Assembly (NCBI GenBank): GCA_020723105.1
Contig: DYJL01000003.1
Coordinates: forward strand, 1 to 64,000
Direction: 5' to 3'
Length of the DNA stretch: 64,000 nt
DNA from: Nitrospira japonica
Lineage (GTDB): Bacteria; Nitrospirota; Thermodesulfovibrionia; UBA6902
Part shown: piece by piece, positions 1 through 64,000 of the stretch
How positions within the stretch are numbered: position 1 is the stretch's first letter
Layout: each line of letters opens with the position of its first letter
Made by a program: the position numbers and the translations under genes
The notes under the pieces: model-generated
Told to the model about the DNA's origin: nothing
Database searches by the model: none
Seen by the model: only the letters and a program-made list of their open reading frames with translations

Positions 1-227
1 GTCGTATTTTACACCTTATACGACTGTCCGATTTTTGGGGGCCACCTCTGTTCGAGACGGGAAGGATTTTACATACAAGGCAAATATATTTGATTTTCAT
101 AATGGTTGTGTTATCATTTTTGATAAATACAAAAGTGATCTTACCTTATTTTTTTAGTTCAGATAATTAGTTATACTATTAATGCATCCTATCAACTTTA
201 TGCAAAATTATATAAGAGTTAAACATA

Positions 228-920
228 ATGCAAGACAATTCTAAGAATGAGTTTCTTAAAAAAGCTGAGCTTTTTTCATCATTTACTGACAATGAAATAG
301 AACAACTTATAAGTAAGTTAATTATTAAGAAGTTTAAAAAACTTGAAACCATCCTCTACGAAGAAGATACTAATGAGTTCATGTATATTATTTTATTTGG
401 AAAAGTCAAAGCAGTACGTATGACGGAAGATGGTAAAGAAATAATCCTTGCAGTACATCAAACAGGCGATTTCTTTGGGGAGATGTCGCTAATTGACAGT
501 AAAACAACCCCTGCCTCTGTCATTGCAACCGAGGATTCTTTATTAGCAATCATTTCCAAGAAGGATTTCTACTCAATATTATTGGTTCAAAACAAATTTA
601 TGGTAAGTCTGCTCAAAATACTTTGCGGCCGACTCCGTAAGTGCTGGGATACAATACAATTATTAAATTTCAACAATGCTTCACAAAGAACAAAAACGTT
701 ACTCCTTATGCTGTCAGATGAATATGGCAAGAAATCTTCAGATGGAACTACATTAAACATTAAACTTACTCATCAAGATATAGCCGAAATGACTGGGATG
801 ACACGGGAAACAGTTACAAGGATTTTAGATAAGTGGCAAAAAACAGGAGAAATAACTGTGCTGAAAAATAAATTTATACGTCTAAATCCAAGTTTTTTAC
901 AAAAAGAATTAAATATCTAA
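228..920 (+). CDS. Crp/Fnr family transcriptional regulator
   Basis: N-terminal cyclic-nucleotide-binding-like domain (GDFFGEMSLID) and C-terminal HTH (LTHQDIAEMTGMTRETVTRILDKW). Confidence 0.93.
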   Translation: MQDNSKNEFLKKAELFSSFTDNEIEQLISKLIIKKFKKLETILYEEDTNEFMYIILFGKVKAVRMTEDGKEIILAVHQTGDFFGEMSLIDSKTTPASVIATEDSLLAIISKKDFYSILLVQNKFMVSLLKILCGRLRKCWDTIQLLNFNNASQRTKTLLLMLSDEYGKKSSDGTTLNIKLTHQDIAEMTGMTRETVTRILDKWQKTGEITVLKNKFIRLNPSFLQKELNI

Positions 921-966
921 CCTATCCTTTTTTCTGTATAATCCATTATCTCTCAGTTAATAGAAA

Positions 967-1008
967 AGAAAAAGGCTTTTGCAAATTTTGCAAAAGCCTT
1001 TTTTTATT
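967..1008. terminator. bidirectional rho-independent terminator between convergent genes
   Basis: aaaaaggcttttgcaaattttgcaaaagccttttttt: perfect inverted repeat with A/T tracts on both sides. Confidence 0.85.
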
Positions 1009-1027
1009 TATCAACACGTTAAATATA

Positions 1028-1687
1028 CTACTTTATTCTTCTGCGTCTTGCGTATAAAGCAGCGCCTACTAACCCTGAACCCAGAAGCAATAGTGTGCTT
1101 GGTTCCGGAGTTACAACCTCTTGATCAAAGCTTGTGGTACCACGGCCTGAGTGATCGATATTAGTGTATAGTGTCAGCGTATCAGGGTTTGTCAGAGAGA
1201 GATAGCCAGATCCAACTGAACCTGATGCTGCTCCAGGACCTAAAACAAGGGAGCTGATCGTTGTTCCATTAACACGAGTTTCAAACGTTGCTGTGTTCTG
1301 GAATGTGCCACCAACATTCATTATTAAACCGCCATCATAAGTAAATCCAGAGTCATCAAACCATATTTCTAATGTCCCTGCCCTGTTTGATGTATTTTGT
1401 GATGCAACATCCATATAAGGCAATGATGCTGAACCAACAGCTGGCTTTGTAAGACCGGTTGTTACATTGATATTAAATACACCCAACGGACCCATAAATG
1501 TAACAGTACCTATTGCGGCAGCACCATATGTTGCAAAATTATATGCATCTCCAAGACCTTCATCAAAAATTATGGCAGTTGATGCACCACTCTTCAATGT
1601 AAGGGTAGGAATAGCATTGGCTGATTGAACACCTACTATACCTATTACAGCTACCAAGACTAATAAGATTTTTACTACTTTATTCAT
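1028..1687 (-). CDS. PEP-CTERM sorting domain-containing secreted protein
   Basis: N-terminal signal peptide; C-terminal VVTPEPSTLLLLGSGLVGAALYARRRRIK (PEP, TM helix, Arg-rich tail). Confidence 0.93.
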   Translation of the reverse strand: MNKVVKILLVLVAVIGIVGVQSANAIPTLTLKSGASTAIIFDEGLGDAYNFATYGAAAIGTVTFMGPLGVFNINVTTGLTKPAVGSASLPYMDVASQNTSNRAGTLEIWFDDSGFTYDGGLIMNVGGTFQNTATFETRVNGTTISSLVLGPGAASGSVGSGYLSLTNPDTLTLYTNIDHSGRGTTSFDQEVVTPEPSTLLLLGSGLVGAALYARRRRIK

Positions 1688-1756
1688 TGTTAATTCCTCC
1701 TTTTTTAATTTTTTATTATTTATAGATGCCTATCTATACTTCTGAATAAACTATTT

Positions 1757-1772
1757 AGCAATATACATGCCA
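1757..1772 (-). promoter_or_regulatory. putative sigma54 (-24/-12) promoter for the PEP-CTERM gene
   Basis: minus strand reads TGGCATGTATATTGCT, matching TGGCA-N6-TTGCW; about 70 nt upstream of the start codon. Confidence 0.6.
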
Positions 1773-2009
1773 TTTCTTTTAACAATTATAACTCGTTGAT
1801 AATAAAGTATATTTTATACATTCCAGTAATTATATTATTTCCATTAACACTTCACATGTAAATTATCCCGACATATCTCCTTGAAAAAACGATATTTATT
1901 AAGCGTAATATGAGACTAACTCCATAATTTATATGAAATATTTCTTCAATATATGGGATTAATTGAAATTGTAAACTTTTTCATAATGGTTAACAACTAT
2001 TTACATTTC

Positions 2010-2023
2010 GTGATTCAAATCAC
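2010..2023. promoter_or_regulatory. putative Crp/Fnr-type palindromic operator
   Basis: GTGATTCAAATCAC palindrome; the same 14-mer recurs at 11857-11870. Confidence 0.5.
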
Positions 2024-2080
2024 CGCTATCCCATAGTACGTTAGATTATCCTAATATTGAGAGGTTACATAGAGGATGTT

Positions 2081-2186
2081 TCCGAAAAGGTAAACCCTGA
2101 GTAATCAGGGGGCACAAAGCCACGGGTCCTGAAGCTTCAGGATAGCCGGGCCGCCGAAGAAACAGCGCTTGACCTGGTTTTTACCT
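2081..2186 (+). ncRNA. cyclic di-GMP-I (GEMM) riboswitch
   Basis: aggtaaaccctgagtaatcagggggcacaaagccacgggtcctgaagcttcaggatagccgggccgccgaag matches the GEMM-I core (GCAAAGCCACGGG...AGCCGGG..CCGA) and lies in the leader of the next gene. Confidence 0.9.
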
Positions 2187-2236
2187 CCAGAACAAGCCTG
2201 TTTCCAATGCCGGAGACAGAAGGAGGTTGAAAGACC

Positions 2237-3937
2237 GTGTTAAGTACTAACTTAAGATATAACACCGTATCTCTCTTCTTCCTGTTTTTCCTGATAATTA
2301 TTTTTAATACTCATAATCTTTTCGCAGCCAATGTAACACTCTCATGGACGCCTCCCACCACAAATGCTGATGCTACACCCCTGACAGACCTCGCTGGATA
2401 TAAAGTATATTTCGGCACATCTTCAGGCAGTTATTCTCAAAGCGCTGACGCCGGCAATGTAACAAGCTACACCTGGGGTAATCTTGCAGCCGGAACTCCT
2501 TATTATTTTACTATCACTGCCTATGATACAAGCGGCAATGAAAGCAGTTTTTCCAATGAGGTCAGTAAAACTCTTGCGTCTGTGACTTATTACTGCGACA
2601 AAGATACGGATAGCTACATAAACGTAATTGCAGACGGCACCTGTGCAGGTACAGGCTGTGAACCATCCGGATGCCAGACTGTCGCAGGCAATGACTGTAA
2701 TGACAACAATGCAAACATTAACTCTGCTGCATCGGACATCAACTGTAATGGATTAGATGATAACTGTAACGGCCAGGTAGACGAAGAGTGTACAGCTTCT
2801 ATTAAGGTCAGCAAGGTGCTTTTAAGTGAAGACTTCTCCAGCGGAATACCTCAAACATGGTCCAGACAGGGAGTGTGGGATTCGGACAACACATGTGGAA
2901 AGACTATAGATTATCCATTTGTGGCACCTTATGCCTTGGCAGATTCTTCCTGTTTAGCAACTGGCAATGAAGAGCTTGTAACGTCTTCATTTAATACTAC
3001 TTCATGCAATAGTGTGGAACTCGCTTTCAGCAACCAACACTATCTGGATAGTGGATATGTCCAGATAAATATTACAGGTGATGGGGGAGCAAACTGGTTG
3101 AACACTGTAAATATGCCAATGAGTGACGGTTATCCTTCACCTAACTGGAAGAATATTGATATAACTGCTGTTACAGGTGTTAAAAATGCAAAAGTAAAAT
3201 TCAGTTATGTAAACAATACAAGTGATGGATTATGGGCCCTTGATAATATCTGGGTTACCTGTCAAACAACCCAGCTCGATTTTTCAAGCCAGATTCTTAA
3301 ATCTTCCCCAACACAAACCATCCTGCTTTCTAACACAGGTACTCAAGATCTATCCATAGATAACATCACTATTGAGGGTACTGATGCTCCTGAGTTTACA
3401 ATAGACGATAAGAATAACTGTTTAGGTCGTACCTTGCTCCCTGCAGAGACATGTGCACTTGATTTAGTCTTCCTGCCAGTTTTGTCTGGTTCTAAAAATG
3501 CCAATCTTGCCATTACCACAAATGACCCTGATACACCAGTACTCGATATTCCTCTGACTGGAATTATTAATCCATCCCCTAAAGTCAGCATCAACGGCAA
3601 AGACAGCCTTGTTACTCTGAGAAAAGGTATAAAGGCTAAAATGGCTTTAGAACTTGATCCAGGAAACTTCGAATATACAAATGCTGACTGGTGGTTGCTG
3701 TTAGAACGCAATAATAACTGGTACTACTACGATCCTCTGACTAAATATTGGAAAAAAATCCCTGCATACTACGACCAGAGAGAAATTATCAATACTGCAA
3801 CTGTTGAGGTTATGAAGACCTCAAATCTGCCAAGGGGGCTGTATAAGCTTTACTTTGGTGTTGATACAAATGCGAATGGCTCAATTGATCCAGATGAATA
3901 TCATTACGATGAGATGTCAGTCAGAATCAAACGGTAA
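2237..3937 (+). CDS. secreted multidomain protein: fibronectin type III, MopE-like putative metal-binding motif, choice-of-anchor-D-like repeat
   Basis: signal peptide; FN3 (VTLSWTPPTTN...GYKVYFGTSSG); DNDCNDNNANINSAASDINCNGLDDNCNGQVDE; LSNTGTQDLSIDNITIEG...; GTG start with aggaggt RBS. Confidence 0.85.
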   Translation: MLSTNLRYNTVSLFFLFFLIIIFNTHNLFAANVTLSWTPPTTNADATPLTDLAGYKVYFGTSSGSYSQSADAGNVTSYTWGNLAAGTPYYFTITAYDTSGNESSFSNEVSKTLASVTYYCDKDTDSYINVIADGTCAGTGCEPSGCQTVAGNDCNDNNANINSAASDINCNGLDDNCNGQVDEECTASIKVSKVLLSEDFSSGIPQTWSRQGVWDSDNTCGKTIDYPFVAPYALADSSCLATGNEELVTSSFNTTSCNSVELAFSNQHYLDSGYVQINITGDGGANWLNTVNMPMSDGYPSPNWKNIDITAVTGVKNAKVKFSYVNNTSDGLWALDNIWVTCQTTQLDFSSQILKSSPTQTILLSNTGTQDLSIDNITIEGTDAPEFTIDDKNNCLGRTLLPAETCALDLVFLPVLSGSKNANLAITTNDPDTPVLDIPLTGIINPSPKVSINGKDSLVTLRKGIKAKMALELDPGNFEYTNADWWLLLERNNNWYYYDPLTKYWKKIPAYYDQREIINTATVEVMKTSNLPRGLYKLYFGVDTNANGSIDPDEYHYDEMSVRIKR

Positions 3938-3943
3938 GCTATA

Positions 3944-3980
3944 AAAAAACGAACGGAAGTTCTTCCCGTTCGTTTCTATG
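3944..3980 (+). terminator. rho-independent terminator
   Basis: aaacgaacggaagttcttcccgttcgttt hairpin directly after the stop codon. Confidence 0.75.
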
Positions 3981-4012
3981 TTGTCACAAAAAGAGCTCTT
4001 GTTACTGCAACT

Positions 4013-4618
4013 TTAGTCTACATCCAAAATTCTCCTCTCAGCAAGGAGAGCCGTAATTAACTGCACAGCATTTGCAATATCTGTTCTTTCTGTATCAATA
4101 ACAAGGTCCGGGTTCCGGGGTTCTTCATAAGGTGAAGAAATCCCTGTATAGTTCTTTATAATTCCTGCTCTTGCTTTTTGATATTGGCCTTTTGGATCAC
4201 GCTTTTCACACATTTCAATAGAACACTTTACATATATTTCAAGAAAATTATCACCATCAAAACGTCTTCTTATATATTCCCTGTCTTCATAGTAAGGAAA
4301 AATAAAGGCGCCGAGAACAACTATCCCAGCATCCACAAAAAGCTTTGACACCTCAACAATTCTCCGGAGATTCTCTTTCCTGTCCTCGCGATCAAAACCC
4401 AGATTACTGTTCAATCCATGCCTGATATTATCACCATCAAGAACATATGCATGTACACCCCTGTTGAACAGTTTTCTTTCAACATGATGAGCAATAGTGG
4501 ATTTCCCAGAGGCAGAGAGTCCGGTCAATAAAACAAACCCGCTTTTATGTTTATTAAACTGGTTCCTTTCCTCCCTCTTTACATACCTGTTATCCCATAT
4601 CACATTGTTCAATTCCAT
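4013..4618 (-). CDS. cysC: adenylyl-sulfate kinase (APS kinase)
   Basis: P-loop GLSASGKSTIAHHVE; LDGDNIRHGLNSNLGF; KARAGIIKNYTGISSPYEEP. Confidence 0.95.
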   Translation of the reverse strand: MELNNVIWDNRYVKREERNQFNKHKSGFVLLTGLSASGKSTIAHHVERKLFNRGVHAYVLDGDNIRHGLNSNLGFDREDRKENLRRIVEVSKLFVDAGIVVLGAFIFPYYEDREYIRRRFDGDNFLEIYVKCSIEMCEKRDPKGQYQKARAGIIKNYTGISSPYEEPRNPDLVIDTERTDIANAVQLITALLAERRILDVD

Positions 4619-4639
4619 TCTATTCCTTTCTCAGTCAAT

Positions 4640-5266
4640 TTATTCCGGCAGATAATCCTTTAATAATGGAAGAAAATCCCTTATAGCGCTTTCCACTAAG
4701 TGCTCAGTCTCTTCAACACCTTTACTTACAGGCGTTGAAATCCTTATAAAAGCAGCATCATTTCTCCGATATTTCAAGGAATTTATAATCATGTACAATT
4801 TTAATATATAATCATTCGTGATATATACATCCTTCATTTTATACCAATAAATAAAAAGTTCTTTCTCCGCACCCTTTTGATATACCGCTTCTATGAACTT
4901 TACTTCATCAGCGCCATTCACCTGCAACCTTCTCTCCCGCTCTGACAGCTTAAACCATCCGCTTCCAGGCAGGCAATGTTTCGGTGAATGAATCTGTGCG
5001 CCTTCTCTTTGTGTACCATAATAACCAACATAAAGGTTAATGCTGTCATCTCCTTTTCGGTATGCTCTTGACATATATTCGTTAACCCTTAGTTTCTCAA
5101 GTATCACATCATCAAACTGGTAAATTTTCCCCTCCCACCCTTGCCATGCAAGCGGAAAATCATCTAAGGTCTTCTTAAGCGGCACTCTCTCATGGAATGA
5201 AACACTATTAAGATAAAGCGCAAATAAAAATATAATAACCGACATTATTATTATTCTTTTATTCAT
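4640..5266 (-). CDS. EpsI family / exosortase C-terminal-domain-associated protein
   Basis: PLKKTLDDFPLAWQGWEG...NLYVGYYGTQREGAQIHSPKHCLPGSGW typical of EpsI; adjacent to exosortase. Confidence 0.9.
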   Translation of the reverse strand: MNKRIIIMSVIIFLFALYLNSVSFHERVPLKKTLDDFPLAWQGWEGKIYQFDDVILEKLRVNEYMSRAYRKGDDSINLYVGYYGTQREGAQIHSPKHCLPGSGWFKLSERERRLQVNGADEVKFIEAVYQKGAEKELFIYWYKMKDVYITNDYILKLYMIINSLKYRRNDAAFIRISTPVSKGVEETEHLVESAIRDFLPLLKDYLPE

Positions 5267-5269
5267 AGA

Positions 5270-6109
5270 TTATTTATTTCCTATTCGCACTAAAATAACT
5301 GACAGAATAATCAGCAAAGAGATTGCAATACCAAACATCAAGAGACCGGCAAACTCATGAAAGAACCCTTTAGCCACCTCTGCGCCATACTTCTCAGCAA
5401 GAATACCTGTACCCACAACTCTTACGGCATTCACAAACACAGCAATTGGAACTGCCATGCCTATAAGCACCAACTTTTTTATCCATCCTTTTTGGGTCAA
5501 ATAGGCAATCGCTGTTGATAAAGCAAGCAAAGAAATTATGGACCTTATTCCACTGCAAGCATCCGCAACCTCAAGCGTTGTATCGGCAAGGTATATGATG
5601 TTCCCCTCCCTTATAACAAGAACGCCAATCCATGATAAAAAATCTACTGAAACTTTTGATACCAGAAGTTTTAACGGAAAAGCAACAGAATCATAAAGAA
5701 TATACGGCAGAGGGATCATAAACAAGAGATAGCAAAACGGAAAAGCAACAGCTTTAAAAAATTCTATCCCGCAAGTAAAAACAATAGCGCCTGCAAGCAC
5801 AAGCAGCATTGAGGCTCTCATTGTAAATTGTTCACCTGAAAGATAGCCAATAAAATAAATAACCATTCCCGAGATCAATATAAAAAGGCCGGAAGTTGAC
5901 GGAGAGAGCAGTACAGATTTTACTAACTCCTTCCTTTGCCAGAAAAAATAGCCGGATATAAACGGTATTAAAAAACCATGTGAATAATTCTCATCGTTAT
6001 ACCAGTCACTAATCATTTCAAAGATGGTACTCCAGTATAAAAAACCAAAGGCAAGGAGAAAAAATACGATAGACAGTATGTTAATTTTATTGTCTTTATT
6101 AATATTCAT
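5270..6109 (-). CDS. exosortase (exosortase/archaeosortase family, polytopic)
   Basis: EVADACSGIRSIISLLAL (Cys), VNAVRVVGTGILA (Arg), GFFHEFAGLLMF (His); multiple TM helices. Confidence 0.93.
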   Translation of the reverse strand: MNINKDNKINILSIVFFLLAFGFLYWSTIFEMISDWYNDENYSHGFLIPFISGYFFWQRKELVKSVLLSPSTSGLFILISGMVIYFIGYLSGEQFTMRASMLLVLAGAIVFTCGIEFFKAVAFPFCYLLFMIPLPYILYDSVAFPLKLLVSKVSVDFLSWIGVLVIREGNIIYLADTTLEVADACSGIRSIISLLALSTAIAYLTQKGWIKKLVLIGMAVPIAVFVNAVRVVGTGILAEKYGAEVAKGFFHEFAGLLMFGIAISLLIILSVILVRIGNK

Positions 6110-6129
6110 ATTCGAATAGACAGTAACTG

Positions 6130-8955
6130 CTATAGTCTTGATGTTCTATACATCAATATCGTATTAATCAATATTTTTCTGAAGTGCTCCATTTTATCAA
6201 CATTAACATTCTTAAAAACAGCTCTATCCATTTTATCTACATAGTAACCTGATTTTCCCATATCAAAATATCCATAAAATAAATCACGGATCTGTTCACG
6301 GTTAAAGCCGTTTTCCCGTTCCAGTATAGCAAGCAACTCAACGTTTTGCTGACACCTCCGCAACGCCTTTACACGAAGACTGACAACCCAGTCAACTCCT
6401 GCTTCTTCCTTTGCATTAACAATCAAGGCATTCTTATCTGGAAAGGCAAAGGCTTTAGTCCCTCCCAGGCTCTGCCAGGGCAATACACCGTCAGCGCCTT
6501 CAACATAAGCGCACATACACCACATAACGGTCTGCTGATTAGGCAAGTCAATGTCGTTAAGTGACCCATAAACAGAAAATTTGATTTGACCATCTTCTTT
6601 CAATTTCCGTGCACGGTCCGGATATCTGAAGAAGTCTTCACTCTGTACATACATTCTGTTCAATATTCCATTTAACCAGTCATGCTGCCATCGCTGTCTT
6701 GAGATATCTGCCCTGAAAACAAATTGCGACGGTTTTGCGCCAAAGGCCTGCTGAAATAATACCCCATAAAACTTCAAAGCCATCCAGTCATCATAAGACA
6801 AAGGCTCATCGAGATTCCACCACGATGAGGAATCGGTCCACTTCCATTTATTATTAAGGTAAAACTGAAATTCGGTTTGACTCCATCCATTTGCCTCAAA
6901 ATGTTTTTTAAATTCCCTGACTATTTTAACAAACCTGTCTTTATATTCTGATGTTAAAGCCTCATCCAATGATGGTGAATCCAATGCATGCCTTGAGATT
7001 GTTTCCTGTGTCTTTCTTTCTGTAATTCCATATTTATAATTAGAAGACAACTCTGATGGCCAATTCTCAAAGAACGGAAGATAGAATCTCTCTACAGGAA
7101 TACCTTTTCGTCCTCCTTCCGTAAAGGCAGTACCGTCAAACAAGGACCCAAGCCGCTTATCATAGTCGGCCCAGTCAATCTTAATCTCTCCGCCATCTGA
7201 ATATGTTATCGCAGGGATCATGTCTGCATGGACCCGTCCATCCTGTGAATATGGGATCCTATTGATAACTGTCCTGTGCTCATGTGCTATGCGATAAGCC
7301 TGTAAAAACTTCTCTGTTCCTGCTGTTCCAGGGCCTCTGTATATATTCAGCTCAGGGACAAAAACAAGTTTTTGGGGCATTATAATATCTTTTACATCAA
7401 GATTAATGGCAAGAGATCTTTCAGGTTTATCTTTTCTCATAATTATAATTTTGCCGTTATATAGCCCGGGGTTTATCTCATAAGGGATATTAACGTCAAT
7501 AAATATCAATTGGTTACTCCGATTCTCAATGGACTTCTGGAATATTTTCATATCTATCTTCCCATCAAACATTGGGACCGCCAGTTCCGGATACCACTTA
7601 TCTTTAACTTTTACATAATGAACCTGATAAAGATTGAAGCTGTCAGCAGATATTCTTGCTCCCCCTTTACTGTCAAGGAAGGATAACCTTACCTCGATAT
7701 CTTCAAAATCCCTGTTTTCTGTTTCAATACACAATTGAAATCCTACAACTTCCCCCCTTACTCCTGTGAGGGTGATTACATTCCCATCCTCTGACCATAT
7801 TGAATTTTCCTTGTCGAATCCTTCAGCTACGGTCTCCGAAATTATATGTCCCAAGATTGGATCAATTTTGGTTATATCCGGCACTGCCCAAACTTTAAGA
7901 TGCCTTGCTGACGGCTCCTTTTCGCCCCTCGTATTAAGGTTTCTCTTTTCAATTATCCCGTTGGAGGGACGGTCCTGAAAAGTTATTCTCTGTAATGTGC
8001 CCGATGAATAACCGCTCACCACAGCAGGCTCAGACCTCTGACCGAGTTCATCCACTGCGCTTATATTTGTAGTTACCTTTTGTTCAGGAGGCAGCCAGTC
8101 CAATATTATTTCATGCACAATGCCTTTTGGTCCTGGTTTCGGGATTCTCCACAAAGGCACTTCATGGTTATTAATGAATACATCAAAGGCAAATATATCT
8201 TCTTTGATGGGAACCTTAAGAACTGCAGCGCCATAGTCCATATGTGCATGTTCCATTGAAGATACCAATTCTGCATCAGGTCTAAGAGGCTTATTCTTTC
8301 TAATATCCGTTGAGGTGATCATTATGTAAGGTGAGTGTTTTGATTCTCTCGAAAACACATAGTTGTTGGCGAAGGTCTGTCCCGACTCATCCATGATAAG
8401 CAGTCCATAAGATTTACCAGCAATCAGAGCATTAATCAATTCAGGGGCAATGTCCACAGACCACCAATCTCCTTCTTCTTTTCTTAACTCCGTATGATGC
8501 TGCCAGGTGTGCCCCATCCCCATTGTTACATCTGTCAGGTCCGATCTCTCATCAGCCCATCTTTGACTTTCATAGCTCGAATAAAGAAACGTCGCACCCT
8601 TTCCAATTGTATCTCTAAACGGTCCTCTGGATTTACCCTCAACCCATGGAGAAGCAACAGTGGAAATTCCGATCTTCCGCAGTTTATTTTTCTTGCTCGT
8701 ATTACAAAAATATAATCTTGCTTTCTCAATTTTCTTACCATTTAATGATGTTAAATTAAAATCCAGAAGCGCCATTTCCTGGATGCCTTTGAGTTTTAAT
8801 CTATCCGCGGCCCCCATATTGAATTCTTCTTCCCCTGGATAGGCTGATATCCAGACGTCTCTCGTTGCATTGAATTTAAGAGTTCCCGCATAGGCGTTAC
8901 AAGCGGAAATATTAATGACCACGAGAAAGACTATAAATGCTGTAAAAGAATTCAA
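6130..8955 (-). CDS. secreted DUF4091-type glycoside-hydrolase-like protein with N-terminal DNRLRE-like domain
   Basis: signal peptide; DNRLRE-like N-terminus (ATRDVWISAYPGEEEFNMGAADRLKLKG); C-terminal barrel-like region (WNLDEPLSYDDW...GADGVLPWQSLGG). Confidence 0.65.
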   Translation of the reverse strand: MNSFTAFIVFLVVINISACNAYAGTLKFNATRDVWISAYPGEEEFNMGAADRLKLKGIQEMALLDFNLTSLNGKKIEKARLYFCNTSKKNKLRKIGISTVASPWVEGKSRGPFRDTIGKGATFLYSSYESQRWADERSDLTDVTMGMGHTWQHHTELRKEEGDWWSVDIAPELINALIAGKSYGLLIMDESGQTFANNYVFSRESKHSPYIMITSTDIRKNKPLRPDAELVSSMEHAHMDYGAAVLKVPIKEDIFAFDVFINNHEVPLWRIPKPGPKGIVHEIILDWLPPEQKVTTNISAVDELGQRSEPAVVSGYSSGTLQRITFQDRPSNGIIEKRNLNTRGEKEPSARHLKVWAVPDITKIDPILGHIISETVAEGFDKENSIWSEDGNVITLTGVRGEVVGFQLCIETENRDFEDIEVRLSFLDSKGGARISADSFNLYQVHYVKVKDKWYPELAVPMFDGKIDMKIFQKSIENRSNQLIFIDVNIPYEINPGLYNGKIIIMRKDKPERSLAINLDVKDIIMPQKLVFVPELNIYRGPGTAGTEKFLQAYRIAHEHRTVINRIPYSQDGRVHADMIPAITYSDGGEIKIDWADYDKRLGSLFDGTAFTEGGRKGIPVERFYLPFFENWPSELSSNYKYGITERKTQETISRHALDSPSLDEALTSEYKDRFVKIVREFKKHFEANGWSQTEFQFYLNNKWKWTDSSSWWNLDEPLSYDDWMALKFYGVLFQQAFGAKPSQFVFRADISRQRWQHDWLNGILNRMYVQSEDFFRYPDRARKLKEDGQIKFSVYGSLNDIDLPNQQTVMWCMCAYVEGADGVLPWQSLGGTKAFAFPDKNALIVNAKEEAGVDWVVSLRVKALRRCQQNVELLAILERENGFNREQIRDLFYGYFDMGKSGYYVDKMDRAVFKNVNVDKMEHFRKILINTILMYRTSRL

Positions 8956-8967
8956 CGAAGGAGGGCG

Positions 8968-9519
8968 TTAAAAGATGTTTTTTAACTCTATTCTCAAATC
9001 TTTCAGATAAGGTGATTCGAGAGTTTCATTCTTATTAAAAGTTTTATGTATAGTATATGTATTGTCTTTAAGAATATAAATCTCTATTGATTCTTCATCG
9101 GGTATCACAACCCAGTATTCTTTAACACTGAACCTTGCATATAGTTTCTTTTTCTGTACAAGATCCCTGTAAGCAGAGTTTTCAGATAATATCTCTATTA
9201 CAAGATCAGGAGATCCCTGTATGTTTTTCTCACCAATAATATTCAATCTCTCTTTTGAAATAAATAAAATATCCGGCTGCACAACATTTTCTTCATCAAG
9301 ATACACATCGTAAGGAGCATCAAATATTTCCCCAAGATGATTTGCCCTTACAAATTTTAATATTTCGAACTCAATATCCCTCGAAATTTTTTGATGCCTT
9401 GTTGCCGGTGATGGCGTCATAAGCATGTCCCCCTCGATAAGTTCATATCTTTCGTCTGCAGGTGTTTTGAGATAATCCTGGTAGGTAAATTTTTTCTTTT
9501 GTGCAACTGTTCGAGCCAT
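8968..9519 (-). CDS. Uma2 family (DUF820) putative endonuclease
   Basis: TYQDYLKTPADERYELIEGDMLMTPSP...VVQPDILFIS...GSPDLVIEILS...KEYWVV. Confidence 0.93.
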   Translation of the reverse strand: MARTVAQKKKFTYQDYLKTPADERYELIEGDMLMTPSPATRHQKISRDIEFEILKFVRANHLGEIFDAPYDVYLDEENVVQPDILFISKERLNIIGEKNIQGSPDLVIEILSENSAYRDLVQKKKLYARFSVKEYWVVIPDEESIEIYILKDNTYTIHKTFNKNETLESPYLKDLRIELKNIF

Positions 9520-9601
9520 CTATAAACCCCGCTTATTAAATCTTGATAATATTTTAAGCGATGCTCCCCATGATGTCAAACTATCATAGGGCATAAGGTC
9601 T

Positions 9602-10516
9602 TTAATCCGCAAAGGGTTCTTTGCCAAAGAACTTTATCTTTATTCCATCTATTACGTTGGTCCTGAACAGGAATACAGCCCTCATCAACAATTCATGGGA
9701 ATTATAAACTGCTTTAGTCAATCCGCCAATTTCCGATTCTTCATACGTCGTTTCATAGCCAAATCTCTTCAATGTATTCGCAGCAATGTTTTCAAACAAC
9801 TTGATCTGACGGGTGTTCATTTTCCTTTTCCATTTTCCATAGTTGCCTTTTCTTATTCTGCCGATCAACTCCGTCATTTTGCCTTCATCATATTCTTCAT
9901 CCAGGAACTTATATATATCGGGGGTTATTCGTTCGGCATTATCAAGCAGATCTTCATATTGGACAAAATAAAGGTGATTGCGGTTCTTCAGTTTTTCAAT
10001 AATCTCATTAGGTACATTATATTCTTTCCATGAGTGAGCACATGTGAAGATATTATTAGGTCCCCAGGGCTTTTCGAGTAACGAAAGCGCCACGTCTCTG
10101 CCATCCCGTACTATATAGATGTATTTTGAATCAGGGAAAAGTTTATACAATATGTCAATGTTTCTGAGATAGTGGGGTGTCTTGTCCCCCCATGATTTAT
10201 TTCCTTTCGTTTCTGCCCTTAACATGCATATTTTATTAACGATATTTCTATAGTTGATCTCAGTGAGTTCATTATAAAACTTGTCCAGGTCCATCTGGAG
10301 TTTCCATTGCATTATCGCCCTTTCATTTAATATGTCTTTAATCAGGCGACTGAAATTCTCTTTATTATCAAGCTGTCCATAGTCGTCAAGTTTTCTATAG
10401 AACTTTGTTACAAAATGTGTTTCCACAGGCTCTCCGAAACTCGAATGCTTTAACAGGGAAGCCAGCATCGTGGTCCCGGATCGTGGACATCCTATAATAA
10501 AAACGGGATTCTTCAT
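9602..10516 (-). CDS. sulfotransferase
   Basis: PSB loop PVFIIGCPRSGTTMLASLL; KYIYIVRDGRDVALSLL. Confidence 0.92.
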   Translation of the reverse strand: MKNPVFIIGCPRSGTTMLASLLKHSSFGEPVETHFVTKFYRKLDDYGQLDNKENFSRLIKDILNERAIMQWKLQMDLDKFYNELTEINYRNIVNKICMLRAETKGNKSWGDKTPHYLRNIDILYKLFPDSKYIYIVRDGRDVALSLLEKPWGPNNIFTCAHSWKEYNVPNEIIEKLKNRNHLYFVQYEDLLDNAERITPDIYKFLDEEYDEGKMTELIGRIRKGNYGKWKRKMNTRQIKLFENIAANTLKRFGYETTYEESEIGGLTKAVYNSHELLMRAVFLFRTNVIDGIKIKFFGKEPFAD

Positions 10517-10647
10517 TTTTTACCAATTCTCCATTATAGTATTGTATGGATTATTTTAGCTTAGATATCAAGGAGTTTGCCTATCAAATTTAATAAACCA
10601 AGACCTAACCTGCGCGCTGTTTCGGGGATTCTTAATAAGAGACTTTA

Positions 10648-10692
10648 TAGTAAGAGATAGCCTTAGGTTAAAACTAAGGCTATCTCTTACTA
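10648..10692. terminator. strong hairpin, probable terminator
   Basis: tagtaagagatagccttag / ctaaggctatctcttacta perfect 19-bp inverted repeat, 7-nt loop; weak T tract. Confidence 0.55.
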
Positions 10693-10741
10693 ATATTAAC
10701 AGGAAAGTTCTGAAAAAACTTAAAGTAATTATTGCCCATTA

Positions 10742-11782
10742 CTAATTCAACGTTGGCGGAGCTGGCGGAGTATTGTCTGCTGGAGGACCACCACCAATTA
10801 CGTAGTTAGGGCCTATATAGGAAGTGCTAATAACAAGGTCATCAATTGCGTACCATTGTTCATGTTCTTGAGATTGGAGGGCGTAATGATTATAGTTATT
10901 GCCGCCAATCGCTAAATAATTCCAAAGACGATTCATAGATCCATTCGAAGTATGCCATGCAATATTTGTTTCATGCACAATACGAACCCCATCATAATAT
11001 AAGTCATATTCACCATCATGAACCCCTGGAGCAGAGTTCATTTTGAGATGATATTCCCAACTATGCCAGTTGCCATCACCAGGGCATCCTGTTTCATTCC
11101 AGTCACAGTTACCCCCACCTGGTTTTGGGAAATACGCACTTCTTTTATCTCCATTTCCAAATTCACTATCCAAGCCATCATAAAATATTGCACCAGCGTG
11201 TGATACAGGGTCTTTACCTTGTGTAAATTTTGCAGGTCTTGCAATAAATAATGGTTTATTGGGAGTTGGAGCAAAATAATCCCAAACACTACCAGTACCA
11301 TCATGACTGAAAACATGAAGCATTTTTATCATGGGTGATTCCGTAGTATTCCAAATCCATGAAGGTTGAAATTTTATATAATGACGAACATACAATTCAG
11401 AAAAACCGCTTGTTGGCGATGCAAGTTTTACGGCTAACAATCCATCGCTTGCCCAGCCACATCTATCACAAACCTCATTATAATATGTAAATCCTTTCCC
11501 TGAACTACCCCTGTAATTAGTTGAATCAATATTCATTGTATTTTGTTTTTTATCAATATATTCCGATCCTTGTATCCTATAAGCAATATAGCCACTTGGT
11601 GCTGAAGAACAACTTCCAGGATTACAATTTATAGTTCCACTACCTTGCCCATACCCTTGAGTTGGTGACCAGTCTGGATGGTTATCAAAATTATCTTCAA
11701 AAACCACAGTACTATTACTGAACGCTGGAAAAGATAATAAAATTAAATTTAAAAGCAACAAAGTAATCAAATTCATACTCAC
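10742..11782 (-). CDS. secreted protein, possible concanavalin/polysaccharide-lyase-like fold
   Basis: signal peptide; FEDNFDN...; YHLKMNSAPGVHDGEYDLYYDGVRI...AIDDLVIST; ends in a TPPAPPT linker. Confidence 0.55.
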   Translation of the reverse strand: MSMNLITLLLLNLILLSFPAFSNSTVVFEDNFDNHPDWSPTQGYGQGSGTINCNPGSCSSAPSGYIAYRIQGSEYIDKKQNTMNIDSTNYRGSSGKGFTYYNEVCDRCGWASDGLLAVKLASPTSGFSELYVRHYIKFQPSWIWNTTESPMIKMLHVFSHDGTGSVWDYFAPTPNKPLFIARPAKFTQGKDPVSHAGAIFYDGLDSEFGNGDKRSAYFPKPGGGNCDWNETGCPGDGNWHSWEYHLKMNSAPGVHDGEYDLYYDGVRIVHETNIAWHTSNGSMNRLWNYLAIGGNNYNHYALQSQEHEQWYAIDDLVISTSYIGPNYVIGGGPPADNTPPAPPTLN

Positions 11783-11855
11783 TTACCTCCCAATTTTTTC
11801 TTTTTTAGTAAATCTATTCTCAATCTAATAGTACAATTAAATAGTTAATCCTCTC

Positions 11856-11871
11856 AGTGATTCAAATCACT
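11856..11871. promoter_or_regulatory. putative Crp/Fnr-type palindromic operator
   Basis: AGTGATTCAAATCACT palindrome about 75 nt upstream of the 10742..11782 start codon. Confidence 0.5.
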
Positions 11872-11921
11872 CAAATATAACCTCTTCTTAATTAATGGTC
11901 AAATTTAGATTTATTAAATTG

Positions 11922-13778
11922 TTATAGATTTTCATTCTTATAAAATATTCGATACCATAATTCAAAATTAATAAGAGCCCATAAAAATTCTCCATGATCT
12001 ACTTTGCGTTTTTGATGCTCACTTATGATTACACTGAGCAATTTAGGATTAAAATAGGTTTGAGTAATGCTATCTTTTTCGCGAACTAAATCCAAATACA
12101 CTCTTAATCCCTGTGCATCTCTAAGCCATTCTGAAATAGGAACGCCGAACCCAGATTTTTTTCTAAATACGATCTGTCTTGGTAAATATTTTAGGGCAAG
12201 CAATTTTATAATTATTTTATTTTCCAAATGACTCATTTTTAGTCTTTCGGGAACCTTAAAAGAGAACTCGACTAATCGATAATCAAGAAAAGGAACGCGT
12301 GATTCTATGCTTGCAGCCATACTCATTTTATCTTGCCGATTTAATAACGATACAAGATATGTCTTTTGTTCCAGATAAAGGAGACGATTTAACTTGCTAC
12401 ATGAATTACTGACACTATTTAATATTTCATAGCGTCTATCAAGTGTTTTTTTAAAATATCCATTATTGAACAGCGGTGATACATATTCTAAAGGGACAAA
12501 CTCAGAATTTCTTACAAGTGATTCATCTTTGTCATAATTAATAAATCTGGATAATATTCTCAGTTTTCTATTGCCAAGAATCTTGGCAATGGCCTCAACC
12601 AATAACTTAATAGACATTAATGATCCTAATCGAGAAAAAGCAAGAAGGTTATATCTGGGATATCCAGCAAATAGTTCATCAGATCCTTCGCCAGTCAGAA
12701 CCACTGTCACATATTCCTTGGCCAATTGACTAATTTTAAATATTTGAATAGAATGAGCATGGTTTAATGGCTCATCATGATGCCATATAATCTTCGGTAA
12801 TAGATTCATGTATTCCTGCATATCAATAACTAAATCATGATGACTGGTATGATATTGCTTTGCAACTATATGAGCATATTTCCTCTCATCATAATCCTTA
12901 TTGTCAAAACCAACCGAAAAAGTGTTTAAACCAAAATCAGTCATCTTGGCAACATATGATGAAATCAAGCTGGAATCAACCCCACCACTATTGAAGGTTC
13001 CTAACGGAACATCACTTATTAATCTCAGAGAAATTGCATCTGCTAAGAGTTCATCCAAGGCATCGATATAATATGCATCCGATTTCTCTTCATCATTACT
13101 TTCATATTCTACATCCCAGTACTTGTTAATTTTTATATTCCCATTCTCCCACCAGAGGTAATGCCCGGGCAATAAATTCTTAATCCCGCTAAAAAAAGTG
13201 TTCTCACCAGATGGAAATCGAAATGAAAAATATTCTGCTAAGATAGGTTCATTGATCGAAGGGACTTCCGGTAAGTATTTTAGAATAGACTTAATCTCGG
13301 AAGCAAATATGAATGTTTCTCTATCTAACATATAATAAATGGGTTTTACTCCTAACCTATCCCGTACAATCAAAAGTTTCCTGCTTTTTTTATCCCAAAC
13401 TGCAAAAGCAAACATACCATTGAGATGTTTGACAAGTCCTTCCTGATATTCTTCATATAAATGCAATAATACTTCCGTATCAGATCGTGTTTTAAACTGA
13501 TGTCCTTTTGATATCAGATCATCTCTTAGTTCTTGAAAATTATATATCTCTCCGTTGTATATGATCCAAACGGATGAATCTTCATTCGTCATCGGTTGAC
13601 TTCCTCCAGAAAGATCAATGATACTAAGTCTTCTATGTCCTAACGCCACCTGTCGATCCATATAAAATCCGCTACCATCAGGGCCTCGATGCTGCATGAT
13701 ATCACGCATTTTAAATAGCAATTGTTTCGTTGTATCAGCGTCTTTTTTATAATTTACAATTCCGCAAATTCCACACAT
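11922..13778 (-). CDS. asnB: asparagine synthase (glutamine-hydrolyzing) family amidotransferase
   Basis: MCGICGIVNY (Cys2 glutaminase), MQHRGPDGSGFY, SGGVDSSLIS. Confidence 0.95.
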   Translation of the reverse strand: MCGICGIVNYKKDADTTKQLLFKMRDIMQHRGPDGSGFYMDRQVALGHRRLSIIDLSGGSQPMTNEDSSVWIIYNGEIYNFQELRDDLISKGHQFKTRSDTEVLLHLYEEYQEGLVKHLNGMFAFAVWDKKSRKLLIVRDRLGVKPIYYMLDRETFIFASEIKSILKYLPEVPSINEPILAEYFSFRFPSGENTFFSGIKNLLPGHYLWWENGNIKINKYWDVEYESNDEEKSDAYYIDALDELLADAISLRLISDVPLGTFNSGGVDSSLISSYVAKMTDFGLNTFSVGFDNKDYDERKYAHIVAKQYHTSHHDLVIDMQEYMNLLPKIIWHHDEPLNHAHSIQIFKISQLAKEYVTVVLTGEGSDELFAGYPRYNLLAFSRLGSLMSIKLLVEAIAKILGNRKLRILSRFINYDKDESLVRNSEFVPLEYVSPLFNNGYFKKTLDRRYEILNSVSNSCSKLNRLLYLEQKTYLVSLLNRQDKMSMAASIESRVPFLDYRLVEFSFKVPERLKMSHLENKIIIKLLALKYLPRQIVFRKKSGFGVPISEWLRDAQGLRVYLDLVREKDSITQTYFNPKLLSVIISEHQKRKVDHGEFLWALINFELWYRIFYKNENL

Positions 13779-13785
13779 ACCAATA

Positions 13786-15009
13786 TTAATAAACTTTAAT
13801 TAACTGTGATAAGACATTAACAATTTTACCCGAATCATTTTCCCAATTATATTTTTTTACTGAGGCTTCAATCCCTCTCCTTGACATCTCACTTCTTTTT
13901 GGGGGATTATTCAACAATGAGATTACCTTATTGACAAAGTCGGTAGAGTCATTTGCTTTAAAGCAGATACCGCAATGTTCTGCATCAATAATCCCTTGCA
14001 TAGGTTTGACGTCTGATACAACTACAGGTAGTCCAACTGCCATATAATCAAACAGTTTGTTGGCTAAAGTAATTTCAGTATGCGCACATGAATAAAATGG
14101 CAGGATACCTAAAGTGCTTGATGCAATATAATCAGGGAGAAGATGGTTGTCAACCCATCCTTCAAATATAACATTTTCATTTAGGTTAAGTTCTCTAACC
14201 ACTCTTACCAGGTTTTCTTTTCCAATCCCCTCTCCGACAATAATAAGACAAGTGTTTTTAACTTTTTGTAAGACTTTTGGCATGGCTCTAATGGCAAGCT
14301 CAAGACCTCTATCTCCCAATATAAAACCTGAAAATAAGATAATATTTTTATTCCTTAGGTAGCTTAAACTGCCGGGATATGTTGGATGCCTTGGATAAAA
14401 TATTGATAACTCAGGAGTGTTTCCAATAATAGTAATTTTATCTTCCGGAGACAAGTAACGTTCAAGCAATCTCTTTTTTGATTCTTCAGATACTACAAAT
14501 ATATGATTAATAAATTTAACTACAATTTTCTCTATTATTTCAGCAAAAACCGGATTACGAAGTAAATAATTTAAGCCTTTCATTTTGTTTTTATCAAACA
14601 TCCAATTGCTCCTTAACGCTTCTGGATAGACTTCTGCCATATCTAGTACAACTGGTATATTAAATAGTTTACTTAATAATATTCCCGTAAGAGCAAGTGG
14701 TAAGTCTCTTACTAATATAAGATGGCATTTATTTCTAAAAATTATTTGCGCCGAACGAATAAGCCAGAAAGGACTAAAAAATACTGGAAAGTTAATAAGT
14801 TTATTGAAGAATAAAAGATTCCTAAATAAAAAAGGTAATCGAAAGATACGAAGTCCATTAAATTCTTCTTCAAGAGGCTCGGCATTGTAGTTCCTGCAAA
14901 CAAGATATACGTCATGCTTTTCTTTTAACAGTGATTTGCTGATTTTTGCAACTCGGATATCCCAAGGATACTCACCATCATAAATGAATAACATTTTCAT
15001 AATATACAA
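13786..15009 (-). CDS. glycosyltransferase family 4
   Basis: VILFSGFILGDRGLELAIRAM...FYSCAHTEITLANKLFDYMAVGLPVVVSDV. Confidence 0.9.
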   Translation of the reverse strand: MYIMKMLFIYDGEYPWDIRVAKISKSLLKEKHDVYLVCRNYNAEPLEEEFNGLRIFRLPFLFRNLLFFNKLINFPVFFSPFWLIRSAQIIFRNKCHLILVRDLPLALTGILLSKLFNIPVVLDMAEVYPEALRSNWMFDKNKMKGLNYLLRNPVFAEIIEKIVVKFINHIFVVSEESKKRLLERYLSPEDKITIIGNTPELSIFYPRHPTYPGSLSYLRNKNIILFSGFILGDRGLELAIRAMPKVLQKVKNTCLIIVGEGIGKENLVRVVRELNLNENVIFEGWVDNHLLPDYIASSTLGILPFYSCAHTEITLANKLFDYMAVGLPVVVSDVKPMQGIIDAEHCGICFKANDSTDFVNKVISLLNNPPKRSEMSRRGIEASVKKYNWENDSGKIVNVLSQLIKVY

Positions 15010-15089
15010 AATAATTTTTTTAAGTAAAATTGATTAAGTAATGAGGAGTTATTAGAAGACATGAATTCATTTCGAACAATTATGAGATA

Positions 15090-16445
15090 TTATTTCAATA
15101 TATCACATTTAACCAATCTTAATTTCCCTGATTTCTCTCGTTCAATTTTATCCACAAACTCAACTTGAACATTTATATCTCTTCCCATTCTTTCTTTTAT
15201 CTTATGTACGAAATATGTCTGTGTTTCTTCAGAATAGTCAGTATCCTTAACTATCTTTACTATAATATCATTTATCTTTTTTTGTACCACCTGGTATTGC
15301 TTCAAACTGATTCCCCTTTTTTTAATTTCTTCTGCTATATAGTTGAAATATTCCCCATGAACTTTTTCTCCATTACTTGTGATAAGAACGTCTAAAACAC
15401 GGCCTGTAACATTATTAATTATAGGGAGTATTCTTCCACATGTGCATTCTTTATCTGTTACTTCAGCGATATCTTTCAGGTTATAACGAATCAAAGGTAA
15501 GGAATGGTTATTTAATTCTGTAACAACTATTTCACCTTTTTCACCAGGTGATGCATGCGATCCCCGCTCGTTTATAATTTCTATAAAAAGATTATCACTC
15601 ATTAAATGAAATCCGCCTTCAGGACATTCATAAGCTATAGGGCCTACCTCTCCACATCCATAGTCATTAACAATTTGGCATTTAAATATTTTCTGCAGAT
15701 ATTGGCGAGTTTCAAAATAAAGTGGCTCGGAAGTTGTTACAACGGCTTTTAGATTTAAATTGGCCACATCAATATTCTTCTGTTCACAAAATTGCGCGAA
15801 TTCTTTAATCATTGAGGCATAACCATAAAAATATTTTGGTCTAAAGTGATATATTTTTTCTAAAAAAGCATTCATAGATGCATCATCAAAGTTAAAAGCC
15901 GACAGCCTAATACGATTCATAATAAAATCTATAAACTTATATTTCTTTCTATTTAGAGGGTCTATGGGGATACCCCAAAACCTAGCCTGTTCATCTCCGA
16001 TATCAATCCCATACCAACGCAAAGATCTCCACATAGCAGCGTCCTGATAAGCCATCGCCTTCCTATCTTTTAAAATTGTTACAGCTTCACCGGTTGAACC
16101 ACCCGTAATTTTCTGAGAAAATCTATTTCTGTTATTTGAAGAAATCATTTCCCCCTGGTTTAACCGCAAGTTTTCTTTTGTCAGTTCTGGAATTCTTAAA
16201 AGATCAATTTTATTATTAATAGATTTAGGATCAATGTTAAACTTTTTAAATAGTTTTACATAATAAGGAGAATACTGAGTTGCGTAATTAATCAATCTGA
16301 TTAATTTTCTCCACTGAATAACTTCTAATGTTTTGCTGTCCATCCGTTCATTTCTTTCAAATTGACGGATATATTTTAAAATATATTCCCCTCTGAGAGT
16401 TTGCCCTGGTAGAAATAATAAATATTTAGCAAAAAAACTATTCAT
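15090..16445 (-). CDS. phenylacetate-CoA ligase (PaaK/CapK)-like adenylate-forming enzyme
   Basis: TGGSTGEAVTILKD; YGCGEVGPIAYECPEGG; LIRYNLKDIAEV. Confidence 0.9.
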   Translation of the reverse strand: MNSFFAKYLLFLPGQTLRGEYILKYIRQFERNERMDSKTLEVIQWRKLIRLINYATQYSPYYVKLFKKFNIDPKSINNKIDLLRIPELTKENLRLNQGEMISSNNRNRFSQKITGGSTGEAVTILKDRKAMAYQDAAMWRSLRWYGIDIGDEQARFWGIPIDPLNRKKYKFIDFIMNRIRLSAFNFDDASMNAFLEKIYHFRPKYFYGYASMIKEFAQFCEQKNIDVANLNLKAVVTTSEPLYFETRQYLQKIFKCQIVNDYGCGEVGPIAYECPEGGFHLMSDNLFIEIINERGSHASPGEKGEIVVTELNNHSLPLIRYNLKDIAEVTDKECTCGRILPIINNVTGRVLDVLITSNGEKVHGEYFNYIAEEIKKRGISLKQYQVVQKKINDIIVKIVKDTDYSEETQTYFVHKIKERMGRDINVQVEFVDKIEREKSGKLRLVKCDILK

Positions 16446-16593
16446 AATAAATACAAATCAATACTGAAATGATAACATTAGGCATAGCGCATTCAGTACA
16501 ATGTTCCACCCAGGAAATCAAAGCGATAGCGACTACATCTGCAATTTGCTCTTATATCATTTGATTACCTTAAATGTGCACGATCTGCATACC

Positions 16594-18255
16594 TCAAAAA
16601 TACCCCAATCCTTTTAATCTCTCCCTTACTTTTTCTTCATCATCATCAGAGAACTCTTTCTGGTCCACATGTTTTGTCATATCGTTTTTATCGGAAACTA
16701 TCACATTGCTGCCTGTAAATTCCCGGGTAAACACTTCTGTTAATACTTTACCGTCTATATATTGCGGAACCGGTATTCCAAAAGTATATAAAACAGTAGG
16801 CACTATGTCTTTTACTGAAATATGGTCCAGCGAACAATGCTGAACATTTTTACCTGCAATCATAAACATTCCAAACAATGAATGATCTCCTGTTTTCCAT
16901 CCCATCGGGCTGAATTCATCCTTTGTTGAAGTGTCGGATGTCATCTCATATCCCGGAGAATCCTCAGTAATTAAAAGGATATCAGGCGCACTTTCAAAGC
17001 CATCACCTGAATATACATCTTCTCTCTTAAGAGCCTTTTTGACAATCCGGTTGTTGTTTTCCGGATCTCTGAATTTCATTATCGAATGGATTATGTCATC
17101 CCGCACCCTATCGTATTCATCTTTTTCAACAATACCTTGAGGCTCCCGGCCTTTCAGATTTATCCTTATACCCCACTCTTGCAGGTAGTACGCCTCTGTT
17201 TTGGACCAATCGGTTCGCGACATGGAATCCAGCAGGTTAACAAAAACGGACAATCCCTTCTTCTGCCTGAGCAGTGACAATATCTTTCCCTGAAGCCGGA
17301 CTCTTTTTCTGTCATCTGTAATGAGCGCTCTCAAAGCATTATTTGCATATTTCTTAAGCAAACTTTTTGAGCCACCAGTATCATCACTCCTTATGGACAT
17401 TAAATTCTGTTTTATAAGCCAGTTGTTCAGGTGGAGCCTTTTGTAAGCAGGTGAAAAACCATGATCCGACAAAAGGATTACGCTGCCATCCCCTGTATAT
17501 GTTTTCACTATTTTCCCGATTGAATCATCTATTATCCTAAAGATTTCTATTATATTGCTTCTATTTCTTTCTGATGCCTTCTTATCAAAATGAGGGTGGG
17601 TTACATCAAGCAGATTAAGGGCTGAATGAAAAAGACGATCGGTTTCGGTAAATACAACCATACCAAAATCAACAGGATATTTTTCCAATAAATAAAATAT
17701 TAAATCTCTTCTCTTTCTAACGGACCTAAGCAATGCCTCAATTAATGCGTCAATCCCGATATTTTCATAATCTTTCCAGTTTGTATCAAATGAGTAATCA
17801 GGGAATTTTTGCCGGATTTCATCAGCCAGAGAAAAAGGATAGGCGAAATTGCTGTTTATATTGGGAGTCAGCATGCATGTAACCATATAACCATTTATTT
17901 CCTGCGGAGGATATGTGCCAGGCACATTAACAACTAAAGTTTTTCTGCCGCTATGTCCTACAAAATCCCAGATTCTGTTAACCTTGACATGAGTCGAATT
18001 TGGAAACTGATACTCATATGCATTTGGCTTTGGAAAAAAGAAGCTGTAGAATCCATGTTTCCCGGGATTCACCCCTGTGGTCAAGGACGTCCAGTTGGGC
18101 GCTGACGAGTATGGCAATACCGATTCTAAAGGACCTGAGGCCCCTTTATTAAAAATATCATTTATATTTTTAAGGTCATATTCCTCTCTGATCTGATTAA
18201 GCATCTTGAAGGACAACCCATCCAGTCCAATCACGAAAACCTTATCAACCGGCAT
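16594..18255 (-). CDS. alkaline phosphatase family protein (type I phosphodiesterase/nucleotide pyrophosphatase-like)
   Basis: VFVIGLDGLSFKML; APNWTSLTTGVNPGKHGFYSFF; LLSDHGF; C-terminal DDDEEKVRERLKGLGYF. Confidence 0.9.
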   Translation of the reverse strand: MPVDKVFVIGLDGLSFKMLNQIREEYDLKNINDIFNKGASGPLESVLPYSSAPNWTSLTTGVNPGKHGFYSFFFPKPNAYEYQFPNSTHVKVNRIWDFVGHSGRKTLVVNVPGTYPPQEINGYMVTCMLTPNINSNFAYPFSLADEIRQKFPDYSFDTNWKDYENIGIDALIEALLRSVRKRRDLIFYLLEKYPVDFGMVVFTETDRLFHSALNLLDVTHPHFDKKASERNRSNIIEIFRIIDDSIGKIVKTYTGDGSVILLSDHGFSPAYKRLHLNNWLIKQNLMSIRSDDTGGSKSLLKKYANNALRALITDDRKRVRLQGKILSLLRQKKGLSVFVNLLDSMSRTDWSKTEAYYLQEWGIRINLKGREPQGIVEKDEYDRVRDDIIHSIMKFRDPENNNRIVKKALKREDVYSGDGFESAPDILLITEDSPGYEMTSDTSTKDEFSPMGWKTGDHSLFGMFMIAGKNVQHCSLDHISVKDIVPTVLYTFGIPVPQYIDGKVLTEVFTREFTGSNVIVSDKNDMTKHVDQKEFSDDDEEKVRERLKGLGYF

Positions 18256-18302
18256 ATGATATGCAACCTCCCCAATTGTTATAGATAGCCAACCTCTTTA
18301 AT

Positions 18303-19442
18303 TTATTCATTACTCAATAAGTGCATTTCATAGAGCTTGTGATATTCCTTTGCCATGCGTTCTGCAGAATGATTCAACCTTACATGATGATATGCATTCT
18401 GTCTTAATCTATCGGCTTTTTCAGGATTCTTCACAAGTCCTGATATAATATCTGCCAATTGGTCTGGAGAATCAGCAGGCACCAGCAGACCCGTATCATC
18501 ATGACGTACGATTTCCTTTATTCCCGGGATATCCGATGCTATCACAGGAACTCTTGCGGCCATAGCCTCCATCACCACTCTTGGAAGCCCTTCCAGATAA
18601 GATGGCAAGACAAAGACATCGAAACACTTCATGATTGCAAGCCGGTCCTGACGGAATCCGAGAAAATCAACATGATTTACAAGGTCCTCTTCTTTAACTG
18701 TCTTCTCCAATGCCTGTCTCATAACTCCCTCACCAATCAATAAAAGCCTTGCATTAACTGAGTTAGTAACAACTTTCATTGCCTTAATCAGATTAGGCAG
18801 GCCTTTTCTTTCTATCAACTGTCCTACATATCCAATAATTTTGATGTTCTTTTCACGTTTCTCAGATATGATTTTTTCATCCGGAGCAATCTCTTCTACC
18901 TCAAGTATATCAACACCGTTTTTTATAACTTTTATTTTCCTGTCGCTAATTCCTTTATCGAGACATTGCTTCCTTAGCCCTTCAGAAACGGGAACAACAC
19001 TGTCAATCCGCTTAAGAAAGATTTCACCAAGTTTTTGATAAATATTCAATTTGGCATTGATAGACAACTCAAAACCATGCGGAGTGCTGATTACAGGAAT
19101 ACCTGTCAGTCTCGCCGCCAAATAACCGATAATGTCAGACTTGTAACCATGAGTATGGATAATATCAATCTTATGCTTCCTGATAAGTGAAGCCGTCCTG
19201 AATATGGTTCCTGGATCATAAGGTCCTGAGGCATGTATTAAATCCGTAGCGAAACCCATTTCCCGGGCTCTTTCTACCAAATCAATCGGTGAGTCCGGGG
19301 CATCTTTAATTGTGAATATGATATGCTCGACCTTACTATTATCAGAATATCTCACAAGTGCAAGTATCCAGCGCTCAGCGCCGAAAAGGCTATTGCTGCT
19401 GCCAAACTGCAATACCTTAATTTTTTTCAGATGCCCCTCCAT
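18303..19442 (-). CDS. glycosyltransferase family 4
   Basis: IIGYVGQLIERKGLPNLIKAMK...VLPSYLEGLPRVVMEAMAARVPVIASDIPGIKEI. Confidence 0.93.
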   Translation of the reverse strand: MEGHLKKIKVLQFGSSNSLFGAERWILALVRYSDNSKVEHIIFTIKDAPDSPIDLVERAREMGFATDLIHASGPYDPGTIFRTASLIRKHKIDIIHTHGYKSDIIGYLAARLTGIPVISTPHGFELSINAKLNIYQKLGEIFLKRIDSVVPVSEGLRKQCLDKGISDRKIKVIKNGVDILEVEEIAPDEKIISEKREKNIKIIGYVGQLIERKGLPNLIKAMKVVTNSVNARLLLIGEGVMRQALEKTVKEEDLVNHVDFLGFRQDRLAIMKCFDVFVLPSYLEGLPRVVMEAMAARVPVIASDIPGIKEIVRHDDTGLLVPADSPDQLADIISGLVKNPEKADRLRQNAYHHVRLNHSAERMAKEYHKLYEMHLLSNE

Positions 19443-21942
19443 TTACATCACATTTATTTTGAAAATATGTATGCATAACACCATAATGCATAAGCACAGC
19501 CAAGGGACGTACAAAGGTTCTGGATTCATCGTTAAAGGAAAGAACATCCTCAATAGATTTGTTATAGAAATATTCCGCCTTCGCTTTGAACTCACCTTTT
19601 TTATGGTTATCAGCATACTTACAAGCATAGTCAAAGACCGCGCTTTTTCTGATATCATGTGCAGGCCATGTCGAACTCGGAATCTCAACAACATGAAACA
19701 TCTGCTTGTACAGCGCTTCATTTTGCAGCATCCATTCGGCATGATAGAGCAGGCTGGCCTTTGCATAATCATACATTTTATCTCTCTCATTTCTGTTGTT
19801 TTTAATATCAAGATACTTCCCAACAGACTGGAGAAATATGAGATAAAACCATCTGAGCTCCATCTGCTGCTGATTTAACTTATTTATATCATCAGACGGG
19901 CTTATGAACTTTCTGATTATGCTTTCGGCTTTCAGGAGATACTTTCTCTCTTCAGTCAATTCAAACGCATCAATAAGCGTGTTGATAGAGTTGGCCTCGC
20001 CTCTCCCCGGGGCATTAGAGTAATCATTTAACACATGTGATATTTTTTGTTTTGCTTTTCTCAGAATACCCTTAAGACTGATTTCTGTTCTGTCCTTATT
20101 CATAAGCCAGTCTGCAAGTCCGATAACCGCCTCTTTCGCCATAATACTACCCGTCAAATAATAGTAATTGGTCAGGCCGGTCGTATAGCAATGTTCCGGT
20201 GAGGGGCCGCCGCCGTATGATTCCATCCCGTTTAGCCCTATATTCCTTCTGGAATAAGAACGATGCGTAGATGTTTCTGCATGCATAAAATGATCGGTAT
20301 GCCAGAAATGTCCACCATTATATGCGGGCCGGTCTTCTTTCGTATGATAGATGTCTATATCTGTTATATGCCTTGCAAGATCTTCCATAATCTGATACCA
20401 CCTTCTGTCTCCGGTTCGGGCAAACTGCAAAAGACAGCCGTTGATAATATCGTATTGGTTATTGTAATGAGAAACAAAGGGGGATAACATCCCCTTGTAA
20501 AATACGATCTCGTGACTTGCATACACATCTCCGAAATTACGCCATCCGTACTCATCAATCCTTTCTCTGAGTTCGAAAAAGGAATCCGGGCCTTTAATCA
20601 CATTGTCAAGCAGCGCCTGATATGCAGGATTCCGGTCCCTGCATTGCGGCGACATATAACCAAGCGCCATGCTTTCCGCATACCATTCAGGGGTATTTCG
20701 GCAAACAAGAGGTTCATGGACCCAGTCCATATTTACGGGACCGTCAGCATCTGTGTTAAACTGAACGTATATCGTATGAGTTTTCTGTTCTCCTCCCTGC
20801 AATTCAAATAAGTCATCATACTGTCCGGGGAAAACTTTCAACTTTAATATATTTTTGTCAGCCTCAACAGCTTTGGGAAAGTTCTGCCAGAATTCCTGAA
20901 TGGTTGCAGTAATTGATTTCACGCCGGACGTGACAGTTAACACAGGAGTGGCCCTGTGGCCTTCTTCCAGTAAAACATCAGCCGTAATCCTATACCCTCT
21001 GAATTTATTTGCAACCTTCCCTTGTCTGTTTACATGATTAGGGCTATCCCAATGTTCACCGCCGCTTGAATCCTGATAGATTTCAATGTTATGTCCGCGC
21101 AATGCTTTTACTGTTTTATGAATTCCAGGTTTCCAGAAAATGGAAATATCTTTTTCATCAGACAGGGCAAAGTCAAATGAAAGTTCTTTAAAATAGACAG
21201 ACCCCTCATCTCCAAGGTCCCATAAACCTCCGGAATGTTTTGCGGCTTTCGGATTCCGAATGGTGAATTCCATCTTAACCAGGCTCTTGCCAGCGTAAAA
21301 ATGCAGCCTCACAGAAAAATCACAGAAGACCTTATGCGCTGCTGACTTAAAATGACCTTCTGCCCTGATAGAGCTTCTCAGGGCCCCTGCTGTTTCAACG
21401 TGCATGTTCTCAATAGAAGGAATAAGAACGTCCTGATTTTCATCTTTCAGGATAATGCAACTACTACGCACATCAAGAATTTCATCTCCTCTCAGCTTTA
21501 TACTCTTAAAAGGGAGAAATATTTTTTTATCCATGACAAATAAAGCCTTGCCTGTATTGACGGTTATACAGGAGTCGTCATCAGACATCTTAATTCCTTC
21601 ACTATGCACAGGCTTCTCTGATAATGAACTATCAACATGCAGGAAATAACTTAGCGCTGATTTTGCTGAGCCATCAGCCTCGAAATCAAGCAGCAACCAC
21701 TTTATGCTTTGATCTGGCCATACAGCCAGAGTCTCTGCCTGTAATGGTATCGGCTTATTTTTTTTACCAATAAGAGTCAAGGAATTTCTATCCTTTAATA
21801 ACCCCTTAGGAAATGGAATACCCGCAGTAACAGGTTCCCTGAACCGATCAAGGCCCAGGCTCTCTTCTATAATGATCTCTACGGTTTGTTCGTTATTCAG
21901 CTTCATACAAGCTATATCCCACCTGATTAATCCTAGCTTCAA
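19417..21942 (-). CDS. PcRGLX/YetA-like protein (exo-rhamnogalacturonan-lyase-like, RIFT-barrel N-terminus)
   Basis: VTAGIPFPKGLLKDRNSLTLIG...IPLQAETLAVWPDQSIKWLLLDF; likely true start at MKLNNEQ (about 21906). Confidence 0.65.
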   Translation of the reverse strand: MKLGLIRWDIACMKLNNEQTVEIIIEESLGLDRFREPVTAGIPFPKGLLKDRNSLTLIGKKNKPIPLQAETLAVWPDQSIKWLLLDFEADGSAKSALSYFLHVDSSLSEKPVHSEGIKMSDDDSCITVNTGKALFVMDKKIFLPFKSIKLRGDEILDVRSSCIILKDENQDVLIPSIENMHVETAGALRSSIRAEGHFKSAAHKVFCDFSVRLHFYAGKSLVKMEFTIRNPKAAKHSGGLWDLGDEGSVYFKELSFDFALSDEKDISIFWKPGIHKTVKALRGHNIEIYQDSSGGEHWDSPNHVNRQGKVANKFRGYRITADVLLEEGHRATPVLTVTSGVKSITATIQEFWQNFPKAVEADKNILKLKVFPGQYDDLFELQGGEQKTHTIYVQFNTDADGPVNMDWVHEPLVCRNTPEWYAESMALGYMSPQCRDRNPAYQALLDNVIKGPDSFFELRERIDEYGWRNFGDVYASHEIVFYKGMLSPFVSHYNNQYDIINGCLLQFARTGDRRWYQIMEDLARHITDIDIYHTKEDRPAYNGGHFWHTDHFMHAETSTHRSYSRRNIGLNGMESYGGGPSPEHCYTTGLTNYYYLTGSIMAKEAVIGLADWLMNKDRTEISLKGILRKAKQKISHVLNDYSNAPGRGEANSINTLIDAFELTEERKYLLKAESIIRKFISPSDDINKLNQQQMELRWFYLIFLQSVGKYLDIKNNRNERDKMYDYAKASLLYHAEWMLQNEALYKQMFHVVEIPSSTWPAHDIRKSAVFDYACKYADNHKKGEFKAKAEYFYNKSIEDVLSFNDESRTFVRPLAVLMHYGVMHTYFQNKCDVNGGASEKN

Positions 21943-22654
21943 ATTTTTTACTTATGAGCTTAATGTAATATCTGAGAAAAACATCTCTTCGTTGTTTGTT
22001 CCATTTAACAAACGCCTCGGCATTATGATCAGAAAGTATCTCCTGCGTAGTAATATGATTAGGCAGTCCGAGAAAGGAATATATTCTCTCTAAATACATA
22101 TATTGATCTTTAATAAAATCTTCATACTTCAGGACCAAGAGTTTTCTTATGTGCTTTCTGTCAGAGGCAAATGTTTCATGAGCAACCAGCCAATGTTTCA
22201 TAAGAGAATATATGGTCGCTCTGCTGTCTCCCATATACTTCTGCGTTTCGTAAGAAACAGGGATTGGGTGTCTCAATACTATGATGAAATACGAATCAGG
22301 AAATAATGCCTGCAGAAACCTGGTCCTTATTAAATTAGGCGGTGACTGCTCCAGAAGACAGGGTTTCTCCAGATTCCAGTATCTGTACCATCCCACAAAC
22401 AGTTTAGCCCTGTTCTCTTCAGAAACCAGAGGGGATTCTTCCGTAAGGTGCGCCTCAGGACTGAAACCAAACCTGCCGGGCCCGCCGTAGAATTTAGCCG
22501 GTTTATAGACCGACTGGACATGCTGTCCTTCATCCTCATACACGGCATTTTCTTTAAACCCGCTTATTGACGGATGCTCTTTAAGGCAATTGCTGACTAA
22601 GGACTTCCCGCTTCTATGTAATCCTCCAATGAAAATCAGTTTGTGGCTTTGCAT
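21893..22654 (-). CDS. sulfotransferase
   Basis: LIFIGGLHRSGKSLVSNCLKEHPSISGF; FIIVLRHPIPVSYETQKY. Confidence 0.88.
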   Translation of the reverse strand: MQSHKLIFIGGLHRSGKSLVSNCLKEHPSISGFKENAVYEDEGQHVQSVYKPAKFYGGPGRFGFSPEAHLTEESPLVSEENRAKLFVGWYRYWNLEKPCLLEQSPPNLIRTRFLQALFPDSYFIIVLRHPIPVSYETQKYMGDSRATIYSLMKHWLVAHETFASDRKHIRKLLVLKYEDFIKDQYMYLERIYSFLGLPNHITTQEILSDHNAEAFVKWNKQRRDVFLRYYIKLISKKFEARINQVGYSLYEAE

Positions 22655-22682
22655 AAAATCTCTTGATAAGAACAGGGATATA

Positions 22683-24569
22683 TTATTGGTTCAGAATTCT
22701 ATTGGCCCACAGCTCCAGTACAAACAAGCTCCATAAATGTTGTCCCCAGTTTACTGTCCCTTTCTGATGCTCATGCCACATCTTCTCAATAAAGTCGTAA
22801 TTAAAGAAGGCCCTTGAAAATGCACTACGGTGGAATATGCATTCATAAGCCCGGTCTTTCAACTGGTTGCGAAACCATAAATCCAGAGGAATATCGAATC
22901 CCTGCTTGGTTCTTGAGAGGACCTTGTCCGGCAGCCGTGCAGACATAATTCGCTTCAGGATATATTTTCCCTCCTTGCCTTTCAGTTTCAACCCTGAAGG
23001 AATACCAGCAGCATATTCAACCAGCTTTTGATCCAGAAATGGACTGCGCACCTCAAGTGATTGGGCCATGCTCATCCTGTCAACTTTGACAAGCATGCGG
23101 TCCGGCAGGTAAGTCTTGAAGTCAACATACAACACCTTCGAGAGTTCATCTACATGGCCTGTTCTCTTATAGTATTTATCCATTACTGAAAAAGGATGAT
23201 AGCCGTTCAATGACGAAGCAATGTCACTCTTTATGATGCCGCATCGCTCTTCATCATTAAAAACAGACAGGGTATTGAAATGACTCATCTGCTGAGAAGA
23301 GCTTATGTTACCTAAAAAAGTTTTCGCTCTTAATATCTGAGGAATCCACGCAGCCTGAGGATAAATGCTGGATAGCGGACGAATTAGGGAGCGGCGAATC
23401 AATGCAGGGATGAACCTTCTGACACGGTTTTCAAGGACATCGTAATAGTATCTTCTGTACCCGGCAAATATTTCATCCCCACCGTCACCGCTTAATGCAA
23501 CCTTGACGTGTTTCCTTGCCGCCCTGGAGAGATTGAAAGTAGGTATCGCAGAAGCATCTGCAAAAGGCTCATCAAGGTGCCAGACAATATCATCAAGCTG
23601 ATCTACTGCATCGGATTCAACCAGTTCCTCGTAATGTTCGGTTGAGAAACAATCTGCAACAGCTCTTGCATATTCAGACTCGTCAAACTGTTTTTCCCTG
23701 AAACGTATCGAGGTGGTAACAGGCGGGTCTTTCTTTAATTCACTCATCAGGCAGACAATTGTGCTTGAGTCTATGCCGCCGCTTAAAAATGCTCCAAGCG
23801 GCACATCGCTTATTAAACGGCAGTTGACAGATTCTCTCAGGAGGCCGCTCAGCTCATCAGTGTATTGATTTTCGTCATTACCTGAACCATTCCTGAACGA
23901 AAGGTCCCAATATTCTTTTATTGACACACCGTTTGATGTACAGTTTAAAATGTTGCCGGGGCACAATTTGTAAATATTCTTAAAAATAGTTTTAGGAGCA
24001 ATGATACACAGATAAACAAGGTAATCAACCAGGGCCTCAGTTAAAATTTCTCGTGGAATTGTCTTATCCACCAACAGCGATTTCAACTCGGAGGCAAAAA
24101 CAATTCTGCTGCCGTCATCAAAATAATAAAGAGGCTTTTTCCCGACCCGGTCCCTTGCAAGAAGCAATTTCCCTTTTCTGGCATCCCACACCGCAAAGGC
24201 AAACATCCCCCTCAATCTGTCCACACATCTCTCACCCATCTCTTCATACAGATGAACTATGGCTTCTGTATCGGTGTTTGTATAGAAGACATGCCCCCTG
24301 TCTGTCAGTTCTTTTCGGAGCTCGGGAAAATTATAAATCTCACCGTTGAACACAATGCAGATGTCTTTTCTCTCGTTGTAAATAGGCTGACTGCCTCTTT
24401 CGAGATCAATTATGCTTAACCGCCTGTGCCCCAGGCCTATGGCGCCATTCACATAATATCCTGCTCCATCAGGCCCGCGATGTTTCATGGTGGAGGTCAT
24501 ATCCTTCAGAAGCAGTTCATTTACCAGTTTGTTATCTCTGTAATTGTATATGCCGGCAATCCCGCACAT
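22683..24569 (-). CDS. asnB: asparagine synthase (glutamine-hydrolyzing) family, exosortase-system amidotransferase-like
   Basis: MCGIAGIYNYRDN; MKHRGPDGAGYY; SGGIDSSTIVCLM; SGDGGDEIFAGYRRYY. Confidence 0.95.
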   Translation of the reverse strand: MCGIAGIYNYRDNKLVNELLLKDMTSTMKHRGPDGAGYYVNGAIGLGHRRLSIIDLERGSQPIYNERKDICIVFNGEIYNFPELRKELTDRGHVFYTNTDTEAIVHLYEEMGERCVDRLRGMFAFAVWDARKGKLLLARDRVGKKPLYYFDDGSRIVFASELKSLLVDKTIPREILTEALVDYLVYLCIIAPKTIFKNIYKLCPGNILNCTSNGVSIKEYWDLSFRNGSGNDENQYTDELSGLLRESVNCRLISDVPLGAFLSGGIDSSTIVCLMSELKKDPPVTTSIRFREKQFDESEYARAVADCFSTEHYEELVESDAVDQLDDIVWHLDEPFADASAIPTFNLSRAARKHVKVALSGDGGDEIFAGYRRYYYDVLENRVRRFIPALIRRSLIRPLSSIYPQAAWIPQILRAKTFLGNISSSQQMSHFNTLSVFNDEERCGIIKSDIASSLNGYHPFSVMDKYYKRTGHVDELSKVLYVDFKTYLPDRMLVKVDRMSMAQSLEVRSPFLDQKLVEYAAGIPSGLKLKGKEGKYILKRIMSARLPDKVLSRTKQGFDIPLDLWFRNQLKDRAYECIFHRSAFSRAFFNYDFIEKMWHEHQKGTVNWGQHLWSLFVLELWANRILNQ

Positions 24570-25165
24570 TATTGCATCCTCTTCCTGATAACCTTTGCAG
24601 GGTTGCCCGCTGCTATTGAATAATCCTCTACAGCCTTAACAACAACACTTCCCGCACCGATTACGCACTTTTTGCCAACATGATCCATAATAATTGCGCC
24701 GTTTCCAATCCATGTGTCAGCGCCAATGGTAACCTTTTCATAAGTGCCGCCCTGCTCCTGTATCGGCACATCTGTATCATTAAAATTATGCTGCCGCTTG
24801 CCGCTGAGTATGTGGACCCCGCTCCCAAGCGTGACGTGATCCTCAAGCCTGACCGTGCCTAAATTGCAATTCGGCCCTATATATACACCTCTTCCAATTT
24901 CAGAATCTACACGAGAGATTATAGTTCCAAAACATATGGCGCATTCACTATCACAGTACATGAGTGTCAGACGATAAAATTCCTTTCTCATATAGTTACC
25001 CCACTTGCCGGGAATAAGGCTCAAAAACTGCGAACAACTATGAAAGACTCCATTTTTTTCAGAAAATACTGTGGTAAGGAAATACAGCAGATATAAGGGG
25101 AAAACCAATAATCTTGCTGCAAAGTTAAACAGCTTCTTGATATGATTCCTAAGACTGCTCTGCAT
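24569..25165 (-). CDS. hexapeptide-repeat acyltransferase
   Basis: GRGVYIGPNCNLGTVRLEDHVTLGSGVHILSG...VTIGADTWIGNGAIIMDHVGKKCVIGAGSVVVK. Confidence 0.9.
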   Translation of the reverse strand: MQSSLRNHIKKLFNFAARLLVFPLYLLYFLTTVFSEKNGVFHSCSQFLSLIPGKWGNYMRKEFYRLTLMYCDSECAICFGTIISRVDSEIGRGVYIGPNCNLGTVRLEDHVTLGSGVHILSGKRQHNFNDTDVPIQEQGGTYEKVTIGADTWIGNGAIIMDHVGKKCVIGAGSVVVKAVEDYSIAAGNPAKVIRKRMQ

Positions 25166-26270
25166 ATTTTATATATAACTCCTTATACTGACTCATCATT
25201 CTTTCAAAAGAGAACAAGGTTCTGGCCCTCTCTTTTGCGGCATTTCCAAGACGCTTGGCCAAAGATCTATTCTGATAAAGTTCCAGTATCTTCTCTGCCA
25301 TGGCTTTATCATCATTGCTATCTACCAAAAAGCCCGTTACTCCATCTTTTAATATTTCCGGATTACCTCCTACATTAGTAACAACAGCCGGCAACCCCGC
25401 ATTCATGGCCTCAAGCAGTGTAACTGAATGTCCCTCACTTAAGGAGCTTAAAAGGAACAGGTCTGATGCGAGAAATATTCCAGCAACGTTGTCCCTCTGC
25501 CCCAGAAGGCGGACAACGCCGGTAAGGCCGTTTTTTTTAATCTCTCCTGACAGCCTATCATATTCAGGGCCATCGCCGGCAATAATCAATTTACAGTCAG
25601 GCCTGATCCCGGAAACCCTCTTCATCGTCCTGATAAGCATGTCATGATTCTTTATCGGGTCGAGCCGCGCTGCCGTAGCCAGGACAAAATCGTCAGGCGC
25701 TATATTTAACTCCTGCCGCTTTGTTGTACGGTTGACATCTCCTGTTTTAAATACCACCCCATTATAAATAACTTTGATTTTCTCTCGGGGGAAATTATCA
25801 TACCGGGCCATTGCCTCTTTTGTTGCCTCTGCAATAGAGATAATCTCGGATGCAAATCCTGACAGAAAAGGATCGAATAAAACCCTCTTCAATCTCCTCC
25901 GGTCCGGATAAAACCGGCCGTGTTCGGTAAAAATAATACATGGTTTTTTTGAGAAGTTTTTAGCTAATGCGGCATAAAAAAAAGAAGAGTATTGGTGTGC
26001 ATGTATAATATCTATCTTTCTTTCTTTGAGAAACCTCCGAAGCCTGACAATAAGATTCCAGTCAACACCGGGTTTTCTTCCGAGAGAAATAACGCTGAAT
26101 CCATCAGCTTTGAGTTCCTCCCCCAATACCCCAATCCCGTCGAGACAACATATGCTCACATTAAACAAATCACGATCCGTCTGCCTTGCAAAGTCAACAA
26201 CAAGCCTTTCAGCCCCGCCCACTTCGAGAGAGTGTATGATATGAAGTATGTTCTTTCTGTCCACAATCAA
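25149..26270 (-). CDS. glycosyltransferase family 4
   Basis: HIIHSLEVGGAERLVVDFAR; LLSSLSEGHSVTLLEAMNAGLPAVVTNVGGNPEI. Confidence 0.93.
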   Translation of the reverse strand: MIVDRKNILHIIHSLEVGGAERLVVDFARQTDRDLFNVSICCLDGIGVLGEELKADGFSVISLGRKPGVDWNLIVRLRRFLKERKIDIIHAHQYSSFFYAALAKNFSKKPCIIFTEHGRFYPDRRRLKRVLFDPFLSGFASEIISIAEATKEAMARYDNFPREKIKVIYNGVVFKTGDVNRTTKRQELNIAPDDFVLATAARLDPIKNHDMLIRTMKRVSGIRPDCKLIIAGDGPEYDRLSGEIKKNGLTGVVRLLGQRDNVAGIFLASDLFLLSSLSEGHSVTLLEAMNAGLPAVVTNVGGNPEILKDGVTGFLVDSNDDKAMAEKILELYQNRSLAKRLGNAAKERARTLFSFERMMSQYKELYIKYAEQS

Positions 26271-27589
26271 GTCCGTATGTTGCCGGCTTCAGCATATTCA
26301 GGCTGATTGAGTTTCCTTAAATATATGTATCCGTAAGTAGCAATAAAGGCAGAGGACCAGTACAACACCTCAGCATACAAACGATTAATAAAAATGGCTG
26401 CTATAAGATGCGCTACAAAACCTGTTTCTATTGCTATAGCAAGATAATAAGGCTCGTAAAGTTTTTTCTGTATCAATGCCTTTTTTAGCCGCCGCATATA
26501 TCTGATGTTAGACATCAGAAAGGCCATAAATATAATAAGCCCATGGTAGCCATATTCTGAAAGAACCTCGAAATATGTCGAATGTACAGCCCTTGTTTTG
26601 GTAACAGGGCTGAGTGCTGCGCGAGGCAGATATTGAGGACTGAGTTTCTCATACCCCATAGCGCCCACACCGAGCGGATAGTCTCTCAGCATATCAAAGG
26701 TCTTAAACCAGAAATCAATCCTTTCCCGGCCCGTATATCTTTCTGTCTCTTCAGCCTCTTCTGTAATAGTTGACATCCGTTTCCAGAAGATATCATCAGC
26801 CAGGTATACAAAAAGTAAAAATCCCGCAGCAATTCCTACCAAAAGCTGCCTCTTGCTAAATTTAGGAAATGATGGAGCCTTCAACATTAACAGCAGATAG
26901 TAGGACATTGATACCAGCACGGCAAGAAAAGCTCCCCGGCTATTAATCAATATAAGTCCATTTAAGACAAACGCAATAGCCGGCAGAGAACACAGTTTCT
27001 GCCACTTCTTGCCTGTAATGAGATAATGAATAAGCAATGGAACAGCAACTACCAGAACAGCAGAGAGGCCGTTTGCATCCTTGGCATCTGCAGTCCCCAT
27101 TCTTTCAACACGGCCTTCTGTAGTTCGGCCCACATCATATATGATCCATCCAAGATAAAACTGCCCCAGCAGGAACACCCCTACTACCTTTTCAAGCTTC
27201 TGGGGGGTATCGATCACCTTCACAATTATAAAATACAAGGCAACATATTTTATAAATATAATCATGAAATTCTGATGTTCTATCTGATCCACTGCAATAG
27301 GTGATGTCAGGACTATCACAAGGCCCAGTAATATTAACCATTTGCTTTGCGGCACATCGAAAACCCTGCTCTCTGAATATCTTTTGGCCCTCATAAGAAA
27401 GCTGATCATTGTTATGATTCCTATTGAAAAAGCATATCTTAGATCGGGTAAATATTGACCCCACCATCTTCCGGGAGGATGAAGAAAATATTCGATGATA
27501 TAAAGCAGTATCCCATATGATGCGTCAATCAGAAAGGCTGCAGCACAGCCTGCTATAAAAAGCAATATGAAAATTATAGCTGAAAGCAT
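26267..27589 (-). CDS. O-antigen ligase/polymerase-like (O-glycosylation ligase) membrane protein
   Basis: polytopic; NSRGAFLAVLVSMSYYLLL; RTRAVHSTYFEVLSEYGYHGLIIF. Confidence 0.85.
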   Translation of the reverse strand: MLSAIIFILLFIAGCAAAFLIDASYGILLYIIEYFLHPPGRWWGQYLPDLRYAFSIGIITMISFLMRAKRYSESRVFDVPQSKWLILLGLVIVLTSPIAVDQIEHQNFMIIFIKYVALYFIIVKVIDTPQKLEKVVGVFLLGQFYLGWIIYDVGRTTEGRVERMGTADAKDANGLSAVLVVAVPLLIHYLITGKKWQKLCSLPAIAFVLNGLILINSRGAFLAVLVSMSYYLLLMLKAPSFPKFSKRQLLVGIAAGFLLFVYLADDIFWKRMSTITEEAEETERYTGRERIDFWFKTFDMLRDYPLGVGAMGYEKLSPQYLPRAALSPVTKTRAVHSTYFEVLSEYGYHGLIIFMAFLMSNIRYMRRLKKALIQKKLYEPYYLAIAIETGFVAHLIAAIFINRLYAEVLYWSSAFIATYGYIYLRKLNQPEYAEAGNIRT

Positions 27590-27600
27590 ATTATCTAACC

Positions 27601-29112
27601 TTATCCTTTTGAAAAAGCAGTCAATCTGCTAACTATGTTTTTCATATGATAAATGGCAGAAGACCGGTACTCTTCCAAAATGGGATACCTCGGCAAAAAA
27701 ATTATCATTAAATAAACAAGGCCGCCAGCAACAGACAGCAATATAAAATTCGCAGCATTTATTTCAGCAAGAAACAATTTTTCCAATAAAATGATACACG
27801 CCAGCATCCCCAGTGAACCTATAGCAGCAGGCATAATGCTTTCAACCAGTTCGGTCCATTTCACCTCATATTTTTGTCTTGTAATCTGAAACGTCATAAA
27901 AAAAACTATCGCATAGACAAGTAACACTCCAAAAGCTACATATTCAATTCCATTTCTGGCAGCCACAAGGCAGAAGATTATTAAAAGAATATTGCCATAA
28001 CATTCGCGCAATGTTTGTTTAACATAATCTCCTGTACCCATATTCAGACTGGAACATAATCCGCTGAGACTGCTGAATACAAATGCGCCTGAAAGTATTT
28101 TTAATGCTGTAATCATGGGTTCCCATTTATCTCCCAGCAGCACCAGAACGAAATGGTCCCCTAACACAGCCAGGCCGGCATTTAACGGAAACGTTACCAG
28201 GGAAATCAGGGAAAGCGTTTTTTTCAGATATTTTTTGATGGTGTCATTTGATTCAGATTGCAAACGGCTGAAAGAAGAAAACATGACAGAATTTATCTGC
28301 ACCGTAAAGTTGCCTTTCTGTATCGCTACTATCGAGAAAGCCTTTTCATAAAAACCCAGAAACACAGGCCCGAGGAACTTACCGATTATGAATTTATCAG
28401 CATACTCGTTAATCTCCGACGTCTGTACCCTCAGAAAATTCCAGAACCCGAAACTGAACACTTCTTTCATTGCTGCATGATTGTACCTGATCCTTGGTTT
28501 CCATTGAACCTTTATGAGAATATAAAGTGCACTTAATACATATGAGACAATAAAACCATTGACAAGGGCCCAGTATTTATATCCTGACAATGCGAGAAAC
28601 AATGTAATAAAAGATTGCAGCAGGCCTCTGAATAATTCTGTAAGAGCCACCGTTTTGAAATCCAGATGTCTTTTCATCAGAGTCATCGGCACCTGATAAC
28701 AGGTACTGACAACAAAAAGACCTGATGAGACAAGCAAAACGTTTCTCAGCTCAGGCACTGCAAAAAAATCGGCAATCCGGGCCGAGAACAAAACAATGCC
28801 GAAAGTAAATAATAATGAAATAGACAAATTGACAGTAAAGACCGAATTGATATGAGTCTCGGTTATATCTTTTCTCTGTATCAGCGCACGATTAAACCCG
28901 ACACTCGTCAAATTATCCGCATACATTATAACCATCGTGGCCAGACCCATGATACCAAAATCCTTTGGATCCAGCAGCCTTGCAATAATAATGGACGTAA
29001 CAAACCTGACTACCTGAAATACTGTCTTCAGGGAAATATTCCACATCAGACTGGCTTTGATCTTACTGCCTATATCCCGCAAGCTATTCGCCTTTAACCA
29101 TGTAGCTGCCAA
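27601..29112 (-). CDS. lipopolysaccharide/polysaccharide flippase (MOP superfamily, Wzx-like)
   Basis: ARLLDPKDFGIMGLATMVIMYADNLTSVGFNRALIQRKDITETHINSVF; about 12-14 TM helices. Confidence 0.92.
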   Translation of the reverse strand: MAATWLKANSLRDIGSKIKASLMWNISLKTVFQVVRFVTSIIIARLLDPKDFGIMGLATMVIMYADNLTSVGFNRALIQRKDITETHINSVFTVNLSISLLFTFGIVLFSARIADFFAVPELRNVLLVSSGLFVVSTCYQVPMTLMKRHLDFKTVALTELFRGLLQSFITLFLALSGYKYWALVNGFIVSYVLSALYILIKVQWKPRIRYNHAAMKEVFSFGFWNFLRVQTSEINEYADKFIIGKFLGPVFLGFYEKAFSIVAIQKGNFTVQINSVMFSSFSRLQSESNDTIKKYLKKTLSLISLVTFPLNAGLAVLGDHFVLVLLGDKWEPMITALKILSGAFVFSSLSGLCSSLNMGTGDYVKQTLRECYGNILLIIFCLVAARNGIEYVAFGVLLVYAIVFFMTFQITRQKYEVKWTELVESIMPAAIGSLGMLACIILLEKLFLAEINAANFILLSVAGGLVYLMIIFLPRYPILEEYRSSAIYHMKNIVSRLTAFSKG

Positions 29113-30766
29113 TCGCCAGATAATCCAGCTTCCCCAGCTTAAACGCCCTTATGGCATCATGCGGCGTACAGACAATCGGTTCTTCATGCATGTTGAAACT
29201 CGTATTGATAACGCTGGGAATCCCGGTCAGTTTATGGTATTCACTGATAATATCGTAGTAGCTTGAGTTAATGTCCTTTCGAACCAGTTGGGGCCGTGCG
29301 GTTCCGTCAACATGGACCGCTGCAGGAGAAGCCTTCTTCATAAAGTCAGTGCAGTCAAACGTGATAGTCATAAACGTAGCAGCATGTTCCGCCCCTTTGA
29401 TGTTCTTGTAGCACTGTTCCCGGTACTCATAAAGTGTTGCTGGAGCAAAAGGCATGAATTCAGTGCGTCCCAGCCTCTTGTTAAGCCAGTCATTTACAGC
29501 AGGGTCCTTGGCGTGATATAAAACCGACCTGTTTCCGAGGGCCCTGGGCCCATATTCCATGGCCCCGTTAAATCTTGCTACAACCTTTCCTTGAGCTATA
29601 AGCACCGCAGTCTCTTTTTCAATTTCACTGGAATATTTGCATGTCAAATTCTCCTTATCCAGAGCATCTTTTATCTCTTCATCCGAAAAAGCAGGCCCGA
29701 AATACACATTTTCAAGCTGATACGGCCTGAGACTGCCATTCAATTCTGATGCGCAATACAGCGCTGCTCCCGCACCCGTGCCGCCGTCACCCATATTGGG
29801 ATATATAAATATCTTCTCCACTCCATTTATCTCAAAAACCCTTTGATTCATCTTGACATTAGCAGTTACTCCACCGGCCAGAACCACATTTTTCTGTCCG
29901 TATTTCTTTAAATACGTTGATACCACATCCACCACTACCCGCTCCAATACTGCCTGATATGCCGCAGCAACATGTTCTCTCGGATACTTCCTGGCCAATT
30001 CCCTGCAAAATTTCATGTTCAATCCTGAAATATATGCAAAGCCGTTTGCCGAGCCATCAAACCTTTTATAAACATCCTGAAATAATATGGCCGGGTCTCC
30101 ATAAGATGCCAAACCGACTATCTTGCCTTCATGCCTCGTCGGCTTAAATCCCAACGCCTCGGTTACCTGTGAATAAAACAATCCCAGAGAATGCGGATAC
30201 TTGATATTCAGCACTCTCTTTATCCCCTGTTGTGAACCAAGGCTGATGCTTCCAGCCAGCTCGCTTCCGTAAGCATCAAGAGTTACAATAAGCGCATCTT
30301 CAAATCCTGAGGTATAGAAAGCAGATGCAGCATGAGCAAGATGATGCTCCACCCTTCTGAGTTTATTTCCGAGGCCCAATTTTTGAAGGCTCTGTACGAG
30401 ATCCATATGATATTTTTTATGATCCAGAAACGCTTGATTGCAAAACCTCGTATAATAGGCAAAATGATAGAACTTTGATTTCAGGCCATCGTGCTGAAAG
30501 ATATTAAATAAGTTGTTCTGAATATATCCTTTAGAAATCAGAAACGCTTCCTTATACCAGGGGAAAAAGGGATATGCCACAATATCAATATCCTCAGGGC
30601 CCAGACCGGATTTGTGTAATATAAATTCTATGCTCCTGTGCGGAAAGCCCGGATGCTGTTTTATTCTCGAAAATCTCTCCTCACCCGCGCCTAAAATTAC
30701 TTTATCTCCCTGAATTAAAACTGCCGTGCAATCCGTATCCAGGGCCGATATTCCCAGTATATTCAT
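29084..30766 (-). CDS. carbamoyltransferase (NodU/CmcH family)
   Basis: MNILGISALDTDCTAVLIQGDKVILGAGEERFSRIKQHPGFP; HHLAHAASAFYTSGF; EYGPRALGNRSVL; INTSFNMHEEPIVCTPHDAIRAF. Confidence 0.95.
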   Translation of the reverse strand: MNILGISALDTDCTAVLIQGDKVILGAGEERFSRIKQHPGFPHRSIEFILHKSGLGPEDIDIVAYPFFPWYKEAFLISKGYIQNNLFNIFQHDGLKSKFYHFAYYTRFCNQAFLDHKKYHMDLVQSLQKLGLGNKLRRVEHHLAHAASAFYTSGFEDALIVTLDAYGSELAGSISLGSQQGIKRVLNIKYPHSLGLFYSQVTEALGFKPTRHEGKIVGLASYGDPAILFQDVYKRFDGSANGFAYISGLNMKFCRELARKYPREHVAAAYQAVLERVVVDVVSTYLKKYGQKNVVLAGGVTANVKMNQRVFEINGVEKIFIYPNMGDGGTGAGAALYCASELNGSLRPYQLENVYFGPAFSDEEIKDALDKENLTCKYSSEIEKETAVLIAQGKVVARFNGAMEYGPRALGNRSVLYHAKDPAVNDWLNKRLGRTEFMPFAPATLYEYREQCYKNIKGAEHAATFMTITFDCTDFMKKASPAAVHVDGTARPQLVRKDINSSYYDIISEYHKLTGIPSVINTSFNMHEEPIVCTPHDAIRAFKLGKLDYLAIGSYMVKGE

Positions 30767-30792
30767 CTTGCCTCCAAAACTATGATATGTCG

Positions 30793-31740
30793 CTATGCAA
30801 CATGAAGATTTCTGTATTCAGATAATGTAACACTTTTCATCTTCTTTTCATTAACCGCATAGTCAAAGAACATAGAGAGACGTCTGAAGTATTCCTTTAA
30901 CTCCTCTTCAGTCCTGGTATAAATAGACTCTCCGGTTTTGACTTCACTGGAATGAAAAAACATGTTGAACACATTGACTCTCTTCTTTATCATGACATCT
31001 GTCAATGAAACCATCTCTCTCTCTGAAAAAAGGGCCGGATAAAGCCAGACCAGATCCAGTATATTCAGGTAGTCCTTGCTCAGGAGCCCCCTTATCTTTG
31101 TAAATCTGGGGATATGAAGATAGACTTTTTCAAATATCTCAGGAACCTTCCTGTTCAGCCCTATAGTCACTGGCACTTCCAGTATGTGGTCCGTAGAATG
31201 ATTCAGCCAGAACGGCTTCGCACGATAATTCAAAAAACAGGGACCGCTTTGACTGCGCCACGATACCATCGGCGAAATGCTGGAATCCACGAGATATCCC
31301 AAACGTATAAGGATATCCTTTGTATCTTCATTAAAACCAAATCTGCCAGCACGATAAGAAGTGGGGCGCTTATGAAAAGCAGCCGTCAGGACATCCGTCA
31401 TCGTTTTGATTTTGTCATACTGTCTCTCATAAGACAGATTGCTTGGATAATCGTTCTTCTTCGATTCTTCCTCAGTCAACGGCGGTGTATTCCATGGATG
31501 CATATGAGCGCCGATCTCGCACTTGTCTATGATACTGTTAAAGTATTTAACCGCTTCACCGTTTGAAACATACGGGTAATTAAGCAGATAGGTGGGCCTG
31601 ATGCCGTACCTGTCAAACAGCGCCTGAAGCTGCGGAATGCCTTCGAGGTTTCGAATAGTTGTTGTCTCCTCTATTCCCCAATGCGGCATATCCTCTTCAA
31701 CATCTATGCTCACAATAAGATATAAATCGTTGGCTCTCAT
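30793..31740 (-). CDS. polysaccharide deacetylase-like protein
   Basis: VSIDVEEDMPHWG; GAHMHPWNTPP; SYRAGRFGFN. Confidence 0.85.
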   Translation of the reverse strand: MRANDLYLIVSIDVEEDMPHWGIEETTTIRNLEGIPQLQALFDRYGIRPTYLLNYPYVSNGEAVKYFNSIIDKCEIGAHMHPWNTPPLTEEESKKNDYPSNLSYERQYDKIKTMTDVLTAAFHKRPTSYRAGRFGFNEDTKDILIRLGYLVDSSISPMVSWRSQSGPCFLNYRAKPFWLNHSTDHILEVPVTIGLNRKVPEIFEKVYLHIPRFTKIRGLLSKDYLNILDLVWLYPALFSEREMVSLTDVMIKKRVNVFNMFFHSSEVKTGESIYTRTEEELKEYFRRLSMFFDYAVNEKKMKSVTLSEYRNLHVA

Positions 31741-32711
31741 GTAATCCCTTCGAGCGTTTTTTCAAAATCCTCAATGCCTTTATCAAATTTCCTGTTCAGC
31801 ATATTGCGTTGTTCTATTACCATCTCTGCCCTTTTATCTCTTTCCGCCTTCAGTCTTTTCAGCGCAGCCAAAATAGCTTCTGAAGAATTTTGGGTATATA
31901 CAGGGGCCTCACCGAAGAATTCCTGCAAGGCCCGGGTCTGAGATAAAATCATTGGTTTCCCTGCAGAAAAGGCTTCATAACCTCCGCAGCAAAGACAACC
32001 CTCTTCACTCGTCAATACCATCACTCCGTCAACTGATAAAAGCAGTTGGTCATATTCATCACTATCAACGAATCCCAAAAAACGTATATTGCGGGTAGCC
32101 GGCATTGATGCAAACATCTTCTTCCAGTTGCCGGTTACCAGAATATTAAATCCATCAAGTTCAGGGTCCAGTGCAAGGACTTCATTAATTGGTTCATCTT
32201 CTGCGAATGAACTCACGAAAAGTATCTGTGTTTTGTTATCAGGGTCCTGATAATTATTAGCGGTATTTCTCAAGGGTTTCTTTAATACCGGCAAAGGATC
32301 AGGGACAATAACAACATTCCTGTTAAGAGAAAGAACTTCCTGGCGGTAAATGTTATTGGTGACAATAACGACATTGGATCTTCTGATGCCTGAATTGAAA
32401 AATATCTGGAATATTTTTTTTTTAATACCCGTCAGCTTTAGGTTCGGAGTATGCAGGTCCGTAACCAGACGATATCCGTAGAGTCCGGTAAACAGAGACA
32501 GCCACCAGCTTGAAAAAATTGACGGGTTCATAGTGAAACATATTGACGGTCTTTCCCTCTGCACAATCCTCCATGCTTCATAAAATTCCTTACAAAGACG
32601 AAGCCACCTCGGCGACTCCAGGTCCGTCATATATAATTTGGCATGGACTGCCGCAGCCAGGCCCACATTGCGTCTCTGCTCGTTCCAGCTTATCCAGACC
32701 CTATCCGCCAA
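31737..32711 (-). CDS. glycosyltransferase (GT4-like)
   Basis: TDLHTPNLKLTG; ILFVSSFAEDEPINEVL; DGVMVLTSEEGCLCCGGYEAFSAGKPMILS. Confidence 0.85.
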   Translation of the reverse strand: MADRVWISWNEQRRNVGLAAAVHAKLYMTDLESPRWLRLCKEFYEAWRIVQRERPSICFTMNPSIFSSWWLSLFTGLYGYRLVTDLHTPNLKLTGIKKKIFQIFFNSGIRRSNVVIVTNNIYRQEVLSLNRNVVIVPDPLPVLKKPLRNTANNYQDPDNKTQILFVSSFAEDEPINEVLALDPELDGFNILVTGNWKKMFASMPATRNIRFLGFVDSDEYDQLLLSVDGVMVLTSEEGCLCCGGYEAFSAGKPMILSQTRALQEFFGEAPVYTQNSSEAILAALKRLKAERDKRAEMVIEQRNMLNRKFDKGIEDFEKTLEGIT

Positions 32712-32723
32712 TATATATCTCCA

Positions 32724-35156
32724 TCAAATCGTCTCCATATCCCTGCTGAATTTTCGCCACTTGACAGGCTGTTTTTTGAATAACCCTTTGTAGATGCCGT
32801 ATAGTGCAGCAACATTGACCATACAGAAATAAAATGGGATTGAAGTCAGCCGGATTTTGTATCTTCTTGCGACAAGCATGTCTGAGACGGCCAATAAATA
32901 AAACAACGACTGCACCGCAAAGGCAGCTGCGTAGATAAATTCTCCTGATAAATAGTACAGACGAAGAGTTACAGGATATAGTATTACGAGAACTATCGGG
33001 ATCATCCAGCGAAGAAATTTATGTGACACATAACAAAAAAACAAACCTTTCTGTTTTAATGTCGGTACCCCTTCCTTCTGCATGATTGATTGGATAGCTC
33101 CTGCAACAACTCTCGATTTGCGCAAAAATTCCGTCTTTGATGAGTTTGAACTTCTTTCATGCCCGATAGCCTCCTTCTCATAAATCAGTCTGTACCCTTT
33201 CAGCGCCACATTCATGGAGATTACAAAATCATCAAGAATAATATTATTTGAAGGAGGAGCAAACAGACTCCTTCTGATGGCATACATACCACCGTCTGCG
33301 CCTATTATCGAGCCAAATTCAGATTCCTTTTTCTGGATCCAGCGTTCATAAACATAATATAAAGATTCCGATCTTCCAAATGTTGTTTCTTCATTGTGAA
33401 GAATCACGTCGGCGCTGACTGCGCCTACTGAAGGGTCCTTGAAATTACGCACCAGCTTCTTTACGGCATCATCCTGGTACATTGTATTGGCATCCGAGAA
33501 GATGATAATTTCACTCTCAAGCTTTGGAACAGTACTGTTGATGACAGATACTTTCCCCCTGCGTTCCGGATATGCCATCAGCATTAATCTTTCACTTTCA
33601 TATTGACGCACTATTTCATTGGTTCTGTCAGTAGAACCGTCAGAAGCAATTACAATCTTTAATTTATCAGGAGGATAATCCAGCTTGAAACTGTTCTCAA
33701 TTTTATCCCTTATCACCTCTTCTTCATTGAACGCACAAATAAGTAAGGATACAGAGGGCGTTATTTCCCCGCTAACTACAGGTTTTTGACGATATTTCAT
33801 AACAGACATCAGAGCCATCGGATAGCCGAAATAGACATAACAGATGACAGCAACAGCCATCCAGAAAACAGTTGTGTCAGATAAAACAGGATTATTTACA
33901 ATTACTCCTACTATTTTTATAGAGAACCATACCAGCATAATAGCTGATATGTGAATCATGCTTCGGGTCCAGTTATAATTTTCTTTTGGGTCCTCACCGG
34001 CAATTCTTGACGGATTCCATGTAACCTGAATTTCACCTTTCAGGCTCCTGTACAGGCCGAACAAAGACGCCGTGCTCACCAGCACAAAATAGTAAGGATA
34101 ATAGAAAACCACCCATGCATCACCAGTTTCTGAAAACAGATACCCTATATATGCAAATATAAAAAACAATATCAGTGACAGCGCAACCCCCTGAAATATT
34201 CCTATGTTAAATAAGGAAAGGGCCAAGCACGCTATTACAAAAACAACAAGAAAGACCGGAGCGAACCAGCGAAGCAGCTTATGGGAGAAAATTCCAAGGC
34301 TGAAAAAGCCGGTTTTAAAGGGATTTAATACGGCCTTCATGCGCATAAGACCGCTGAAGCTCCTGTTGATGATTCTAATCTTCCTGTTGAATTCCTTCTG
34401 GAATTTTCCTGAGGACTCTTCATAGCAGACAGCCTCTGATTCATAAAGGCCCCGGTATCCTTTCAATATAATCTGCAAAGGATTAACAAAATCGTTGATA
34501 TCGGTATTCAGCATTTCCTCATACAACTCCCTGCGAATCGCATATATGGCCCCGTCACCGCCGACAACAGAATGAATATGGCTTTCCATTTTTTTCAGCA
34601 GTATTTCAAACTTCCAGTAAGTACTTTCGCTCTTGGCTGCAGCCGTTTTGTTTATATCCCTGTATCTCGCCTCACCCACCACATAACCTACTCTGTCATC
34701 ATTGAAATTACGTACGAGCTTACTGATTGCATTCGGCATGTACATGGCATTTGCATCCGAAAAAACTATTATCTCACCCCTCGCCCGTGGAACTGCAAGA
34801 TTCAATCCGGAAGTCTTACCAAGGTTTTCCTCCTGCCTGATTAAACGCACTCCCTGTCTTTCATATTCCCTGACAATCTCATCAGTGCGGTCTGTTGAGG
34901 CATCGGATATGACAATGATCTCCAATTTGTCTTTCGGATAGTCAAGAGACAGGCTGTTTTCAAGTTTTTCCCGAATTACCGCTTCTTCATTAAAACAGGA
35001 TATCAGCAAAGAAACTTCTGGAAAAATTTCTCCCTTATCAACTTTTCTTTCAGAGAGTACAATTCTCAACAGAAGCAGAAGAAGGGGATATCCTATATAA
35101 ATATATACAAGAACAGAAAGCATCGCAAAAGCAGTAATCTCAAGAAACGTTATCAC
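32724..35156 (-). CDS. tandem two-domain glycosyltransferase family 2 membrane protein
   Basis: two homologous GT2 halves: PEVSLLISCFNEEAVIREKLENS...SDASTDRT...SDANAMY and PSVSLLICAFNEEEVIRDKIENS...SDGSTDRT...SDANTMY, each with TM segments. Confidence 0.9.
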   Translation of the reverse strand: MITFLEITAFAMLSVLVYIYIGYPLLLLLLRIVLSERKVDKGEIFPEVSLLISCFNEEAVIREKLENSLSLDYPKDKLEIIVISDASTDRTDEIVREYERQGVRLIRQEENLGKTSGLNLAVPRARGEIIVFSDANAMYMPNAISKLVRNFNDDRVGYVVGEARYRDINKTAAAKSESTYWKFEILLKKMESHIHSVVGGDGAIYAIRRELYEEMLNTDINDFVNPLQIILKGYRGLYESEAVCYEESSGKFQKEFNRKIRIINRSFSGLMRMKAVLNPFKTGFFSLGIFSHKLLRWFAPVFLVVFVIACLALSLFNIGIFQGVALSLILFFIFAYIGYLFSETGDAWVVFYYPYYFVLVSTASLFGLYRSLKGEIQVTWNPSRIAGEDPKENYNWTRSMIHISAIMLVWFSIKIVGVIVNNPVLSDTTVFWMAVAVICYVYFGYPMALMSVMKYRQKPVVSGEITPSVSLLICAFNEEEVIRDKIENSFKLDYPPDKLKIVIASDGSTDRTNEIVRQYESERLMLMAYPERRGKVSVINSTVPKLESEIIIFSDANTMYQDDAVKKLVRNFKDPSVGAVSADVILHNEETTFGRSESLYYVYERWIQKKESEFGSIIGADGGMYAIRRSLFAPPSNNIILDDFVISMNVALKGYRLIYEKEAIGHERSSNSSKTEFLRKSRVVAGAIQSIMQKEGVPTLKQKGLFFCYVSHKFLRWMIPIVLVILYPVTLRLYYLSGEFIYAAAFAVQSLFYLLAVSDMLVARRYKIRLTSIPFYFCMVNVAALYGIYKGLFKKQPVKWRKFSRDMETI

Positions 35157-36202
35157 AGGCTGATATATTTCCTTAATGCAGGCCCTATAAAGTTAGCAAC
35201 GCCAAGCGGGAGGTTCTGCCAGATATGGACCATTTTTTCCTTTTTAGCAGAAGCTGCTTCATTTAAGGTGATTCTATTATTACTTAGCATTATATAATTC
35301 CAATGCAACGGAACTGGTTGGGCCCCCCACTGTGCCTTGAAGTAATAGGTCCCTTCATTTGGAGTGGAACGTCCAAAATCAAACCCGGTATAGCCGTTGT
35401 CAGAGGCATATTTCAGAAAATTCCAGTACAGCATCATATTCGGAGAAAGATTATTGAAGTCCCGCAACGTTGACGCCCAGGGGGTGGATATGATTTTATT
35501 TGTGTTCAGTATTATCCCGGCTCCAATGAGCTGCCTGTCATGATAAACCATTCCTATCCGTATATTTTCACCATAATGCCTCAAGACAGCATAAAACCAT
35601 TCCCTTGAATGAACGGGAGAGCCCAGGTCTCTCATGTTGTTACTGAACACTACATAGAAATCCTCTACATCCTCAGCCGTACCCCACTTAAAGCTCAAAC
35701 CGTTTTTTTCAGCCTTTCGTATCTGGCTGCGGAGTTTTGATTTGAATCCATCCCAGAGCATTTCAGATGATTGAGGCAGTTTCAGAAACATTCTTACTTT
35801 ATGAGACAGCACACTTACAGGCAAATTCACATATTCATAAGATGAAGAACCTGTCTGGCTGCGTAATTCAATATATTTGGCATTAAGTTTTCCGGCAAGG
35901 ACTATAGCTTCTGATATCAGTCCTTTGCTGGCCCCTGCATTGTCTGCCAATATATCTCCGACGTCACAGAACGGCAAAGATACGAGCTGTCCTGAAAGCA
36001 GCGGGAGCTTTAAATATATCAACGGCAAGACTCCGGTTATGCAGTGGTCCTTTTCAGCCATCAGATAATAAGCCTTATGCCCATAAGCATCCTCGACAGC
36101 TCTCTTCCATGCAAAGAGATGATATGGTGAAGCAGAAGGATGTCTCTGCACATAAGCATCCCATTGCTCCTTATCATTATTGTCTGCCAGGCGTATATTC
36201 AA
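35153..36202 (-). CDS. FemAB family, XrtA/PEP-CTERM system-associated (GNAT-fold)
   Basis: WDAYVQRHPSASPYHLFAWKRAVEDAYGHKAYYLMAE; DFGRSTPNEGTYYFKAQWGAQPVPLHW. Confidence 0.92.
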   Translation of the reverse strand: MNIRLADNNDKEQWDAYVQRHPSASPYHLFAWKRAVEDAYGHKAYYLMAEKDHCITGVLPLIYLKLPLLSGQLVSLPFCDVGDILADNAGASKGLISEAIVLAGKLNAKYIELRSQTGSSSYEYVNLPVSVLSHKVRMFLKLPQSSEMLWDGFKSKLRSQIRKAEKNGLSFKWGTAEDVEDFYVVFSNNMRDLGSPVHSREWFYAVLRHYGENIRIGMVYHDRQLIGAGIILNTNKIISTPWASTLRDFNNLSPNMMLYWNFLKYASDNGYTGFDFGRSTPNEGTYYFKAQWGAQPVPLHWNYIMLSNNRITLNEAASAKKEKMVHIWQNLPLGVANFIGPALRKYISL

Positions 36203-36294
36203 TTTAACTTTTCCCTTTAGTCTTAATAAACTCTATTACAGCAGTTGCAGATATGGAAGGCTGTGGAAGAATTTATATACGACACCCTTAAAAA

Positions 36295-36320
36295 GGGCTT
36301 AGGGGATAGGGAATAGGGGG
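36295..36320 (+). other. putative G-quadruplex motif
   Basis: GGGCTTAGGGGATAGGGAATAGGGGG: four G-runs of 3 or more with loops of 3-4 nt. Confidence 0.6.
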
Positions 36321-36464
36321 TAGATGAAAAGAAATAAGAAAAACAGCTTGAAGCAAAAATGTAATATACCGTTTGTCGTTTATAGAAATTCTGAAACAGT
36401 CTGCCATATCTGCCAAAAGATCTTATATAAATCTTAAGATATTTAATTAACAACATAAACTGGA

Positions 36465-37295
36465 TCAGGTATGATTTATGGGAGTGAATCTGAAATCCCT
36501 GAGCAACCTTTTAAAACGATACGCTGTTTTATCAAGGTTATTATAATGCCGGAATTTTGATAAGCTGCTCATGCCGCTAATCCTGGGCTGTTTTGGATCT
36601 ATCTCCCATGGATGAATATAAAAAACAAACGGCTGCTTCTCCTTTTGATTTATCCTGCCTAAAAACATTCTCGTCAAAAAATATGGCAACAATCGAAAAT
36701 ACCCGCCGCCTGAAACCGGAAGCTTCAGTCCCCAAAAAGCCGAAGTAGTAATGGGGTATTCCGTTAAATTGTTATCAGGCAATTTATATTGAAATCTCGG
36801 AGAATTGTAAATACCGTAACGATCATGAAAGATCGGGAAGATGCTTGAATCATACTTGAACCCGAGTTCTTCCAGAATATTCAGAGCCCACAATGTCTCC
36901 TTTATGATTGAGTAACTTGGAGCACGATAGCCTGAGACCGGCCTGCCGGTTATCTGTTCCAGAACATCTTTGGCCTTTTTTGTATCTTTCCTGAATTCTT
37001 CAGGAGATAGGTTGTAAATGAGACGATGATAATAACTGTGACACCCTATCTCATGTCCTCTGCCATGAATATCTTTAACCAGATTCGGGAACCTCTCAGC
37101 AATCCAGCCCAGTACAAAAAACGTGGCCTTCACATCATAAGAACCAAGCATATCGAGAATGACTTTCGTATTGGCCTCAATCCTTGAATCATAACTGTTC
37201 CAGTTCTTGTGTCCTACAACACGTTCAAATGCTGAAACGTGGTAGTAGTCTTCCACATCAACTGTCATATAATTTGAGATATCTTTAACTCTCAT
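36465..37295 (-). CDS. polysaccharide deacetylase, DUF3473/XrtA-associated type
   Basis: MTVDVEDYYHVSAFE; GCHSYYHRLIYNLSPEEFRKDTKKAK; GYRAPSYSI; FYIHPWEIDPKQPRI. Confidence 0.94.
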   Translation of the reverse strand: MRVKDISNYMTVDVEDYYHVSAFERVVGHKNWNSYDSRIEANTKVILDMLGSYDVKATFFVLGWIAERFPNLVKDIHGRGHEIGCHSYYHRLIYNLSPEEFRKDTKKAKDVLEQITGRPVSGYRAPSYSIIKETLWALNILEELGFKYDSSIFPIFHDRYGIYNSPRFQYKLPDNNLTEYPITTSAFWGLKLPVSGGGYFRLLPYFLTRMFLGRINQKEKQPFVFYIHPWEIDPKQPRISGMSSLSKFRHYNNLDKTAYRFKRLLRDFRFTPINHT

Positions 37296-38950
37296 TTAAG
37301 CTGGTATACATATACATCCGTGCTGTAACATATCTTGGATTTAATCGTATCAGGTATCAAGCTAAACATCATATCGCTGGATTTCAGAATGCGGCAACTT
37401 ATACTGGGCGCGGTAGTCATTACTTTAACAAGGTTCATTTTCTCCATAGGCCAGTTAATCTGTCTCCTGAATTTAATCAGAATTTCATGTATCTTAGGAA
37501 TGATAAAAACATACTGAACAGCATTATCTTTACGAATATTTGATATGAGTGCATTTATAAAAAGGTCATTACTTTTGAGTCCCCTTTTATATTGATAAGT
37601 AACGATCTTGTCCTGCGCAAAATTAGACCCTCTCCTGAGTTGAAGTGTCTCTTTCAGCATCACCGGCATAATATAATTATCTGCCGGATTTTGTGAAATG
37701 AATTCCTCAATCAGATCCATGCCGTGCACATTCTTGTTTATTATGCTCCCTAAACAAACAAATGATGCCAGTATATAAAAGAATACCAATGCATAACCTG
37801 TGAATCTTTTAACGCCTTTTTGTATCACGAATTCATAGACAAGAACCCCTGACAGCAAAGAAGCCAGCGGGGTTATTGTATGGTAATATCTTACTTCCCT
37901 TTTCAATGGCACAGTAAGCCCATATACGGGACCAAAAGAATAAAACGCCAATATTGTAAATGTCAGGATAAACAGCCATAAAAAATGACCCTGCTTCATG
38001 GAAAAGAACTTGTACGGCTCTTTTTGTCCTGTCTGTAAAAGCAGTATTCCGGCAACTGTAATAACCATCAAGGGAGATATCCAGTGAGTAGCAAAGATTG
38101 CAACAAACGGATCAAGCAAATACCTGCTTAATAAACTTCCGGATTTTACATTGCTATGACTGTAAACAGTGAAATTTCGCGGTTCAAGAACTTTTGTCTT
38201 GCCCAGGAGAATTTCCCATCTCGTAAGAGGATCCCCTGACAGAAACCAGAAAACAAGCATCTCAAAAGCAATTGCAAGCAGCAGGCCGGACAAAACAAAA
38301 AACGTGGTCCTGAAAAATTTCTTCTTGTTCGGCGCATGGAAGAAAAGTATCGGAATTGTGATAAGTAATATCAGGGCAGTTTCACGTATAAAATAAGCAA
38401 CTCCGAGAATAATACCTGTAATTAACGCCAGTCTGACATCTGCATTTTCATTTCCTGACAATTTATAAAACAGGTAAATAAACAGTGCACTGAATAAAAC
38501 GACAGGCCCGTCCGGATATATAACGGTAGACAAATATACATCTTGCGGCAGCAGGGCAAAAATCAGTGAAGACCACAGTGCCACCTGGGGATTGAAAAGT
38601 CTCAAGCCTGCAATGTAAACAAAAACCAATATGCCTGCTGAGGTAATCATCGGGAATATATATGAAGAGAACTCCGATATGCCGAACAGCTTCATCGCTG
38701 CCCATACAGGGAAGACCACACCAAGCCTTATGCCCCAATGTTTTGACGAACTTAGAGCAGCCCCAACATCCTGATTTGACAATAACTTTTCTACAACGGA
38801 AAAATAGATTATATCGTCGGCGCCAGAGGGCCCCATATAATAGACAATCCTGAGCGCAACTGCCGAAATCAGAGTGATAATAAAAAGAATATGGTATTTC
38901 AAATTACTGTTTATTTGTTCAGGATTAAACATTCTTCCACAGCCTTCCAC
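37292..38950 (-). CDS. GT39/ArnT-like GT-C glycosyltransferase
   Basis: polytopic; VYYMGPSGADDIIYF acidic motif in first loop; LLPQDVYLSTVIYPDGPVVLFSALFIYLF. Confidence 0.8.
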   Translation of the reverse strand: MEGCGRMFNPEQINSNLKYHILFIITLISAVALRIVYYMGPSGADDIIYFSVVEKLLSNQDVGAALSSSKHWGIRLGVVFPVWAAMKLFGISEFSSYIFPMITSAGILVFVYIAGLRLFNPQVALWSSLIFALLPQDVYLSTVIYPDGPVVLFSALFIYLFYKLSGNENADVRLALITGIILGVAYFIRETALILLITIPILFFHAPNKKKFFRTTFFVLSGLLLAIAFEMLVFWFLSGDPLTRWEILLGKTKVLEPRNFTVYSHSNVKSGSLLSRYLLDPFVAIFATHWISPLMVITVAGILLLQTGQKEPYKFFSMKQGHFLWLFILTFTILAFYSFGPVYGLTVPLKREVRYYHTITPLASLLSGVLVYEFVIQKGVKRFTGYALVFFYILASFVCLGSIINKNVHGMDLIEEFISQNPADNYIMPVMLKETLQLRRGSNFAQDKIVTYQYKRGLKSNDLFINALISNIRKDNAVQYVFIIPKIHEILIKFRRQINWPMEKMNLVKVMTTAPSISCRILKSSDMMFSLIPDTIKSKICYSTDVYVYQLK

Positions 38951-38982
38951 GTCTGCATAGAATTTGTTATAAATAATGCGGG

Positions 38983-39927
38983 CTAAATTATTTTCTCAAT
39001 AATGTATTCTCTTTTGCGGCGGCCGTGGGTGAAGACAATTATTTCTCCAAGCAAGCCCATGCCTGCAGACTGAACACCAACAACTAACAGAAAAATAGCC
39101 AATATGAACATAGGGCGCAGGGCCATATTCTGGCCATAAAATATTTTTTGGAGAAAGAGTATGAAATTAATAGTTATGCTTATCACTATGGAAATAATGC
39201 CTATCGAACTGAAAAATCTCAGCGGCTTCTTTATAAACGATGTATTGAAGTAAAGGGTAAAGATATCAATTATCCTGCTTAGATAAATTGATAAATGATA
39301 AAAACCTGCCCGGGCCTTGCGGGGCTCTCCGTGTCCCTTGAAATGCTCGCATTTGACCTCTTTATTTTTAAATCCCCTCAGAGCCGAAAAAACAGGAAGA
39401 AACCGGTACATATTACCGTACAAATCAGTTCGTTCCAGCACCTCCCGACGGAATATTCTCACATTACAGCTCAGATCATGCATATTAAATCCAGTAATCC
39501 ATCTTACCCATGCATTAAATACCGTTGACTGCATCTTATAAATAGAGGGATCAAACCTGTGCTGTCTCCAGGGACTTATAATGTCCGTATCATCGTCTCT
39601 GGCATCAAGAAGTTTTACATAAGATTCAGGCATCAACTGCTGATATGAACCGGATACCACAAAAAATTCGCCATTACATTCATTCATTATTGATTTAAGA
39701 CATACGGCCTGAGAGGCCTTATTGCTCATTTCAAAGGCCTTTATCTTGCCGGCAAATTCAGGATCTCCTGTCAGCATATTTTTCAGAAAACCTCCTGTGC
39801 CGTTTGCAATGACAATCATTTCAAACGAGTCAGGCCTCGAAGAAAAAAGCTCATACATATCCTTCATAAAACGCAGGACGTCCTTATTCTGGTCCTTGAG
39901 AAAAAAAATAACTGAATATTTCAGCAT
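38983..39927 (-). CDS. glycosyltransferase family 2, membrane-anchored
   Basis: GT2-like N-terminus (MIVIANGTGG), MHDLSCNVRIFRREVLE, C-terminal two TM helices. Confidence 0.82.
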   Translation of the reverse strand: MLKYSVIFFLKDQNKDVLRFMKDMYELFSSRPDSFEMIVIANGTGGFLKNMLTGDPEFAGKIKAFEMSNKASQAVCLKSIMNECNGEFFVVSGSYQQLMPESYVKLLDARDDDTDIISPWRQHRFDPSIYKMQSTVFNAWVRWITGFNMHDLSCNVRIFRREVLERTDLYGNMYRFLPVFSALRGFKNKEVKCEHFKGHGEPRKARAGFYHLSIYLSRIIDIFTLYFNTSFIKKPLRFFSSIGIISIVISITINFILFLQKIFYGQNMALRPMFILAIFLLVVGVQSAGMGLLGEIIVFTHGRRKREYIIEKII

Positions 39928-40911
39928 CTAATTACTGCCCCCCTGGTCCTTCCCGATAGTAATTGTTTTCTTCGTAGTTTCAGGAAGCCGTGTATGTGTC
40001 AGATCGCTGGTACTGACTACCAGTTCTCCTATAACTCCAAGCGTAATCAGATGTATTACCCCCATTCCGCTCAAGGCAGTTGCAATAAAAAAGATGGTGT
40101 CTTTGCCCTTGGTGAAGTCCAATAGAACAGCCAGGCATCCCATCAGTCCAAAACAGAATGTCAGAAACAAAAAGGGGATAGCACAAAAAACAAACCCCTT
40201 CAAAGGAGTGGATGAAAACCTGATGATAAGGCTCATGGCCAGGATATCGCTGAAGACCTTAAAGATGCGGTCAAAGCCGTATTTTGATGTGCCGTGTTTC
40301 CTCGGATGATGCTTGACAGGAATCTCGGTGACCCGGGCGCCGGTCATACTGGCCAGGGCCGGGAAAAATCTGTGCATCTCTCCGTATGCATGCAGTTGTT
40401 TGATACATTCAGCGCGGTAGGCCTTGAGAGTGCATCCGTAATCGTGCAACTTCACGCCGGTTGCGACTGAGATAACAGCATTTGCAATTCTGGACGGCAA
40501 CACCCTTGAAAAATGATCTTTCCTCTCTTTACGCCAGCCGCTCACGATGTCATAGCCTTCTTTTATCTTTTCCAGCAGGATTGAAATATCGGAAGGATCG
40601 TTTTGCAAATCCCCATCCAAAGTGACGATTATCTCACCTGATGCATAATTAAATCCGGCCACCATTGCGCTTGTTTGACCGCAGTTATGCCTGAATTTTA
40701 TAGCCTTTAATGCGGGATGGTTTGCTTTCAATTTCTCAATAACATCCCAGGTCCCGTCAGTAGATCCGTCATCTATAAAAATAATCTCGTATGTCAGAGG
40801 AAGTTTTTCGAGCTCGGATTTGATCTTCCCGTAAAGTTCCGGTACGTTTTCACATTCATTATATAAAGGAACAACAATTGATAAGTCCATTATTTCATTT
40901 GCCCGGTCCAT
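39928..40911 (-). CDS. glycosyltransferase family 2 (DPM1/ArnC-like)
   Basis: LSIVVPLYNECENVPELYGKI; FIDDGSTDGTWDVI; DGDLQNDPSDI; KHHPRKHGTSKYG. Confidence 0.94.
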   Translation of the reverse strand: MDRANEIMDLSIVVPLYNECENVPELYGKIKSELEKLPLTYEIIFIDDGSTDGTWDVIEKLKANHPALKAIKFRHNCGQTSAMVAGFNYASGEIIVTLDGDLQNDPSDISILLEKIKEGYDIVSGWRKERKDHFSRVLPSRIANAVISVATGVKLHDYGCTLKAYRAECIKQLHAYGEMHRFFPALASMTGARVTEIPVKHHPRKHGTSKYGFDRIFKVFSDILAMSLIIRFSSTPLKGFVFCAIPFLFLTFCFGLMGCLAVLLDFTKGKDTIFFIATALSGMGVIHLITLGVIGELVVSTSDLTHTRLPETTKKTITIGKDQGGSN

Positions 40912-40941
40912 CTATTGTTTTATGTCGGATTAAGTGAAAGG

Positions 40942-41766
40942 TTACAGTTCTATCTTAAAGACACCTTTAAAGGCAAAGCTGAAAATAACTGAGAAGATGA
41001 AAAACCATACTATCCAGTGAAACTCAAAGCCCATGATGTTCAACACCCTGTCAGGATATGAAACATGTAAAGAAACAAAAGGAGAGTCCTCCGGCAATCT
41101 TGACTCGGAATGGTTTAACAGCAATGAGGAAAAAGAGGACCCGGCCCTCTCTGCACTGAGAACAGATAATCCTGTTCCGGCATGTAGACTCTTCCTGTAT
41201 TCTTTCCAGTTTATATAAAAAACAAGTTCGTAATTTCCGTTTGTCTGAGGACTTATTCTCCAGTCTATTTCATTTAATGCTGTAATCCTCAGGGCCTCAG
41301 TCTCTACGACAATCCCTTTTGGGGCCTGCAATATAACAGGTGTATCAATAACTGGAAAATCCTGCTTCAATACAGCCTTGACTATAGCCCCTTCCCCGGG
41401 CTGCAAAGGACGGTCTTCATACCGGTAACCCGTCTGGATTAAAACTATCAACACAGGAATAATAATGAAGATGAGAGGAACAAGCATGAAACGAAGATAC
41501 AGTACGTTTGAAGCCAGTGTCTTTCCAAGTGCTGCGAGCATCTTTCCAAGATCATGATTAAACAACCGCATCTCAAGTATATAGGCGCTTACTTTTGCCT
41601 TTGACTTTTTGATCCCCTCCTGATTTGATACAAAACGGAAAATTATCAGCATCAGGATACCGGACACTAAAGATATCCATATCATTCCCCACGCAGGATC
41701 CAGATTCTCAAAGGGATAGAACAATATCCTGAAGATACCGTTAATAATGTTAAAAATAATTGCCAT
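40942..41766 (-). CDS. membrane protein resembling YidC/EMC3/DUF106 superfamily with extracytoplasmic beta-rich insert
   Basis: TM1 DPAWGMIWISLVSGILMLIIFRFVS, then basic helical hairpin NQEGIKKSKAKVSAYILEMRLFNHDLGKMLAALGK, TM2, periplasmic domain, C-terminal TM. Confidence 0.55.
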   Translation of the reverse strand: MAIIFNIINGIFRILFYPFENLDPAWGMIWISLVSGILMLIIFRFVSNQEGIKKSKAKVSAYILEMRLFNHDLGKMLAALGKTLASNVLYLRFMLVPLIFIIIPVLIVLIQTGYRYEDRPLQPGEGAIVKAVLKQDFPVIDTPVILQAPKGIVVETEALRITALNEIDWRISPQTNGNYELVFYINWKEYRKSLHAGTGLSVLSAERAGSSFSSLLLNHSESRLPEDSPFVSLHVSYPDRVLNIMGFEFHWIVWFFIFSVIFSFAFKGVFKIEL

Positions 41767-41768
41767 GC

Positions 41769-41960
41769 TTATGAAATATATCCCAAACCCTTTAAACGTT
41801 CTTTGACTTTTTCTTCATCGTCATCCTGATGGACCTTTGTTATTTCTTTCTCCAGGACATGTATAACAAATTCATCAACAGATGAATAACCGGAGAGTTC
41901 AGCAAGCTGTTTCACCTTTTCATATAATTCATTTGAAAGTTTAATTTTTGGACCAAACAC
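41769..41960 (-). CDS. 63-aa ribbon-helix-helix-like protein with C-terminal LGY tail
   Basis: IKLSNELYEKVKQLAELSGYSSVDEFVIHVLEKEI (CopG/RHH pattern) plus DDDEEKVKERLKGLGYIS; ggaggtcctgtgATG start. Confidence 0.8.
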   Translation of the reverse strand: MFGPKIKLSNELYEKVKQLAELSGYSSVDEFVIHVLEKEITKVHQDDDEEKVKERLKGLGYIS

Positions 41961-41980
41961 AGGACCTCCTCATAAACTAA

Positions 41981-42011
41981 CAGGTTGCTGAAAAAGTATT
42001 TTAGCAGCCTG
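41981..42011. repeat. intra-operon hairpin (13-bp stem)
   Basis: caggttgctgaaaaagtattttagcagcctg, between the phosphodiesterase stop and the RHH gene RBS. Confidence 0.7.
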
Positions 42012-43958
42012 CTAATAGATAGATTTCCCTACCATTTCAGGTAAAGGATCAATACCGAATTCTTTAAGAATTGTAGGCGCTATATCATAAAGCGCCGGTT
42101 CTCCCAGCTTTATCTTTTTATTCACAAGAACGATCCCGGGGACCTCGCGGTAATCCATGCAGTGGTCACTGCCCCATTTTCTTGTGTTTTCGATTATAAT
42201 TTCCCTGGAAAACTGTCCCAGCGCACTTTCATCGGAAGAGCGATATTCACTATAAAAGCCAACGACTATATCCGGCGCATCACTCGTGGATGAACCATGG
42301 TATGTTTCGTCCTTTTTAAATGCCTTTCTTACGACCCGCTTGCCGGTTTTTGGATCCACCATCGCCTCTAATTTAGACGCTATTTCATTGACGAGATTAT
42401 CATATTCACTGCCGGGGGCGACTATACCGTTTTGCTCCCGGCCACTGAGATTGATATATAATCCATTAATGCCGAGCGCATACGCCTTTGTAGCAGACCA
42501 TTTAACCGACTCAAAGTATTCCTTCTCAGGCGTCCAGTCAGGAAGCAATTCAATATACCCCTCTTTTGCCAACCATGTATTAATGTTCACCTGCCAGCGA
42601 AAATTTGCAAACCCATGATCCGACATGATCATGACAACGGTATTATCATCAACACGCTTAAGGACCTCAGCCAGGATAACATCCATTCTCTTATATAGGT
42701 CTGTCATGACATTTCGATATTTCCTGAACTCCTCCGTATTATAGTCGGGATGATCTTTTGCCATGAACCGCCAGAACATATGACTGCTCGTATCTATCGT
42801 AGAAATATAAAAAAAGAGCAGCCCCTTTTTAAACCTATCCAATTCATAATCAAGAATCTCCAGCCGGTCTCTCAGAACGACCTGAGCCTGCTGCATAAAT
42901 TCATCCTCTGACAGGATACCGTTATCAAGCGCCTTTGTATCTTCTGCTATTCCCTGAGTGTAAAAAAAGCCGGTGTTTTTATACAATTCTTTTGCATAGT
43001 CTTCGGGATTTGAAATTGGCATAGCCGGATCAGAGGGATCAATATTAACCGGAGATACATAAAGTTTAAAATAAGGATGGATTTCCTTCAGATAGAACCG
43101 GACAATCCCTGGAACATTGACGAGATGGGGTATCATTTCAAATTCAATCTGGACAAACTCGCTCCATTCCCCTTTAGCTAACAGAATCTCTTTGCCATCA
43201 ATCATAACCTTTGCAACATTATGCTCAGGGTCCATGTATGTTTTAAAATTCACTCTTGCTGAGGGCGCACCGTCAATAAGGGTATTCGGCGGTCCGGGGA
43301 TAAAACTTTCAATCTGGCCGGCTCTGACTTCAACAGGATGTATTACGCCGCCCGTAACCTTTTTGTCTTTATCGCCTGGGTCCGATGTCAGATAGGTGAA
43401 GGAGCCGTAAGACCCCAGGATATCCGGGGTCCCCATGCCAGACAGAGAACGTCCGTCACCTTCAGCCGGTGGAAAATTAGCGGGAATTGCAACGATCGTC
43501 GTAGGAATTCCATGTTCTTCAAGGATATCCCAGAAAGGTTTTCCTTTTCTCAGCAACTTTATCTCTTCGCTCTTCAGAGGTATCCGGTATTTCCCGAGAG
43601 AAAGAACTTTAGAAGGCGCTTCGGTTTTTGAAGTAGAAAGATAAGGCAGAAGATCCCTGGGCGTTCTGTGAATGAAATCAAAAATACCATGTCCCCCGGG
43701 GTCCATGCCTGTAATAAAATTCGACCAGGCCACAGGGCTTTGCGGAGGAATGCTGCTTAGAAGCGGCTTGAAATCTCCGTTCTTCCTGAACTTCTCAAAA
43801 TTGGGCATTTCGCCCCTTTCAATCATCTCTTTCAGTAGGGTGTAATCCATCCCGTCAATCCCGAGTATGATGAATTTCTTGTCCGCTGCAACAGCGCCAG
43901 TGAAAGAAATTGTTATTAAAATAAATATCAGGCATGAAGTAAATAATCTATTTCCCAT
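42012..43958 (-). CDS. alkaline phosphatase family protein (phosphodiesterase/nucleotide pyrophosphatase-like), secreted
   Basis: signal peptide; FIILGIDGMDYTLL; QSPVAWSNFITGMDPGGHGIFDF; IMSDHGFANF. Confidence 0.92.
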   Translation of the reverse strand: MGNRLFTSCLIFILITISFTGAVAADKKFIILGIDGMDYTLLKEMIERGEMPNFEKFRKNGDFKPLLSSIPPQSPVAWSNFITGMDPGGHGIFDFIHRTPRDLLPYLSTSKTEAPSKVLSLGKYRIPLKSEEIKLLRKGKPFWDILEEHGIPTTIVAIPANFPPAEGDGRSLSGMGTPDILGSYGSFTYLTSDPGDKDKKVTGGVIHPVEVRAGQIESFIPGPPNTLIDGAPSARVNFKTYMDPEHNVAKVMIDGKEILLAKGEWSEFVQIEFEMIPHLVNVPGIVRFYLKEIHPYFKLYVSPVNIDPSDPAMPISNPEDYAKELYKNTGFFYTQGIAEDTKALDNGILSEDEFMQQAQVVLRDRLEILDYELDRFKKGLLFFYISTIDTSSHMFWRFMAKDHPDYNTEEFRKYRNVMTDLYKRMDVILAEVLKRVDDNTVVMIMSDHGFANFRWQVNINTWLAKEGYIELLPDWTPEKEYFESVKWSATKAYALGINGLYINLSGREQNGIVAPGSEYDNLVNEIASKLEAMVDPKTGKRVVRKAFKKDETYHGSSTSDAPDIVVGFYSEYRSSDESALGQFSREIIIENTRKWGSDHCMDYREVPGIVLVNKKIKLGEPALYDIAPTILKEFGIDPLPEMVGKSIY

Positions 43959-46074
43959 TTTCCCCTAAGATATCCTTTCCATCCATATAAGCCGGTGGTT
44001 TAATACCGAAAAGATTCAAAATAGTTGCGCCCATATCAACGATTGACGGGCTGTTAGAATTGATTTTTTTATTTGAAAAAAGCACTCCCGGCACCAGGCG
44101 CGGATCAATGCAGTGGTCGGCGCTCCAGCTTTTTGTATTATCTTCAATAATATCTTTTGTGATCTTTCCGATTGCAGCATCCCAGGAAACCCTGTACCCT
44201 TCGTTATACCCCAGGATCAGATCAGGGGCGTTTTCTCTATATGGACCATTAAAAATTTCTTTCGAATCGAAAACATCCCGGAGTACAGGCTGCTGCGTTG
44301 CCGGATTTATGACCTTGACAAGTTTTTCTTTAATCTCTCTTCTTAATTCAGAGGCCTCACTATCCGGGGCTACGATCCCCCTGGCCTCACGGCCCTTGAT
44401 ATTTAAATATATACCCGCCATTCCAAGACAATAAGCCCGGCTCCTGCTCCAGTCTACATTTTCAAACCAGGCCTTGCTCTCATCTCCCGACTTCAGGACA
44501 ATATAACCCTCTTTGTGCAGCCAGGAATTAACATGAAATCCCCACATAAAAGGTTTAAAGCCATGATCTGAGATAACGAACAAGACCGTATCATCCTTCA
44601 GAGAATTCACTGTTTTCTCTAAAAGTTTATCCATATTAATATAGAGCTCTTCAACTACATTCCTGTACTTTTTGATATCCGCATCATTGACAGCAGGATG
44701 ATCATCAAACAGAAACCGTATAAACATATGCTGAATCCGGTCCGTTATATCGAAAACAGAGACTACAAGTCCCTGACTGGTGCTCTTTAACGCATGCATA
44801 AACATCTTTTCCCGCTCTTCATGAATATCATAAGCCTGTTTAATAAAGTCATCTTCGTCAATAATCCGCTCGTTAAGCGCCCAGGTATCTTCGGAAAGTC
44901 CGAGTGTAGAAAAACTCCCGTGCAGCTTGGCATGGTACACAGAAAATATGCCGGGGTGTGAAATCGGAAGCACAGGCTTTTCCGGATCAATATTAATCGG
45001 AGTTACATACATTGAAAAGTGCGGCTGAAAAGATTTAATTAACACCCTTGCAATGCCTGATATTTTCATCCCGAGGCCCAGGTTGTAACGCAGCTTGATC
45101 CATTCGGAATACTGCCCGCGCCTGACTTTTATTATTTGATCGGGAAGATGCAGAATTGCATTGTCGGAATCTTTCACTTCCACTTTAAAGGGGATTCTCA
45201 ATTGTGCTTCCTCTATCAATATAGGATTGGCCGGGCCCGGGAAATGACTTGTAATTGTTCCGTTATTATTCTCCACAAAAATTCTTTCACCCTCGTACAT
45301 CTCTCCTGTCTGTTTTGAATCAGACGTATAGTAAGTAAAAGAACCCTGCGTGCCTTTCAGGTCGGGAATGCACATTGCAGCCAGACAATTACCATAAAAT
45401 TTTTCCGGCGGGAACGTTATCGGCACTCTCAGGATCGTGCTGAAAACCCCGTATTCCCCCAGCACTTTCCAGAAAGTCTGACTCTTCCGGTGCAGTTTGA
45501 TCTCCGGCTTTCCCAAGGGTATCTTGTATTTTCCTATCTTCAGATTGCGCTTGGCCGTACCTATATGAACTGAAGATAAATCGGCTATATAATAATTTCT
45601 GTTTGGAGTAAGGAAGTCAAAGATATTATGCTTTCCAGGATAAACAGACGTTGCAAAGGAAGACCATGCAACAGGCGAAACCGCCGGGAATGTTGTGCCC
45701 AGCCTTGAAAAGCAACCTGTGTCCTTCAGCTTCCGAAAATTCGGCAGCTTTCCCTCTGCCATAAATTTTTCGGCAATATCCGGGTCCATACCATCGAGCC
45801 CCAATACAACCACTTTCCTGACATCCGTTTTCCGGTCCCGCTTTTTCCTTGAAAGCATCCACCTGATATGCCGGAACGGCCATATGAGGAATGAAATGAG
45901 GGCGATAACGAGAGAAACAAATATTACAAAAAATGATGTTACCAGTGCAAAGCCCGCACCAGGGCCGATATATGCATGGGCATAATCTGCGCAGCATATC
46001 ATAAATAGAGCCATGATACCTGCAGGCAGGGAATGTCTTTTTATATTAAAAAAACAATTAAATCTTAAATTCAC
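43948..46074 (-). CDS. alkaline phosphatase family protein, membrane-anchored
   Basis: AYIGPGAGFALVTSFFVIFVSL TM region; VVVLGLDGMDPDIAEKFM; SPVAWSSFATSVYPGKHNIFDF; VISDHGFKPF. Confidence 0.92.
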   Translation of the reverse strand: MNLRFNCFFNIKRHSLPAGIMALFMICCADYAHAYIGPGAGFALVTSFFVIFVSLVIALISFLIWPFRHIRWMLSRKKRDRKTDVRKVVVLGLDGMDPDIAEKFMAEGKLPNFRKLKDTGCFSRLGTTFPAVSPVAWSSFATSVYPGKHNIFDFLTPNRNYYIADLSSVHIGTAKRNLKIGKYKIPLGKPEIKLHRKSQTFWKVLGEYGVFSTILRVPITFPPEKFYGNCLAAMCIPDLKGTQGSFTYYTSDSKQTGEMYEGERIFVENNNGTITSHFPGPANPILIEEAQLRIPFKVEVKDSDNAILHLPDQIIKVRRGQYSEWIKLRYNLGLGMKISGIARVLIKSFQPHFSMYVTPINIDPEKPVLPISHPGIFSVYHAKLHGSFSTLGLSEDTWALNERIIDEDDFIKQAYDIHEEREKMFMHALKSTSQGLVVSVFDITDRIQHMFIRFLFDDHPAVNDADIKKYRNVVEELYINMDKLLEKTVNSLKDDTVLFVISDHGFKPFMWGFHVNSWLHKEGYIVLKSGDESKAWFENVDWSRSRAYCLGMAGIYLNIKGREARGIVAPDSEASELRREIKEKLVKVINPATQQPVLRDVFDSKEIFNGPYRENAPDLILGYNEGYRVSWDAAIGKITKDIIEDNTKSWSADHCIDPRLVPGVLFSNKKINSNSPSIVDMGATILNLFGIKPPAYMDGKDILGENGK

Positions 46075-46990
46075 AGTTTGCCTCTTGAGTCCGGGTTTTT
46101 ATTTTAACCTTAAACAGGTAATAAATTCCAATACCACTTATTGAAACATTGTTTATCAGAAAAAAAAGAAAAGCCGCAGAAACTGCCGTTGCGGCAGATA
46201 TCTTGAATCTTGCAAGCAGGACTATTGAGATTCCTTCACGCACCCCGAGACCCATAATACTCACTGGCAGTATCGAAGAGAGTGTTACCAACGGTGTAGC
46301 CAGGAACGTAGATGATAAAGATATTTTTTCAAATGCGCTTATGAGAAAGTAGAACTGAATAATACACAACACAAATGCTGCCAATGAAAGCAGAAGGACC
46401 ATGGACACGATATTTCTGTCTATTAATCTTAAGATATCCATCAGTTTGTTTATTTTCTCACCAAGCTTTCCATCCGGAATAATTCTTTTAAATATCCCAT
46501 GGAGGAATCCGGCAGCATAAAGCGATAAGATACCAGAGAAGGCAAGCAATACTACAATCATCCCAACTCCTCTGTTCAGGAGGATAAAACATCCTCCGAC
46601 AGAGAGAGCCAGAACAGCAACAAGCTCAGTAAACCGGTCCATGATCGTAAGCCCTATTATCATGGGACGGTCCTCCGCATGAAAATACAGGGCCCGGCCG
46701 AGATCGCCGGCACGCATAGGCGTAATCATTCCCAGGCAGTTGCCAATCATATAGGATTTTACTCCATCTGAAAATGAATAATTATGGTCTCCGGTCCTTA
46801 TCAGATAATGCCACTTGATAAATTTTACAAGATTAAATCCGCATCCTGTAATTATCCCGATAAACAGATAGACAAAGTTCCCCTGTCTTATGGAAACGAT
46901 TAACTGGCTCCAGTCAATCTCTTTTGAAATCAGATAAAGAAGTGCGCCTGATACGAGGACTTTTAAGATCGTCACCAGGTAATTTTTCAA
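46058..46990 (-). CDS. flippase-like/lysylphosphatidylglycerol synthase TM-region family membrane protein
   Basis: LLYLISKEIDWSQLIVSI; MIGNCLGMITPMRAGDLGRALYF; LSSILPVSIMGLGVREGISIVLL. Confidence 0.9.
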   Translation of the reverse strand: MKNYLVTILKVLVSGALLYLISKEIDWSQLIVSIRQGNFVYLFIGIITGCGFNLVKFIKWHYLIRTGDHNYSFSDGVKSYMIGNCLGMITPMRAGDLGRALYFHAEDRPMIIGLTIMDRFTELVAVLALSVGGCFILLNRGVGMIVVLLAFSGILSLYAAGFLHGIFKRIIPDGKLGEKINKLMDILRLIDRNIVSMVLLLSLAAFVLCIIQFYFLISAFEKISLSSTFLATPLVTLSSILPVSIMGLGVREGISIVLLARFKISAATAVSAAFLFFLINNVSISGIGIYYLFKVKIKTRTQEANCEFKI

Positions 46991-48102
46991 TTATGCAATT
47001 CCTTTTTCAGGGTCAGGAGGTAAATAAAACATACAAGAGAACCTGCCAGGAGATAATCAAGTGAATGTTCAAAAAAGTGCCAGGCGAAGAGGTCCAGGAC
47101 AGACCAGTTTGCGGTCTTTCCAATACTTGCGATTTCACCAGACACATCAAGAGATAATACTTTCAAAATCAAATAAACCGTCGGCAAAACTGCTGGAATA
47201 ATCAGGGCCGTAAGATGCCGTACTATCAGTCTCTTCTCTTTCTTCTTTATTTTATTGATCTCTTTCTTCGAATCAAACTTTTCCTCCATATATATTAAAA
47301 GTCCTGTTGTCAGAAGCATGGTAACCGGCAGGTCCGTTCCAGCTATCTCTCTTAACTGATGACCGAGATAGCTGGGATTGATAAAGGGGTCCATGGTAAA
47401 TCCAAAAATAAAAGTAAGGGTGATAAATAATGCTATCGAGAACGGGAGCAGATAGTAAAATCTCCTCCTCTCCCACATGCCGTTACAGGATATTAACCGA
47501 TAAAGAATTATAACAACAGCCGTGGCTGAAAAGAGGACCATATTACTGAGGAAATGATTCCTCCAGTGAGAACCAAATTCAGGGGGCCTTGCATCAGCAG
47601 TCTTGTACTGAAAAAAGCCGAGGGCCGTTTCCCTGAAACCATCCTGAATAATGTTTGAGGCAGTGGTTACAGCTACTATAGTCAGGAGAAAAACGAAACT
47701 GACTAAAGTCCACTTTGAAGAATTACTTCGTGCCAAAGCCCTTCTTTTAGTTTCTAAAGGATTCCCGTAGTAATAAAAAGTCCCTACGATGAAAACAGCA
47801 TATAGAATCTTTATCGGCATCTCCCAATTAAAGTGTTTGAAATAGAAAATAACCTCCAGCAGCGTATATTTTCCGTTCTCATGAACGACCGTATTGAAAA
47901 GCCAGAGTTTCTGATAGAAAAATGCCATCTTGATATATGCGCCAACAAGCAGCAGCACCGGTAAAGAAAAACATATCAGAAAGAAATAATTTCTTGCCGG
48001 TTTTGCAGAAAGGGCTCTGTCAGAAAATCTATCGCATTCAGGATGTTTTTGAGTCATACCTGCAGGGTTATTATCTCGACGCAAAATAATTTTCAATATC
48101 AC
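46987..48102 (-). CDS. conserved polytopic membrane protein, unknown function
   Basis: multiple TM segments; likely true start at MTQKHPECD (about 48057). Confidence 0.65.
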   Translation of the reverse strand: MILKIILRRDNNPAGMTQKHPECDRFSDRALSAKPARNYFFLICFSLPVLLLVGAYIKMAFFYQKLWLFNTVVHENGKYTLLEVIFYFKHFNWEMPIKILYAVFIVGTFYYYGNPLETKRRALARSNSSKWTLVSFVFLLTIVAVTTASNIIQDGFRETALGFFQYKTADARPPEFGSHWRNHFLSNMVLFSATAVVIILYRLISCNGMWERRRFYYLLPFSIALFITLTFIFGFTMDPFINPSYLGHQLREIAGTDLPVTMLLTTGLLIYMEEKFDSKKEINKIKKKEKRLIVRHLTALIIPAVLPTVYLILKVLSLDVSGEIASIGKTANWSVLDLFAWHFFEHSLDYLLAGSLVCFIYLLTLKKELHN

Positions 48103-49435
48103 TTATATCCGCAGACGAAAACATGATTTCATAAGGCGCTGATAATCCTTTAAGGTAGAGTACGCCTATCTTCTGGTCTGCAGATTTAATCAGGCTCGGA
48201 TACCTGTTATATATCTTTCCTTCTTCACTCATTAAGAGTGAACGGCTGCTCCATTTAGCATTAGCGTACCTAAGCAACCTGAGCTCGCCTGCAAGTGCAG
48301 CAGGACTGCTTCCCTTGTATTTTGTCCCGCCATAAAGCAGATATATATTTGCCGGGACCACGCTCTCATCCATAGCAAGAACACAAGTGTATGTTTCCAG
48401 AGCCTGACCCTGTGAATCTTTAACAACCAAATTGCCAGGCTGTTCAAGAGGAGGCTGCCAATTATTCTCTCCATAAGGCGGGGAGAGCACCCTGTAGCGC
48501 AGATGACTGTTATTATCAATGTAAACCAGATGAAGGTCTCCTGTGCCAGATTCAAAAATCATGGACATGCGTCTGTCATCTCCGGCAACTTTGCTGCTGA
48601 GTCCAAGCACTGAATCAGTTCCGCTCCATTGCTGCCCGTCGTATAACCGTCCCAGAATCAGCCCTTTTGCAGTAGCCTTTGCAGCCAAATAAGCCTTCCC
48701 TCCGCCAAGTCCTATTATCTGAGGAGCCATGCTTAGTGTATCAGTGTTATTCAATGCGACTCCTTTTGGGGTCCAGTTCATAATATCCAGTGGATTATTA
48801 CTGCGAGAGACAATTACATCATAATATTCCTCAGAGGCAAGTTTATGCCGGGATGCTATCCAAAAAAAGTTGTCAGGATCTAATGATGCAGATGAATAAA
48901 AAATAAGTTCATCAGTTTCTGTATCGGGATAAATGCTGTAAGGAGTGCCTAATGTGATAGCCTGATTGTTGATCACATCTTCACGGGCATTCAATATAGA
49001 ATTTGAAGATGAAGAATAGAAAAAATAAAAATAATTTACTGTATTTATTTCTGTGTTGATCACATCAATGCTGCTGGAATGAGGGAGCCCGCTCTGTATA
49101 ACTCCCATGGACCATATCAGGCCGTCAGCCGAGCTTGCATAATAAGCATCGCTGCCGTTGCTGTAAAAGACAAACCATCTGCCATTTATATAAAACACCT
49201 TTCTCTGAAACTGCCTTGTTGTAACATGGTCGTCTGTCGATGTATCTATTCCTGCTATAGAGACAAAGTCACCGCCTCCGTTATTGCCTGCATTATTTTT
49301 CCCGTTACTGTTTGAAGAACCGGAAGAACCTGAACAATTTGCAATAAAAAGAAATATGATAAACAGAAAAAATATTCTGTAATTTCCAAGTGCTTTATCT
49401 ATTGTCATCATTTTTGCCTCCGATATCATCAACAA
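48071..49435 (-). CDS. secreted lipoprotein, beta-propeller-like, unknown function
   Basis: lipobox-like FLFIANCSGSSGSSNSNG; repeated WFVFYSNGSDAYYASSADGLIWS-type motifs. Confidence 0.65.
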   Translation of the reverse strand: MLMISEAKMMTIDKALGNYRIFFLFIIFLFIANCSGSSGSSNSNGKNNAGNNGGGDFVSIAGIDTSTDDHVTTRQFQRKVFYINGRWFVFYSNGSDAYYASSADGLIWSMGVIQSGLPHSSSIDVINTEINTVNYFYFFYSSSSNSILNAREDVINNQAITLGTPYSIYPDTETDELIFYSSASLDPDNFFWIASRHKLASEEYYDVIVSRSNNPLDIMNWTPKGVALNNTDTLSMAPQIIGLGGGKAYLAAKATAKGLILGRLYDGQQWSGTDSVLGLSSKVAGDDRRMSMIFESGTGDLHLVYIDNNSHLRYRVLSPPYGENNWQPPLEQPGNLVVKDSQGQALETYTCVLAMDESVVPANIYLLYGGTKYKGSSPAALAGELRLLRYANAKWSSRSLLMSEEGKIYNRYPSLIKSADQKIGVLYLKGLSAPYEIMFSSADISDIENYFASR

Positions 49436-50726
49436 GGGTCCGGGCTTTTATGATACTCGAATTAAGGCAGCGGCTCTCAGGATAAAGATGCGCGGTGTTA
49501 AGTATATACAGGTCTTTTACAGGAGTCCTCATATCCGGCATGGTCTTGCTGTAATTCCGGACAAAAACCGGCTGGCTGAACCGGTCCTGAAAGACCCAGG
49601 ACTGCTCCACATCTGCAGCCCGGAACTCAGGGAATATCTTTTCAAGATAGGCTGAAAAGTCCCTGTAAATGTCATCCTTAGACCTTGAAAAAATCCGGTC
49701 CTCGCTGGATGAATATTTAGTCAGATACACAAGATGCCTGTTGCCGTAATAATCAGGCGAAATAAGATTCGTATGTTCAATAATTCCAACAAAAGGACTA
49801 CGGGGATCGCTTATATTGATCCAGTAATAATCGCTGAGGGCCTGTTTCAATTTCAGGACTACGCAGGTTGAACCCTGATATTTCACAGCAGAGAGCCTGG
49901 CTTTATATTCCAAAGGCAGGGAAGATACCAGGTGAAGAAAAGAAGGGATTGGCATAGTAGCAATAATAACATCACCAGCAATTAAGTTACCATTTGAAAT
50001 TATCCCGGTACTCTTTCCCTTCTCAACTGAGATCTTCTCTATTGCTGCTCCGGTATGAAGCTCTCCACCCTGCCTTCTGATTGCTTCAACCAATTCATCG
50101 AACAGTTTCTTATACCCGGTCCTGATATACCCCATGGCTTCCTTTCCCCCTCCCCCTTCCTTTGACTTCTTTCTGTCAACAACGCGGTTCCACAGCCATG
50201 CTGCCGAGATACGGTCATAATTGTCGCCGAATTTCATTTTCAGGAGAGGCTCCCATACAATTCTGCATGACTCGGCGCCGGAATGTTTGCGCAGCCAATC
50301 CAGAGCGCTTTCATTCTCCATGCCCTGCCAATCCCTGATACGCATCATTTTAAGCGATCCCAGGCCCAGGCGCAGCCGATCTTTAATTTTCAACGGAGTA
50401 AACAACAAGAGATCTTTCGGAGTGGCAAACGGATAGACTTTGTTCTCATAAAAGAATCCTGTTTTGACCTTGCGGAACATAACATCTTCAGCCATGTTTA
50501 ATTCTTTCATCAAATCAATCAGTCCCGTATGTCCGCTGAAGATATGATGATAATATTTTTCAAGATATGTGCCTTCCACAGGGAAAAATCCGGAGAGGCC
50601 GCCCACTTCCGGAGCGCTCTCAAACACATTTACCTGATGCCCCTTTTTCAATAAAAAATAGGCAGCAGCAAGCCCGGTAATCCCTGCGCCAATAATGTTT
50701 ACTGTCATTTTTGCAGAGTTATTCAT
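49395..50726 (-). CDS. FAD/NAD(P)-dependent amine-oxidase-like oxidoreductase
   Basis: NIIGAGITGLAAAYFLLKKGHQVNVFESAPEVGGLSGFF; C-terminal LYILNTAHLYPESRCLNSSIIKA. Confidence 0.92.
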   Translation of the reverse strand: MNNSAKMTVNIIGAGITGLAAAYFLLKKGHQVNVFESAPEVGGLSGFFPVEGTYLEKYYHHIFSGHTGLIDLMKELNMAEDVMFRKVKTGFFYENKVYPFATPKDLLLFTPLKIKDRLRLGLGSLKMMRIRDWQGMENESALDWLRKHSGAESCRIVWEPLLKMKFGDNYDRISAAWLWNRVVDRKKSKEGGGGKEAMGYIRTGYKKLFDELVEAIRRQGGELHTGAAIEKISVEKGKSTGIISNGNLIAGDVIIATMPIPSFLHLVSSLPLEYKARLSAVKYQGSTCVVLKLKQALSDYYWINISDPRSPFVGIIEHTNLISPDYYGNRHLVYLTKYSSSEDRIFSRSKDDIYRDFSAYLEKIFPEFRAADVEQSWVFQDRFSQPVFVRNYSKTMPDMRTPVKDLYILNTAHLYPESRCLNSSIIKARTLVDDIGGKNDDNR

Positions 50727-50749
50727 CAGAATATCTTAAATAAATAATT

Positions 50750-50820
50750 GTAGTTATATAACCTTGCATAAAGATCGCTCCTCGCAATGACGCTTTAATT
50801 ATGCAAGGTTATATAACTGC
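50750..50820. repeat. long inverted repeat (MITE/REP-like element)
   Basis: agttatataaccttgcataa (50752-50771) and its perfect 20-bp reverse complement (50799-50818) around agatcgctcctcgcaatgacgctttaa. Confidence 0.75.
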
Positions 50821-51655
50821 TGCAGCACAATTCATTGAAACTTGCGATTCTGAAATCTTTTATTTTTGGCAACACGGCTTTATCCTTTAATAAATTCAAT
50901 TCCCTCAATCTCTGATCACAATACCAGTCATATTCCAGCAAACTATCAGATGGATAACCCGGATGGACAGGTATTTCAAATATTTCATATGGACTTTTTC
51001 TTATTACCCGAGATATTTCCTCAAATGAATTAACTATGTCGGCATTATCGAACAAATCAATCCCGACGACCCTTATATTCAGACAGTATTTAGTTCGAAG
51101 GCAGCAATAAGCTGTCAATAAATTCAATATGGGTATTCTGAACAGGTTCCTGTATCCGGCACGCAGAATATTATACAGGCTGCCAGATGGCATACGAATA
51201 GGAACGTTCAGGCCAAATTCTTTATTCAACCGCATCAGGGCCTTCATTATAGACGGCACAAGATGAATATTCTGGTGAGAATCTATATGGGTAATTTTAT
51301 ATCCATGCCTGACTAACAGGTTCATCTGTGCTTTGATTTCGTTATATATATCTTCCATATTAATTCTGTTTATCAGCATTTTTATCAATACCTTTTTAAA
51401 ATCCAGATAGTATCCGTTGTCATCTGTAAATTTTGATTTCCCACCTAAAACAGATTTTCCAACTGTCAGATTGAGATGAAAACCGACTTTCATGATACCT
51501 GACTGTTTTAGCATAGTGCTGGAATGTTCAAACTCCTGATGATTTATCATAAAAGACAGATCGCTTACGATGCCGTGATGAAGGCATTCCAATATGCCTT
51601 TATTGACAGACTCACATAGTCCAAAGTCATCGGCAGTTATAATAATTTTTTTCAT
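50795..51655 (-). CDS. ChbG/YdjC-like carbohydrate deacetylase
   Basis: KKIIITADDFGLCESVNKGILECLHHG; VGFHLNLTVG; ITHIDSHQNIHLVPSI. Confidence 0.92.
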   Translation of the reverse strand: MKKIIITADDFGLCESVNKGILECLHHGIVSDLSFMINHQEFEHSSTMLKQSGIMKVGFHLNLTVGKSVLGGKSKFTDDNGYYLDFKKVLIKMLINRINMEDIYNEIKAQMNLLVRHGYKITHIDSHQNIHLVPSIMKALMRLNKEFGLNVPIRMPSGSLYNILRAGYRNLFRIPILNLLTAYCCLRTKYCLNIRVVGIDLFDNADIVNSFEEISRVIRKSPYEIFEIPVHPGYPSDSLLEYDWYCDQRLRELNLLKDKAVLPKIKDFRIASFNELCCSSYITLHN

Positions 51656-51672
51656 GATAGTACAGGACGAAC

Positions 51673-52617
51673 TTATCTGACATCCTTAATATAATCGACA
51701 ATGTATTGCGGTCTCTTTTTTGATTCCATAAATGTTTTGCCAATATATTCACCGATGATACCCAGAAACAGCAATTGAATCCCACCCAAAAAAAATAATG
51801 CAGCGCCTAAGGTTGCAAAACCAGGGATAGGCTGCCCCATAAATATTTTTTCAATGAGAATATAGAGGCCGTAAATAAAACTGATGGTAGACATTATCAA
51901 GCCGCAATAGATAGACACCCTCAAAGGCCTGACCGATACAGAAATCAGACTGTCAACAGCTAATCCAATTAACTTATTGAGAGAATATTTAGACGTTCCG
52001 AATGTTCTTTTATTAGGCACATAGGCTATGTTAGCAGATTTTAATCCTATCAAACTTACTATCCCCCGGTTAAAATAATTAATCTCCTTAAATTCCTTGA
52101 TTATGTTGACTGCTTTAATATCGAGCAGTTTGAAGTCTGACAGAGGCATCTCATTCCCGCTGAGCAAATTTATTATTTTATGAAAGAGAAATGATCCGAT
52201 CCTTTTATATGTGGACCCAACAGAATATTCTCTCTTTTCAATATTTACAATATTAAAACCCTCTTTAATTTTTTCAACAGCCTCTATGATTTTATCAGGG
52301 GGATGTTGAAAATCCCCGTCAATAATGGCACACAGAAAAGAGGAAGAATTATCCAGGCCGCATTTAATTGCCAGATCTTTTCCATGATTTCTGGACAACC
52401 TGATATATTTCAGTTTAACGCCGGCGTTCTGTATAGTTAACTGCTGTATCAGAGTTTCGGTATCGTCAGTGCTGCCATCGTCTACAAAAATAAAATTTAT
52501 CTGTCTGAATACAGATGACAGAGTTGATATTGTGTAATCAATCAGTGGTAGTATATTATTCTTCTCATTAAATACCGGAATGACCAAATCAATATTCTGA
52601 AAGTTATTTAATGACAT
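51673..52617 (-). CDS. glycosyltransferase family 2 (polyprenyl-phosphate type, two C-terminal TMs)
   Basis: IDLVIPVFNEKNNILPLIDY; FVDDGSTDDTETLIQQL; DGDFQHPPDKI; RTFGTSKYSL. Confidence 0.94.
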   Translation of the reverse strand: MSLNNFQNIDLVIPVFNEKNNILPLIDYTISTLSSVFRQINFIFVDDGSTDDTETLIQQLTIQNAGVKLKYIRLSRNHGKDLAIKCGLDNSSSFLCAIIDGDFQHPPDKIIEAVEKIKEGFNIVNIEKREYSVGSTYKRIGSFLFHKIINLLSGNEMPLSDFKLLDIKAVNIIKEFKEINYFNRGIVSLIGLKSANIAYVPNKRTFGTSKYSLNKLIGLAVDSLISVSVRPLRVSIYCGLIMSTISFIYGLYILIEKIFMGQPIPGFATLGAALFFLGGIQLLFLGIIGEYIGKTFMESKKRPQYIVDYIKDVR

Positions 52618-52647
52618 GATTGATTATCTCCCTGCCCATCAAATCAG

Positions 52648-54711
52648 CTAATTACTATACTCAGTAAGCCGGGTTATCTTATTGTTCGCACCCGAAAGAT
52701 TGACTTCTATCAATTTTAAAAGCCGGTCCGCTATCTCAGGTTCATCATTCAATATATTTTGCATCTCTTCAGGATCTGTTCCAAGGTTAAAAAGCAGTGA
52801 TTTCTTATCTTTCAAGTAATAAATGAGCTTATAGTTTCCATCCCATATTGCTATAGTGCCAGTAGAAACAGGGGTACCAAAAGAACGGTTTCTGATAAGC
52901 TGCATCGAAAACAGGGTCTGTGCCTCCAGCGATTTGCCTTCAATCAGGGGATACAGAGATCTCCCTTCCATCCATGTGGGAACCGCTATCCCCGCCAGAT
53001 CCAGGATAGTCGGAGCAATGTCTATTTGCTCAACAGGCATATCTATCACTTTACTGGCAAGCCGGCCTGGCATCTTGATGACTAATGGCACATGAACGAA
53101 TTGTTCAAAGAGATGATCACCGACATGCCCTTTATATCCATGAGAAAAACTTTCTCCATGATCTGCTGAAAAAACAATTATTGTGTTGGATAAATCCATT
53201 TTTTCTGAAAGCTTCTTCATAAAAACCCTGAATTGTTCGTCAGAATATAATATAAATTCATCATAACGTTTTCTCAACTCGTCCACTTTTGGTTGATCTT
53301 CAGGTTTATATTCAAAATCTTCAGGTGCATCAGTATATTTCATCTCATCCGGTTTATCGTTATCTCCACCAAACATGCCCCTGTAAGATTTTGGAGGAAG
53401 ATATGGCGAATGGGGAGGATAAAGATGAAGCCATGCAAAGAAAGGCTCGTGCAACTGCTTTGCTTCCGTCTCCTGAATTGAGGATGACATATAGTCCAGG
53501 AACCGGTTATATACTAATTTCGGAGGATATGGATTTTGAGGATGATCGCCAGTATCCTGAATTGACTGCTGATTCTGCGTCCCGTTTTCTTTTTTAACCG
53601 GATTACTTTCAGACCGTTTCATATTAGCGCTTGCAGCCAGTTTTTCAACAGACTTCAGAACAAATATATAAGGGTATTTCTTCATGAACTTGATAATGAC
53701 AGGCCTTTTTTTAAAAAAAACCTTAACGCCGCGAAATTTGCCATTGCTCAGGAATTTGTTAAAGGTCGTTGCGTTATCTTTTGTCAAGAAACTTCGTCCT
53801 ATTCCCAAAGTATCAGGGTGAGCATGAGGGTTCTGCACCCAACCATAAATATTGTATCCGTTCTCCTTCAGAATATGAGGCAGACTGTCTGTATAATTTT
53901 TGACGGGGGAATTCAGGGCATCATACCACACCTTATGGGTCCAGACTCTTTGTCCGGTCATTAAACTCATAGAAGTTGGCACAGTCCAGTTGGAAGCAGC
54001 ATAGAGCCGCTTGAATACAACCGCATCTTTAGCCCATTCAGACAGATAAGGAGTAGTGGGCCGGTTATATCCATACAAACCCATATCGCGTGCAGCTAAC
54101 GTGTCCCATGTTATTAATATGATATTGGGATTTGTATTATTGATTCCAGAAACATGAGCGCTATTTTTATTAACGTACTTAAATGCCGGAGGTTCCTTCC
54201 TGAATACACTGAATCCGGAACAGGGCAAAGCAATCAACAGCCCTGCAACAAAAAGCCAGACCAGAGGAGTTATACGGGTATTTATCCCTGAGAGAAATGC
54301 TTCAGTATGTTTATTGATTAAGAAAATAACAGCTCCAGACAGAATGCTGCTTATCAGTAAAATTGTGAGATCATTCAGATTCGTCAGGCTGTTGTTGAAT
54401 CTGTCAACAAAGAAGATATGCCTGATTGCATGTATGATAACAATTATTATTATCCATGCAATTATGTATTCAAGCCGGATTTTTTTAAATGTTTTATTTA
54501 TTCCATATGCGAGGATCCATAAGAAAAAGGCAATAAAAATTCCCGGGATGGTCCACAATATGTACGATAATGACAGGTCCGGCAGAAAATCTGTAAACCG
54601 CATATAAAAGGAGTAGCCGTCCCATTTATAAAAGGTGACTTTCAGGAACAATAATGTAAATAAAACAAAAATTATCCGCTGAAGCAAGATGAAATATTTT
54701 TTAGCTGACAT
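52648..54711 (-). CDS. membrane-bound sulfatase-like (alkaline phosphatase superfamily) protein
   Basis: N-terminal TM helices; NIILITWDTLAARDMGLYGYNRPTTPYL; WTVPTSMSLMTGQ; FSADHGESFSHG. Confidence 0.92.
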   Translation of the reverse strand: MSAKKYFILLQRIIFVLFTLLFLKVTFYKWDGYSFYMRFTDFLPDLSLSYILWTIPGIFIAFFLWILAYGINKTFKKIRLEYIIAWIIIIVIIHAIRHIFFVDRFNNSLTNLNDLTILLISSILSGAVIFLINKHTEAFLSGINTRITPLVWLFVAGLLIALPCSGFSVFRKEPPAFKYVNKNSAHVSGINNTNPNIILITWDTLAARDMGLYGYNRPTTPYLSEWAKDAVVFKRLYAASNWTVPTSMSLMTGQRVWTHKVWYDALNSPVKNYTDSLPHILKENGYNIYGWVQNPHAHPDTLGIGRSFLTKDNATTFNKFLSNGKFRGVKVFFKKRPVIIKFMKKYPYIFVLKSVEKLAASANMKRSESNPVKKENGTQNQQSIQDTGDHPQNPYPPKLVYNRFLDYMSSSIQETEAKQLHEPFFAWLHLYPPHSPYLPPKSYRGMFGGDNDKPDEMKYTDAPEDFEYKPEDQPKVDELRKRYDEFILYSDEQFRVFMKKLSEKMDLSNTIIVFSADHGESFSHGYKGHVGDHLFEQFVHVPLVIKMPGRLASKVIDMPVEQIDIAPTILDLAGIAVPTWMEGRSLYPLIEGKSLEAQTLFSMQLIRNRSFGTPVSTGTIAIWDGNYKLIYYLKDKKSLLFNLGTDPEEMQNILNDEPEIADRLLKLIEVNLSGANNKITRLTEYSN

Positions 54712-54756
54712 GAAAAACCACTTAATAACTAAATATCAAAGCCCGCACAGATAACA

Positions 54757-56922
54757 TTACTGGATATAACCCAATGTCTTAAGGCGATCAACAACTTCTT
54801 CTTTCAATTTTGTGGTTGATCCGGCTTTATAAGTATTCATATTAAGCCATTGGCTAAGTCTGTTCTCAAGGTCCTCAGAGATGCTACTGTCAGAATTATA
54901 TATGTTCTTTTTCTCTTCAGGGTCCTTAAGGATATTGTAAAGCTCCCTTTTTCCTGTTGTGGAATTGATATATTTAAAAGAGCCGGAATATATTGCACGT
55001 TCAATACGGTCAAATCTCGAATTATACCGGCCTCCTTTTTCTTTGAAAAATGATTCACTTATAACATTTATGGGCCTTTCGCGTGAATTACCCGATAAGC
55101 TCTTTCCCTCGATGTCTTCAGATATCTTATATCCAAGGACTTCCAGAACCGTCGGCATAATATCGGTAACGCTGACCACCTCACTCACTACATGACTTTT
55201 GTTATCATCAGGAAACTTTATAATTAACGGAACGTAGACATGGTCTTGATATACCGAAAGACCGTCGTGTTCCATCATAGCCCTGTCCCCAAAAGCCTCA
55301 CCATGGTCTGACGTAATAATTATGATAGAGTTCTGATATAAACCTGCGTCTTTCAGTCGCTGGACCAATTCTCCGATTTTAAAATCGACATAAGCAATAC
55401 CACCGTCATATTGAGATATCAGATGGCTCTGTTCTTCCCCTGTTATATTGCGTTCAAAATTCATGACCTGATCTTTAAGTTTCATATAACGGGAATAAGT
55501 AACCCCCCCCCTCTTCCCGGGAAATAATGAATCAAACGGAAGAGGTGGAATATAGGGCCAGTGTGCATCCATGTAATTGATAAAGAGGAAAAACGGGTCC
55601 TGCCCTTTTTTTACTTTATCAATAAGCTTGAACACCTCATTATTTATATCTTCAGCAGGACGCAAGTCTTCGTATATGGAAGGCGAGATAAAATTTACGA
55701 CAAAACGGCGAAAATTCTGCCTGAGATAGTATTGCTTAGTTCTTCCGACTATTGGAATACGCGACCGGTAGTCGTAATAATTGAATCCCTGATCAATCTC
55801 GAAACCATTTCCCAGGAAGGAAAAATTTGATACAACCCCGATTGTGAGATAACCGTTTTCAGACAGCATTTCCGCCAATGTATGAAACTTCTTGTCCAGC
55901 GGCCTGCATACCGGGTAGTCAGGGATCACACGATGCGCTCCGTGTTTGCTCGAATACATGCCTGTGAAAATAGATGCATGAGATGTCAGGGTCATGTCTC
56001 CAGAAGCAATGGCCCGGGTATATAAGGTCGCCTGTTCCGCAAGTTTTCTGAGATTTGGTGTTGTGTCCCTTTTGTATCCGTAAAGAGAGAGATGATCCGC
56101 ACGTACTGTATCCATAGAGATCAATATGACGTTATGACGGCCTCTATCCTTATGTAACGATTTGACACTCAATTTTTCTCTGATAGGGCTTTGAACCATA
56201 AACGAACTTGTACAAATAATTATTAATGAAACAGCAATGAGTGAAGCGAAATAGCTGACAGATATTGCAGTTTTTTTCTCTGAAGACATTTTGAATTCTC
56301 TCTCATTGATTTTCTTATGGATTAAAAATGAAATGAAAAAACAGATGAACAGATAAATCGGGACTATAACAGCTTTGAAGGTAACAGAATGGCCTCCCAA
56401 TAAGTCCTTGCTTATCCAGAGCAATCCAGGCAGCGATAAACTTGTAACCCATGGATTCGTGAGAAAACGTAACTGCTGAAACTTACTGTCAGAGATAAAA
56501 CTCATAATAATAGCGACTGTCAATATAACAGCCACAAACAAAGAAAGCAGCACAGAAAGGTCCTGTAAGGGTAACTGAATAAAAAGGTTGATTGAAAATA
56601 CCCAAATGACTGTTAATACTGCTGCCAGTGGATACAGATCAGAACTGTGATTCTCACGAAGAAGACTGGCTCTCTCCCGTACTTCAGATAAAGCCAATGC
56701 TGACAATCCTCCAAGGACTGAACCAATAAAGGGATAGATCACGAATAACAATAAAGACGCAAATCCCCAATGCATTGGTATGTAGTCATGATGAGGCTTG
56801 ACCAGCCATGGCAGAACAGTTGAAAACAAACATTCCACTATTCCATAAATTATCCAGGCGACTGCACCATGTACTGCGCCGGAATGCAAATTTTTCCCGA
56901 AGCTTTGTTTTTCTGATTCCAT
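54757..56922 (-). CDS. membrane-bound sulfatase-like protein with C-terminal LGY tail
   Basis: N-terminal TM helices; NVILISMDTVRADHLSLYGYKRDTTPNL; MTLTSHASIFTG; ITSDHGEAFGD; ...VDRLKTLGYIQ. Confidence 0.93.
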   Translation of the reverse strand: MESEKQSFGKNLHSGAVHGAVAWIIYGIVECLFSTVLPWLVKPHHDYIPMHWGFASLLLFVIYPFIGSVLGGLSALALSEVRERASLLRENHSSDLYPLAAVLTVIWVFSINLFIQLPLQDLSVLLSLFVAVILTVAIIMSFISDSKFQQLRFLTNPWVTSLSLPGLLWISKDLLGGHSVTFKAVIVPIYLFICFFISFLIHKKINEREFKMSSEKKTAISVSYFASLIAVSLIIICTSSFMVQSPIREKLSVKSLHKDRGRHNVILISMDTVRADHLSLYGYKRDTTPNLRKLAEQATLYTRAIASGDMTLTSHASIFTGMYSSKHGAHRVIPDYPVCRPLDKKFHTLAEMLSENGYLTIGVVSNFSFLGNGFEIDQGFNYYDYRSRIPIVGRTKQYYLRQNFRRFVVNFISPSIYEDLRPAEDINNEVFKLIDKVKKGQDPFFLFINYMDAHWPYIPPLPFDSLFPGKRGGVTYSRYMKLKDQVMNFERNITGEEQSHLISQYDGGIAYVDFKIGELVQRLKDAGLYQNSIIIITSDHGEAFGDRAMMEHDGLSVYQDHVYVPLIIKFPDDNKSHVVSEVVSVTDIMPTVLEVLGYKISEDIEGKSLSGNSRERPINVISESFFKEKGGRYNSRFDRIERAIYSGSFKYINSTTGKRELYNILKDPEEKKNIYNSDSSISEDLENRLSQWLNMNTYKAGSTTKLKEEVVDRLKTLGYIQ

Positions 56923-56975
56923 CTATTTCACCGCACGCAATTTATAACCAAAAAGAAATACTTAGGCTTTACTTA

Positions 56976-57689
56976 TCAAAATCTTATTAATAAATGTTTC
57001 CTGTTCCCCTGGAATGTCAATCGAGTGTTTATCACTTCGGCATTGAGTTTTAGCTTATCGATTAATTTCCTTAATTCATCGATTGATAGAGATAAAACAC
57101 CCGATGAAGACCTTGTTTTTGAATATTCTGAAAATCTGGCCCGAAACATTACCTTGAGAGTTTCCTGTAAATGTCGTTCGCTAATACCTGCCCTTAGTGC
57201 GGCCAATATATCGGGAATCATTCCTGTATCGTTTAGAATATCTGCGATCAGGAACCTTGCGCCCGGCATAGCAACTCTTTGCACCTCTTTTATTAATTTT
57301 TCAACCTCATTAATATTTTTATAATATTGAATTACACTCAGACATATTATTAGCGAAAACTTTTTATCATAAATAAATGACAAGTTGGTATAATCCACTT
57401 TATCCAGTTTATAAAAAAACAGGTTCCGGTCCGGACTGAATTTCTTTCTGCAGATATCAAGATAATGTTCTGAGACATCAACACCATGAACTTCTTTAAC
57501 TTTGTCTTTCAAAAAGGCTTCAAGATAACCAGGACCACACCCAATATCCAGGATTATGTCTTGACCATTATAATTCAATAAATTGTCTGTCGACCTCAGG
57601 AAAATCTCCATATATTTTTCCCAGTTGATGTCCCTGAAAATCGATTGCTTTTCCCAGTAATCAATCCATTTATTTGAGATTTTCTCCAA
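56976..57689 (-). CDS. class I SAM-dependent methyltransferase
   Basis: IILDIGCGPGYLEAFLKDKVKEVHGVDVS. Confidence 0.92.
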   Translation of the reverse strand: MEKISNKWIDYWEKQSIFRDINWEKYMEIFLRSTDNLLNYNGQDIILDIGCGPGYLEAFLKDKVKEVHGVDVSEHYLDICRKKFSPDRNLFFYKLDKVDYTNLSFIYDKKFSLIICLSVIQYYKNINEVEKLIKEVQRVAMPGARFLIADILNDTGMIPDILAALRAGISERHLQETLKVMFRARFSEYSKTRSSSGVLSLSIDELRKLIDKLKLNAEVINTRLTFQGNRKHLLIRF

Positions 57690-57727
57690 GGTCGTAATTC
57701 CCGAATTATATTAGATTTAAATTAATG

Positions 57728-59845
57728 TCATTTAATATAACCAAGGCTCTTCAGCTGGTCCTTTGTCGTGCTGTCTATCTCTATAGTCTTCGATCTGCCG
57801 CCACCTTTACTCATGCTGTTAGTCACCTTTGTTAACTCAGAATTGAATTCCTGCAGGATGTCCGGCCGGGAAGATGCAAAATTATTTTGTTCCTCAGGGT
57901 CAGAATCCAAATCGTAAAGTTCCGTTTCCCTCGTCCTGACATCATAGATGTACTTCCACTTGTTGCTCCTGACAGACTGAAGTTCCTTTGCCTTGTAATA
58001 GAAAAATGCCTGGTAGGGGGTCAGAGAGAATGCGTAATTCGTTTCTGCCTGTGAATCAATTTCATTGTTGGAGACCTGAGAGATCATGCTTTTACCATCC
58101 ATTTTTTCTGAGTGGTTTAAAGACAGATATTCTAAAATCGTCGGGGCAATATCAATGGAACTTACCTGTGTCTCTATAGTTTTACCCTGCCACTTTCCGC
58201 CAGGGAATTTTATGATAAGGGGCACCCTGATCAGCCCATCATAGAGACGGTCTCCATGATCGAAATAATAGCCGTGTTCAAAACTCTCTCCATGGTCCGC
58301 GGTCAATATTATCAGACTGTCTTCATACAGCTTCAGCCCCTTCAGTTCACTAAACAGACGGCCCAGTTCTTCATCCAGGGTCCTGATTTCAGCGTCATAC
58401 AGGGCGACAGCATAGTCAGCAATCTTTTTGTCAATATGTACTTTTTTCTGCACACTATCGTAATTTTCCTTTTCCCACTCATAACTATAGTACTTCTCTA
58501 TGTCATAATCACTGTCAGTAAACATCTTTCGAAAGGCGGGAGCAGGATTATAGGGAGTGTGAGGATCAAAGTAATGCACCCACATGAAAAAATGATTCTC
58601 CTTGTTTTCTTTTAACCATGTAAAAACCTTCTCATTAGTTTCTCTGGCGCTGTTTTCCGCCTTTATCCTGCCAAGGGCCTCTATCTTTCTTAAAGCGAAA
58701 ACCAGCAAAAAACTGTTATCAAAAACTACATTTTCAATCCGGTCAGAATACATTTGAAATCCAAGCCTGGTATTGAAGCTCGAGTTTAAAACAGCAGCGC
58801 TGACAAATGCAGCCGTCTTATTTCCTTTTTCTCCGAGCATATCAGATAACAGCGGAATATTTTCAGGTGTCGCGCTGAAGTTATCAAGCAGACCATGAGA
58901 TGAAGGGTATCTTCCTGAGAGTATCGTAAAGTGAGAAGGCCGCGTCAGAGGGACCTGCACAATTGCATTTTCCCAGAGCACACCATCCCTGGCAAACCCA
59001 TCAATATTCGGGCTTGTTTCCTTCTTATATCCATAAACACCGAGATGATCGGCACGTACCGTATCTATAGTTATCAATATAACAGGAGTGGCTGAGCCGT
59101 CATTTTTTGACAGGATTTTATCAGATTGTCTGCCCGGAGATTCATTTGTAACGTCATCATGAAGAGAGTATATAATTATCCCTGATAGCACTACTGCTAT
59201 CATCAGGGCAAGCCGCAGTTTTTGTATTCCCTTTGCACCGCTTCTTAAGAACAGGAAACAAACACCGCCTGCAGCCAAACTCACCAGCAGGATAATAAAA
59301 TCCTTGAACAGATTACCGGAAGACCAGGGTGGAGTCCTTAATTCAAGATTAACCTTAAGGACCATCAGCATAAAAATATTAACCGAAAAAAGAGCGGAAT
59401 AATGAACTGCCTTAAGATAGTCTGTTCTTCTTATAAGAAATTTATTAATCAAATAATAAAGCAGATAAAACAAAACCACCGCAAGACAGCTCAGTGCCAT
59501 AATGATAAAGAGCTTTTTCATGCCAGAGGCAAGAAAGAAGACCTTGAACATCAGGTAACTGCTTGCAAAGAAGGCATTCGCAACAGCAGTAATTATCCAT
59601 GCACCTTGGATGGTTCTAAAATTATCAGACTGTTCTCTTAAACCAGAAAACCATCCAAGACCTGCTGTCCCAATTAAACCCAGAAGTCCAAAGCAGCCAG
59701 AATAAATTAATAAGCCGGTCATCAGCGGGACAACATCAGGATTAAGTCTGTCGAATGAGAGATTCCACAATGCTTCGGCAACATAATATATGACTCCCAG
59801 GAATCCTCCGCAGTAAAATCCACGTATTCCACGCATTATCTTCAT
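57728..59845 (-). CDS. membrane-bound sulfatase-like protein with C-terminal LGY tail
   Basis: N-terminal TM helices; VILITIDTVRADHLGVYGYKKETSPNI; VPLTRPSHFTILSGRYPSSHG; LTADHGESFEHG; ...DQLKSLGYIK. Confidence 0.94.
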   Translation of the reverse strand: MKIMRGIRGFYCGGFLGVIYYVAEALWNLSFDRLNPDVVPLMTGLLIYSGCFGLLGLIGTAGLGWFSGLREQSDNFRTIQGAWIITAVANAFFASSYLMFKVFFLASGMKKLFIIMALSCLAVVLFYLLYYLINKFLIRRTDYLKAVHYSALFSVNIFMLMVLKVNLELRTPPWSSGNLFKDFIILLVSLAAGGVCFLFLRSGAKGIQKLRLALMIAVVLSGIIIYSLHDDVTNESPGRQSDKILSKNDGSATPVILITIDTVRADHLGVYGYKKETSPNIDGFARDGVLWENAIVQVPLTRPSHFTILSGRYPSSHGLLDNFSATPENIPLLSDMLGEKGNKTAAFVSAAVLNSSFNTRLGFQMYSDRIENVVFDNSFLLVFALRKIEALGRIKAENSARETNEKVFTWLKENKENHFFMWVHYFDPHTPYNPAPAFRKMFTDSDYDIEKYYSYEWEKENYDSVQKKVHIDKKIADYAVALYDAEIRTLDEELGRLFSELKGLKLYEDSLIILTADHGESFEHGYYFDHGDRLYDGLIRVPLIIKFPGGKWQGKTIETQVSSIDIAPTILEYLSLNHSEKMDGKSMISQVSNNEIDSQAETNYAFSLTPYQAFFYYKAKELQSVRSNKWKYIYDVRTRETELYDLDSDPEEQNNFASSRPDILQEFNSELTKVTNSMSKGGGRSKTIEIDSTTKDQLKSLGYIK

Positions 59846-59885
59846 CTTATTTTGAACTCCATTCTATTCACGGCCCTCAGGCGCA

Positions 59886-60968
59886 TCAACTCCGGGGCAT
59901 CTCTAAAGGTTTGATGATATGTTTTTTATTAAGCAGGTAATCTCTTATGCCTTCTGCAGCCGCCAAATGACCCAAAGGACACCAGTGCCCTGCCAATTTT
60001 AACTTAACCCCTTCATCAACTTTGGCCTTAAAATATGGACGCAGTGATATACATTCAACTTTCCCATTTGAACGGCAATAGTCAAGAAAATAGTCTTCAC
60101 CCCGGGTAGTTTCATGCGTATCAATAATTTCCTTCCCGATAGGCATGTAGACAAATATTGGAGCTGCGCCTGTTGCATTAACTGTCCTCACTATTTTATC
60201 CAGAATGAACCTTGTTAATTCTTTGACCCTTTTCTCATACATTCCTGATGAAACAATAAATCTATGGCGGCTCATCACATAAATATCTATTATTTTGGGC
60301 CTTGCCCATTCCCATTTAAGGACTGACTCAGGATCGGGCACAGGGTAATTTGTAACTGTCAATTTACCATTCTCAATTTCAAATTTGGGCTTAGCATAAT
60401 CCCTGAATTTCAGTCCGCTCCTCTCAATGTCCCACTCATTAAAACCCAGAATCACAATATCCGGATTATATTTAATCCCCTCTTCTTTCAAAAGGACAAG
60501 CATTTGATCATATCCATATCCATGAATGCCAGCGTTTATAATTTCTGCGTTGGGGAACATCTGCTGAAGATAATGAGAATAGGTTTCGTTATCGCTGACG
60601 TTCTCCCCGAATGTGAATGAATCCCCCAGCATCAGAATTCTTGTCTTTTGCGGATCTTTACCGTAAGAGTAGTCAACTTGTCCCCTAAAGCCTTTCGCAT
60701 TGGTATTCAATATCTTGCCGCCGAAAACAGAAACGTTCCTGAGATTCGGCCTGGAAATCCACCCTGTGGATGGATTATAAATATCAAATGAGTAGTTTAT
60801 ATTTTGATTTTGATGTCTCCTGATCCAGTCAAGCCTTCTTGACGAATCATTTTCTCTCCCGATCCTGTAGTACATTGACGGCACTGAAAGTATCAGTCTT
60901 GCAATTCCCTCAATAATAACGATCAGGAAAAACAAAGAGATTAATGTATAGAGAATCTTTTTTTTCAT
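59886..60968 (-). CDS. SGNH/GDSL hydrolase family protein
   Basis: RILMLGDSFTFGENVSDNETYSHYL; NAGIHGYGYDQ; LAGHWCPLGHLAAAEGI; N-terminal TM/signal. Confidence 0.88.
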   Translation of the reverse strand: MKKKILYTLISLFFLIVIIEGIARLILSVPSMYYRIGRENDSSRRLDWIRRHQNQNINYSFDIYNPSTGWISRPNLRNVSVFGGKILNTNAKGFRGQVDYSYGKDPQKTRILMLGDSFTFGENVSDNETYSHYLQQMFPNAEIINAGIHGYGYDQMLVLLKEEGIKYNPDIVILGFNEWDIERSGLKFRDYAKPKFEIENGKLTVTNYPVPDPESVLKWEWARPKIIDIYVMSRHRFIVSSGMYEKRVKELTRFILDKIVRTVNATGAAPIFVYMPIGKEIIDTHETTRGEDYFLDYCRSNGKVECISLRPYFKAKVDEGVKLKLAGHWCPLGHLAAAEGIRDYLLNKKHIIKPLEMPRS

Positions 60969-61017
60969 CAGTTGTCTTTGCCGGAACGTATAACTAAATA
61001 TACTTCTGCCATTCAGG

Positions 61018-63123
61018 TTATATTTCTTTCAGACTCTTTAGTCTTATGAACTCAACCGCCAAATTCCCATTGAGACCACCGGTAGACAGATCAATGTCCC
61101 TGATATTTTTTTCAAAAGACCAATCCAGATTGTCTATCATGTTAAAACGATAACTTCTCAATTCATTGTCCATGACAATCTCAAACTTATATTCTTTCCT
61201 GTCGAATAAATAATCGGAGCCGGCCCGGTTCCACGACAATACCGCTGTAAGTTTTTTCCCGTCGCCGCGGCCTCCTGCCTTTATTTCAATCTCCTCAAAA
61301 TCCAGAGGATTAATGTCCTGAAAGGACCTGGACAGTTTTATGCCTTTGCCGTCAGACATTATCTTTAAGATATTTTTATCATTCTCCGCCTTTAAAGATT
61401 CGATATTCCAGTCGGCAAAATTATTAATGTCCAGAATCGAATAATCAGCATGCGGGGGTGTCCTTGACGCCAGGTTATTCATGAACCCTTCGCTGATATC
61501 TATAAGTCTGCCGTCTTCTTTGTTCCATAATAAAAAATAATTTTTCGGTCCCGGCTTAATATATTTCAGCAGGCCGGAGACGTGGATCTTCCTGTTCATC
61601 GATTCATTCCGCGTTTTGTTGTTGTAGTTGAGTAACATGGTTGAGGCGAATGGGTAATTCCTTATATATTGTTCCATGAATTCTTTTGAATACGCACTGA
61701 AATGGCCGGTCTCTTTAAGATTTTCATATGTGCCTTTAGGTTTCCAATAGTTAAAGGCGTATGAAGTGACCTCCCTTGTGCCCGGGCTGAACGGGATTAC
61801 CCACCCATTTATGTCATAGGGCAAAAGATAAATTAACCGGGCATCAGCATGCACTGAAGGATGGAGTTCCCTTACCTGGACCGTGACCTCTTTGACCAGA
61901 TCAGATGATTCATGCCAGATTTTTATGTGCTGAAAGGCGGCCGCCGAATAAATTGCGATCAGAAAGACAAATGAGGCTGTTTTAAGCTTCTTCTGCAGGC
62001 GGGTATCATTAAAGGCATGAAACATCAGGTAACCGACGGCCATACAAAATCCCGCTGAGGGAAGATACAGAAATCGTGAACTCTGAAGATTACGGTTTAC
62101 ACCATTCAACATGTTATATATAGGGGCCACGGATGCGAAGACGAACAATATGGAAAATATAAGCCCCTTTGGGACGTTCTTCTTCAGGAGAGTTGAGAAA
62201 AATAAAATACCGAAGAACGCCAAAAAAATAATTGCCAGATACAGCCAATACGTCTGATTTGCCTGATAATTAAAAGGCGATATAAGTCTTAACGGGAAAT
62301 TAATCAATAGTCCCTTAAGAATCCATCCGTTAATGTAATTTGTTATCTGAAACGACGCGTCTCCTGATTTGCCGTAAGCTTCTACGCTGCCAAAGACATA
62401 AATACGCCAGACCAGACAGACCGAGGCAATTGCAAAATATGGGACATACCAAAGGACACGCTGACGCATCTTCTCATTGCGGAAGTCCCTCCCGCAGATA
62501 ATGTCCCATAAAACAATAGAGAGCGGAATACTATACGCGATTTCTTTACTCAATATGGCCAGGAAAGTTCCTGCCAGAGATGCAAAATAAAATGTCCTTT
62601 TCTTTTCTTTGACAAACTTGATGAAAAAGAGAAGGGAAGACAGATAGAAGAATATACTGAAGACATCAAACCTGCCGCATATCCACGCGACTGCCTCTAC
62701 ATTGCCGGGAAAGATTGAAAAAAGGACCGCAGAGGACAGGCCAAGAGACCTGTTTCCGGAGCTTTTATAAACGATAAAATAGAGCAGACATGCATTTATA
62801 AAATGAAGACTGACATTGGTCAAATGATATCCGAAGGGATTCAGCCCCCAGGCGCTGAAATCCAATGCCCATAGACCCATAGTCACAATCCTGATGACCG
62901 ACTCGTGGTCCTGCTCAGGTATCCTTGACAGCGGCGTATAAAGCGTAAAAAAGTCCTTGAGATCAAACTGATTGAAAAGCGAGATCCACATCAGGTCTTC
63001 AGCCACGAAAAAACTGGTCAGGGCATAATAATAAACAGTAAACGTGATAAAAAATAACAGGGCTATATCCCTTATATATTTTTTATCTTCATTTACATTG
63101 TTTGGATTAATCAATGCTATCAA
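61018..63123 (-). CDS. GT-C-type glycosyltransferase-like polytopic membrane protein
   Basis: YYYALTSFFVAEDLMWIS; GLNPFGYHLTNVSLHFINACLLYF; multiple TM segments. Confidence 0.7.
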   Translation of the reverse strand: MIALINPNNVNEDKKYIRDIALLFFITFTVYYYALTSFFVAEDLMWISLFNQFDLKDFFTLYTPLSRIPEQDHESVIRIVTMGLWALDFSAWGLNPFGYHLTNVSLHFINACLLYFIVYKSSGNRSLGLSSAVLFSIFPGNVEAVAWICGRFDVFSIFFYLSSLLFFIKFVKEKKRTFYFASLAGTFLAILSKEIAYSIPLSIVLWDIICGRDFRNEKMRQRVLWYVPYFAIASVCLVWRIYVFGSVEAYGKSGDASFQITNYINGWILKGLLINFPLRLISPFNYQANQTYWLYLAIIFLAFFGILFFSTLLKKNVPKGLIFSILFVFASVAPIYNMLNGVNRNLQSSRFLYLPSAGFCMAVGYLMFHAFNDTRLQKKLKTASFVFLIAIYSAAAFQHIKIWHESSDLVKEVTVQVRELHPSVHADARLIYLLPYDINGWVIPFSPGTREVTSYAFNYWKPKGTYENLKETGHFSAYSKEFMEQYIRNYPFASTMLLNYNNKTRNESMNRKIHVSGLLKYIKPGPKNYFLLWNKEDGRLIDISEGFMNNLASRTPPHADYSILDINNFADWNIESLKAENDKNILKIMSDGKGIKLSRSFQDINPLDFEEIEIKAGGRGDGKKLTAVLSWNRAGSDYLFDRKEYKFEIVMDNELRSYRFNMIDNLDWSFEKNIRDIDLSTGGLNGNLAVEFIRLKSLKEI

Positions 63124-63130
63124 ATCATTC

Positions 63131-64000
63131 CTACTTCAGATACCCGAGCGAGCGTAATTGTTGCAGCCTGCCGCTGTCTATTTTCTCCTGCTTTTCACCA
63201 CTATTAAAAGCGACAGCGCTGGACCAAGAGTTTAATATTTTATGAAGCTCATCCGCTTTTTCTCTTTCCTTGTGAATCAGATTAATATCTTCCTTATAAT
63301 CATTACTCAAATTATAGAGTTCTTTTTCTCCATCATCAGATTGAATATATTTCCACTCTTTATATATCACGGCCCTCATGCCAATTCCGTATTTTGGGTT
63401 TTGAACCTTCCAGTTAATGTCAGGACGAATTTCAGCAAAGGCAAGATCAAAATTGTGTTCTGTCTCTCCCTTTAAAATGGGTACCAGGCTTCTTCCCTGA
63501 ATGTTCTCCGGGGCCGGGATATTGAGGAGATCCAGAACAGTTGGCATCAAGTCAACAGTTTGCACAATATCTTTATTAACAACACGAACGTCAGATTTTA
63601 ATTCTGGATATCGGATGATAAAGGGTACTCGAATCTGCTCTTCATATAAACTGTTTCCGTGCTGCCAAACTTCATGCTCATTAAAACTTTCTCCATGATC
63701 CGATGTTATTATCAAAATCGTATTATCCAGAAGATGCCAGTCTTCAAGCTTGTCAAAAAGCAGTCCCAGGTAATGGTCCAGATAGCTTATCTCTCCATCG
63801 TAAAGATCCAGCAGGTCCTTCAGACTTGAAGAAGTGAGAGTAAATTCTCCTTTATTCAATCTTACTATGTCATCAAAATAAGGCAGCTCCCGTCCGCTGC
63901 TGTTTTTGTTATATGGAGACGGCGGCTCATATTTATAATGAGGCTCATTGTAGTGCAAAAACAGAAAAAACGGTTCTTTCCTGTCCTTGTTATCTTTAAG
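63131..64000 (-). CDS. sulfatase-like protein (partial, N-terminus beyond the window edge) with C-terminal LGY tail
   Basis: ITSDHGESFNEHEVWQHGNSLYEEQIRVPFIIRYPE; ...QQLRSLGYLK; frame stays open to base 64000 (LKDNKDRKEPFFLFLHYNEPHYK). Confidence 0.92.
   Translation of the reverse strand, partial: LKDNKDRKEPFFLFLHYNEPHYKYEPPSPYNKNSSGRELPYFDDIVRLNKGEFTLTSSSLKDLLDLYDGEISYLDHYLGLLFDKLEDWHLLDNTILIITSDHGESFNEHEVWQHGNSLYEEQIRVPFIIRYPELKSDVRVVNKDIVQTVDLMPTVLDLLNIPAPENIQGRSLVPILKGETEHNFDLAFAEIRPDINWKVQNPKYGIGMRAVIYKEWKYIQSDDGEKELYNLSNDYKEDINLIHKEREKADELHKILNSWSSAVAFNSGEKQEKIDSGRLQQLRSLGYLK

Follow-up and report, generated by a model that had tools for sequence, protein, structure and literature searches.

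The closest described systems share single features with the arrangement considered here. As is generally known, the cargo peptides of microcompartments and encapsulins are short C-terminal helical tags, joined by a variable linker to unrelated enzymes of one pathway. Antitoxins and repressors of the ribbon-helix-helix (RHH) type, such as CopG, ParD and NikR, have a small RHH-like N-terminal domain followed by a C-terminal tail of the partner-binding kind, and it is through this tail that RHH antitoxins bind their partner. In the CysDN sulfate adenylyltransferase (PDB 1ZUN), CysD ends in a ..GY[F/M] element related to the tail described below. Finally, the NPPs of the alkaline phosphatase (AlkP) superfamily (PF01663; ENPP, Xac NPP) share their fold with one phosphodiesterase (PDE) of the present locus, PDE16, and their metal ligands are conserved in two further enzymes, AlkA and AlkB.

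Here we analyzed a stretch of 64,000 nucleotides from Nitrospira japonica, referred to as the window, which encodes a 63-aa microprotein, RHH-LGY (Table 1). The original prediction held that the C-terminal end of this microprotein, the LGY tail, recurs at the end of the otherwise unrelated PDE16, and the two are indeed identical at 15 of 16 residues over the aligned tail. Beyond that prediction, we found looser tails on three sulfatase-fold proteins of the window (..DRLKTLGYIQ, ..DQLKSLGYIK and ..QLRSLGYLK), conservation of the tail within the PDE family, the membrane protein MEM beside the microprotein, and a connection with sulfate.

Table 1. Features of the window discussed in the text
Feature	Position	Strand	Remarks
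APS kinase (PF01583), no tail	4013..4618	-	in the window's gene cluster
PDE16, AlkP-superfamily (NPP-fold), 553 aa	16594..18255	-	LGY tail after a variable linker; no export signal
LGY tail of PDE16, DDDEEKVRERLKGLGYF	16597..16647	-	C-terminal end of PDE16
MEM, 274 aa, membrane protein with three TM segments	40942..41766	-	starts 2 nt past the RHH-LGY stop codon
RHH-LGY microprotein, 63 aa	41769..41960	-	GTG start; RHH-like residues 1-45, tail 46-63
LGY tail of RHH-LGY, DDDEEKVKERLKGLGYIS	41772..41825	-	C-terminal end of the 63-aa ORF
AlkB, tailless AlkP-superfamily (PF01663) enzyme	42012..43958	-	export signal, here Sec
AlkA, tailless AlkP-superfamily (PF01663) enzyme	43948..46074	-	with AlkB, directly upstream of RHH-LGY
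Sulfatase-fold membrane protein	54757..56922	-	ends KEEVVDRLKTLGYIQ
Sulfatase-fold membrane protein	57728..59845	-	ends STTKDQLKSLGYIK
719-aa sulfatase-fold protein, 3' part	63131..64000	-	ends RLQQLRSLGYLK; 5' part outside the window

The match goes beyond chance, because two counts single out the tail. When the 3.13-Mb genome was searched with a tail profile, A3, whose training included several of the families it retrieves, eight proteins in all reached E<=5e-6 and the next match lay at E=0.11; the eight are PDE16, a second PDE (545 aa), the three sulfatase-fold proteins, RHH-LGY, a CysD-like protein (PF01507) and a sulfotransferase (PF00685). Among 7,724 ORFs of related loci, the pattern L..LGY.{0,3}-stop occurs 121 times, most of these cases being the RHH family itself, against a combined 2 for the five alternative permutations of L, G and Y. 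No solved structure carrying the tail was found. The window proteins starting at 52648, 54757 and 57728 match PF00884 but lack the C/S-x-P-x-R maturation motif, so that they are probably not classical formylglycine sulfatases.

Across 46 genomes (the window's own, five that carry the gene cassette described below and 40 drawn evenly from the phylum), 30 significant hits were obtained for a tail of the form ..RLKxLGY[I/L], and all 30 fall into a few functionally related families, namely the AlkP superfamily (15), two related RHH-like microproteins (7), APS kinase (3), CysD (3) and one sulfotransferase family (2). The tail is thus not scattered at random over unrelated proteins, the outcome that had been set beforehand as refuting the prediction, and it is absent from 35 of the 41 genomes of the phylum sample. 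A second profile, A8, was trained on AlkP-superfamily tails only, none of them from the window's genome, and it retrieves APS kinase (1.5e-9, 3e-7), the sulfotransferase (5e-7) and the two microprotein families RHH2 (3e-7) and RHH1 (2.5e-6), where in genome G411, the source of two training sequences, only the non-AlkP hits are independent.

RHH-LGY is a widespread, unannotated family. By profile and pattern searches, in which neighbouring genes played no part in the selection, we collected 80 loci with full-length relatives at 50-90% identity, the record titles of which name Nitrospirae, Acidobacteria, Planctomycetes, Gemmatimonadetes, Verrucomicrobia, Omnitrophota, Latescibacterota, KSB1, Eisenbacteria, Deltaproteobacteria, Armatimonadetes, Sumerlaeota and others. 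When 33 members drawn from many phyla are aligned, M1, G24, Y25, E30, F31, E37, L56, G58, L59, G60 and Y61 are invariant. The microprotein has no export signal. Its earlier description as RHH-like is moderately supported by its sequence: PDB profile matches to NikR are weak (E 0.0044 for RHH2, E 0.66 for RHH1), and every match to the RHH-type models of Pfam stays under the gathering score. Members of the second family, RHH2, are 72-97 aa long, are homologous to RHH1 (hhalign probability 98.5%) and lie near an ATP sulfurylase and a PDE; they were seen in loci L033, L037, L038, L041, L048, L049, L052 and L057.

The microprotein belongs to a cassette with the fixed gene order AlkA-AlkB-RHH-MEM, since, in the loci with enough flank, AlkB lies within 500 nt upstream of RHH-LGY in 75 of 76, AlkA further upstream in 60 of 61, and a MEM homologue downstream in 74 of 76; in one of the two loci without a close MEM (L028) it stands about 2 kb further on. 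The association with AlkP-superfamily genes, on which the original prediction had staked itself, is therefore near-total, and the two enzymes directly upstream lack the tail just as had been noticed. No toxin gene was found beside RHH-LGY, whose neighbours in nearly all loci are the AlkP enzymes and MEM. Six long upstream frames considered as candidate fusions of AlkB to RHH-LGY all proved out of frame with AlkB.

AlkA, AlkB and PDE16 are members of the AlkP superfamily by their PF01663 match and conserved metal ligands; the ligands and a Ser at the nucleophile position are at least 95% conserved in AlkB and are also kept in AlkA. AlkB is exported, as it carries a Sec signal here and its homologues have Tat or lipoprotein signals. 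AlkA consists, from N to C terminus, of a signal-like segment, the motif Y-[IV]-G-P-G-A-G, one TM segment, a basic stretch and the catalytic domain, for which the positive-inside rule makes a cytosolic location probable. The motif between the signal-like and TM segments is nearly invariant in AlkA and its homologues. MEM is predicted (AF2, mean pLDDT 93.9) to run through an amphipathic helix, TM1, a cytosolic helical hairpin, TM2, an Ig-like domain and TM3. It has zero matches in Pfam and NCBIfam, and against these curated collections the microprotein families have no match at cut-off either (RHH2, of which one member was scanned, with Pfam only). The order TM1-cytosolic hairpin-TM2-TM3 resembles that of Oxa1, YidC and EMC3, a topology suggestive of an Oxa1-type insertase; a PDB fold search gave mainly matches to the Ig-like domain and did not confirm this assignment. 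Near the cassette in two further loci (L029, 11070-11366; L037, 11269-11565) there are 98-aa membrane proteins of DUF2061 type that end in ..LEELGYL, that of L037 matching PF09834.

Regarding the pathway in which these genes may act, at least one gene for APS kinase, ATP sulfurylase, CysD or sulfotransferase lies near the cassette in 43 of the 80 loci, within the stretch covered, and none in the covered stretch of the other 37, many of which are cut by contig ends. One operon (L052) reads RHH2-LGY, Sat (ATP sulfurylase), PDE, APS kinase-LGY, PDE, AlkA, AlkB, RHH1-LGY, MEM; in another locus (L026) the cassette is followed, after MEM, by CysD-LGY, a CysN-like GTPase and a PDE. A cassette sulfotransferase is present in 30 loci, mostly right after MEM, ahead of AlkA or in divergent orientation to it, and in these loci the sulfotransferase has no tail. 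Eight genomes of 3.4-7.7 Mb, chosen for having this sulfotransferase, contain one homologue each at E<=1e-15, which is the cassette copy. In the window's genome, the neighbour of a tailed sulfotransferase is an APS kinase without the tail, and a PDE that also lacks it comes after CysD-LGY. Each such sulfation group thus combines tailless members with one or more tail bearers, a pattern of these examples and not a statistic. The window also encodes two sulfotransferase-family proteins (PF13469; 9602-10516 and 21893-22654), which were considered as the cassette sulfotransferase and rejected, having no close relation to it. Adjoining the APS kinase of the window are an exosortase (PF09721) and an EpsI-like DUF3485 protein (4640-6109). 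The window is an exosortase/EpsI polysaccharide cluster, which suits a cell-envelope product and does not itself give the identity of that product.

How the tail behaves on a large enzyme can be seen in PDE16, the model of which is NPP-like, with pLDDT above 90 in most of the core, about 80 in the tail helix, 71 in the linker and 59 at the end. In an alignment of 28 sequences, most of which share about 30% identity with PDE16, the PDE16 residues L547, G551 and Y552 vary as little as the metal ligands do; the mean fraction of the modal residue in the family is 0.48 in the core, 0.30 in the linker and 0.61 in the tail. This profile, together with the model, suggests an appended docking helix rather than a piece of the core structure. 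Tandem LGY-tailed relatives of PDE16, at least two in a row, were observed in several genomes that belong to one class (L159, L160, L162, L179, L180 and L186).

The best explanation, which we adopt tentatively as one that may well hold, is that the LGY tail is the docking module of a sulfation system and that RHH-LGY is an adaptor for its tailless enzymes. The tail would be a short, charged, amphipathic C-terminal helix ending in L..LGY and attached to its carrier by a variable linker, and it would gather members of sulfate activation and sulfation with their AlkP-superfamily enzymes. RHH-LGY, a small and presumably cytosolic protein that by analogy with RHH proteins may form a dimer, would present two tails at once and thereby adapt the AlkA-AlkB-MEM cassette, the enzymes of which, like the associated sulfotransferase, have no tail of their own. 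The likeliest candidate receptor would be the cytosolic helical hairpin of MEM or the cytosolic domain of AlkA, and the product of the pathway might be a sulfated envelope molecule. We favour docking because it explains why the bearers have unrelated folds, why the linker varies and LGY does not, and why the neighbours are fixed. The earlier proposal of a portable tag for docking or assembly, which one locus has as a fusion and the other as a separate protein, agrees well with these results and can be extended to APS kinase, CysD and a sulfotransferase, the docking itself being what we infer. A turnover tag, also proposed, is disfavoured, since many bearers of the sulfatase-fold kind have N-terminal TM regions that probably place the tail in the periplasm.

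Several observations count against docking. The sulfatase-fold bearers are probably periplasmic, to judge from their N-terminal TM regions, and RHH-LGY, APS kinase, CysD and PDE16 are cytosolic, so that one receptor cannot serve all bearers; separate assemblies on each side of the membrane, or self-association of the tail, could be envisaged. The many LGY-tailed PDEs in genomes without the RHH cassette, as well as the 37 loci without a sulfation gene, speak against it too. A more far-reaching version, in which LGY recruits APS kinase, CysD, sulfotransferase and AlkP enzymes to a membrane hub and RHH-LGY serves as the dimeric adaptor, and which would amount to an undescribed envelope sulfation machine of many phyla, is conceivable, and we regard it as somewhat unlikely.

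Alternatively, RHH-LGY might be a transcriptional autoregulator, a dimer that binds an operator and whose tail senses, or competes for, the partner of the enzyme tails. This we think improbable, even though the RHH-like sequence, which weakly matches profiles of NikR and further RHH proteins, agrees with it, the RHH2 homologue is the first gene of several operons, and K5 and K7 of the presumed beta strand, conserved at more than 90% in the family alignment, would suit DNA binding too, a point that weakens the docking view as well. However, the RHH-LGY gene is the third of its cassette and only 2 nt from MEM, a crude test revealed no shared palindrome upstream of AlkA (55 loci) or AlkB (66 loci), and the mean column identity of the 63-mer in the family alignment is 66%, a strong conservation across phyla that is unusual for an operator-specific repressor.

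With half of the tail bearers (15 of 30) in the AlkP superfamily, it might also be supposed that the tail belongs structurally to the C-terminal end of the AlkP fold, an element that PDE16 and the sulfatase-fold proteins contain in cis and that AlkA or AlkB receives in trans from RHH-LGY, acting as its missing subunit. The terminal LGY is kept by 33 of 35 members of the PDE16 family, and the tailless AlkA and AlkB always neighbour RHH-LGY. We nevertheless hold this for a doubtful explanation: a role inside one fold cannot explain a tail that the unrelated folds of APS kinase, CysD and sulfotransferase also bear, AlkB is exported and RHH-LGY has no signal, and the confidence of the PDE16 model is lower in the tail than in the core.

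It is quite unlikely that the tail is derived from the C-terminal end of CysD, or imitates it, and so still binds where that end does on a complex of CysDN type or another one that activates sulfate. The canonical CysD (PDB 1ZUN) does end in ..GSMEEKKRQGY., which can be aligned to the end of CysD-LGY, ..YTMQKLRALGYM, and A8, the profile of AlkP tails, reaches CysD, but weakly (E 0.02); the similarity covers few residues, and no other hit is as weak as CysD. A functionless 3' end that arose by recent transposition or recombination would agree with near-identical tails inside one gene cluster, and the original prediction also allowed for a transposed or recombined end. This reading is largely refuted and highly implausible, for of the 15 identical residues 8 use the same codon, where codon usage predicts 6.4, and the tail is kept across phyla.

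Whichever role the tail plays, unannotated genes conserved in many uncultured phyla are now linked to sulfate activation and sulfation, and a short peptide signature flags further members. Should the tail prove to be a docking code, it would provide a bacterial route to assemble the enzymes that make PAPS with those that use it, and the function of a large uncharacterised group of the AlkP superfamily would become testable; if the reading as envelope sulfation is true, a metabolic complex would here be specified by a short-peptide code of a new kind.

The individual components come from known superfamilies. Among open-licence papers we found no published description of the cassette or of the tail, and the locus differs from each of the systems named at the outset. 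In contrast to cargo peptides, the LGY tag ends in LGY, occurs also on probably periplasmic proteins and stands alone on small RHH proteins, and no shell or encapsulin gene was found among the Pfam-annotated genes of the cassette and operons. Unlike RHH antitoxins and repressors, RHH-LGY is without a toxin, stays below the Pfam cut-offs and is flanked by AlkP enzymes and a membrane protein in a cassette fixed across phyla. The related element of CysDN is found on CysD, whereas the LGY tail is mostly borne by AlkP enzymes, APS kinase, sulfotransferase and RHH microproteins. Compared with the AlkP-superfamily NPPs, the enzymes described here have in addition either the LGY tail or an RHH-LGY partner, and AlkA adds the N-terminal Y-[IV]-G-P-G-A-G motif and a TM segment.
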